From positions 1 through 37,925 of the forward strand of contig CAMTON010000028.1 of NCBI GenBank assembly GCA_947074105.1: a DNA stretch of 37,925 nucleotides, given 5' to 3'. Below, one piece after another: positions 1-37,925 of this stretch; position 1 is the first letter of the stretch, and each line of letters starts with the position of its first letter. This DNA is from an uncultured Bacteroidales bacterium (GTDB taxonomy: Bacteria; Bacteroidota; Bacteroidia; Bacteroidales; JAUNSR01). Under the pieces are notes generated by a model. The model made no database searches and had not been told where the DNA came from. It saw nothing but the letters and a program-made list of their open reading frames with translations. A program made the translations under genes and the position numbers.

Positions 1-66
1 TAAGGTATTGATTCTTATAAATTTTAATTTGATAAGTACGTAATTTAAACTGACAATACTGAGAAT

Positions 67-2088
67 TTAAATCGCTTCTTTCAACGGTTCCTTTTCACTC
101 AAAAGTTTTATCTGACGAATTTCTTTGTCAAGGTTTTCATAAATTGAATTCTTACTCTTGAATTCAGGAACGATCTCCTTCATGCAGCGAACAACATCAT
201 AATCTTTGGCTGCAAGAGCAAGATTAATAAGTTCCTTTAATGCTGATTTTACTTCATCATAATCATAATTGCGGACTTTTGCCACTTTTATCTTTTCATG
301 ATAAGTAGGCAGAGTCTTTTCTTTATCATTAAGAAGTTCTTCATACAGTTTTTCTCCCGGACGTAATCCGGTCTCAATAATATTTATATCCTTATTCGGA
401 GTGAGCCCGGTAAGGCATATCATTCTTTTTGCAAGATCATATATTCTTACGGGAGCTCCCATGTCAAACACGAATATCTCGCCTCCTTTTCCCATACATC
501 CGGCTTCCATTACAAGGCGGCAAGCCTCTGGAATTGTCATAAAGTATCTGATTATATCCTTATGAGTAACTGTAACAGGACCTCCTTTTGAAATCTGTTC
601 TTTAAAAAGAGGAACAACTGATCCGTTTGATCCCAAAACATTTCCGAATCTTGTAGTAATAAAATGAGGTCGTCTCTGTTTTTCAAGGGGAAACTGATGC
701 AACCAAAGGTTCAGCGACTGAACATAAATTTCAGCTATCCTTTTTGTAGCTCCCATAACATTCGTCGGATTTACCGCTTTATCGGTAGAAATCATAACAA
801 ATTTCTGAGAGTTATATTTAACAGCCATATCCGCAACATTGCAGGTACCCATTACATTCACCCTTACTGCTTCCGAAGGATATCTTTCCATCATCGGAAC
901 ATGTTTATATGCTGCAGCATGATAGACTATTTCAGGTCTGAATTTATCAAAAGCATACTCAAGGCGTTCTTTATTTCTTACATCACCTATCATAATTATC
1001 ACTTTCGCATCAGGAAATACATTATTTACTTTTAATTCTATGTTATAAAGAGGAGTCTCCGCATTATCAAACAGAACAATCAGTTTAGGTTTAAAGGCTG
1101 CAACCTGCATAACAACTTCACTTCCGATCGACCCGGCAGCACCGGTAATCAGAACAACAGCATCACGATGACTGTTTTCAACCTCCGGACTGCTGGTATG
1201 GATAACATCTCGTTCAAGCAAATCTTCTATCTTTATTTCATTAACAGATATCCTTTCTTTATACCTGTGTCCCTTAAGGTCTGAAACGCCTCCTTTAACC
1301 AACAGATGCATTTTCGTATCAAGAAAAAGATCAAGCTGTTCGGCTGGAATTTTCTTAAGATGCTCCTCGTGAAAGACCAGATGATTACAGTTCACTTTAT
1401 CCATAAGAACAAACATCTCTTCTTCTGTCTGGGGCATACTGTAAACCGGAATGGAATCAATCCTCATCGGAGAAGATGATTTAAGTGTATTCAAAAGACA
1501 TACTGGCTTATATCTCATCTCTTTATCAAGCTCCATACTCTGTGCTATGGCCAGCGATTTTACATCGTTTCCGTAAATAATCACTCTCATCTGCGATGTA
1601 GTCGCAAGCTGAATGAAATAAAAGAGATATTTAACTCCGATTCTGGAGATAAAGAGCATTATAAATGCTATTCCTCCAAGCAGAATCACAGATGTCCCTC
1701 CCGGAAATGGAGTATTTAAGTTAAGTGTCCTGAATAATTCATTTATTATTATCAGCATTAGTGAACTGCTTCCCACATATGCAAGAAGCCGCCCCAATTC
1801 ATTTATTCCCGAATAACGTACGATTCCTTTGTAAATACCGAATGTCAGTTCCATTATAAGATATATTCCCATTGAAAAATACATTGCATTTCCTAAAGGA
1901 GTAAATATTACATCTCCGCTGATAGTTCCGTATATAAACTGAAGAATCATATAGGAGGAAAGAACCAAAATCATATCGGTAAATAAAACCAGCCAGCATG
2001 GCATATATATTCTGAAAAAACTCTTTTTGCTTAACTCCAATAATAAACCGTTAATCCAGAAAGCAATTTGTTTCTTTATTTTTTTCAT
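67..2088 (-). CDS. Membrane nucleoside-diphosphate sugar 4,6-dehydratase (PglF/WbpM/CapD family)
   Basis: Likely converts UDP-GlcNAc to the UDP-4-keto-6-deoxy sugar at the inner membrane, the first step towards a 4-amino-4,6-dideoxy sugar. The 673-residue length fits the long PglF/WbpM type. Four membrane segments are visible near residues 31-53, 68-88, 101-119 and 133-155. They are followed by a first, degenerate Rossmann domain (from about 167) and a catalytic SDR domain with the dinucleotide motif GAAGSIGSE at 316-324. The active-site stretch STDKAVNPTNVMGATKR (434-450) has Met445 where classical SDRs have Tyr in YxxxK, which is normal for this subfamily. It lies 99 bases behind the aminotransferase gene, presumably co-transcribed with it, and apart from the export operon. 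The family call is firm. The exact stereochemistry of the product cannot be read from sequence. Confidence 0.93.
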   Translation of the reverse strand: MKKIKKQIAFWINGLLLELSKKSFFRIYMPCWLVLFTDMILVLSSYMILQFIYGTISGDVIFTPLGNAMYFSMGIYLIMELTFGIYKGIVRYSGINELGRLLAYVGSSSLMLIIINELFRTLNLNTPFPGGTSVILLGGIAFIMLFISRIGVKYLFYFIQLATTSQMRVIIYGNDVKSLAIAQSMELDKEMRYKPVCLLNTLKSSSPMRIDSIPVYSMPQTEEEMFVLMDKVNCNHLVFHEEHLKKIPAEQLDLFLDTKMHLLVKGGVSDLKGHRYKERISVNEIKIEDLLERDVIHTSSPEVENSHRDAVVLITGAAGSIGSEVVMQVAAFKPKLIVLFDNAETPLYNIELKVNNVFPDAKVIIMIGDVRNKERLEYAFDKFRPEIVYHAAAYKHVPMMERYPSEAVRVNVMGTCNVADMAVKYNSQKFVMISTDKAVNPTNVMGATKRIAEIYVQSLNLWLHQFPLEKQRRPHFITTRFGNVLGSNGSVVPLFKEQISKGGPVTVTHKDIIRYFMTIPEACRLVMEAGCMGKGGEIFVFDMGAPVRIYDLAKRMICLTGLTPNKDINIIETGLRPGEKLYEELLNDKEKTLPTYHEKIKVAKVRNYDYDEVKSALKELINLALAAKDYDVVRCMKEIVPEFKSKNSIYENLDKEIRQIKLLSEKEPLKEAI

Positions 2089-2187
2089 AGAAAAGGATGA
2101 TTAATAATTCATAATATCATCGCATTTTAATTGATAAGTCCCTATCAACTAATTCTTAACACACTTAATTATAAAAATATATCAAAT

Positions 2188-3408
2188 TCAGAAGCATTCT
2201 GCTAAAGTAAGTTCAGGTTCATTTACGCAAACAACTTGTTTTATAACTTCTACAATTCGGTTAAGGTCATCTTCATCCAGCATCGGATGCGAGGGTAAGC
2301 ACAGGCCGCCTTTAAAGAGATCTTCTGCAACTTTTCCTCCGTAATACGGAGCATCTTTAAACAGAGGTTGTAAATGCATCGGTTTCCATAAAGGACGCAC
2401 CTCAATATCCTCTTTTATCATCATATCCTGAATATCCTCTCTTGTTTTTCCTCCACATTTTTCAGGATCAATAACTATCGACGTAAGCCAGTAGTTAGAA
2501 AAATAATCATTATCAGGTTCTGACTGGAACGATATTCCTTCCACATCTTTTAATGCATTGCGATACCATTGATTTATTTCTCTTCTTCGCTTTATATGTT
2601 CTTCCAGGATCATCAGCTGTCCCCGTCCTATTCCGGCAGAAACATTGCTCAGACGATAATTATATCCAACTACAGAATGCTGATAATGCGGAGCCTGATC
2701 GCGGGCCTGAGTTGCCAGAAACTTTGCATTTTTATCAAGTTCTTCACTATGACATATCAGCGCTCCTCCTCCCGATGTTGTAATAATCTTATTACCGTTA
2801 AAAGAAAGGGCAGCCCAATCTCCTATTGTTCCGCAGGCCTGATTCTTAAAATATGAACCCAAAGCCTCTGCTGCATCTTCGACGACAGGAATATTATATT
2901 TTTTAGCGATTCTGTTTATCTCTCCCATTTTAGCGGGCATACCATAAAGATGTACCGGAACTATAGCTTTAGGATAAGAACCGGTCTTTTCCTTTCTGTC
3001 TATAATAGCTTCTTCCATTTTCACAGGATCCATATTCCAGGTATCCTTTTCTGAATCTACGAATACAGGTTTTGCGAACTGATAAATAACGGGATTTGCA
3101 GAAGCGATAAATGTAAAAGATTGACATATCACTTCATCTCCGGCTTTTACACCGGCCTGCACCAAAGCAAGATGAATGGCAGCTGTGCCTGAAGAAAGCG
3201 CTACAACATAATTTTTTCTGTTAAGGTTCTCATTTCTTTCCGACAAACAAATTTCCAATTCTTTTTCAAATCCATCAACGTTAGGGCCTAAGGGTACAAT
3301 CCAGTTGGTATCAAAAGCCTCCTTAATAAATTTTTGTTCTTGCCCTCCCATATGTGCCAGGGAAAGCCAAATTCTTTGCTTCATACCTTTACTATAATTA
3401 TCGAACAT
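2188..3408 (-). CDS. DegT/DnrJ/EryC1/StrS PLP aminotransferase (PglE-like)
   Basis: Predicted sugar aminotransferase that turns the 4-keto-6-deoxy product of the next gene into a UDP-4-amino-4,6-dideoxy-HexNAc. The 406 residues carry the family landmarks: the N-terminal HMGG...PLGPNVDGFE stretch (about 19-48) typical of PglE-type enzymes, SSGTAAIHL (72-80), the cofactor-binding Asp in VVEDAAEALG (Asp178) and the PLP lysine in SFNGNKIITTSGGG (Lys207). A second ATG at residue 9 (start 3384) would also fit the family's usual N terminus, so the start is uncertain by eight residues. It is the first gene of a two-gene unit with the dehydratase. A hairpin terminator lies upstream, between it and the long operon, so it probably has its own promoter. 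I could not identify a convincing one. Confidence 0.92.
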   Translation of the reverse strand: MFDNYSKGMKQRIWLSLAHMGGQEQKFIKEAFDTNWIVPLGPNVDGFEKELEICLSERNENLNRKNYVVALSSGTAAIHLALVQAGVKAGDEVICQSFTFIASANPVIYQFAKPVFVDSEKDTWNMDPVKMEEAIIDRKEKTGSYPKAIVPVHLYGMPAKMGEINRIAKKYNIPVVEDAAEALGSYFKNQACGTIGDWAALSFNGNKIITTSGGGALICHSEELDKNAKFLATQARDQAPHYQHSVVGYNYRLSNVSAGIGRGQLMILEEHIKRRREINQWYRNALKDVEGISFQSEPDNDYFSNYWLTSIVIDPEKCGGKTREDIQDMMIKEDIEVRPLWKPMHLQPLFKDAPYYGGKVAEDLFKGGLCLPSHPMLDEDDLNRIVEVIKQVVCVNEPELTLAECF

Positions 3409-3780
3409 TTATAAATTTAATACAAACAATAGATTTAGGACTTTAATTTTAAGTCATGTTTTTTAATTATAATAAACATATACCTAACCAAATAAGTTTT
3501 GCCCTCAAGGTTATTTTTTAATTATATTAATTTATTTTTGCTTAATTAGTTAATATAGTTAATCTTAAATACCTTTCTTTAGAAGATAATTTCAACTAAA
3601 TTGAATTTGCGAAAAGAAGACACAAAAAATACTGATTTTAGAATCAGTATATTTATATTATAATTAACATCTGAATTATTTAGTTCAAATGATTAGAAAT
3701 GGTAATATATTCTGATAATTATATCATAGATTACATAAATAATCTGTAACTAAAGAAACAGTTATTATAATAGGAATAAG
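3409..3780. other. 372-base AT-rich gap between the long operon and the aminotransferase gene
   Basis: No convincing coding sequence on either strand. It contains the inverted repeat at 3629-3650, read as a terminator for the long minus-strand operon. The remaining 200 or so bases upstream of the aminotransferase start should hold its promoter. A minus-strand TATGTTTA (3473-3480) is one base from the Bacteroidota -7 consensus TAnnTTTG, but I find no TTTG at the expected 19-21 base spacing, so I do not call a promoter. Confidence 0.6.
3622..3650 (-). terminator. Intrinsic terminator-like hairpin at the end of the long operon
   Basis: A perfect 9-base inverted repeat, ATACTGATT (3629-3637) and AATCAGTAT (3642-3650), encloses a 4-base loop. 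Read on the minus strand, the stem is followed directly by a run of T (complement of the A run at about 3623-3628). It lies about 130 bases past the stop of the last glycosyltransferase of the wza operon and upstream of the aminotransferase gene. The stem is AT-rich and may be leaky. Confidence 0.6.
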
Positions 3781-4917
3781 TTATTTCAAACATGATTCAA
3801 AAACATCCATCCACTTTTCTGCAATTTTATCGGGAGTATAGGTTAATGCTTTTCTATATGAATTAATTCTCATATTCTCTAAAGCAGATTCATTTGCAAT
3901 AAGAGAAGAAAGTTTTTTAAAAAACAGTTTTTGATTCTGATTTTCGACCAATAAGCCATCTTCTCCGTCAGTAATAATATCAGCAGGACCGCAAGGACAT
4001 TTAAAGGCTATTGGCGGGACGCCATTAAGCATTGCTTCAATAAGAACTAAAGCAAATCCCTCACAAGAAGAGGTAAAAGCGAAAACCGAAGCACTTGATA
4101 ACTTATCATTTATATCATTCGTTGATCCGGGAAGAGAAATGCAGTCTCCTAAATTTTCTTTTTTTATAAGCATTTCCAGACTGTTTCTTTCATTACCTTC
4201 TCCCCATATTTCAAGTCTCCATTCCGGATACAGTTTATGAATCCGGGAAAACACATTGATAAGAATATCAAAGTTTTTAACCCTGTGCAAACGACCTACA
4301 GATATAATTTTTTTTTCTCTTTTATTTATTGAAAATTCTTTTACAGGAACTGTCAGCGGATTATGAATATAAATTACATTTTCATGATTACTCCAGTTAG
4401 TCTTTAAGTCTTCTTCTGTTAAAACTATTACCTTATCATAGTGCTTGAAACTCCATGTAAAATCATAAATATTAGATATAAATGCCTGAATTTTATCTAA
4501 AGGCCCTTTTGCATATTTATATCTGAAATTTTTTTCGAAATGAAGTTCTCTCAGAATCTTAGCATCTGTCTTTAATCTCAGAACCATATATTTTTCGGCC
4601 TGTCCGACACTTACTATAATGTCAGGCTTTATTATATCAATAGCTTTCTGAAGTTCCCTTTTATGTTTTATTTTCTTCACAATACTACTATAGATAGAAT
4701 GCAAGCGCGATTTCCAATCATATTCATAATAATTTATGGGAAGATGAATCAGTGTTATATTTGGATGCAGGTCAAAATTATTATCCTGACATACATCTGT
4801 AATAATGGCATATATTTTATTCCCCTCTATTTGAGCCAAAGCATTTATCTTAGTGACGGTAACCTTCGAAATTCCACCTATTTCACCTAATGAATTTAAA
4901 CAATAAACAATTTTCAT
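3781..4917 (-). CDS. Glycosyltransferase family 4 (CPCGPxDI subgroup)
   Basis: Retaining GT-B glycosyltransferase predicted to add one sugar to the lipid-linked repeat unit on the cytoplasmic face. The 378 residues show the N-terminal acceptor-side glycine loop (about 11-15), the donor phosphate-binding SVGRLHRVKN (206-215) and the EX7E motif (Glu286...Glu294). These are followed by the CPCGPADIITDGEDG stretch (about 307-321), typical of a GT4 subgroup including several HexNAc or galactosyl transferases. The GT4 at 10076-11161 shares this subgroup signature (CPCGPSDII). This is the last intact gene of the long operon, followed by the hairpin at 3622-3650 and preceded by a glycosyltransferase remnant. 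Donor and linkage cannot be assigned. Confidence 0.9.
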   Translation of the reverse strand: MKIVYCLNSLGEIGGISKVTVTKINALAQIEGNKIYAIITDVCQDNNFDLHPNITLIHLPINYYEYDWKSRLHSIYSSIVKKIKHKRELQKAIDIIKPDIIVSVGQAEKYMVLRLKTDAKILRELHFEKNFRYKYAKGPLDKIQAFISNIYDFTWSFKHYDKVIVLTEEDLKTNWSNHENVIYIHNPLTVPVKEFSINKREKKIISVGRLHRVKNFDILINVFSRIHKLYPEWRLEIWGEGNERNSLEMLIKKENLGDCISLPGSTNDINDKLSSASVFAFTSSCEGFALVLIEAMLNGVPPIAFKCPCGPADIITDGEDGLLVENQNQKLFFKKLSSLIANESALENMRINSYRKALTYTPDKIAEKWMDVFESCLK

Positions 4918-4960
4918 TTTAATTCACTATTTAATTATTAATATTTAATTGTATTTACTC

Positions 4961-5185
4961 TTATACAGTTTTTCCAGGAAAAACAGATTTCTTTACGATG
5001 TCATCGCTGCTATTATCTTCGGCTATAATTATTTCAATATTCTTTCGCACAAGTATTGAATCCAGACATGTTTTTAAAAGGTCAGGAATATTCTTATGAG
5101 GAATAATAATTGAATAATTAATAATATTTTTTATTTCCTGGCTGTTATGATTTTGCGTATTGCAAGCAAAAGCATATAGCAACAT
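4961..5185 (-). pseudogene. Remnant of a family 2 glycosyltransferase (N terminus only)
   Basis: The frame encodes at most 74 residues. From about residue 22 it matches the start of one GT2 subfamily: YSIIIPHKNIPDLLKTCLDSI, then IIIAEDNSSDD (the nucleotide-binding Asp) and an FPG motif, where it stops. Intact GT2 enzymes are about 300 residues, so the DXD acceptor half is missing. Residues 1-18 come from sequence shared in another frame with the 3' end of the upstream glycosyltransferase (5131-5185), so the remnant proper is 4961-5130 and has no start codon of its own near the domain boundary. No continuation is visible in 4918-4960. It reads as a gene cut by recombination. Expression as a short peptide cannot be excluded. 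Confidence 0.7.
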
Positions 5186-6174
5186 AAAAACTGCTTGTTC
5201 TTTATTGAACTGAAATAAAACTTCCAGTGCAGAGGCATTTCAGATGTTTTAAGATTATATACAGCCAAAGAATAAGGTTCCGAATTTATAAACTCCTTTA
5301 ATTCTTCAACCTGAGATTTCAAAACATTTTTATTATACAATATATTAAGCCCAAGTCCTGTTACCGATAGAGCAATTCTATTGTTAAGTGCAGTTTTATA
5401 TACAGGATTATTAATATCTATACTTTCGCTTATTTTTTCAAACAGATATTTCTCTCGCTGAGGAAGGTTATTCTTATAATTTGATGTCATTCCTGTTCCT
5501 TTTCTGTAATAATAAAAACAGGATTCACAATAAACAGCTTTTCTCAGATATTTAAATACCTGAATATTAAACAGTACATCTTCTGCTGTTCCTATATCTT
5601 TTAAATCGACAAACCTTGCCTTACTCTCATCTATAATTTTTCTGTCATATAACTTTCCCCAGGCTGTAGAATATGAATCAAGCATTGAAGGATCGGATAA
5701 TTCACTATCCACAGGACCTATAAGCTTACGATAAAGATTCTCACAGTCATATTTATTCAAAATAATATCCTGCGGAAAAAGATATCTCACTTTTGAAACA
5801 TTTCCATATTCTCGTTTATATGGAAACAAAGCTATCTGTGCATTATTCTCAACAATACTTTTATATAATATTTCACAGCATTTATAATCAATCCAGTCAT
5901 CACTATCTACGAACATTATATAGTCACCGGATGCATGATCCATACCGACATTACGACTATCTGACAATCCCTTATTTTCTTTATTTATCTGTTTTATCCT
6001 TTTATCCTTCGAGGCATAAAGTCGTAGTATATCACCGGAATTATCGGTTGAGCCATCATTGACAGCTATTATTTCTATATTTTCGTAAGTTTGATTCAGC
6101 ACAGAATCAAGACATTTTTCCAGATAAAGACCGACATTATAAACCGGTAATATTATTGAAATAAGTTTATCCAT
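5131..6174 (-). CDS. Glycosyltransferase family 2 (GT-A)
   Basis: Predicted inverting glycosyltransferase of the repeat unit. The 347 residues open with SIILPVYN and carry the nucleotide-binding VNDGSTDNS (about 38-46) and the metal-binding DSDDW (90-94). The mid-domain motif AEDVLFNIQVF supplies the likely catalytic Asp of this subfamily, which resembles capsule GT2s such as EpsJ. The C-terminal 100 residues are a variable acceptor region with hydrophobic patches. The gene starts three bases after the stop of the GT4 at 6178-7311, so the two are almost certainly co-transcribed. Its 3' end overlaps the frame of the GT2 remnant. Sugar specificity unknown. Confidence 0.92.
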   Translation of the reverse strand: MDKLISIILPVYNVGLYLEKCLDSVLNQTYENIEIIAVNDGSTDNSGDILRLYASKDKRIKQINKENKGLSDSRNVGMDHASGDYIMFVDSDDWIDYKCCEILYKSIVENNAQIALFPYKREYGNVSKVRYLFPQDIILNKYDCENLYRKLIGPVDSELSDPSMLDSYSTAWGKLYDRKIIDESKARFVDLKDIGTAEDVLFNIQVFKYLRKAVYCESCFYYYRKGTGMTSNYKNNLPQREKYLFEKISESIDINNPVYKTALNNRIALSVTGLGLNILYNKNVLKSQVEELKEFINSEPYSLAVYNLKTSEMPLHWKFYFSSIKNKQFLCCYMLLLAIRKIITARK

Positions 6175-6177
6175 AAT

Positions 6178-7311
6178 TCAATATTTTAATGCTTTTAAAT
6201 AATAATCCGTTAGCCATTTCACATTAGATTCTATATCAAACTTTGCCTCAACAACAGACTCATAATTATCATATCTTTCGGCAGTTTCTTTCTCTTTCAG
6301 CTTTTCTATCCAGCATGATACACCTTTATCAATCGGAAGCTTTTCGACAATATCGGTAATGATTGTCTGCGGAGATATATTTTCAGAAACAACACATGGT
6401 ATTCCGGCTGCCTGAGCTTCTATAAGAGCCACACTTAATCCTTCAAAAAGAGAAGGAAAAAGAAATATGTCAAAAGCCTGATAGATACGCTCCATATCAC
6501 TTCGGACTCCAAGAAATATCACTTTATCTTCAATTTTATAATCAGCTACGGCTTTTTTTATCTCGCTTTTAAGCTCTCCGTCACCTGCAAGAAGAAGAAC
6601 GGCATCTTTATTAATTTCGGAATACTTACGGAATATTTCTATCAGGAATTTGTGATTCTTCTGAACATTAAATCTTCCTGTATGACCAATTACATATTTA
6701 CCGTTGATGCCAAGTTCCTGCTTTACTATCTGTGAGACTTCATCAGAATATTTGAGAGATCCTGCATCAACCGCATTATTCATCATTATAAGCCTAGAGG
6801 CGTTTTCATATCCGAAAAGCCATTTTCCCGCATCATTACTACATGTAAACATATCTGTGGTGAGCGACCTTATCCTGTTCTTGAAATAATAACGGCATAT
6901 GCCTTTTATACGGTCATTTATCATCCATCCGCTATAATTAGGTGTATTATGCGCATGACATATTCTTATAGGAATATCATGTTTTATTGCTTCTTTGAAA
7001 GCAAAATAACCGGATTCAGACATGTGTGAGTGAATAATCTTATATTCCGTATGAATATCAAAAAACTTCGCTATTTGCTTTTTATATTCTCCGAACTTTA
7101 AAGGATTAAGAGGACAGATACGAAAAATCTTTCCTCCCATACTCTCGATCTCATCATCAAAAGCCCCACGCTCCTCCCGATGTACAAGAAAATCAAACTG
7201 TATCTTGCTTCGGTCCATTTTTCTGTAATAATTCATCACCATACTTTCAGCGCCTCCGCGATTCATTATGGTAAAAAGATTAAGAATTCTGACAGGTAAA
7301 GTATTTTTCAT
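6178..7311 (-). CDS. Glycosyltransferase family 4 (GT4/CapM-EpsF like)
   Basis: Retaining GT-B enzyme of 377 residues. The N-terminal domain has the acceptor loop MNRGGAE (16-22) and the IIHSHMSESGYFAF region (from about 92). The C-terminal donor domain has GHTGRFNVQKN (209-219), AGDGELK and the EX7E motif (Glu290...Glu298) in FEGLSVALIEAQAAGIPCV. The HSH and CHAHNTP pattern is typical of GT4s from Bacteroidota and Firmicutes capsule loci (EpsF-like). It lies 21 bases after the beta-barrel-like gene and 3 bases before the next GT2, inside the long operon. Substrate unknown. Confidence 0.92.
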   Translation of the reverse strand: MKNTLPVRILNLFTIMNRGGAESMVMNYYRKMDRSKIQFDFLVHREERGAFDDEIESMGGKIFRICPLNPLKFGEYKKQIAKFFDIHTEYKIIHSHMSESGYFAFKEAIKHDIPIRICHAHNTPNYSGWMINDRIKGICRYYFKNRIRSLTTDMFTCSNDAGKWLFGYENASRLIMMNNAVDAGSLKYSDEVSQIVKQELGINGKYVIGHTGRFNVQKNHKFLIEIFRKYSEINKDAVLLLAGDGELKSEIKKAVADYKIEDKVIFLGVRSDMERIYQAFDIFLFPSLFEGLSVALIEAQAAGIPCVVSENISPQTIITDIVEKLPIDKGVSCWIEKLKEKETAERYDNYESVVEAKFDIESNVKWLTDYYLKALKY

Positions 7312-7332
7312 AAAGAATAAAATTTAGTCCTA

Positions 7333-8019
7333 TTATTTCTTTCTTATAAGCGGAATAGATATTCCGGCTCCCATTCCCCAATAACCTGTATAACGACTTT
7401 CTCCTATTTCTCCGGTGAAACCGTTAGGCGTAAGTGTCGCGTTACCTTCTAGTTCAAGATATATTTCATTCCATATAGGAATTCTAAGGATCAGAGAGGC
7501 GCAAGGATTCAGAAAATCTCCCTTTGGTATTCCCATATAACGAAAAACATGGGCATACGACAGTCCCGCAGCAAATCTTATATCCCAGCTATTCGGTTTC
7601 ATACCATATCCGAATATCTTTCTTATATCCGTAAACAACATTACTGAAAGATCCACATATCTGATTTTTTCTTCAAACCATCCATCCTCCAGACGACAGG
7701 ATTCCGGTAAAGGAAAATCAGAAACAAGATATTTGCCATCTTTATCATAAAAAAGATGACCGCATTCCTCCAGAGCATAACCTTTCATTGCATATCCTCC
7801 CAGATTCATACGTATCCCATATGCCGGATTAAGTCTGTAAGCGACTCCAAGCTGATACCAGGGCGTAAATCTCTTTCCCGCACCTTTATAATAGGCATCT
7901 GCCTCTCCTTCAAACTCTCGTGCACCGGCATTAACATTAAAACTCAGTTTCTCACTCTGTCCGGCTGCGGAATATGTTATGCCGGCGAGGAGAACACAAA
8001 CTGATAATTCTCTTTTCAT
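7333..8019 (-). CDS. Exported beta-barrel-like outer-membrane protein of unknown function
   Basis: I do not recognise a family. The 228-residue product starts with a signal peptide (residues 1-20, MKRELSVCVLLAG then SAAGQ, with no lipobox). The mature part has alternating aromatic/hydrophobic and polar residues in short strands rich in Gly and Tyr (for example WYQLGVAYRL, GIRMNLGGYAM, GYWGMGAGISIPLI), as expected for a small outer-membrane barrel of roughly eight to ten strands. Three cysteines remain after cleavage. It is the only envelope protein of this type in the locus and sits between two glycosyltransferase genes, 46 bases after one and 21 before the next, so it is probably co-expressed with them. 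A role in surface display, export or polymer attachment is possible but unproven. Confidence 0.75.
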   Translation of the reverse strand: MKRELSVCVLLAGITYSAAGQSEKLSFNVNAGAREFEGEADAYYKGAGKRFTPWYQLGVAYRLNPAYGIRMNLGGYAMKGYALEECGHLFYDKDGKYLVSDFPLPESCRLEDGWFEEKIRYVDLSVMLFTDIRKIFGYGMKPNSWDIRFAAGLSYAHVFRYMGIPKGDFLNPCASLILRIPIWNEIYLELEGNATLTPNGFTGEIGESRYTGYWGMGAGISIPLIRKK

Positions 8020-8065
8020 AGTCAGGTATATAGGTATAGTTAGGTTTTCCGCATTTATCTATACA

Positions 8066-8965
8066 TCAGATCTTCATCTTCTGTCCGCTTTTCACCTTAT
8101 GCCGTGTATAGAGATATAAGAATGTCCCGAAAGGAACCGCTAAAAAAGTATGAAGTTTAAGAGGTGTCTCTTTAAGGAATGAATAATTCCTTATACGCAG
8201 ACTGCTTGACACATAATGGATACAGTTTCGCATCTTTTCTCTGAAAGATTTGCTTAACATCATATCATGTTTTCTGATAAAAGCAAAACCGTTAGGATTA
8301 TTCCAGTACTGTCGATACATATTCATACTGGAACCGTCTGTCTGATATTCAACCGTACAAACAGGTTCATTCAGTACAAGCATATTGTAATCCTGATCCA
8401 CATGACTGTATTTATAGGCAAGACTAACATATTTCTCACCATTAAATATCGGATATTCCGGATATTTGCAGATTACCTCTGTCCTGTATATAAGCTTCTT
8501 ATCTCCGCTCCCTCCTTTGCGGTAATAATCCCCCAGTGTAGTTTCTTTAAGATCTCTGTCAAAATCCTTACCGATAATCGTGCCATCTTCAATCTGATCA
8601 AGCGCAATCATACCGGCATATCTGTCATTACCTTTTTTTCTCCAGGTCTTTACTATCAGTTCTACTGCATTGTCAGGCATAAAATCATCAGAATCAATAC
8701 AGGTATTTAGCTCCGTATCTATATGTTTATATGCAGTATTATGAGCTCCGTGCATACCCTGATTCTGTTGATATATATATGTAATAGGAATCTTATTTTC
8801 CTTTTTCCATTTTTCTACAAGTTCTCCCGTATTATCTTTTGAACCGTCATCTATGATAAGCCAGCAGAAATCCTGCAAAGTCTGTCTGCAGAGGCTCTGA
8901 TAAGTCCGCTCTATGGTATGAGCTCTGTTATATGCCGGAGTAAATACTGTCAGTGTTTTTTTCAT
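8066..8965 (-). CDS. Glycosyltransferase family 2
   Basis: GT-A fold glycosyltransferase of 299 residues, starting LTVFTPAYNRAHTI. It has the first Asp motif IIDDGSKDNT (37-46), the QGMHGAHNTAY signature in place of the more common GxxxARN, and the metal-binding DSDDF (91-95). It closely resembles the GT2 at 18471-19382 in layout: FTPxYNR start, WLIIDDGS and a conserved mid-region predicting the same subfamily. A hydrophobic stretch near the C terminus (about 270-290) may anchor it to the membrane. It follows the polymerase gene by 30 bases in the operon. Donor unknown. Confidence 0.9.
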   Translation of the reverse strand: MKKTLTVFTPAYNRAHTIERTYQSLCRQTLQDFCWLIIDDGSKDNTGELVEKWKKENKIPITYIYQQNQGMHGAHNTAYKHIDTELNTCIDSDDFMPDNAVELIVKTWRKKGNDRYAGMIALDQIEDGTIIGKDFDRDLKETTLGDYYRKGGSGDKKLIYRTEVICKYPEYPIFNGEKYVSLAYKYSHVDQDYNMLVLNEPVCTVEYQTDGSSMNMYRQYWNNPNGFAFIRKHDMMLSKSFREKMRNCIHYVSSSLRIRNYSFLKETPLKLHTFLAVPFGTFLYLYTRHKVKSGQKMKI

Positions 8966-8996
8966 AAGATTTATCTTGTTTGGAATTTCTTTACAA

Positions 8997-10079
8997 TCAA
9001 TAAAATGTCCACATAAAGTATGTGAATGAAAAATGCAGCCAGAGGGTGTATGCTACCTTTTTATGCTGCTCCTTCCATAATGGGAAGGATATGAAAGGAT
9101 AAATAAGAACTATCGGATACAGGAACCATGAAAGATATGCGAACCTGTTTGAAAACGAAGCTCTTATTATAAGTATCCAGAAAGCATTCGCTATAATATA
9201 AGTATTTAGAAGTATCTCATATTTTTTATCTCTGAATCCCTTTTTTATAACAGTGTAATAACCTATAATTACGGGGACTGAACTATATAACAGAAAATCC
9301 CACCGGAATCCGGTTCGTGAGAAATCACTTGCAAACTCTGTTGATGTCAGATAACTGCTGAATCTCTCATCCTCGACAAGACCTGATCCTGCAAGAATAG
9401 ATTCCATGGCACCTCCTAACACAGAGGAAAGAGCAATTGCTATTACCCATCCTTTGAAATAGAGTTTTGTATAACAGAAATAATAGCTCAGAACAAATGA
9501 CATTAGCGGCAGCATCATAGATTTATGTATCATAATTGCCAGAACACAAAAACATGCACAGATGAGTTTTCTGTTCATAAAAGAAAAAGCAAGTATTGCA
9601 ATCGATGCAGCCAATCCGTTTCTCATACCATTATAGCAATATGCCCAGAAAGAGAATGCCGTTATATTAGCAAGAAAAGCTACTGTCGTATATCTGGGAA
9701 ACAGTCTGATACATGCTATCCAGGTAAACCCTATATAGAATATCGCCATAAGCAGAAAATATTCATTTACAGACATAAATCCGGAACAGAATTTCATAAT
9801 TGCATAAAAAAACCAGTCTCCGTCATGACTAAGCTCTCCTCCGTTTTGAAAATGATAATATCCTACTGCATAATTTGCACTGTCACCAAAAATTGGATGA
9901 AGAGGTCTTAGCCCGATGAAAAGAGTATATGCAATACATATAATCAGTGATATTATTTTATCACCGTCCTTAATCATCGAATTCTTAAACTGATAACTGT
10001 AGAATATCAAAAAGTATATCACACAGATTACCAGCAAAGTATTATTTATAATAGGTTGATATAGTAACCCTGAAATCAT
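8997..10079 (-). CDS. wzy: O-antigen/capsule polymerase, EpsG family (Wzy)
   Basis: Polytopic membrane protein of 360 residues with about ten hydrophobic helices spread over the whole length, a long periplasmic-type loop rich in Asp, Ser and Gly (about 225-260) and the EpsG-family pattern of aromatic-rich helices with NGMRNGLAASI (about 150-160) and an SNRFAYLSWF stretch near the C terminus. Wzy-type polymerases join lipid-linked repeat units at the periplasmic face. It is the only polymerase candidate in the window, matching the single flippase. It overlaps the upstream GT4 gene by 4 bases (stop/start overlap), so translation is probably coupled. Sequence divergence within this family is high. 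The call rests on topology and EpsG-like motifs. Confidence 0.82.
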   Translation of the reverse strand: MISGLLYQPIINNTLLVICVIYFLIFYSYQFKNSMIKDGDKIISLIICIAYTLFIGLRPLHPIFGDSANYAVGYYHFQNGGELSHDGDWFFYAIMKFCSGFMSVNEYFLLMAIFYIGFTWIACIRLFPRYTTVAFLANITAFSFWAYCYNGMRNGLAASIAILAFSFMNRKLICACFCVLAIMIHKSMMLPLMSFVLSYYFCYTKLYFKGWVIAIALSSVLGGAMESILAGSGLVEDERFSSYLTSTEFASDFSRTGFRWDFLLYSSVPVIIGYYTVIKKGFRDKKYEILLNTYIIANAFWILIIRASFSNRFAYLSWFLYPIVLIYPFISFPLWKEQHKKVAYTLWLHFSFTYFMWTFY

Positions 10080-11161
10080 ATCTTTTCCTCCCTTATCTTT
10101 TCAAACAGATCGAGCCATTGTCTTCCGATCTCTTCAATCTCAAACCTTTTGCAGTTTTCTCTTGCTGATCTGCCCATTTCATATCGTAGCGTATAGCTAT
10201 TCATCAACTGCTGTATTCTTTCTGCAAGGATATCTGTATCTCCTGCCGGCACAAGAAAACCATCTTCTTCATGATTTATTATATCTGATGGTCCGCAGGG
10301 ACAGTCAAAAGAAATACATGGCACTCCACAACTCATCGCTTCCGTCAGAACCATTCCGAACCCCTCATATCTTGAACTCATTACATAAATAGATGATTCG
10401 AGATATTTTTTTCGGATATCCGGCTCAGGCTTATGAACAAAGAAATTTTTCTGCAGATTATTTTTCTTTATTATCTCATCAACAATTCCTGATGCTTCGC
10501 TTTCTCCTCCGTAGATATGCATTTCCCAGTCCGGATAATTATTTTTTACCTTAACCCATGCTTCGGCAAGCATGTCAAAGCCTTTCTGATGTGTAATTTT
10601 TCCTGCTGCTATTACTTTTTTGTTCTTCAGATCCGATCTATCTTTTACCGGAAAAGACAGAGGATTTGAAATTATAGTGATATTCTTCAAAAAATTCCAT
10701 TCAGATCTGTTTCCCTCTGTAAGAAGCACGACACTGTCGAATCCGGATGTTCCCCATTTTATGATATTTCGCTTAATCAGTGAATCTTTTCCGTTAATTA
10801 TACGGGATACATGTCTTTCATATATCAGACCGAAATCTTTATGATTCCATAATCTTGAGAAAAGTATACCTTTCAATCCGTCGTCACATACTGATACAAT
10901 GTCAGGCCTGAACTCTTTAAGAACTTTTTTTATTTCTTTTACATATGATCTTATATAAGAAACCATTCCTGTTCCCGGATCAATATTATAACGTAATATC
11001 TTTTCGGAAAAAGAATAAAAAGGTGTTTTGTCCTGTTCATTTATCGAACATACGGCAACTTCTATCTCCGGCTGCCCGGCAAGCCACGAAGCTTTTACGG
11101 AAAGCACTCTCTCAAGACCTCCGACACCACATATACCATTTGTTATATATAAGATCCGCAT
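10076..11161 (-). CDS. Glycosyltransferase family 4 (CPCGPxDI subgroup)
   Basis: GT-B glycosyltransferase of 361 residues. It shows the N-terminal acceptor loop GICGVGGLERV (9-19), the donor-domain AAGKITHQKGFD (185-196), the EX7E pair Glu266...Glu274 in YEGFGMVLTEAM, and CPCGPSDIINHEEDG (about 287-301). The last block marks the same subgroup as the GT4 at 3781-4917, suggesting the two use related donors or arose by duplication. Its stop overlaps the polymerase start by 4 bases and it begins 11 bases after the hexapeptide acyltransferase, so all three are in one transcript. The exact sugar cannot be assigned. Confidence 0.92.
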   Translation of the reverse strand: MRILYITNGICGVGGLERVLSVKASWLAGQPEIEVAVCSINEQDKTPFYSFSEKILRYNIDPGTGMVSYIRSYVKEIKKVLKEFRPDIVSVCDDGLKGILFSRLWNHKDFGLIYERHVSRIINGKDSLIKRNIIKWGTSGFDSVVLLTEGNRSEWNFLKNITIISNPLSFPVKDRSDLKNKKVIAAGKITHQKGFDMLAEAWVKVKNNYPDWEMHIYGGESEASGIVDEIIKKNNLQKNFFVHKPEPDIRKKYLESSIYVMSSRYEGFGMVLTEAMSCGVPCISFDCPCGPSDIINHEEDGFLVPAGDTDILAERIQQLMNSYTLRYEMGRSARENCKRFEIEEIGRQWLDLFEKIREEKI

Positions 11162-11172
11162 ATTCCCTTATA

Positions 11173-11715
11173 TTAGTTTATTTCAATATTCTGTTTAAGT
11201 CTTACAACTGAGCCCGCAGGTATTTTTCCTTTTACCACACAGCCTGCTCCGATAACACATCTGTCTCCTATCTCGGTTCCCCGAAGTATCACCACATTTG
11301 AAGCTATCCAGCATCTGTCTCCTATTGATACAGAAGTTTTTTTCAGATCATGGCTTACACCTTCCTCTCTGTCATAGCAGTGGTCATTATCATAAATCTT
11401 TACGTCAGGACCAAAAAGACAGTCATCCCCGATACTTACTGATTCATGAGAACTGATCATACATCCCCTGTTGAAATATGTTCTTTTTCCGATACTGATA
11501 TTTCCTGATCCGGTAGATTCGATCACGCAACCCGGAGATACAGCTATGTTATGATCAAAATTTATCTTTCCGTTTTCCCTTATTATCACCGATGCAAACG
11601 GACTTATCCTCTGAATACGCGAAGCATTATAAGCCTTTCCGTAAACAAAGCGTCTGTAAAATCCTGTAATCATATTCCAGGTAATAAGAAATAAAAGATT
11701 TATTTTTCCGATCAT
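11173..11715 (-). CDS. Left-handed beta-helix (hexapeptide) O-acyltransferase
   Basis: Predicted cytoplasmic acetyl-CoA-dependent acyltransferase acting on a sugar nucleotide or lipid-linked sugar. The 180 residues hold imperfect hexapeptide repeats from about 40 to 165 (for example ISIGKRTYFNRGCMIS, VSIGDDCLFGPDVKI, IGDRCVIGAGCVV) and the likely catalytic His112 in DNDHCYD, as in the maltose/galactoside acetyltransferase (WcaF-like) group. The usual C-terminal GNPAK is replaced by AGSVVRLKQN. It lacks the N-terminal Rossmann-like domain of PglD, so it is not an obvious N-acetyltransferase for the 4-amino sugar. Flanked by GT4 genes with gaps of 3 and 11 bases. Confidence 0.88.
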   Translation of the reverse strand: MIGKINLLFLITWNMITGFYRRFVYGKAYNASRIQRISPFASVIIRENGKINFDHNIAVSPGCVIESTGSGNISIGKRTYFNRGCMISSHESVSIGDDCLFGPDVKIYDNDHCYDREEGVSHDLKKTSVSIGDRCWIASNVVILRGTEIGDRCVIGAGCVVKGKIPAGSVVRLKQNIEIN

Positions 11716-11718
11716 ATA

Positions 11719-12921
11719 TTAAATCAACTGTTTTAATTTTTCTATTTCAAACTCATTTGAATATTCCGTATTATCTATATGAGTTCTTATCTTTTCCCTT
11801 TTTTCAATATCATTTATAAAGTCACCCAGTTCCGTAGCACCCTGTTTTTCCTCATTCGTGACTATAATTCCGTCTTTTCCTTCTTCAAAATGAGATTTTG
11901 CCGTAGGGAAGTTTGTTAATACTACAGGCTTACCCAATATCAGTGCTTCGCGTACCGTTACTGCTTTTCCTTCATATCGTGACGGCTGGACATATATGTC
12001 ACAGGCTTTAAGAAAAGGATACGGATTATCATGCTTTCCAAGCAATATGAACTCTTCGGACATACCTAATTCTCTTATTAAATTTCTTATCATATTTTCA
12101 TCACTTCCGTAACCCACTATATACCATTTGAATTTTACATTCATCTCTTTAAGATAAAATGCAATCTTTACGGCTCTGTCGATACCTTTCGGATATGAAA
12201 ACCGGGCAATGGTACATAATCTTGTTATATCAGCGTCTGTTTCAATCTGAGCCGGTTTAAACAGAGAAGCCTGTTGTTTTATCGTTACTGATGACAGAAT
12301 ATTTTCAATCGGAAAAAGATGTTTCTTTAGTGACGGAAAGCATTTACAGAAACCTTCACTTACACTTTCGCTTATAGTTATTATATTGTCATACGCACTC
12401 CATACAGGAAGTTCCTCTTTTACATTGATTCCGATTGAAGAATAATCAGTATGTATCCATGCAATTTTCTTTTTTGCCTTAACCTTCTTAAGAACAACTC
12501 TGTGAGGAATCAGATAACTGATAGCCAGATCATATTCTTTCTCAGAACTGATATCCGGCAGAAAAGGGAGCGTGGAAGCAAACATATAATCAAATATAGA
12601 GCAGTCGTCTTTCCCTTCCATATCATTAGTCTTATTGAACAACTTCCATCTGATTCTACCCCAAACCTTAGCAAATGCTATATCTATGAAACCTGACCTG
12701 ATATTATCCTTAATATGACTTAATAATGCTTTATAACGTTTAGACTCGGGCAGAAGATTTACATTTTCAGGTAATAATGAAAAAAATTCTCCAGTATGTT
12801 TATAAACAAACAGGTCGACATTATATTTTGTATAATCTATAGCATTCAGAAAGCCGATAAGACTTCTCTCGGCTCCTCCTATTTCAAGATACTGAATTGA
12901 GATAAATATGTTTTTCTTCAT
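11719..12921 (-). CDS. Glycosyltransferase family 4
   Basis: Retaining GT-B enzyme of 400 residues. It has the N-terminal YLEIGGAERSL acceptor loop (11-21), an acidic mid-section, KIAWIHTDYSS (152-162), the donor-domain IARFSYPKGIDRA (238-250) and the EX7E pair Glu317...Glu325 in YEGKAVTVREALILGKPVV. The AWIHTD motif is shared with the GT4s at 17356-18474 (AWLHTE) and 19379-20533 (AWVHID), placing all three in one subgroup. Its start overlaps the stop of the flippase gene by 4 bases, coupling its translation to that of Wzx. Donor unknown. Confidence 0.92.
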   Translation of the reverse strand: MKKNIFISIQYLEIGGAERSLIGFLNAIDYTKYNVDLFVYKHTGEFFSLLPENVNLLPESKRYKALLSHIKDNIRSGFIDIAFAKVWGRIRWKLFNKTNDMEGKDDCSIFDYMFASTLPFLPDISSEKEYDLAISYLIPHRVVLKKVKAKKKIAWIHTDYSSIGINVKEELPVWSAYDNIITISESVSEGFCKCFPSLKKHLFPIENILSSVTIKQQASLFKPAQIETDADITRLCTIARFSYPKGIDRAVKIAFYLKEMNVKFKWYIVGYGSDENMIRNLIRELGMSEEFILLGKHDNPYPFLKACDIYVQPSRYEGKAVTVREALILGKPVVLTNFPTAKSHFEEGKDGIIVTNEEKQGATELGDFINDIEKREKIRTHIDNTEYSNEFEIEKLKQLI

Positions 12922-14513
12922 TTCTTAATTCTTTTGTAATTATATATCATAATACCGCTTTCTTTCAGTTTTACACTAAGAACATCTATTCCCGACATTA
13001 ATTTTCCTTTTATAAGTATTACATACTGAAGTAACAATACGAACTCTTCATTTTTCCTGAACACAAGATAATATAGAGGGATTGTTATACCTGTTATTAT
13101 TATCCATCTTGTAAGGATGGACAGGATACTTGTTCCTAAAGCGATGTAATCAAGTATCAGATAACAGATACTGAGATTAATCGCAGCTGTCAATGTAAAT
13201 ATTATATATTGTCTGAAATATTTCCATAATGGTAATTGGAAAGTATATTTATATACAAGACGCGGAAACTGCCAGAATCCGATTGCCAGTACACTTATTG
13301 TACTTCCGAGAAATACTCCTGTTATCCCAAGAGGTTTGACAAGAATAAGTGAGAATATAAGGTTTATTACTCCCTGAAGCAGAGGCGAATAACGGTCTTG
13401 TGTAAAAATCCCTGATTTAATCTTGAATATACTTGCTGAATGACGCATACCCAGTATATAGAAATTAAGAAGTACAACAGCAAGAACGTACCACGGAAGT
13501 ATATATTCCTGGCCAAGCCACCATGTTATAAAAGGGTTAAGTGTAAATCCAAGCATTATTACGGCCCATGATATCAATATGAAATTGATAAAGAATAAGG
13601 ATTTAAAAACTCCGTAACTCTTTTCTTTATCCGATATTGCAATCATATTCGCAATACTCGAAGAGAAACCATTCATTATCTGATTTATAAATGAACTTAT
13701 CATTCCTGTAATCAATGAATAATTAGAATATAACCCGACCATTGAAATGCTGACAAATGATGATATTATTATATTGTCTGTACTGTGATAAAAATAACCT
13801 CCCAGGCTCTGCAGAAAAATGGCCTTTACATTAGTCGTTATGTTTTTCTTTATTTCAGGCGATACTGCATATTTTTTCTTTGTACATATATACGGATACA
13901 GTTTATTGACTTTTCGGATTATGCCGAGAGCCAGTGTCAATCCGAATACAGACTCTACTACCAGATAAAGAATATAATTCTCGGTATATACAAGAATCAG
14001 TATCTTAGTCAGATTCAGACCTATCTGATATATATAATTCATCAGAGTCAGTTTATATTCTTTCTGGTCCGCATTAATGATTGACCAACGCGATGCCGAA
14101 AAATACTGTACAAGTGAATTAAAAACAAAAATGAAAAATACAATTGATACATATGAAAGGTCTCCGTCATTCTTTATAAAGTTTCCGAGAAAAGGATAAA
14201 TACATAAGGATATCAGAAATATTCCAAGTGTGACATATGCATATATTTTTCTGTATAACTGAAATAAAGCAATAATTGTGGGTTTATCCCTGACAGCAAG
14301 AGGTTTGTATAAATTATACATAATACTTGCTCCGAAACCTCCCTCTATCAGTGTCACCATACCAAGTATATTTGACAATAGTCCGTTAAGGCCAAGATAC
14401 TGTACTCCAATCGTATCAACGAAATACTTTCGGGTCATAAATCCAAGCACAGACATTATCAAAGTAAGGCTGAGTGTTGATGCTATATTTTTAACACTGT
14501 TTACGGTTCGCAT
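12918..14513 (-). CDS. wzx: Polysaccharide repeat-unit flippase (Wzx, PST/MATE-like)
   Basis: Membrane transporter of 531 residues with 12 to 14 predicted helices, expected to flip undecaprenyl-linked repeat units to the periplasm. The N terminus has the family arrangement TLIMSVLGFMTRKYFVDTIG...YLGLNGLLSNIL (about 16-51) and GFGASIMYNLYKPL (about 59-72), as in Wzx proteins of Bacteroidota and Firmicutes capsule loci. The C terminus is a basic cytoplasmic tail. It is the only flippase in the window. It is preceded by a 97-base gap containing an inverted repeat and overlaps the next GT4 gene by 4 bases. Confidence 0.92.
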   Translation of the reverse strand: MRTVNSVKNIASTLSLTLIMSVLGFMTRKYFVDTIGVQYLGLNGLLSNILGMVTLIEGGFGASIMYNLYKPLAVRDKPTIIALFQLYRKIYAYVTLGIFLISLCIYPFLGNFIKNDGDLSYVSIVFFIFVFNSLVQYFSASRWSIINADQKEYKLTLMNYIYQIGLNLTKILILVYTENYILYLVVESVFGLTLALGIIRKVNKLYPYICTKKKYAVSPEIKKNITTNVKAIFLQSLGGYFYHSTDNIIISSFVSISMVGLYSNYSLITGMISSFINQIMNGFSSSIANMIAISDKEKSYGVFKSLFFINFILISWAVIMLGFTLNPFITWWLGQEYILPWYVLAVVLLNFYILGMRHSASIFKIKSGIFTQDRYSPLLQGVINLIFSLILVKPLGITGVFLGSTISVLAIGFWQFPRLVYKYTFQLPLWKYFRQYIIFTLTAAINLSICYLILDYIALGTSILSILTRWIIITGITIPLYYLVFRKNEEFVLLLQYVILIKGKLMSGIDVLSVKLKESGIMIYNYKRIKK

Positions 14514-14532
14514 TTTTCTTTATATATTTTCT

Positions 14533-14560
14533 TCAGAAAACAGGTTTTAATGTTTTCTGA
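14533..14560. repeat. Inverted repeat within the operon, just upstream of wzx
   Basis: A perfect 9-base inverted repeat: TCAGAAAAC (14533-14541), a 10-base spacer, and GTTTTCTGA (14552-14560). It lies in the 97-base gap between the pyruvyl transferase gene and wzx and ends about 20 bases before the wzx start. No T run follows on the minus strand, so it does not look like a full terminator. It could be an RNA-stabilising or attenuating hairpin. Confidence 0.5.
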
Positions 14561-14610
14561 TTTATTTTCCTCTTTTTTCAATTTAGTTTTCCGGCATTTT
14601 TCGTAAAAAA

Positions 14611-15783
14611 TCATGCATTGCATAATTCAGTGAGTTTTTGTCCCGCTTCAAACGCTCTCCTCTTATATTCGGGCATTATTTCTTTTAAATGATTACGTAT
14701 TTCTGTTTCACTATTAAGGATATATGAAAATGAATCTACAAGACTGTCTTCATTTTTTAAATCCTGCACAGGAATAACCAGTCTCTTCCATTCTCCGAAA
14801 AGATCAGTTGCAATCCCTTTTGCCTTTATTGAATATCCGACAACAAGAGTCGGAATACATTCCGAATATGCTGCTATTGAAGCATGTGTTCTTGCTGTAA
14901 TAATAAAACGACATTGAGCGATGACGTCTTTTATCTTTTCCGCTCCGTAACCGGGAATCATTACAATGCGATCATTTCCTTTAAAATTCTCATATAATTT
15001 TTCCAGGGGAATCCTGTCATCATTATGATCCCATATCACATGCGGAATAAGAGCAACACTCATTGTTGTGTTTTCCAGTATATGATTAATAAGTCTTATA
15101 TAACATTTCAAAGTCAGCCCCGATTGCTTTTCATATGATAAGATCATCGGACTTACATTTATCCCTACTGTGTTATTTTTCTGAAACCCTGAAGGTAGTT
15201 CAGCCTTTTCACGTGATAGGACAAAAGCAGGATCAGGATAAAGAATTACATTTTTCAGATTCTTATTCTTCAGAGCTTCATAGGTAAGAGATTCTCTTGT
15301 GAATATGTAGTCAAAACCATATAAATCATCAAGCATTTCCCTGTCGATTGCTTCCGGATTTATGGAACATCCCCATAATATATTTTTCGTTTTGGTTCTT
15401 CTTACTTCCCGGTTAATAAGATACAGGTGTTTTGGAACGTCATAACAATAATTATCTCCTCCGATAGACAATACTGCTTTTGCTGTTTTTGAACTATCCG
15501 GAACAGGAGAAAAATGAAGTTTATCAATAGCTTCTCGGTCTATTTTAAGCTTATGTTTTATCACTGAAGTTAAGAAGCCTTTCATCTTATAAGAAACCTC
15601 TCTGTTTATCGGAGATACCTTACACAAACTGTCAAGACCGGCTTCACAATCTTCATAAGTTCTTGTTGAGAACAATTCGAATGTATAATCATTCAGAATC
15701 TTAGCTGTTGAACGCACTATCGCTTCACAGCCTCTGTTTCCGCTTCCACCGTGTGGATATAATAAAATCTTATTCTCTTTCAT
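14611..15783 (-). CDS. Polysaccharide pyruvyl transferase family protein
   Basis: Member of the CsaB/WcaK/AmsJ family, which transfers pyruvate from phosphoenolpyruvate to form a ketal on a sugar of the repeat unit and so adds a negative charge. The 390 residues carry the N-terminal HGGSGNRGCEAIV (11-23), the glycine-rich SIGGDNYCYD (106-115), TRESLTYEAL (162-171), the substrate-binding RTH (298-300) in ITARTHASIAAY, and GYSIKAKGIATDLFG (316-330), all standard family positions. It lies 5 bases after the GT2 at 15789-16784 and 97 bases before wzx. Some family members are not proven pyruvyl transferases, so the activity is likely rather than certain. Confidence 0.9.
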   Translation of the reverse strand: MKENKILLYPHGGSGNRGCEAIVRSTAKILNDYTFELFSTRTYEDCEAGLDSLCKVSPINREVSYKMKGFLTSVIKHKLKIDREAIDKLHFSPVPDSSKTAKAVLSIGGDNYCYDVPKHLYLINREVRRTKTKNILWGCSINPEAIDREMLDDLYGFDYIFTRESLTYEALKNKNLKNVILYPDPAFVLSREKAELPSGFQKNNTVGINVSPMILSYEKQSGLTLKCYIRLINHILENTTMSVALIPHVIWDHNDDRIPLEKLYENFKGNDRIVMIPGYGAEKIKDVIAQCRFIITARTHASIAAYSECIPTLVVGYSIKAKGIATDLFGEWKRLVIPVQDLKNEDSLVDSFSYILNSETEIRNHLKEIMPEYKRRAFEAGQKLTELCNA

Positions 15784-15788
15784 TTGTA

Positions 15789-16784
15789 TCAGATATTTTT
15801 AATTTCCATCATAAACCATAAAAAAACCGGATAAGGCTTTATTATGGATTTTTTAAGCCAACCCGCTACAGGATAGCTATGTATATCATTATCTTTAAGA
15901 CGAAGATCCTTACATCCCAATATTTTTTTCAGATGCCTAAATCTTTCATATACATTAAGTTCCTTCTTCAAATCAGAATAATTTGAGATATTGTCACATG
16001 CACACCAGAATAATCTCTCATTAAGATAAACATGCATCTCTTTAAGCATTTCTTTCTTAAAAAACAGATTCTTGATATTTTTCCATTGCAGATATTCATT
16101 CTCAAATGCATTTTTTCTGAATTTCAGAGAAAGAGAACCTATTGTTTCTCTGTAATGATATGAAGCAAACGGTAATACTTTTATTTTCTCAGTATATTGA
16201 AAATAATCAAGGTTATACAGCAGATCCTCTCCATATGAAATTCCTTTCTGAAATCTTATATTATGTTTCATTATAATTTCTCTCTTATAAAGTTTCATAC
16301 ATGGACCGAAAAGAAGATGCATATTGCAAAGCTTCTCTATTTTCCCTGCAAATCTCTTATCAAAGAAAAGCTGATCTTCATCCGGAAGATATTTAACTGT
16401 TTCCGAATCATTTTCTCTGCAGAATCCGCTTACCATAAGATCATATTCTCCTGAATATTCCATAAATGTCTGAAGATAGTTTTCATCAATCCAGTCGTCA
16501 CTGTCGATAAAACAGATATATTCAGATACAGCATTTTCAATTCCTGTATTTCTTGCACTTGATACACCACCGTTTGGTTTATGTATTGTTATAAACCGTG
16601 AATCTTCAGAACTCCATCTGTCACATAATATCTCACTTCCGTCATCTGAGCCGTCATCAACAACAATAACTTCAAAATTGCGGAATGTCTGATTCTTAAG
16701 TGATTCAAACAGAGTCTCAAGGTATAAGACACTCTGATAAACCGGTATAATGACACTTATCTCCGGGTTCTTTTTTTCTTTCAT
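15789..16784 (-). CDS. Glycosyltransferase family 2
   Basis: GT-A glycosyltransferase of 331 residues. It has PEISVIIPVYQS at the start, the nucleotide-binding VVDDGSDDGS (41-50), the GVSSARNTGIENA acceptor-loop signature (73-85), the metal-binding DSDDW (94-98) and GISYGEDLLYNLDYF, which supplies the usual catalytic acid/base Asp of this subfamily. The C-terminal portion is the variable acceptor domain and ends with a hydrophobic helix near 317-328. It lies 14 bases from the upstream hexapeptide acyltransferase and 5 from the pyruvyl transferase. Specificity unknown. Confidence 0.92.
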   Translation of the reverse strand: MKEKKNPEISVIIPVYQSVLYLETLFESLKNQTFRNFEVIVVDDGSDDGSEILCDRWSSEDSRFITIHKPNGGVSSARNTGIENAVSEYICFIDSDDWIDENYLQTFMEYSGEYDLMVSGFCRENDSETVKYLPDEDQLFFDKRFAGKIEKLCNMHLLFGPCMKLYKREIIMKHNIRFQKGISYGEDLLYNLDYFQYTEKIKVLPFASYHYRETIGSLSLKFRKNAFENEYLQWKNIKNLFFKKEMLKEMHVYLNERLFWCACDNISNYSDLKKELNVYERFRHLKKILGCKDLRLKDNDIHSYPVAGWLKKSIIKPYPVFLWFMMEIKNI

Positions 16785-16798
16785 AGTGATAAGAATAT

Positions 16799-17359
16799 TT
16801 AACGTACAAAACCGACAGAATCATCAAGCGCTTCCTGCATCTCTTTACGTTTATCTTCTGTAATCTGAGAAATCGTATAATCGTAATCATAACTTGGAGA
16901 TTTCTCAAACTGATTTTTTCGTTTTAAATGATATTTATCATAATCTCCTATTATCCTTGCAGGATTTCCTGCTACAACGACTCCTTCAGGAACGGATTTT
17001 GTTATTACTGAACCTGATCCTATAATTACATTATTTCCAATTGTTACATTTGGCAGGATTATGGTTCCGGCTCCTATAAATACATCATTACCGATTTTTA
17101 CTTTACCGATAAGAGTATAATCAAGATTTCTTTTCGTACTCGCATCATGCGCAAGAATATGTACTCTGGGAGCAATAGTCACTCTGTCGCCTATCTCTAT
17201 CAGCCAGCAATGTCCAGGATCCAGAATACACTCTCCCATTATATGACAGTCCTTACCAAGCTTCATTCCGTTTTTCAGAGCCATTTCCAGAGGTGATATA
17301 TCAACTCCCAGAACCTGTCTTCGAATCCATATTATTATAAACCTTAATATTCTTTTCAT
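16799..17359 (-). CDS. Hexapeptide acyltransferase, serine acetyltransferase-like
   Basis: Cytoplasmic left-handed beta-helix acyltransferase of 186 residues, predicted to acetylate a sugar precursor. Hexapeptide repeats run from about 35 to 130 (IEIGDRVTIAPRVHIL, VKIGNDVFIGAGTIIL, VTIGNNVIIGSGSVIT), with the likely catalytic His71 in LAHDAST and the closing VVVAGNPARII (127-137). A polar C-terminal tail of about 50 residues follows. No PglD-like N-terminal domain is present. The gene overlaps the stop of the upstream GT4 by 4 bases, so the two are translationally coupled. Whether it makes O- or N-acetyl groups cannot be told. Confidence 0.9.
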   Translation of the reverse strand: MKRILRFIIIWIRRQVLGVDISPLEMALKNGMKLGKDCHIMGECILDPGHCWLIEIGDRVTIAPRVHILAHDASTKRNLDYTLIGKVKIGNDVFIGAGTIILPNVTIGNNVIIGSGSVITKSVPEGVVVAGNPARIIGDYDKYHLKRKNQFEKSPSYDYDYTISQITEDKRKEMQEALDDSVGFVR

Positions 17360-18474
17360 AACATATACTGTGAAATTTTCTTTACCTGTTTATTGTAGTC
17401 AAAATATTCAGAACTGATATCTGCGGCTGTCTTATATCCTTTCCATATTTCAGGCGATTCAAGAATATGTTTCCATTTGTAATACAGCTCCTCTTCTGTA
17501 TTCTGAATAAGTATGCCCGGATTCGGTTGCCTGTTAAGAAATATATTCATTTCGCCACAATCTACGCTTAATACCGGTACACCAAGTATAAGAGCCTCTG
17601 CTACAGCTATTCCATAACCTTCTGTTCGGGAAGAACATATAAACCAGTCAGCTCTTTTTATATAGGGATAAGGATTCTTCTTATTTCCGGATAACTCTAT
17701 ACAATCTTCAACGTTCAGATCTTTACACATCCTTTTAAGATCATCCATAAGAACCCCGTTTCCTATGATCTGTAATACAAATTCATGACCTTCATTTTTT
17801 AACCGTGATGCGGCCTTTATTAATCTGTCGTAACCTTTTACATAACTAAGACGTCCTACTGAAACGAATAAAGGTTTTTCGGTTCTTTTTTCTTTAATTT
17901 CTTCAAAACTCTTTTCTACGACTATATCAGATATAATAGGATTATGTAATACGATACATTTACTGTCGGCCCATTTTGTTTTAGACAGAAAAGACTGTTT
18001 CACTCTTTCTGAAACAGCTATTATCTTATCATACTTTTCATATTCAGAAATTACATCCTCGTCGGCTGCATCGCCTAATGATAATCCGGCCTCCGTATGC
18101 AGCCATGCCATCTTTCTGCAGTTATTCATATATGAAATCAGACGTGTAGGAGCACCTTCATAGAAAGCGATAACAGTATCATTTTTTTTCAGAGATATAT
18201 ATTTAGCTATCAAAATCGGGAAATGACATAATATCCAGTTAAATATCTTATACTTAAACCGGCTATTGTTATCACACAACCAGCTATAAGATATATCCGG
18301 ATTAAAAGGATCTTCAAAAGTTTCGTCATAACCGTCGAATACACTTTTTCTGAATATAGATAAGACATTTATTTCGAATTTATGAGAATCCATTCCGTTA
18401 ACAAGATCTATCAGAACCTTTTCCGCACCACCAACTACAAGGGATTCTATTACAAATAATATTTTTTTTCTCAT
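17356..18474 (-). CDS. Glycosyltransferase family 4
   Basis: GT-B enzyme of 372 residues, with FVIESLVVGGAEKVL (7-21) as acceptor loop, MAWLHTEAG (122-130), donor-domain SVGRLSYVKGYDRL (205-218), IGNGVLMDDL and the EX7E pair Glu285...Glu293 in TEGYGIAVAEALILGVPV. It is clearly related to the GT4 at 19379-20533 (FVIESLNGGGAEKIL, TVGRLEMQKGYDRL, SEGYSTVITESLILETPV), suggesting a duplication with a GT2 gene between them. It overlaps its neighbours by 4 bases at both ends. The sugar is not known. Confidence 0.93.
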   Translation of the reverse strand: MRKKILFVIESLVVGGAEKVLIDLVNGMDSHKFEINVLSIFRKSVFDGYDETFEDPFNPDISYSWLCDNNSRFKYKIFNWILCHFPILIAKYISLKKNDTVIAFYEGAPTRLISYMNNCRKMAWLHTEAGLSLGDAADEDVISEYEKYDKIIAVSERVKQSFLSKTKWADSKCIVLHNPIISDIVVEKSFEEIKEKRTEKPLFVSVGRLSYVKGYDRLIKAASRLKNEGHEFVLQIIGNGVLMDDLKRMCKDLNVEDCIELSGNKKNPYPYIKRADWFICSSRTEGYGIAVAEALILGVPVLSVDCGEMNIFLNRQPNPGILIQNTEEELYYKWKHILESPEIWKGYKTAADISSEYFDYNKQVKKISQYML

Positions 18475-19382
18475 ATATTTTTTAAGTTTAATATCCGGTA
18501 AAACTGAAACCGGCGTTTCACAGAAAGAATATATCCGACAGGAAATAATAGCATTGTCATTGGTAACTTGTTTGATGATAATAAATATCTAAGATTTCCT
18601 GCAAGGCATACACAGCTTATCAACTGAATAATTATCTGAATCTGTTCTTTAAAACCTGTTATATAGTTTAATTTCATATTAAACATTTGAGCATATCCCA
18701 TAGGATTCTCCTTCAACAACTTCCAGGAGCTTCGGGTCAGTCCTCCTTCCATATATTCACAGTGATAGATTATCTTATCATACCATCTAAGTTTATATCC
18801 GTCAAGAGCTATTCTGTCCCATACGACAGCTTCCGGTAGAAACTTTTCAGTTTCCCATACTGTGAATGTATAATTCCTTAATTTTTCGGTATAAAAAGCT
18901 TCTGCCATATCATCAGATAGATTAAGTTTATCTCTTTCAATATTAGATGCATCTATATGACCGGTCAAAGAATCTATATCCGGCTTTTTATTAATATATT
19001 TTCCTGTATATGTCCCTCTTATTCCTGAAACTCCGATAATCTTCTCATGATCTTTTATTTCATCAAACCATTTATTCAAAGATTCTATACAATCGTCTGT
19101 TATATAGTCATCCGAGTCTACAATAAAAAAATATTTTCCTTTTGCCAGTTCAAGTGCCTTATTTATAGCTCTTGCTTTTCCTCCGTTATCAACCCTGTAA
19201 TACCGTAAAGGAAAATTAGTCTTTATTTTCTTCCATGAATCAAATAGTACTTTTGTTTCATCAGTCGAACCGTCATCAATTATAAGCCATTCGAAATTCT
19301 TATCTGTCTGCTTACATATTGATTCATAAAGTCTGGGTAATGTAGACATTCTGTTATATGTAGGTGTAAATATTGTTATCAT
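18471..19382 (-). CDS. Glycosyltransferase family 2
   Basis: GT-A glycosyltransferase of 303 residues. It shows ITIFTPTYNRM at the start, the first Asp motif LIIDDGSTDET (33-43), NGGKARAINKALELA (66-80) and the metal-binding DSDDY (89-93), then a mid-region with VWDRIALDGYKLRW. It is the closest relative in the window of the GT2 at 8066-8965. A hydrophobic segment at about 250-285 suggests membrane attachment. It overlaps both flanking GT4 genes by 4 bases, making a tightly coupled GT4-GT2-GT4 block. Donor unknown. Confidence 0.92.
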   Translation of the reverse strand: MITIFTPTYNRMSTLPRLYESICKQTDKNFEWLIIDDGSTDETKVLFDSWKKIKTNFPLRYYRVDNGGKARAINKALELAKGKYFFIVDSDDYITDDCIESLNKWFDEIKDHEKIIGVSGIRGTYTGKYINKKPDIDSLTGHIDASNIERDKLNLSDDMAEAFYTEKLRNYTFTVWETEKFLPEAVVWDRIALDGYKLRWYDKIIYHCEYMEGGLTRSSWKLLKENPMGYAQMFNMKLNYITGFKEQIQIIIQLISCVCLAGNLRYLLSSNKLPMTMLLFPVGYILSVKRRFQFYRILNLKNI

Positions 19383-20533
19383 AAATAGAGTAATTCTTCA
19401 ATTGGCTTCATTAATTTATCTATTGAAAACCTGTTATTTTCTTCTTTGATGAGATCTTTGTAATCTTTGATCTTATGTCGACTGACAATAAGAGATTTAA
19501 GACCGGAATACATATCTTCTGTGTTATTTTTAACAATCATTCCTAAACGACCGTCTTTTAATAACTCCCGCATTCCCGAACACTCTGTTGTAAAAACCGG
19601 AGTTTCCAATATCAGAGATTCCGTTATCACAGTACTATACCCCTCTGATCTTGAAGAACAAACAAAAAGATCGGCATTTTTAATATATGGATAAGGATTA
19701 TTATTAAAACCCAGAAGTTCTATCTCATTTTCTAATGATTTTTCTTTAATCATAGCTTCTAAGTCTCTTCTCTGACTACCATCCCCCAATATTTTCAGAT
19801 TAAACGGAATACCTTCAGATTTTATCCTTGCCAATACGTTAATCAGACGATCATAACCTTTCTGCATTTCCAGTCTTCCGACGGTAACAAGATTTATCCC
19901 TTTTTTCATCATCATCTTACAGCCGGAATCAGATAAGGCTTTCTTCAATATCTCATTATTATCAATTGGATTATAAAGTACCTTTACTTCTGACTTCGGT
20001 TTATATACTTTCCTGAATGATTCTATTACATTTTCTGATACTCCTATAATCTGACTGAACTCATCATAATTTTCTTTCTCTTCCTCTATGGAACCAAATA
20101 CTCCGACCTTCTGTGTCCATGGATTATTCAGAAGATCAATATGTACCCATGCTATCTTTTTGGCATTTTTTTGTTTTGAAGAAGCCACAAGCTTAGTAGG
20201 AAAACCTTCTGTAAAAGCAATTATTATATCGTAATCATCTTTCTCAATATATTTCATTATCCATGCTGAAGGAAGCCATTTGTAGACTGCTTTATATAAA
20301 ACAGGATATAGAGTTTTGCGCACGACCGGCATCAGAGAATCTACATCCGGAAGCACAAAAGAATATTCTGAATTGCCGATAATGTCATTTTTATAAACTC
20401 CTTTGTCTACAACAGAGCAAACAGATATCTCAAATTTATTCTTATCAATATTTTTAACCAATACTGATAATATTTTCTCCGCACCACCACCATTAAGAGA
20501 CTCAATTACAAATAATATCTTGCGTTTTTCCAT
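19379..20533 (-). CDS. Glycosyltransferase family 4
   Basis: GT-B glycosyltransferase of 384 residues, with FVIESLNGGGAEKIL (8-22), AFTEGFPTKL (106-115), KIAWVHIDLL (126-135), the donor-domain TVGRLEMQKGYDRL (217-230), ILGDGSQRRDL and the EX7E pair Glu297...Glu305. It is the first glycosyltransferase after wzc, 33 bases downstream of its stop, and overlaps the following GT2 by 4 bases. It is paralogous to the GT4 at 17356-18474. Its position as the first GT in the operon does not by itself say where its sugar falls in the repeat unit. Confidence 0.93.
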   Translation of the reverse strand: MEKRKILFVIESLNGGGAEKILSVLVKNIDKNKFEISVCSVVDKGVYKNDIIGNSEYSFVLPDVDSLMPVVRKTLYPVLYKAVYKWLPSAWIMKYIEKDDYDIIIAFTEGFPTKLVASSKQKNAKKIAWVHIDLLNNPWTQKVGVFGSIEEEKENYDEFSQIIGVSENVIESFRKVYKPKSEVKVLYNPIDNNEILKKALSDSGCKMMMKKGINLVTVGRLEMQKGYDRLINVLARIKSEGIPFNLKILGDGSQRRDLEAMIKEKSLENEIELLGFNNNPYPYIKNADLFVCSSRSEGYSTVITESLILETPVFTTECSGMRELLKDGRLGMIVKNNTEDMYSGLKSLIVSRHKIKDYKDLIKEENNRFSIDKLMKPIEELLYL

Positions 20534-20566
20534 AAGTTATTTTTTTGATGACAGTATTACATAATC

Positions 20567-22975
20567 TCAGGCCGTTATCTGTTTCTTTTTCTTTGTTTTT
20601 TCAGTTTTTTTATTGCCTTTGTCATAATATCTTCCGGCACCGTAACCATAGCCGTAGCCATAGCCATATCCGTAATTATTACCGTTTTTTCCCAGTTTTA
20701 CATCATTAAGAATCAGACCAAGATTTGGTAAACGATCTTCACGACGTAACTCATTTATAAGTTTATATACATTATTATCCATTACGTTGGCACGAATAAC
20801 ATATATGCTTATATCAGCTGATTTTGCTACTGTAAAACCGTCAGAAACTATTCCTACCGGCGGAGTATCAATTAATACATAATCATATTCTGATCTGAAT
20901 CCTTCGATAAGATCTCTGAAATAATTATTGCTTAAGAGATTTGCAGGATTTGGAGGAACGGCCCCGCCAAATAATATGTTGAAAGATAATTTTTCTTCCT
21001 GGGAGCCGGATATATCGACTTTATGAATCAGATTATTGATATTTTTCTCTTTCCCGGCAAGATATGCGGAAAGTCCCTGAAGATTATCGCTTCCGCAGAA
21101 TTTATGAAGAGACGGATTTCTTAAATCCGCACCAATAACTATCACCTTTTTCCCTAAATGAGTCAAAGCTGTTGCTAAATGTGAACTCACAAGAGATTTA
21201 CCCTCTCCGGGCATTGTTGATGTGACCATTATCACTCTTCCTTCACCGGTTTCAGTTCTGATAAGATATGTGATCTTATCACATATCATATTTCTTGATT
21301 CCTGCAGATAGAATTCATTATTTGAGATATCAGAGTTCTCTTTTCCAAGATGCGGTAATATTCCAAGTATCGTTGCTCCGGTATTTCGCCTTACATCTTC
21401 TATTCCCCTGATCTTTCTGTCAAACATTGCCAGAAGAAATATGATGCACAAAGGAATTCCCAGACCTGCAAACCCTACTCCTCCCAGAAGCATTATCGGA
21501 TTGAAACCCTGACCTCCGTAAGATCTTGCCTTTGATATGAACTTTAAAGTTGGCTGAAATGTCTGTTTTGAAATTTCAGCTTCTTCTCTCTTTTGAAGAA
21601 GGTAAAGAAATAGCTTTTCTTTCACATCCTGCTGTCGTGAAATAGAACGGAATTCTTTCTGCTGACTAGGTGCCTGATAAACCTGTGCACTAGCAATATT
21701 CGATTCACGCTGAGCCATTTTATATTCAGAATCAAGAAGCTTTACAGCCTCTCCTACTGCATCTGCGACACCGATCTTCATATTATCGATCTGTGATGTT
21801 ATTCTTACTATAGCCGGTGATTTTTCATTAGCATTTCCAAGCATTTTATTTCTGCGCAGAATGAGTTCATTATATTGATTGACAACATTTACAATTGTCG
21901 GAATCCCTCCCGTAGGAGACATTGGCAGAAGTCTGTATTTATTATCACCCTTATCACGTAGTATAGATTCTATGTTACTTAGAACGTTTCTTTCATTTTT
22001 AAGTTGCTGCAACTTTTCTGAAGCCTGAATCTTCTGCTGCATGACCTGATTTACACCGTCCTGAGCAACATATTGGTTTAACTGTTGAAATCTGACTACA
22101 TTTGTCTCTGCAGAATCCAGTTCATTATTAATCTTATCAAGTCTCTCATTTATAAAATGAGATGTATTGTTAGATATCTGCTGCTTCTCTTTTATATCAT
22201 TAACATTATAGCATTCAACAATAGTGTTTATAACATCAACTCCTCTGTTTCCTATCGGGTCATAAAAATTAAATCTGAGAATACCTGCAGGTGCATTATC
22301 TATAGAACTCTGGAATTTGTTCATAAAACTTCCGACCGAACCTTCATAAGATGTTGTTCTTACAAGAATATCTCCCGTAAACTGAGGATTTATGACATTT
22401 ATAGTAAACCTGTCGTAACCTATTTCAAATTCACTGTCCTTATTGACCTTCACGTGATTACCGGAATAATCGATAATTTCCGGTGGTAAATTTTCTTTAC
22501 ATCTCACTTTAAATGACATAAATGCTGCCACTTCCGGATTGTGTAATTTTATATTAATGGGACAGTTTCTGTAATATTCCGATTCACGGAATTTCCCTTC
22601 ATGAAAGTATCTTACATTAAGCCCAAGTTCTTCTACAACTTCAAGCATTAGAGCTTCTGAGCGCATCTGAAAAAGCACTTTTTCAAGACTTTTATTGGAT
22701 CTTGATTTTCCTTCAAACTGACCGAATACCATATCTGCCGGAGATGTTGTCTCTGTTAGTCCGTCAACAAGGACTGTTCCTGAAGCACGTTCAACCGGAA
22801 TACTACTTTTTATATAATAAAATCCACCACCAAGTGCAAGAGGTATTGTAAAAGCAAACATCCACCAGAATTTACGGAGTTTATCCTTTATTTTCACAGG
22901 ATCAAACATTTGTTGAGTCTCTTTCTCAGATACTTTTGGAGAAGGACTGTCTATATGAGGCATATCGCTAAACAT
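20567..22975 (-). CDS. wzc: Polysaccharide co-polymerase / BY-kinase (Wzc)
   Basis: Inner-membrane chain-length regulator fused to a bacterial tyrosine kinase. It works with Wza to control polymer length and export. In 802 residues one sees a cytoplasmic start, a first membrane helix (about 37-53), a large periplasmic Wzz-type domain with coiled-coil-forming sequence (about 270-345 and 410-470), a second helix (about 494-517) and the kinase domain. That domain has Walker A STMPGEGKS (586-594), Walker A' VIVIGADLR (611-619) and Walker B YVLIDTPP (699-706). The C terminus has a cluster of eight tyrosines, Tyr-Gly repeats at 768-779 plus Tyr783-Tyr784, the expected autophosphorylation site, then a Lys-rich tail. 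It starts 10 bases after the wza stop. Confidence 0.95.
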   Translation of the reverse strand: MFSDMPHIDSPSPKVSEKETQQMFDPVKIKDKLRKFWWMFAFTIPLALGGGFYYIKSSIPVERASGTVLVDGLTETTSPADMVFGQFEGKSRSNKSLEKVLFQMRSEALMLEVVEELGLNVRYFHEGKFRESEYYRNCPINIKLHNPEVAAFMSFKVRCKENLPPEIIDYSGNHVKVNKDSEFEIGYDRFTINVINPQFTGDILVRTTSYEGSVGSFMNKFQSSIDNAPAGILRFNFYDPIGNRGVDVINTIVECYNVNDIKEKQQISNNTSHFINERLDKINNELDSAETNVVRFQQLNQYVAQDGVNQVMQQKIQASEKLQQLKNERNVLSNIESILRDKGDNKYRLLPMSPTGGIPTIVNVVNQYNELILRRNKMLGNANEKSPAIVRITSQIDNMKIGVADAVGEAVKLLDSEYKMAQRESNIASAQVYQAPSQQKEFRSISRQQDVKEKLFLYLLQKREEAEISKQTFQPTLKFISKARSYGGQGFNPIMLLGGVGFAGLGIPLCIIFLLAMFDRKIRGIEDVRRNTGATILGILPHLGKENSDISNNEFYLQESRNMICDKITYLIRTETGEGRVIMVTSTMPGEGKSLVSSHLATALTHLGKKVIVIGADLRNPSLHKFCGSDNLQGLSAYLAGKEKNINNLIHKVDISGSQEEKLSFNILFGGAVPPNPANLLSNNYFRDLIEGFRSEYDYVLIDTPPVGIVSDGFTVAKSADISIYVIRANVMDNNVYKLINELRREDRLPNLGLILNDVKLGKNGNNYGYGYGYGYGYGAGRYYDKGNKKTEKTKKKKQITA
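20624..20674 (-). repeat. Short tandem Tyr-Gly codon repeat in the wzc tail
   Basis: The codons for Wzc residues 768-784 form about six tandem 6-base units of the type TAY-GGN (on the plus strand, repeats of the form CCNTAG/CCGTAG/CCATAT). They encode the phosphorylatable tyrosine cluster. The repeats are imperfect, with varied third bases, so slippage is possible but less likely than in a perfect repeat. Confidence 0.8.
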
Positions 22976-22985
22976 AATCTAATAT

Positions 22986-23786
22986 TTAATTAAAGTTCAT
23001 GAATATTAATGTCAAACTTATTATAGATGTCATAATACCAAGTGTATAAGGCAGGAATGAACTTGCTGAACCATCACGAACATTTCCTCTTGTCGGTTCT
23101 ACATATACTATGTCGTTCTGTTGAAGGTAATAATAATCAGACTGAAATATTGAAGCAGAATTCAGATCAAGGCGTCCGTGAGATATACTGCCTCCGTTAT
23201 CCCTTACCACAAGTACATCTCGCCTGCGACTTTTCATCTCAAAATCACCGGCAAGTCCTATTGCGTCAAGTATTGAGATTCTTTCAGTTTTTATTATTTT
23301 TTCTCCGGGCTCTTTTACCGCACCCAGCATTGTTATCCGGAAATTCGAAAACATTATTGTGATTGTAGGATCATTTATCTGTCTTGCAAGTTTATCCCTG
23401 AGTAAATCAACCAACTCATCACGTCTCATTCCCTCTACATAAATACGACCTAGTGTAGGGAAATCAATGTAACCGTTTCTGTCCACAATATAACCCGGCG
23501 TTACACTTTGCTGCGTATTACCACCACCGCTGCCACTTGGACTTATCACCCCCATCATAGGCGCATTATATGGTGCTGATAATTCGGGATCGGCACATGA
23601 AACTACTATTGATAATTTATCATCTTTGCGTATTACAGTATTAAATTTAACAGTCTCACTCAGGTCTCTCGAGTAATCGATATCTCTCAACAAAACAACA
23701 TTTTTTTTACTGTTACATCCTGTAAATAACAATAAAACCGCAATTACAATCATGCATAATTGCGCAGCCTTAACAAGTCTAATCAT
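22986..23786 (-). CDS. wza: Polysaccharide export outer-membrane lipoprotein (Wza)
   Basis: Export-channel component that partners Wzc. The 266-residue product begins with a lipoprotein signal peptide whose lipobox LFTGC places the lipidated cysteine at residue 24. A Poly_export domain follows (about 50-150, with GYIVDRNGYIDFPTLGRI as its conserved core), then an SLBB-type domain (about 150-230, ITMLGAVKEPGE and ERISILDAIGLAGDF), and a C-terminal hydrophobic helix (about 245-265). This shorter layout with a terminal helix is usual for Bacteroidota, compared with about 380 residues in Escherichia coli Wza. A Ser/Gly-rich insert sits near 88-96. It is the first gene of the long minus-strand operon, facing the divergent control region. 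Confidence 0.94.
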   Translation of the reverse strand: MIRLVKAAQLCMIVIAVLLLFTGCNSKKNVVLLRDIDYSRDLSETVKFNTVIRKDDKLSIVVSCADPELSAPYNAPMMGVISPSGSGGGNTQQSVTPGYIVDRNGYIDFPTLGRIYVEGMRRDELVDLLRDKLARQINDPTITIMFSNFRITMLGAVKEPGEKIIKTERISILDAIGLAGDFEMKSRRRDVLVVRDNGGSISHGRLDLNSASIFQSDYYYLQQNDIVYVEPTRGNVRDGSASSFLPYTLGIMTSIISLTLIFMNFN

Positions 23787-24499
23787 ATTTAATGCAATTA
23801 TATTTCCTTAACTATTTTCTTTCTATAAACGTCTATAACATAAAAACAAAGACAAATCTTAACCTTTTAAAATTTATCTTTATTTAATGTCAATAACAGA
23901 CTACTTTCAAAAGATTAATTATATACTTCCTACTTCATTTATATTGTAATCATCACAAAAACATACAATGCATGAATGTATTTCCATATATCAACTATTC
24001 TTTCCGGTTTTTAATCAGATATTTTTCGAACAACATTATTTAATGATATCAGATATCCTCATAATTTCCTTGCCACACATCTGTATTTTATTTATTAAAT
24101 TTTTATAAGATAAATCTCTATTATATCTGAATAATATGGAACCCTTTAAAATAAGACAGGATTAATTATTTTATCTTTTATTTTTGATTCCTGTCAGTGT
24201 CTATTTAAACAAACTGAGAACATAAATAGTTTTCATATATATACTTTTTTTATTTTTTTTTATCCTTAATCTATTAAACAAAAACTAAAGCATTATGTTC
24301 TTTCACAGATAAAATAGCTTTCCCAGGAGTTAAATCTCAGCATTTTACCATTTTAATATTTATTTTCCAGATTGCGCGAAGAATTTTCCCATATAATATT
24401 TTTAACTTAAAAAGTTACATTTTTCATCTTCAATTAACACGCTGTTTATTTTTTTTATATTTTTTATTATATTTATATATAATTCAAAACCGGGATTTT
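23787..24499. promoter_or_regulatory. 713-base divergent control region between wza and the GT4/pglC unit
   Basis: No coding sequence is convincing on either strand and the region is very AT-rich, with runs of T and A. As both flanking operons start here, promoters for each direction must lie within it, or in the inner 100-200 bases on each side. A possible minus-strand promoter for wza is listed separately. A repeated hexamer, GATATC-A-GATATC (24045-24057), forms a near-perfect dyad that might be an operator. No UpxY/NusG-like antiterminator gene and no clear pair of inverted repeats of the kind that flank invertible capsule promoters in Bacteroides was found by eye. Confidence 0.6.
23826..23856 (-). 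promoter_or_regulatory. Possible Bacteroidota-type promoter for the wza operon
   Basis: On the minus strand TTTG (complement of 23853-23856) is followed after 19 bases by GACGTTTA (complement of 23826-23833). The Bacteroidota consensus is TTTG, 19-21 bases, TAnnTTTG. The -33 box and spacing fit, but the -7 box has two mismatches. Transcription would begin about 33 bases before the wza start codon. In such AT-rich DNA this could be chance. Confidence 0.25.
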
Positions 24500-25624
24500 A
24501 TGAAACGAAAACTAATACGCATAGCAACCATCGGTGCCACGCTTGATATACTTTTAAAAGGTCAGTTATCCTATTTGAACAGAAATTATGAAGTAATTGC
24601 TGTATCTGATGATGATAAAGAATTGAAAAACGTAGGTGAAAGAGAAGGAATAAGAATTAAAGGAATACCAATGAAACGAGATATTTCATTATTGAATGAT
24701 TTAACATCATTGTATTTTTTATATAAATTCTTTAAAAAAGAAAAACCTTCCATAATTCATTCAAATACTCCAAAAGGAAGTCTTCTTTCGATGATTGCCG
24801 GCAAAGCTGCAGGAATAAAACACAGAGTCTATACCGTGACGGGGCTGCGCTTCGAAGGTGAAACAGGAATGAAAAGAAAACTGCTTAAAAATATGGAAAG
24901 ATTAAGCTGTTATTTCGCAACAAAAGTGATTCCCGAAGGCAACGGAGTAAAAGAAACTCTCAGAAAGGAAAAAATAACATCTAAACCTTTAGAAATTATT
25001 CATAACGGAAATATCAATGGTATAGATCTTAACTGGTATAAACCGTCTGATAAAGAAAAAAATAAATCTAAAGGGCAAAACAATATTACGTTCTGTTTTA
25101 TCGGAAGAATTGTAAGAGATAAAGGAATTATAGAACTTACTGAGGCATTCTCCCGGCTTTATGATAAATACAGGAACATTGAACTTTTATTGGTGGGTCC
25201 TTTTGAAAAGGATCTGGATCCAATTCCTGAAAGAACGGAAAAGGCGATTATTTCTCATCCTGCTATAAATCATGTAGGCTTTCAGTCTGATGTCCGCCCC
25301 TGGCTTGAAAAATCGGATATCCTGGCATTCCCAAGTTACAGAGAAGGTTTTCCCAATGTTGTTCTTCAGGCCGGTGCAATGGGACTACCTTGTATTGTAA
25401 GCGATATTAACGGATGTAATGAAATTATTAAGAACAGATATAACGGTCTTATAATTCCTTCACGTGACACAGATGCTCTTTATGAAAGTATGGAAAGTAT
25501 AATTAAAGACCGTAATCTTACCGAAACTCTTACAGCCAATGCAAGAAACGCGATATCAACACGATTTGACCAGAAAGATGTATGGAGAGAACTTGAGAAA
25601 ATGTATGATGGTCTTTTATCTTAA
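24500..25624 (+). CDS. Glycosyltransferase family 4 (PglA-like, second sugar of the lipid-linked unit)
   Basis: GT-B enzyme of 374 residues of the type usually encoded next to pglC. It is predicted to add the second sugar to the undecaprenyl-diphosphate-linked amino sugar. Landmarks are HSNTPKGSLLSMIAGKAAG (87-105), YTVTGLRFEGETG (111-123), HNGNINGID (168-176), the donor-domain IGRIVRDKGI (201-210) and REGFPNVVLQAGAMGLPCIV (281-300), followed by SDINGCNEII. In the EX7E motif the second Glu is replaced by Gln290. I believe this is normal in this PglA-like subgroup, but I could not check it. It begins the plus-strand unit after the divergent region and lies 12 bases before the PglC-like gene. 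Confidence 0.92.
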   Translation: MKRKLIRIATIGATLDILLKGQLSYLNRNYEVIAVSDDDKELKNVGEREGIRIKGIPMKRDISLLNDLTSLYFLYKFFKKEKPSIIHSNTPKGSLLSMIAGKAAGIKHRVYTVTGLRFEGETGMKRKLLKNMERLSCYFATKVIPEGNGVKETLRKEKITSKPLEIIHNGNINGIDLNWYKPSDKEKNKSKGQNNITFCFIGRIVRDKGIIELTEAFSRLYDKYRNIELLLVGPFEKDLDPIPERTEKAIISHPAINHVGFQSDVRPWLEKSDILAFPSYREGFPNVVLQAGAMGLPCIVSDINGCNEIIKNRYNGLIIPSRDTDALYESMESIIKDRNLTETLTANARNAISTRFDQKDVWRELEKMYDGLLS

Positions 25625-25636
25625 ATTCAATAAATC

Positions 25637-26242
25637 ATGAAATATACACATATTAAAACAATAGCTGATATTATAATAGCATCAGTCTCTTTACTGATCC
25701 TGTCTCCGGTGATTATATTTATTACTATAATTCTTGCTTTTGCCAACGGCGGTAATCCTTTTTTCTTTCAGACAAGAGTCGGAAAATATGAAAAGCAGTT
25801 CAGAATAATAAAATTCAGAACAATGAATAATAAGCGTGATTCTGACGGAAATCTGCTGTCAGATGAAGAGAGACTTACATCTGTAGGTAAATTCATAAGA
25901 AGTACTTCGCTTGACGAAATTCCTCAGTTATTCAATGTAGCAACCGGTGATATGGCTCTTATAGGTCCGCGCCCGCTCCTCGTTAGTTATATACCCTTAT
26001 ATAATGAAAGACAAAGAAAAAGACATAATGTTTTACCGGGAATAACAGGTTGGGCCCAGGTTAACGGAAGAAACTCTATAAGCTGGGAAAATAAATTTGA
26101 ACATGATGTATGGTATGTTGAAAATATATCCTTCCTGCTGGATCTGAAAATATTGATTCTTACCTTCTGGAAGGTTATAAAACGTGATGATATCAGTAGT
26201 GCTGACTGTGCTACAATGGAACCGTTTACGGGAAATAAATAA
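25637..26242 (+). CDS. pglC: Initiating monotopic phosphoglycosyl transferase (PglC-like)
   Basis: Transfers a phospho-sugar from its UDP donor to undecaprenyl phosphate, the committed first step of repeat-unit assembly. The 201 residues match the minimal PglC form: a re-entrant membrane helix (about 10-35), GGNPFFFQTRVGK (38-50), FRIIKFRTM (55-63), the catalytic Asp93-Glu94 in TSLDEIPQL, IGPRPLL (109-115), PGITGWAQVNGR (134-145) and a complete C terminus ending MEPFTGNK. PglC-type enzymes prefer UDP-diNAc-bacillosamine or related 4-amino sugars, consistent with the dehydratase and aminotransferase at the left of the window. In typical clusters pglD, an aminotransferase and pglF follow directly. 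Here an intrinsic terminator follows instead. Confidence 0.9.
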   Translation: MKYTHIKTIADIIIASVSLLILSPVIIFITIILAFANGGNPFFFQTRVGKYEKQFRIIKFRTMNNKRDSDGNLLSDEERLTSVGKFIRSTSLDEIPQLFNVATGDMALIGPRPLLVSYIPLYNERQRKRHNVLPGITGWAQVNGRNSISWENKFEHDVWYVENISFLLDLKILILTFWKVIKRDDISSADCATMEPFTGNK

Positions 26243-26262
26243 AATTATTATTTTAAACAATG

Positions 26263-26296
26263 AGTTTACTGAAATCTATATCAGTAAACTTTTTTT
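26263..26296 (+). terminator. Intrinsic terminator after the PglC-like gene
   Basis: A perfect 10-base stem, AGTTTACTGA (26263-26272) and TCAGTAAACT (26281-26290), with an 8-base loop, followed at once by a run of seven T (26290-26296). It starts 20 bases after the stop codon, so the GT4/PglC-like pair is a closed transcription unit. Confidence 0.85.
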
Positions 26297-26409
26297 ATGG
26301 TATAAAATTCATTCTACGTTCTGTAATTATATAATAAAAAGTTATCTGTTCTTTACTTTTTTCTGTTCCTTTTATGCGATTCCCTGGCATCGGCAGACTT
26401 ACCCCCTTA

Positions 26410-26475
26410 CGCAGGACATCCGATCACTAACCGCAGGTCATCCGACCATTTCTCGCCGGTCGGTTTGACCAGAGC
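26410..26475. repeat. GC-rich island with degenerate 22-base tandem units
   Basis: Two adjacent 22-base units start CGCAGGaCATCCGA (26410-26431) and CGCAGGtCATCCGA (26432-26453) and agree at 16 of the first 19 positions. A third segment at 26454-26475 starts CGCCGGTC and is only partly alike. Each contains GGNC, 4 or 5 bases, GANC, a possible mini-hairpin. The surrounding island (about 26375-26483) is markedly richer in G and C than the flanking DNA. It may be a dispersed intergenic repeat or a scar of gene loss. I do not recognise it. Confidence 0.55.
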
Positions 26476-26678
26476 CGGAGATAATAAAACCGGATTCTTA
26501 TATTTTTTTTCAGTATATAAAATTCTACAAATACTCATTATTATATCAAATACTCTTTTAAGACATATTGATTTGCATAACTAGACCCTATTGAAATTAA
26601 CTAATTATTTAACATATCGATTGGTTAATCAGATAATATGTCATTTTAACATATAATCAATAGTATATATTTTATATA

Positions 26679-26702
26679 TATTTTGTTTTTATAAACAAAA
26701 TA
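26679..26702. repeat. AT-rich perfect inverted repeat upstream of the second module
   Basis: TATTTTGTTT (26679-26688) and AAACAAAATA (26693-26702) form a perfect 10-base dyad around the 4-base centre TTAT. It lies about 300 bases upstream of the GT2 start at 27004, so it could be an operator or a hairpin in the leader. No T run follows. Confidence 0.45.
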
Positions 26703-27003
26703 GCATACATTAGCTTTAATATTATTTTGTTGACTTAAAAAAATAAAATTATTGCTTAGAACTTAGCCGATATAATAGTGTATACATTACACAAAAATTA
26801 TTTCATTAATATTTTCCGGATAAACACATATAAACGACTTTAATTAATGTCTGAAAAATAACCTGAAAAAGAATATTATGAAATAAAAGAAACAGTAAGT
26901 TATGCCGAAATGCAAAAGGAGAATAAAAGAAAAAAATGAAAATCAGTGTTTTTCTTATTCTTTGCTCTGTAAAAAATATAAGAAAGAAATAATCTACAGT
27001 CTT

Positions 27004-28014
27004 ATGAAAAAGAAAATCAGTTTTGTTGTTCCAATGTATAATGTTGCCGCATATATAAAACGATGTCTTGATAGTTTATTAAATCAGGATATTGATAAAA
27101 GCGAATATGAAATCATTATTGTTGATGACGGTTCAACGGATAATTCCGCAGAGATTGTTTTCTCATATCAAAAGAGTTTTGATAACATACATTATTATTA
27201 TCAGAAGAATCAGGGCCTTTCTACTACCAGAAATAACGGAATTAATCGGGCCACAGGAGAATATGTATGGTTTGTTGATTCAGATGACTTTATCAGACCG
27301 AATATATTAGCGACATTATATAATAAGGCACAGGAGAAATCTCTTGATATCCTGACATTTAATTCAAGAAGGGTAAGCGAAGATGTCGCCTTTTCTGAAG
27401 TCGCAAAGAATACTCAGCCGACTGAAGTAATGAATGGAGAAAATTATATAGGTAGATATAATTATAATAACGGTGTATGGTATTATCTGATTAAAAGGGA
27501 GTATCTGGAAATTAACAAATATGAATTCGTTAACGGACGGTTTCTTGAAGACGGAATGTTTACGATGAATGTCTTTTTTAATACAAAGCGAATCGCACAT
27601 ATAGATATTGAAGGTTATTATTATTGGGCCAATCCATTTTCAATAACTACAAGAAAGGATGTGAGTCATTATCTTAAAATTATTGATGATTACAGATTTG
27701 CAATTAAATATTTTAATGACTTTATTGATTCTAACTATCATAAGATATCAGATAAAAAATGCATAGAAAGGATGAAAGTCAGAAGAGACAGTTATGTCTT
27801 CTTTCTTATCTTAAGATTGATTAAGTCGACTCTGCCTGCAGAAATTATATGGAAAACATATTCCGAACTAAAAAGTAATATGAATATTCCTCTCAAAAGT
27901 CTTGTTTCTGAAGATTATACTGCAAAACAGTATCTACTTCCTGTATTAATTTTCAATAACAGTTTATTGTTTTATATACTAACATGGTGTTCACGCCTTA
28001 AATATCAGAAATGA
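27004..28014 (+). CDS. Glycosyltransferase family 2
   Basis: GT-A glycosyltransferase of 336 residues from the ATG at 27004, where the domain begins with KKKISFVVPMYN. The frame is also open back to an ATG at 26902, but those 34 extra residues are Lys-rich and lie outside the domain, so I prefer the inner start. Motifs: IIVDDGSTDNS (38-48), QGLSTTRNNGINRA (70-83), the metal-binding DSDDF (92-96) and FLEDGMFTMNVFF with the probable catalytic Asp. It is the first gene of the second plus-strand module. Its stop overlaps the ATP-grasp start by 4 bases, so the two are coupled. Confidence 0.88.
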   Translation: MKKKISFVVPMYNVAAYIKRCLDSLLNQDIDKSEYEIIIVDDGSTDNSAEIVFSYQKSFDNIHYYYQKNQGLSTTRNNGINRATGEYVWFVDSDDFIRPNILATLYNKAQEKSLDILTFNSRRVSEDVAFSEVAKNTQPTEVMNGENYIGRYNYNNGVWYYLIKREYLEINKYEFVNGRFLEDGMFTMNVFFNTKRIAHIDIEGYYYWANPFSITTRKDVSHYLKIIDDYRFAIKYFNDFIDSNYHKISDKKCIERMKVRRDSYVFFLILRLIKSTLPAEIIWKTYSELKSNMNIPLKSLVSEDYTAKQYLLPVLIFNNSLLFYILTWCSRLKYQK

Positions 28015-28973
28015 ATAACATCTTAATAACATCTGCAGGAAAACGGGTTACTCTCGTTGAGCAGTTCAAAAGAAATCTTAAGGTATATTTTCCGGAATCA
28101 GAAGTTATGACAACAGATATGAATCCGGAAATGGCTCCCGCATGTATTATCTCAGACAGGAGTTTTAAGGTTCCGCGTGTTGATGATAAGGATTATATTA
28201 TCATATTGCTAAATCTCTGTATGAAAAACGGAGTGAGAATTGTTATTCCGACTATTGATACTGAATTGCAGGTGTTGGCTGACAACAAAAAGTTATTCGG
28301 TGAATGCGGAATTGATATTTTGGTTTCCTGTGCTGATTTTATCTCTTTATGCCGGGATAAAAGAAATACAAATGATTTTTTTGTTGAACGTAATATCAGA
28401 ATTCCAAAACCCGTCAGTAAAAATGACCCTACCTATCCGTTTTTCGCGAAACCTTATGACGGTTCACTTAGTAAAGATCTTTTCATAGTAAAATCAGAAG
28501 AGGAATACACTGATATGATCAGGTCGCACCCTAAACTTATTTTTATGGAATATATTGATAAATCTGTTTATAAGGAGTTTACAGTCGACATGTATTACGG
28601 GAAAGATAACAGAGTAAAGTCAATTGTTCCGAGAGAAAGACTGGAGATAAGGGCCGGAGAGATAAATAAAGGTATTACGAGAAAGAATTTTCTTATTGAA
28701 TATCTGCTTGAAAGAATGAATCATATACCGGGAGTTACAGGTTGTATCTGTATTCAGCTTTTTTACAAAGAAGAAGACAATGATATAGTCGCTATTGAAA
28801 TCAATCCCCGTTTCGGAGGAGGCTATCCGCTTTCATATCATGCGGGTGCAAATTATCCCGAATATATAATAAAAGAATATCTGTTGAATGAAAGTATTTA
28901 TTATAATGATCAATGGAAAGATAACACTTTGTTTTTAAGATACGATCAGGAGGTTGTTGTCTATGCGGAGTAA
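28011..28973 (+). CDS. ATP-grasp enzyme, CarB/PylC-like
   Basis: Predicted ATP-dependent ligase of 320 residues. An N-terminal pre-ATP-grasp domain starts NILITSAGKRVTL (3-15) and contains VIPTIDTEL (78-86). The ATP-grasp part has FFAKPYDGSLS (144-154), the nucleotide-contacting FMEYID (178-183), YKEFTVDMYY (187-196) and the Mg-ATP loop IEINPRFGGGYPLS (262-275). ATP-grasp enzymes activate a carboxylate as an acyl phosphate and join it to an amine or thiol. The substrate here is unknown. The gene overlaps the GT2 before it by 4 bases and the HAD gene after it by 11. The conserved pairing suggests they act on the same sugar or decoration. It is not a true carbamoyl-phosphate synthase, being about one third of that length. 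Confidence 0.88.
   Translation: MNNILITSAGKRVTLVEQFKRNLKVYFPESEVMTTDMNPEMAPACIISDRSFKVPRVDDKDYIIILLNLCMKNGVRIVIPTIDTELQVLADNKKLFGECGIDILVSCADFISLCRDKRNTNDFFVERNIRIPKPVSKNDPTYPFFAKPYDGSLSKDLFIVKSEEEYTDMIRSHPKLIFMEYIDKSVYKEFTVDMYYGKDNRVKSIVPRERLEIRAGEINKGITRKNFLIEYLLERMNHIPGVTGCICIQLFYKEEDNDIVAIEINPRFGGGYPLSYHAGANYPEYIIKEYLLNESIYYNDQWKDNTLFLRYDQEVVVYAE
28948..28953 (+). promoter_or_regulatory. Strong Shine-Dalgarno site that sets the HAD start
   Basis: AGGAGG lies 9 bases upstream of the ATG at 28963, inside the end of the ATP-grasp gene. It favours that ATG over an in-frame TTG at 28954, which is too close to the site. Such a full-consensus site is uncommon in Bacteroidota. Confidence 0.7.
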
Positions 28974-29628
28974 AGTCATTGTCTTTGATCTTGATGATAC
29001 ACTGTATTATGAGATTGATTATCTGAAATCCGCATTTAAGGAGATCTCCGAAAAATTCAGTTACAGACTTTCCTCATCGGAAATTTATGAAACGATGTTT
29101 GATCTTTATAATAAAAAAGGGGATGCTTTCAGATTTGCCGTTGAAAATATAAACGACAATGTCGATAAAGAGGATCTTATTAATGTTTACAGAAATCATC
29201 ATCCGGATATTTCACTTGCAGAAGAAGTGGTTTCCGTACTTGATTTTCTTAAAAAAGAAAATTATATAATAGGAATCATTACGGACGGAAGATCGGTAAC
29301 CCAGAGGAATAAGATAAAAAGTCTTGAACTTAACAGATGGATCTGTGATGATGATATTGTAATTTCCGAAGAGTTCGGATCAGAGAAGCCATGTGTTTCC
29401 AATTATGAATATTTCGAAAAGAAATATCCCGGAAATGAGTTCTATTATATCGGGGATAATGTAAAAAAGGATTTTATCGCTCCGAAGGAACTTGGATGGA
29501 AGTCTTTCTGTCTGATTGACAGGGGATGGAATATACACTCTCAGGATATTATTACTGATCCTGAATTGAATCCTGATTTATTTATATCTGACATGAACTT
29601 TATCAGATATATTAATGATCAGTATTAA
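28963..29628 (+). CDS. HAD-superfamily hydrolase (YjjG/5'-nucleotidase-like)
   Basis: Predicted phosphatase of 222 residues with all HAD motifs. Motif I FDLDDTL has the nucleophile Asp9 and general acid Asp11, the helical cap lies between about 15 and 80, motif II is IITDG, motif III is the Lys in SEKP, and motif IV is IGDNVKKDF. The start at 28963 is set by the AGGAGG site 9 bases upstream. The gene overlaps the ATP-grasp stop by 11 bases. A HAD phosphatase beside an ATP-grasp ligase could make or dephosphorylate the substrate being ligated, for example a sugar phosphate or phosphorylated acid, but the sequence does not say which. Confidence 0.88.
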   Translation: MRSKVIVFDLDDTLYYEIDYLKSAFKEISEKFSYRLSSSEIYETMFDLYNKKGDAFRFAVENINDNVDKEDLINVYRNHHPDISLAEEVVSVLDFLKKENYIIGIITDGRSVTQRNKIKSLELNRWICDDDIVISEEFGSEKPCVSNYEYFEKKYPGNEFYYIGDNVKKDFIAPKELGWKSFCLIDRGWNIHSQDIITDPELNPDLFISDMNFIRYINDQY

Positions 29629-29668
29629 CAGATTTATAAATTAGATTTAAACTCATAACAAGAAGCTT

Positions 29669-30643
29669 ATGAAACAACCTCTTCTAACATTTGGAATTCC
29701 AGTTTATAATAAAGAAAAATATATAACTAAATGCCTTTCTTCTTTTTCGGATATTGGCTTACCTAAGGATTCTTTCGAAGTCATTTTAGTTAATGATGGT
29801 TCTACTGATAAGTCAGAAGAAATATGTAAGCAATTCATTTCAAAAAACAAAGATTTAGATATAAAATATATCTATCAGGAAAACAGCGGTGTCAGCTTTT
29901 CACGGAACAAATGTATAGAAAATGCAATGGGTAAATATATCTGGTTTGTAGACGGTGATGACTATATTGAAAAAGAAGAGTTAAAGCTGTTGTATGAAGA
30001 AGTTCGGAATAAAGAGCATGATATTTTTCAGTTTGACTTTAAGAAACTTGTAGAAGGAGAGAAATATTCTGAAAATAATAAATGGAAAAGAGAAATAAAA
30101 ACCATTCCGGGAGTGGATATTATTATTAAGGAGAATATAACGGAACCTACAATATGGTGCAGGTTATACAAGACAGAATTTCTAAAAAAAAACAACCTGG
30201 AGTTTAACAGCAGTTTCATGGCTGAAGATCTGGAATTTAATCTGAAAGCTTTTTCTCTTGCCAGCGAAATCAGACTTACTCCTTTTTCTCCTTACTGCTG
30301 GAGAACAACTGATGATGACTCAATGAGCAGTAAAAAGGAGAATATTATTAAATATGTCAGGGATCTCAACATTCTTATAAAAACATCTTATGAAAGAACA
30401 TCGGATAAAAAGGATATTGATTACTGGCTTATCAATATGTTCGTTATGTTGAAATGGATGTTGTGCTGGTTAGATAAATATCATGGAAATAAGAAAGAAT
30501 ATTATCCGGATGCCAGACGATCTGCGTTTTTAGTCTTAAAAACCTCGGTATTGAAATTTAAGCTGAGTTATATGATAATATCCATGGCATGTATGTTGTC
30601 ACCGGAATTTGTAATAAGAATGCATAAAAGAATACACAAATAA
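29669..30643 (+). CDS. Glycosyltransferase family 2
   Basis: GT-A glycosyltransferase of 324 residues. It begins PLLTFGIPVYNKEKYI, has the nucleotide-binding LVNDGSTDKSEE (40-51), SGVSFSRNKCIENA (73-86), and a metal-binding motif with Gly in the middle, DGDDY (95-99), which keeps both acidic residues. The later MAEDLEFNLKAF gives the probable catalytic Asp. Several Trp- and Cys-containing hydrophobic stretches near the C terminus suggest membrane contact. It begins 40 bases after the HAD stop and ends 14 before the next GT2. Specificity unknown. Confidence 0.9.
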   Translation: MKQPLLTFGIPVYNKEKYITKCLSSFSDIGLPKDSFEVILVNDGSTDKSEEICKQFISKNKDLDIKYIYQENSGVSFSRNKCIENAMGKYIWFVDGDDYIEKEELKLLYEEVRNKEHDIFQFDFKKLVEGEKYSENNKWKREIKTIPGVDIIIKENITEPTIWCRLYKTEFLKKNNLEFNSSFMAEDLEFNLKAFSLASEIRLTPFSPYCWRTTDDDSMSSKKENIIKYVRDLNILIKTSYERTSDKKDIDYWLINMFVMLKWMLCWLDKYHGNKKEYYPDARRSAFLVLKTSVLKFKLSYMIISMACMLSPEFVIRMHKRIHK

Positions 30644-30657
30644 AATAAGATTCTGTT

Positions 30658-31650
30658 ATGAACGAAAAAAAACCTAATCCTGAAATATCTGTTACAATAC
30701 CCATTTATAATGCCGAATCATCTTTATCTCATACTCTGGATTCGGTTCTTCAGCAAAGTTTCAGCAACTTTGAGCTAATACTTATAAATGACGGGTCGAC
30801 AGACAAGTCTCTTTCAATATGTAAGGAATATTCAGAAAAAGACAACCGAATTAAAATTATAGATCAGCCCAACATGGGCATATGCACAGCCAGAAACAGT
30901 GGAATTAAGGCTTCGAAAGGGAAATATTTTTTATTTGTTGACAGCGATGATCTTATTCATCCCCAAATGTTTGAGATTCTTATAAATCAAATAAAAAGCA
31001 ATGATGCAGATATCTCAATGTGCCAAACCAATCCAATATTTCTTAATGAAATAAAAGAATGGGAAAGCTATGAGCTCCCGGTAAAAAAGGATATTCTGAA
31101 TAACACAGAAGTAATCAGGCGTCTTTTTTCTTCATGTGATATAGATTTTCAGTATATGGGAATGTGGAATAAACTGTATAACCGAAGAATCATTGAAAAT
31201 GAGGAATTCAGAAATGTTCATCCTGAAGATGTCGATATGAATTACAGACTATATAAGAAATCATGCAACATTAATTCTTGTAATCTAAAGTTATATAATT
31301 ATATCCAACATAGCAACTCCTTTTGTCATCAGAAGTTTAATGAAAGAGATGTGAATTTTTTATCTACTTATTATGACATATTTACGGATCTTAAATCAGA
31401 AAACAGGAACAAGGAAGCTTACTGGTGTCTTACAAAACTTTATAAAATAATAATCAATAAAAAATATAACTCCAGGAATACAGAATTTCATGAAGATGTG
31501 ATTAAGCAGTCACGGATAATTTTGAAAAAGACATTTCTTTTCTTTCTTTCTAATATTCACAGAAGTTTTACCCAGAATACTGCCATATTGATATTCATAT
31601 TGTTTCCGGTACTGCATAATTTGTTTATGAAATATAAAGAGAGTAGATAA
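30658..31650 (+). CDS. Glycosyltransferase family 2
   Basis: GT-A glycosyltransferase of 330 residues, with PEISVTIPIYNAESSL (8-23), the first Asp motif LINDGSTDKSLS (42-53), MGICTARNSGIKAS (73-86) and the metal-binding DSDDL (95-99). The corresponding catalytic region is HPEDVDMNYRLY. The C terminus has a hydrophobic helix (about 305-325) that may sit in or on the membrane. The gene is 14 bases after the preceding GT2 and 12 before the MBOAT gene. The tight spacing indicates one transcript. Donor and acceptor unknown. Confidence 0.91.
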   Translation: MNEKKPNPEISVTIPIYNAESSLSHTLDSVLQQSFSNFELILINDGSTDKSLSICKEYSEKDNRIKIIDQPNMGICTARNSGIKASKGKYFLFVDSDDLIHPQMFEILINQIKSNDADISMCQTNPIFLNEIKEWESYELPVKKDILNNTEVIRRLFSSCDIDFQYMGMWNKLYNRRIIENEEFRNVHPEDVDMNYRLYKKSCNINSCNLKLYNYIQHSNSFCHQKFNERDVNFLSTYYDIFTDLKSENRNKEAYWCLTKLYKIIINKKYNSRNTEFHEDVIKQSRIILKKTFLFFLSNIHRSFTQNTAILIFILFPVLHNLFMKYKESR

Positions 31651-31662
31651 AAAAAATATAAT

Positions 31663-33108
31663 ATGCTGTTCAATTCATTAGAGTTTATTTTATTCTTACC
31701 AATAGTATTCATACTCTATTGGTTTGTTTTCGAGCGGAACCTGAAAATTCAGAATCTTTTCATCGTTGTTGTCAGTTATATTTTTTATGGCTGGTGGAAT
31801 GTTATGTTTTTGCTTTTGATTGCATTTACGACACTTTGCAGCTATATAAGCGGTATATTAATAGAAAAATCCTCAGACAGGAGGAAAGCAAAGATTATAA
31901 ATACTCTGAACATATTACTTAATATTTCAATTCTTGGCGTATATAAGTATTATGATTTCTTTGTGAACTCATTTATAGAGGCATTCTCCGGAATAGGAAT
32001 AAATATGCAGGGAAGTCTTTTACATCTTATTTTACCTGTAGGAATAAGTTTCTATACGTTTCAGGCATTGTCTTACTCAATAGATGTATATAAAAAGAAG
32101 ATCAGTGCGACAAAAGATATCGTATCTTTCTTTGCATATGTAAGTTTTTTTCCTCAGCTTATTGCCGGACCTATTGAGAGAGCTACAAATCTGCTGCCTC
32201 AGTTTCAGAAGAGGCGTGAGTTTGATTACTGCCAGGCTGTTGACGGAATGAGACTTATATTATGGGGATTCTTTAAAAAGATTGTTATCGCCGATACTTG
32301 TGCAGGAAAAGTGGATCTTATTTTTCAGAATCATGAGACATTGCCATCCAGTTCCTTATGGCTTGGTGCAATTTTATTCACATTTCAGATATATGGTGAT
32401 TTCTCCGGTTACTCTGATATAGCAATAGGAGTAGCGAAACTATTCGGGATTAACCTTATGAAGAATTTCAATTTTCCTTATTTCTCACGTGACATAGCTG
32501 AATTCTGGAGAAGATGGCATATTTCACTTTCTACATGGTTCAGGGATTATATCTATATTCCGCTTGGCGGGAGCAGAAACGGGAAATGGAACGGCTTACG
32601 TAATACTTTAATAATATTTACTGTATCAGGATTATGGCACGGCGCGAACTGGACTTATGTTGTATGGGGATTATATCATGGTCTTTTGTTTATTCCGTTA
32701 TTACTGTTGAATTTAAACAGAAAACATACAGGAAACATAGTCGAAAACAGGCTTTTGCCATCTTTTAAAGAGGCATTCAGCATATTTACAACATTTATAC
32801 TTGTTGTAATAGGTTGGGTTATATTCAGAGCCGAATCTATAGAGACAGCTTATACTTATATAAAAGGGATGTTCGGAAGTTCAATTCTTTCCTATCCGAG
32901 AGAAGCTCTGGGCATTGATACGATAATATATCCTCTGATTGTTTTATTTATAATTATTGAATGGGTGCAGAGAAATAAAGAGCATGCTTTATGCATCGAT
33001 ATAATACAATTCAAATATTTAAGAACTGCCGTTTATTTATTTATTCTAATAGTAATATCATTCTTTATAATAGGGACACATGCAGAATTCATATATTTTC
33101 AGTTTTAA
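31663..33108 (+). CDS. MBOAT-family O-acyltransferase (AlgI/PatA-like)
   Basis: Polytopic membrane protein of 481 residues, predicted to move an acyl group, usually acetyl, from the cytoplasm across the membrane to an exopolysaccharide. It has about ten or more helices and the MBOAT landmarks: GWWN near 43-46, LPVGISFYTFQALSYSID (124-141), GPIERATNLLPQF (169-181), DFSGYSDIAIG (246-256), FWRRWHISLSTWFRDYIYIPLGG (split at 281-303, His286) and SGLWHGANW (322-330) with the catalytic His326. It lies 34 bases before the SGNH-like gene, the usual partner arrangement (AlgI with AlgJ/AlgX, PatA with PatB). Confidence 0.94.
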   Translation: MLFNSLEFILFLPIVFILYWFVFERNLKIQNLFIVVVSYIFYGWWNVMFLLLIAFTTLCSYISGILIEKSSDRRKAKIINTLNILLNISILGVYKYYDFFVNSFIEAFSGIGINMQGSLLHLILPVGISFYTFQALSYSIDVYKKKISATKDIVSFFAYVSFFPQLIAGPIERATNLLPQFQKRREFDYCQAVDGMRLILWGFFKKIVIADTCAGKVDLIFQNHETLPSSSLWLGAILFTFQIYGDFSGYSDIAIGVAKLFGINLMKNFNFPYFSRDIAEFWRRWHISLSTWFRDYIYIPLGGSRNGKWNGLRNTLIIFTVSGLWHGANWTYVVWGLYHGLLFIPLLLLNLNRKHTGNIVENRLLPSFKEAFSIFTTFILVVIGWVIFRAESIETAYTYIKGMFGSSILSYPREALGIDTIIYPLIVLFIIIEWVQRNKEHALCIDIIQFKYLRTAVYLFILIVISFFIIGTHAEFIYFQF

Positions 33109-33142
33109 CGGTGTACTCTGTATAAAATAACAGTTTGAAAAT

Positions 33143-34087
33143 ATGAAAAAATTATTTTTTAATGGAATAGTCCTTTTAGTGTTGTTTACTATATCGTTAT
33201 CAATAATAAGTTTTACAAATCTCCGGAATATAAAACCGCTTGATAAAGAAAATTTTATTACTGATTCTGTCACTATTCTGGCAATTGGAGATTCTCATAT
33301 TCAATATGCCTTAAGAGATAATTCTTATCCGGAATTATTGAATATAGCAAAAGGAGGTGAGGGGTACTTATTCAATAATGCAAAATTCAGATTATTCAAT
33401 TCTTCTGAGATTAAACATGTAATACTTGCTTTCAATTATTTCAGTCTTACCGGCGGAGATAAACCGGGAGAGATTACTGATGCGTCAATAATAAGAACTT
33501 ATCTGCCCGTACTGAATCTTTATCCTGATTTGTTTGAAAAAAGCGGACTTAATCTGAAGAATAAGGCATATCTATCTTCTTATCTTAATTTAAATCTGGG
33601 GTTTCCATCAAAGGAGATTTTTAATGATTTCTTCCAGGGAGGATTAAATGGCAATAATATTTCTTTTGTAGGCGGTTATGAAAATTATTTCAATTCTAAT
33701 ATTAATAAACTGACGGATGTTAAAAACAGACATGACAGATTATACGGTAATTATTCCATTGGTAATTATAATCTTGAACTCTTAAGGAGTTTCATAAAAG
33801 AGATGAATGAAAATAATATCGAAGTGATTCTTTATAATGCCCCATGTCATCATCTTTTTATAAATCTGACATCTGAAATTCATATCAGAAAAATGGACAG
33901 CATTGCGTTCTCCTTATGTAAAGATTATAATGCCAGATATATTAATCATTATGATTTAAATCTTCCTGATTCCTGTTTCACTGATTTTGATCACCTGAAC
34001 AGCCATGGGGCAGATATCGTAACTCCTATTTTAATTGACATCATAAAGGGCAGTTCTAAGATTGCTCTGAAAGAAAGTAACCATTAA
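33143..34087 (+). CDS. SGNH-like periplasmic partner of the MBOAT acyltransferase
   Basis: Membrane-anchored protein of 314 residues. One N-terminal helix (about 7-25) is followed by a periplasmic domain with the SGNH block I motif AIGDSHIQYA (47-56, nucleophile Ser51) and the block V motif DFDHLNSHGA, giving the catalytic Asp281 and His284. AlgX/AlgJ- and PatB-type proteins receive the acyl group from the MBOAT protein and place it on the glycan. Position (34 bases after the MBOAT gene) and motifs agree with that role. Overall similarity to named members is low as far as can be judged by eye, so it is best described as SGNH/DUF-type. Confidence 0.8.
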   Translation: MKKLFFNGIVLLVLFTISLSIISFTNLRNIKPLDKENFITDSVTILAIGDSHIQYALRDNSYPELLNIAKGGEGYLFNNAKFRLFNSSEIKHVILAFNYFSLTGGDKPGEITDASIIRTYLPVLNLYPDLFEKSGLNLKNKAYLSSYLNLNLGFPSKEIFNDFFQGGLNGNNISFVGGYENYFNSNINKLTDVKNRHDRLYGNYSIGNYNLELLRSFIKEMNENNIEVILYNAPCHHLFINLTSEIHIRKMDSIAFSLCKDYNARYINHYDLNLPDSCFTDFDHLNSHGADIVTPILIDIIKGSSKIALKESNH

Positions 34088-34098
34088 CATGAATATGT

Positions 34099-35121
34099 AT
34101 GCTAGTTTCTATAATTATTCCGATATATAATGTTGAAACATTTGTCGAAAGATGTTTATTATCCGTTTTGAATCAAACTTATAAGAAAACAGAGATTATT
34201 GTAATTAATGACTGTTCTCAGGATAAAAGTATGGATATCGTTCGGGGAATTATTGAAGGCAATCCGGATAAATTTCCGAAAGTGAAAATAATTGAGCATT
34301 CAGAGAATAAAGGTATTTCAGCATCAAGAAATACAGGAATAAATGCTTCTGAAGGAGATTATATCTTTTTCTTAGACAGTGACGACTGGTTATCGAGTGA
34401 CTGCATCGAAAAACAGGTCTTTTTAGCGAAAAAATATAATAGTGATCTTGTAATAGGAGACTTGAATTTTGAAGGTTACAATTGGGGTTTTCATAAATGG
34501 TGGGATTTTAATTGCTTACCAGAAAATATAGATGATAATGTAATTATTCAGAATCTGTTTTATTCTTTTAAAATATATATGATGGTTTGGAATAAACTCA
34601 TCAGAAGAAGTATTATTATGAATAATAATATTTATTTCAAAGAAGGTATAATACATGAGGATGACTTGTGGTTTTATGAGCTAATAAGATTTATCAAAAA
34701 GATGAGCATTTTAAATGCAAAAACATATTTCTATTATTTGAGAGAAGGCTCACTTATGTCAAAAAACAATATTGTCAATTTAAATAATAAATATATTGTT
34801 TCAGAGTTTATGATTAAGTCTTTAAATAAAGATATGCAAGATAATAGATGCAAATTTGCTTTACTTTATGCTGACAGTGTCATAAAAAATAACTTTTATA
34901 ATAATCGTTCCATTGAGGAATTCAGATCATATAAGAAAGAAATCAAATCAAATATTAATGTCATTTTAATAGAAAGATATAGAAATCCTAATATTTTATT
35001 ATTATTGATTCCTTATTATCTGCCCGAGTTCTTTATAAGAATTTATTTTTTAATTTTCGAATTAGGAATCAACTTAAAGCGGAATTTAACATCTGTTTTT
35101 TCCAAAAAAATTAAATTTTAA
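34099..35121 (+). CDS. Glycosyltransferase family 2
   Basis: GT-A glycosyltransferase of 340 residues. It opens LVSIIIPIYNVETFVERCL, has a first Asp motif INDCSQDKS with Cys in place of the usual Gly (36-44), KGISASRNTGINASEG (71-86), the metal-binding DSDDW (93-97), and IHEDDLWFYELI with the probable catalytic Asp. A hydrophobic C-terminal helix (about 312-328) is followed by a basic tail. It lies 11 bases after the SGNH-like gene and is the last gene of the second module, followed by a long inverted repeat. Its codon choice looks more AT-rich than that of the genes before it. Confidence 0.91.
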   Translation: MLVSIIIPIYNVETFVERCLLSVLNQTYKKTEIIVINDCSQDKSMDIVRGIIEGNPDKFPKVKIIEHSENKGISASRNTGINASEGDYIFFLDSDDWLSSDCIEKQVFLAKKYNSDLVIGDLNFEGYNWGFHKWWDFNCLPENIDDNVIIQNLFYSFKIYMMVWNKLIRRSIIMNNNIYFKEGIIHEDDLWFYELIRFIKKMSILNAKTYFYYLREGSLMSKNNIVNLNNKYIVSEFMIKSLNKDMQDNRCKFALLYADSVIKNNFYNNRSIEEFRSYKKEIKSNINVILIERYRNPNILLLLIPYYLPEFFIRIYFLIFELGINLKRNLTSVFSKKIKF

Positions 35122-35208
35122 TCTTAAAACACAGTAAGTACAAACGATTAATTATTATAAAAAATTCAATAATCAATAAATCATCAGTCTTTTATTCCTT
35201 TGAAACTT

Positions 35209-35238
35209 TATATTCCTTTTCTTATTAAAAGGAATATA
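35209..35238. terminator. Bidirectional terminator-like hairpin between convergent genes
   Basis: A perfect 12-base inverted repeat, TATATTCCTTTT (35209-35220) and AAAAGGAATATA (35227-35238), with a 6-base loop. It lies in the 243-base gap between two converging genes, the place for a shared terminator. The U-run expected of a strong intrinsic terminator is poor on both strands. Confidence 0.55.
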
Positions 35239-35364
35239 TTATTGCATATTTAAACGGTATGTTATTATTAGGATTATTAATTACGTGCCTATTCTTTCTT
35301 TTGTCATTGTACTTAACTCAGAGTAGTCTAAATCAATTATCTTATCTATTAGTTTTTGTATTGA

Positions 35365-36420
35365 TTATATTTCTTTTGGAGCCTCTGTCTGTTTTATTGT
35401 TTTATTGGTAAAGTCTATAGTAATAAGGTTTTTCTGAGCTACGAACGCAGGCATATACTTTACAAGAAATTTAGTTATGATTATGCAGCAAATTATATTA
35501 ATAATAAATGATAAGACATCTGCTATCCATATTATGGATATATAATCTCTTATTAATGAAGTAAAAACTCTTATAACAAGCATATGAATTCCTAAGGTTA
35601 TTATTGAATAATTACCTATATAATTAATAAATGATATCTTGTTAATTTTTTTACAGATTAATAATACAGATATTATACTTGCTGTTGAAAGTATAAATGT
35701 TGGAAAAAAATAATTATGATATTCATTTGTACCTATATAGAATGGTTTTGCTATTAATGAGATTATTCCTAATATTATTACTGATACGACAGCAAGAATA
35801 TTATTGGTATTTTTATTTTCAATCTTAAAAAGAGATGTATAGTTTTTAATAAAATATCCGATAAAGAAAAAGAAAGCTACTGAAAATGCGGAATCGATAA
35901 ATAAAATGTGTGGATTTCCAATTTTATACCCAATGAAAGAAAATAATAATGAAGAAGCTGCCAAAATGAAGATATTTTTTTTAAATAACTTAAGCATGAA
36001 ATAAAACAGAATATTTATTTCAAAAAGACATAGAAGAAACCACAGTGTAAGATTAAAAGTAACTTTCTCTCCAAATGGTATATCGAAAATATAAGATCTT
36101 AGATTAGATACGGAATAGTCAATTCCTTTAAACATATATTCATACTGAACCATTATCAGTTCTAAAAGAACACCTATTATAAAAAAGAACACAAATGGTA
36201 CTATTAGTTTATTTATTTTATTGAGAAGAAAAGTCTTGAAATTATCTCCTTCTTTAAAGAACATTCCTGACAAAAAAAAGTAGAAAGGCATTAACGTGCT
36301 TTGTAATAGATTTTCAAAAGGATTTGTTATATTTTTAGTACAATGTATCCATACTACTAAGATCATGCATATTCCTTTTCCAAGATCTAAATAATCCATT
36401 CTTGATTTACCGATGTTCAT
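35365..36420 (-). CDS. Acyltransferase family 3 membrane protein (OafA/WecH type)
   Basis: Polytopic protein of 351 residues with about ten membrane helices. The N-terminal signature RMDYLDLGKGICMILVVWIH (split at 7-26), with its conserved His in the first helix, and PFYFFLSGMFFK (about 45-56) identify the acyltransferase-3 fold. Members O-acylate cell-surface sugars, usually with acetyl from acetyl-CoA. The compact form without an SGNH extension is closest to WecH-like proteins. It stands alone on the minus strand, converging with the second module and diverging from the iron-sulfur gene. It could act on the same polymer as the MBOAT pair, at a different position, or belong to a neighbouring locus. 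Confidence 0.9.
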   Translation of the reverse strand: MNIGKSRMDYLDLGKGICMILVVWIHCTKNITNPFENLLQSTLMPFYFFLSGMFFKEGDNFKTFLLNKINKLIVPFVFFFIIGVLLELIMVQYEYMFKGIDYSVSNLRSYIFDIPFGEKVTFNLTLWFLLCLFEINILFYFMLKLFKKNIFILAASSLLFSFIGYKIGNPHILFIDSAFSVAFFFFIGYFIKNYTSLFKIENKNTNNILAVVSVIILGIISLIAKPFYIGTNEYHNYFFPTFILSTASIISVLLICKKINKISFINYIGNYSIITLGIHMLVIRVFTSLIRDYISIIWIADVLSFIINIICCIIITKFLVKYMPAFVAQKNLITIDFTNKTIKQTEAPKEI

Positions 36421-36456
36421 AGCAATTTATTTGAGTTTTTCTTGTATTATCTTAAC

Positions 36457-36489
36457 AAAACGCATTAACTTTTTATATTAAAGCGTTTT
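36457..36489. promoter_or_regulatory. Dyad in the divergent region, possible operator
   Basis: AAAACGCATTAA (36457-36468) and TTAAAGCGTTTT (36478-36489) form a 12-base inverted repeat with one mismatch around a 9-base centre. It sits in the 128 bases between two diverging genes, where a terminator would make no sense for either gene, so a shared operator or a leader hairpin is more likely. No matching regulator gene is in the window. Confidence 0.45.
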
Positions 36490-36548
36490 TCAACCATCCA
36501 AATATAACAATTATTATTATATTTAAACAGTATAAAACATACTTATAA

Positions 36549-37787
36549 ATGAAAAAACATATTATTAACCTTTTGAATAAGAATGAGTTTAAGTGCAGCG
36601 GTTGTACTGCTTGTGCTAATTTATGCAAAAGTCATGCTATATCTTTGGTTGCGGATTCGGAAGGGTTTATATATCCCGTTATTGATGAGGAAAAGTGTAA
36701 TGAGTGTGGGCTGTGCATAAAAAAATGTTCTGTAATAAATATGAATGGTATTCCGGATTTACCTCAGAATGCCTATGCCATAAAAAGTAATAATAATGAG
36801 ATTCGCAAAAACAGCAGTTCCGGAGGTGTTTTTTCATTAATAATGGAGGATATTTTAAAAAGAAATGGTGTTGTTTTTGGGGCTGCATTTAATAATAATT
36901 GGATATTAGAACATTCTTATGCAGAAACTTATGAAGAAGCAAAGAAATTTAATGGTTCAAAATATGTCCAGAGTCGTCTTGGATCTTCCTTTATTGATGT
37001 TAAACGTTTTCTTTCAGAAAAAAGAGATGTTCTTTTTAGTGGTACCCCATGTCAGATAAGCGGATTAAAGAAATTTTTGGGAAAGGAATATGAAAATCTT
37101 ACTACTGTCAGTATGATATGCCATGGTGCTCCTTCTCCCTGTATATTTGAAAAATATGTTTCAGATTTAGGAATAAGTAAAAAGGAAATAACCGGAATTA
37201 ATTTCAGAGATAAGATTTACGGATGGAAAAATTATAGTCTTAGAATCGACTATAGATTGCAGGGTAAACCGAAATCTTATATTTGCAGAAATACAGAAGA
37301 TCCATATTTGCAGGGATTTATAAAAAATCTCTTTTTACGTCCTTCCTGTCATGATTGTAAATCAAAACAGTTTTCATGTGGTGCGGATATTATTCTTGCC
37401 GATATGTGGAGTTGTGACGCTATCCTTAAAGAATTCAATGATGAAAAAGGTGTAAGCCTTGTAATACCTTTTTCCGGACGCGGAAGTAATCTTATTGAAG
37501 AGATAAAAAAAGAATCGGATGTAAGAATTATAAAAACATCTGACGGATTATTATGGAATGATTCGTGGATTAAAAGTTCTGCTCCTCACCTAAGAAGAGA
37601 TAAATTCTTTTCTCTTATACATAGTAGTAATAAACCCGCCAGTCTAATTATACGGGAATGTATAAATCCTACACGAAAAGAATTGTTTAATAAGCATGTC
37701 ATTAATATTTACAATACTGTTCTTTATTATATTAATGCGGTTATCAGACGTATAAAGTTTTATTTGTTTAATTATAAACTCAGATAA
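36549..37787 (+). CDS. Two-[4Fe-4S] ferredoxin / FrhB-like (coenzyme F420 hydrogenase beta-subunit family) protein
   Basis: Predicted cytoplasmic iron-sulfur flavoprotein of 412 residues. Two ferredoxin motifs lie at the N terminus: Cys16, 19, 22, 26 and Cys50, 53, 56, 60. An FrhB-type N-terminal domain follows (SSSGGVFSLIM and FSGTPCQISGLKKF), then the C-terminal domain with CHDCKSKQFSCGADIILADMW, which adds further cysteines. Relatives are frequent in Bacteroidota capsule loci, often beside a polysaccharide pyruvyl transferase, but I know of no proven role there. Here the pyruvyl transferase lies 21 kb away in another operon. True F420 use is unlikely in this group of bacteria. It may be the first gene of a further unit beyond the window, as 138 gene-free bases remain. 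Confidence 0.9.
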   Translation: MKKHIINLLNKNEFKCSGCTACANLCKSHAISLVADSEGFIYPVIDEEKCNECGLCIKKCSVINMNGIPDLPQNAYAIKSNNNEIRKNSSSGGVFSLIMEDILKRNGVVFGAAFNNNWILEHSYAETYEEAKKFNGSKYVQSRLGSSFIDVKRFLSEKRDVLFSGTPCQISGLKKFLGKEYENLTTVSMICHGAPSPCIFEKYVSDLGISKKEITGINFRDKIYGWKNYSLRIDYRLQGKPKSYICRNTEDPYLQGFIKNLFLRPSCHDCKSKQFSCGADIILADMWSCDAILKEFNDEKGVSLVIPFSGRGSNLIEEIKKESDVRIIKTSDGLLWNDSWIKSSAPHLRRDKFFSLIHSSNKPASLIIRECINPTRKELFNKHVINIYNTVLYYINAVIRRIKFYLFNYKLR

Positions 37788-37925
37788 TATATAATGTTCT
37801 TATAATCTTAGTAAGATATAAGATGAAATAAATATTTCTTTATCTGAGAATTTAGTTGCTGAAGACTCTTTATCATTTTACTATTCAATAAGTTGAGTTA
37901 ATTGATATTTTTAGATATATTTGAA

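Follow-up and report, generated by a model that had tools for sequence, protein, structure and literature searches.

The overlapping ATP-grasp and HAD genes at 28011–29628 of a Bacteroidales contig of 37,925 nucleotides (the window, by which we mean this whole stretch of DNA) on balance probably serve as an N-acyl-swap cassette within a pathway of the bacillosamine type, for which we infer the substrates, products and order of steps. The genes on which this reading is built are the following:

67–2088, minus strand: PglF-like NDP-sugar 4,6-dehydratase (PF02719; best PDB match WlaL 5bju, 2.2e-81)
2188–3408, minus strand: PglE-like DegT sugar 4-aminotransferase, the proposed amine source (PF01041; PDB 1o61 and 4ztc, ~1e-88)
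25637–26242, plus strand: PglC-like phosphoglycosyl transferase, PGT (PF02397; PDB 8g1n, 1.2e-66)
27006–28014, plus strand: GT2 glycosyltransferase coupled to the ATP-grasp/HAD genes (27006 is the start judged from homologues; the ORF itself opens earlier, at 26902)
28011–28973, plus strand: predicted ATP-grasp amide ligase of 320 aa, PylC-like N domain plus ATP-grasp (from Pfam, PDB match, model and residues)
28948–28953, plus strand: RBS-like AGGAGG for the HAD gene, within the 3′ end of the ATP-grasp gene (from direct reading of the sequence)
28963–29628, plus strand: predicted HAD-IA phosphatase of 221 aa (PF13419; alternative upstream start TTG 28954)

Three overlapping genes and their products

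The ORF list and direct inspection of the sequence revealed intact ORFs for the GT2 (26902–28014), the ATP-grasp protein (28011–28973) and the HAD protein (28954–29628). An earlier note on this DNA had described the ATP-grasp gene as overlapping both of its neighbours, and this is borne out: it has 4 bp (ATGA) in common with the GT2 gene, and its overlap with the HAD gene amounts to 20 bp when the latter starts at TTG 28954 or 11 bp when it starts at ATG 28963. Because homologues start at the position of the ATG and an AGGAGG precedes it, ATG 28963 is most likely the genuine HAD start, and the TTG adopted in the earlier note is probably wrong. The 11-bp overlap was identical in four other loci (L006–L009) and in a second GT2-ATPgrasp-HAD-GT2 set of the same genome (L002, on contig C171), the ATP-grasp, HAD and GT2 proteins of which are 90%, 79% and 88% identical to those of the window. 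Like this 88%-identical paralogue, the window GT2 probably starts at 27006, yielding a protein of 336 aa. The corresponding GT2 gene also adjoins the pair in L058, L048, L051 and L118, and lies nearby in L012, L049 and L050. This recurrence, both in the second copy and across Bacteroidota, indicates that the overlap and gene order go beyond chance.

The family assignments made in the earlier note hold as well. The ATP-grasp protein matched PF21360, PF15632 and PF02655, and scored 372.6 bits against the NCBIfam subfamily PRK12767 ('carbamoyl phosphate synthase-like'), just missing the equivalog cut-off of 390. A PDB search by sequence retrieved a single solved structure, 2pn1 (1.7e-35), and the structures nearest to the predicted model (pLDDT 89.6) were 2pn1, PylC, PurK and L-amino-acid ligases. 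Across 35 HAD-linked members, Lys117, Lys147, Glu189, Glu263, Asn265 and Arg267 were invariant, which is the pattern expected for an active ligase, and these conserved Lys, Glu, Asn and Arg residues together with the PylC-like N domain place the protein among the PylC-like ATP-grasp ligases (PRK12767 group). PylC and 2pn1 have their fold and PylC-like N-terminal domain in common with the window protein, but PylC is a ligase of the pyrrolysine pathway, 2pn1 is uncharacterised, and neither has a link to glycans.

The HAD protein matched PF13419/PF00702, with D9, D11, K142, D165 and D170 invariant and T107 being either T or S (numbering from ATG 28963), and it thus carries the DxD motif, the motif II T/S, the motif III K and the motif IV acidic pair (GDN..KD) of HAD-IA phosphatases. 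Its model (pLDDT 91.5) resembled N-acylneuraminate-9-phosphatase (NANP, 2w4m) best. This full catalytic set, the confident model and the closeness to NANP make a phosphatase the most likely function, although the database relatives (nucleotidases, phosphoglycolate phosphatases and NANP) are not specific enough to point to one substrate. The substrate of NANP carries its phosphate on a three-carbon tail.

Elsewhere in the window, we observed a polysaccharide pyruvyl transferase (14611–15783), from which the same polymer would be expected to contain a pyruvylated sugar, and a DltB-like MBOAT O-acyltransferase (31663–33108). The latter is followed by an ORF lacking Pfam or NCBIfam matches (33143–34087) that is possibly its periplasmic partner. 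A capsule-operon protein of 228 aa (7333–8019) had no Pfam match either.

Conservation of the pair across genomes

The earlier note had called for a gene-neighbourhood survey, which we conducted by a scan seeded on the ATP-grasp protein alone and a survey of 396 Bacteroidota genomes, after which the flanks of the loci were read. This revealed a conserved ATP-grasp/HAD cassette: a same-strand HAD gene was located within 3 kb of the ATP-grasp gene in 25 of the 25 close relatives, and directly behind it in 24, these loci being phylogenetically non-independent. A PglC-like PGT was found within 6 kb in 22 of the 25 and a PglE-like aminotransferase in 15, with short contigs unable to show a neighbour being scored as lacking one. 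The commonest order among the relatives was PGT-ATPgrasp-HAD-aminotransferase(-dehydratase), and one locus (L118) displayed the window order PGT-GT2-ATPgrasp-HAD.

In the reverse search from the HAD protein across the 396 genomes, all matches of at least 140 bits adjoined an ATP-grasp gene, as did several matches below 140 bits. The distances of the two proteins were correlated: across 27 loci the Spearman coefficient reached 0.82, against a maximum of 0.57 under permutation, and among the close relatives it was 0.55 (versus 0.43 by permutation). The ATP-grasp protein was patchily distributed, with 17 of 396 Bacteroidota genomes giving a match at E≤1e-40. Of the loci examined, by far the most lay within clusters of glycan genes. 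Beyond the Bacteroidota, the pair was encountered in Priestia (in the order aminotransferase-PGT-ATPgrasp-HAD), in Acetoanaerobium and in Alphaproteobacteria. The alphaproteobacterial versions lie with a sugar dehydratase and a formyltransferase, the latter taking the place of the PGT as neighbour, so the sugar there may differ. No relative was found in the phage records searched.

Two further arrangements were noted along the way. A Ruegeria plasmid (L042, 920–9640) carries two inverted ATP-grasp/HAD sets with identical protein accessions, as an apparent inverted duplication, and L092, L095, L097 and L120 encode SDR::ATP-grasp fusions of ~640 aa, some of them followed by a HAD gene.

The acetyltransferase position in amino-sugar pathways

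In a comparison with the Campylobacter PglF-PglE-PglD-PglC pathway, the window dehydratase matches PglF, the aminotransferase PglE and the PGT PglC, so that the PglF-, PglE- and PglC-like proteins characteristic of a bacillosamine-type UDP-sugar pathway are all encoded there. The best PDB match of the PGT, 8g1n, is an N,N′-diacetylbacillosaminyl-1-phosphate transferase, and 1o61 and 4ztc, matched by the aminotransferase, are structures that we take to be PglE aminotransferases. This aminotransferase was the sole member of its family found in the genome, and its homologue comes after the HAD gene in relatives. The PGT lies 1.8 kb upstream of the pair, and the aminotransferase and dehydratase are ~25 kb off on the opposite strand, making the linkage looser in the window than in the relatives.

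Unlike the Campylobacter pathway, however, the genome of the window (95.7% complete) yielded no full-length PglD (PglD_N plus hexapeptide), the matches being CysE/WbbJ-like hexapeptide proteins, and the ATP-grasp/HAD pair stands in that place. The lack of a detected PglD suggests that the pathway is not one for canonical diNAcBac. A PglD remnant was sought in the 660-bp gap upstream of the GT2 gene and not found there. A plasmid of Segatella copri (L037) carries an internally deleted PglD of 115 aa (7658–8005) between the PGT and ATP-grasp genes, and in two Parabacteroides loci (L006, 5305–6960; L007, 5314–6960) a seemingly intact PglD and the ATP-grasp protein form a single in-frame fusion. 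The junction of this fusion is a poly-G tract of 13 G in L006 versus 10 G in L007, in frame in both, making it a candidate phase-variable switch; a simple-sequence repeat is also reported for neisserial pglB2 (Viburiene 2013, by its title as cited in PMC6959607). From gene content and order, we infer that the pair occupies the slot of the PglD N-acetyltransferase in a bacillosamine-type pathway.

Comparable arrangements were found in other amino-sugar pathways. Four legionaminic operons (L056, L117, L119 and L121) have the order LegB-LegC-ATPgrasp-LegI-LegG, with a related but HAD-free ATP-grasp gene at the site of LegH, and none of the four yielded a LegH-like gene. In a pseudaminic-like locus (L070/L116), a GNAT::ATP-grasp fusion precedes a HAD gene and PseI, while in L072/L120 an SDR::ATP-grasp fusion precedes a HAD gene and a PseI-like synthase. 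The rule that recurs across these loci is that a 4-amine is formed on an NDP-sugar and the ATP-grasp gene comes next. Within the HAD-linked subtype, R214 and K220 are conserved. The HAD-free subtype differs from it at S8, G10, T81, E85, R214 and D312, indicating that the presence of the HAD gene follows the ATP-grasp subtype, and this tie in turn suggests that it may follow which acid is used.

Putative chemistry and its alternatives

In the proposed route, the PglF-like dehydratase and PglE-like aminotransferase would generate UDP-2-acetamido-4-amino-2,4,6-trideoxyhexose. On the 4-amino group of this UDP-4-amino sugar, the ATP-grasp protein is proposed to act as N-acyl ligase: it would use ATP to activate a short carboxylic acid and join this acid to the 4-amine, replacing the acetyl transfer of PglD and leaving an acid other than acetate there. 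The HAD protein is proposed to act on the acyl donor or on the phospho-acylated product, and would thus take a phosphate off the acid before ligation or off the product after it. The PglC-like PGT would then transfer the sugar-1-phosphate to undecaprenyl phosphate, and the GT2 encoded next to the pair would extend the resulting lipid-linked sugar. With regard to its first part, an ATP-grasp enzyme joining an acid to the 4-amine in the place of PglD, the gene context makes this route quite likely.

The earlier note had proposed that the ATP-grasp enzyme attaches a carboxylic acid to an amino sugar and that the HAD enzyme acts on a phosphorylated partner. The former is supported by the sugar 4-aminotransferases beside the pair and by the acetyltransferase slot, and the latter by the conserved catalytic residues and the strict co-occurrence. 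Its view that no known capsule chemistry accounts for the pair does not stand, since the PglB2 pathway of Neisseria, in which a PGT and an ATP-grasp domain lead to a glyceramido sugar, is a close precedent. PMC11130364 and PMC6959607 attribute GATDH to PglB2, an ATP-grasp/PGT protein that takes the place of the acetyltransferase-type PglB, and the kind of reaction is in that sense already known. PMC6959607 describes the C-terminal domain as 'proposed' to perform the transfer, and a figure legend there draws a HAD hydrolase among the neighbours in Neisseria pgl loci, with N. oralis as an example. Judged by descriptions, slot and neighbours, both systems appear to pair an ATP-grasp enzyme with a PGT of the PglC type at a bacillosamine-type locus (PglB/C/D), in the place of an acetyltransferase. 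Unlike the bifunctional PglB2, however, the window encodes ATP-grasp and PGT separately (and Parabacteroides fuses ATP-grasp to PglD), and its HAD gene is a strict, overlapping partner within a Wza/Wzc-type capsule cluster in Bacteroidota.

Because of this role of PglB2 and the HAD hydrolase drawn in Neisseria pgl loci, glycerate is the acid we favour, by analogy and with slightly less than an even chance of being correct. It would derive from 3-phosphoglycerate and lead to a GATDH-like sugar. The choice of 3-phosphoglycerate as donor, with dephosphorylation by the HAD enzyme after ligation, is modelled on the C. jejuni HS:2 capsule, for which PMC11800379 describes cooperation of the ATP-grasp domain Cj1438C with the HAD phosphatase Cj1435. 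With respect to the substituent put forward in the earlier note, an amide-linked acid on an amino sugar is thus retained, but an amino acid is less favoured than glycerate.

With the same slot and amide bond, the acid could also be a different one, whether an amino acid or not (alanine, glycine, hydroxybutyrate or glycolate), with the HAD enzyme serving sugar or donor supply rather than acting on a phosphoglycerate. Such an acid would suit the closeness of the ATP-grasp model to PylC and L-amino-acid ligases after 2pn1, and a substituent with a free amine would agree with the formyltransferase neighbours in Alphaproteobacteria. We nevertheless consider it unlikely, as the constancy of the HAD partner points to a phosphate on the acid or the product, NANP acts on a three-carbon tail phosphate, and the reported glyceramido precedent concerns an ATP-grasp enzyme in the same slot.

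It is quite improbable that one of the two hexapeptide proteins of the window (11173–11715 and 16799–17359) N-acetylates the sugar while the pair acts later, on the lipid-linked sugar or another residue. Either could still N-acylate this sugar, but both lack the PglD N-domain and resemble the CysE/WbbJ type, and PglD decays or is fused in relatives exactly at the ATP-grasp position. Uronamide formation in the Campylobacter manner is very improbable. Here the ATP-grasp enzyme would couple a phosphorylated amine to a uronic acid, and the phosphate would be taken off by the HAD enzyme. Cj1438C and Cj1435 are described to cooperate in this way (PMC11800379), and they share with the window an ATP-grasp amide ligase that works with a HAD phosphatase in capsule synthesis, the phosphate there leaving after ligation. 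Cj1438C, however, is TupA-like and amidates the carboxyl of glucuronic acid, so that the polarity of its amide is the reverse of that proposed for the window, the ATP-grasp protein of which belongs to the other, PylC-like family. In addition, sugar 6-dehydrogenase families found no match among the window ORFs scanned, and the pair is linked to 4-aminotransferases and 4,6-dehydratases. Finally, a glycan-unrelated housekeeping role in carbamoyl-phosphate-type or nucleotide metabolism has the family name in its favour, but the patchy distribution and the glycan setting of most loci make its probability negligible. Family assignment and gene context both led us to reject the uronamide and housekeeping readings.

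Which acyl groups its amino sugars carry influences the surface antigens of a bacterium, and the genes for the rarer groups are hard to recognise. As far as our searches reached, the open-licence literature does not describe a stand-alone cassette of overlapping ATP-grasp and HAD genes in the capsule loci of Bacteroidota, nor its recurrence in three amino-sugar pathways. For Tannerella forsythia, which carries a glyceroyl group on its pseudaminic acid, the responsible gene 'remains elusive' according to PMC6120980, and PMC6388019 calls the genetic basis of this group a major challenge. The cassette offers a concrete, portable gene candidate for glyceroyl-type reactions, the Bacteroidota genes for which are reported as unknown. 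It also provides a rule that can be read from genomes: a dehydratase and a 4-aminotransferase with an ATP-grasp (and HAD) gene and no acetyltransferase would predict a non-acetyl N-acyl sugar. More tentatively, it is possible, if short of probable, that one ATP-grasp superfamily acts as a portable module for swapping N-acyl groups, standing in for the acetyltransferase or working beside it in bacillosamine, legionaminic and pseudaminic pathways of at least three phyla, with the HAD-linked subtype ligating 3-phosphoglycerate and the HAD enzyme dephosphorylating. If true, the genes sought for N-glyceroyl sugars would thereby be found, and in Parabacteroides the module may be phase-switched via its poly-G tract.
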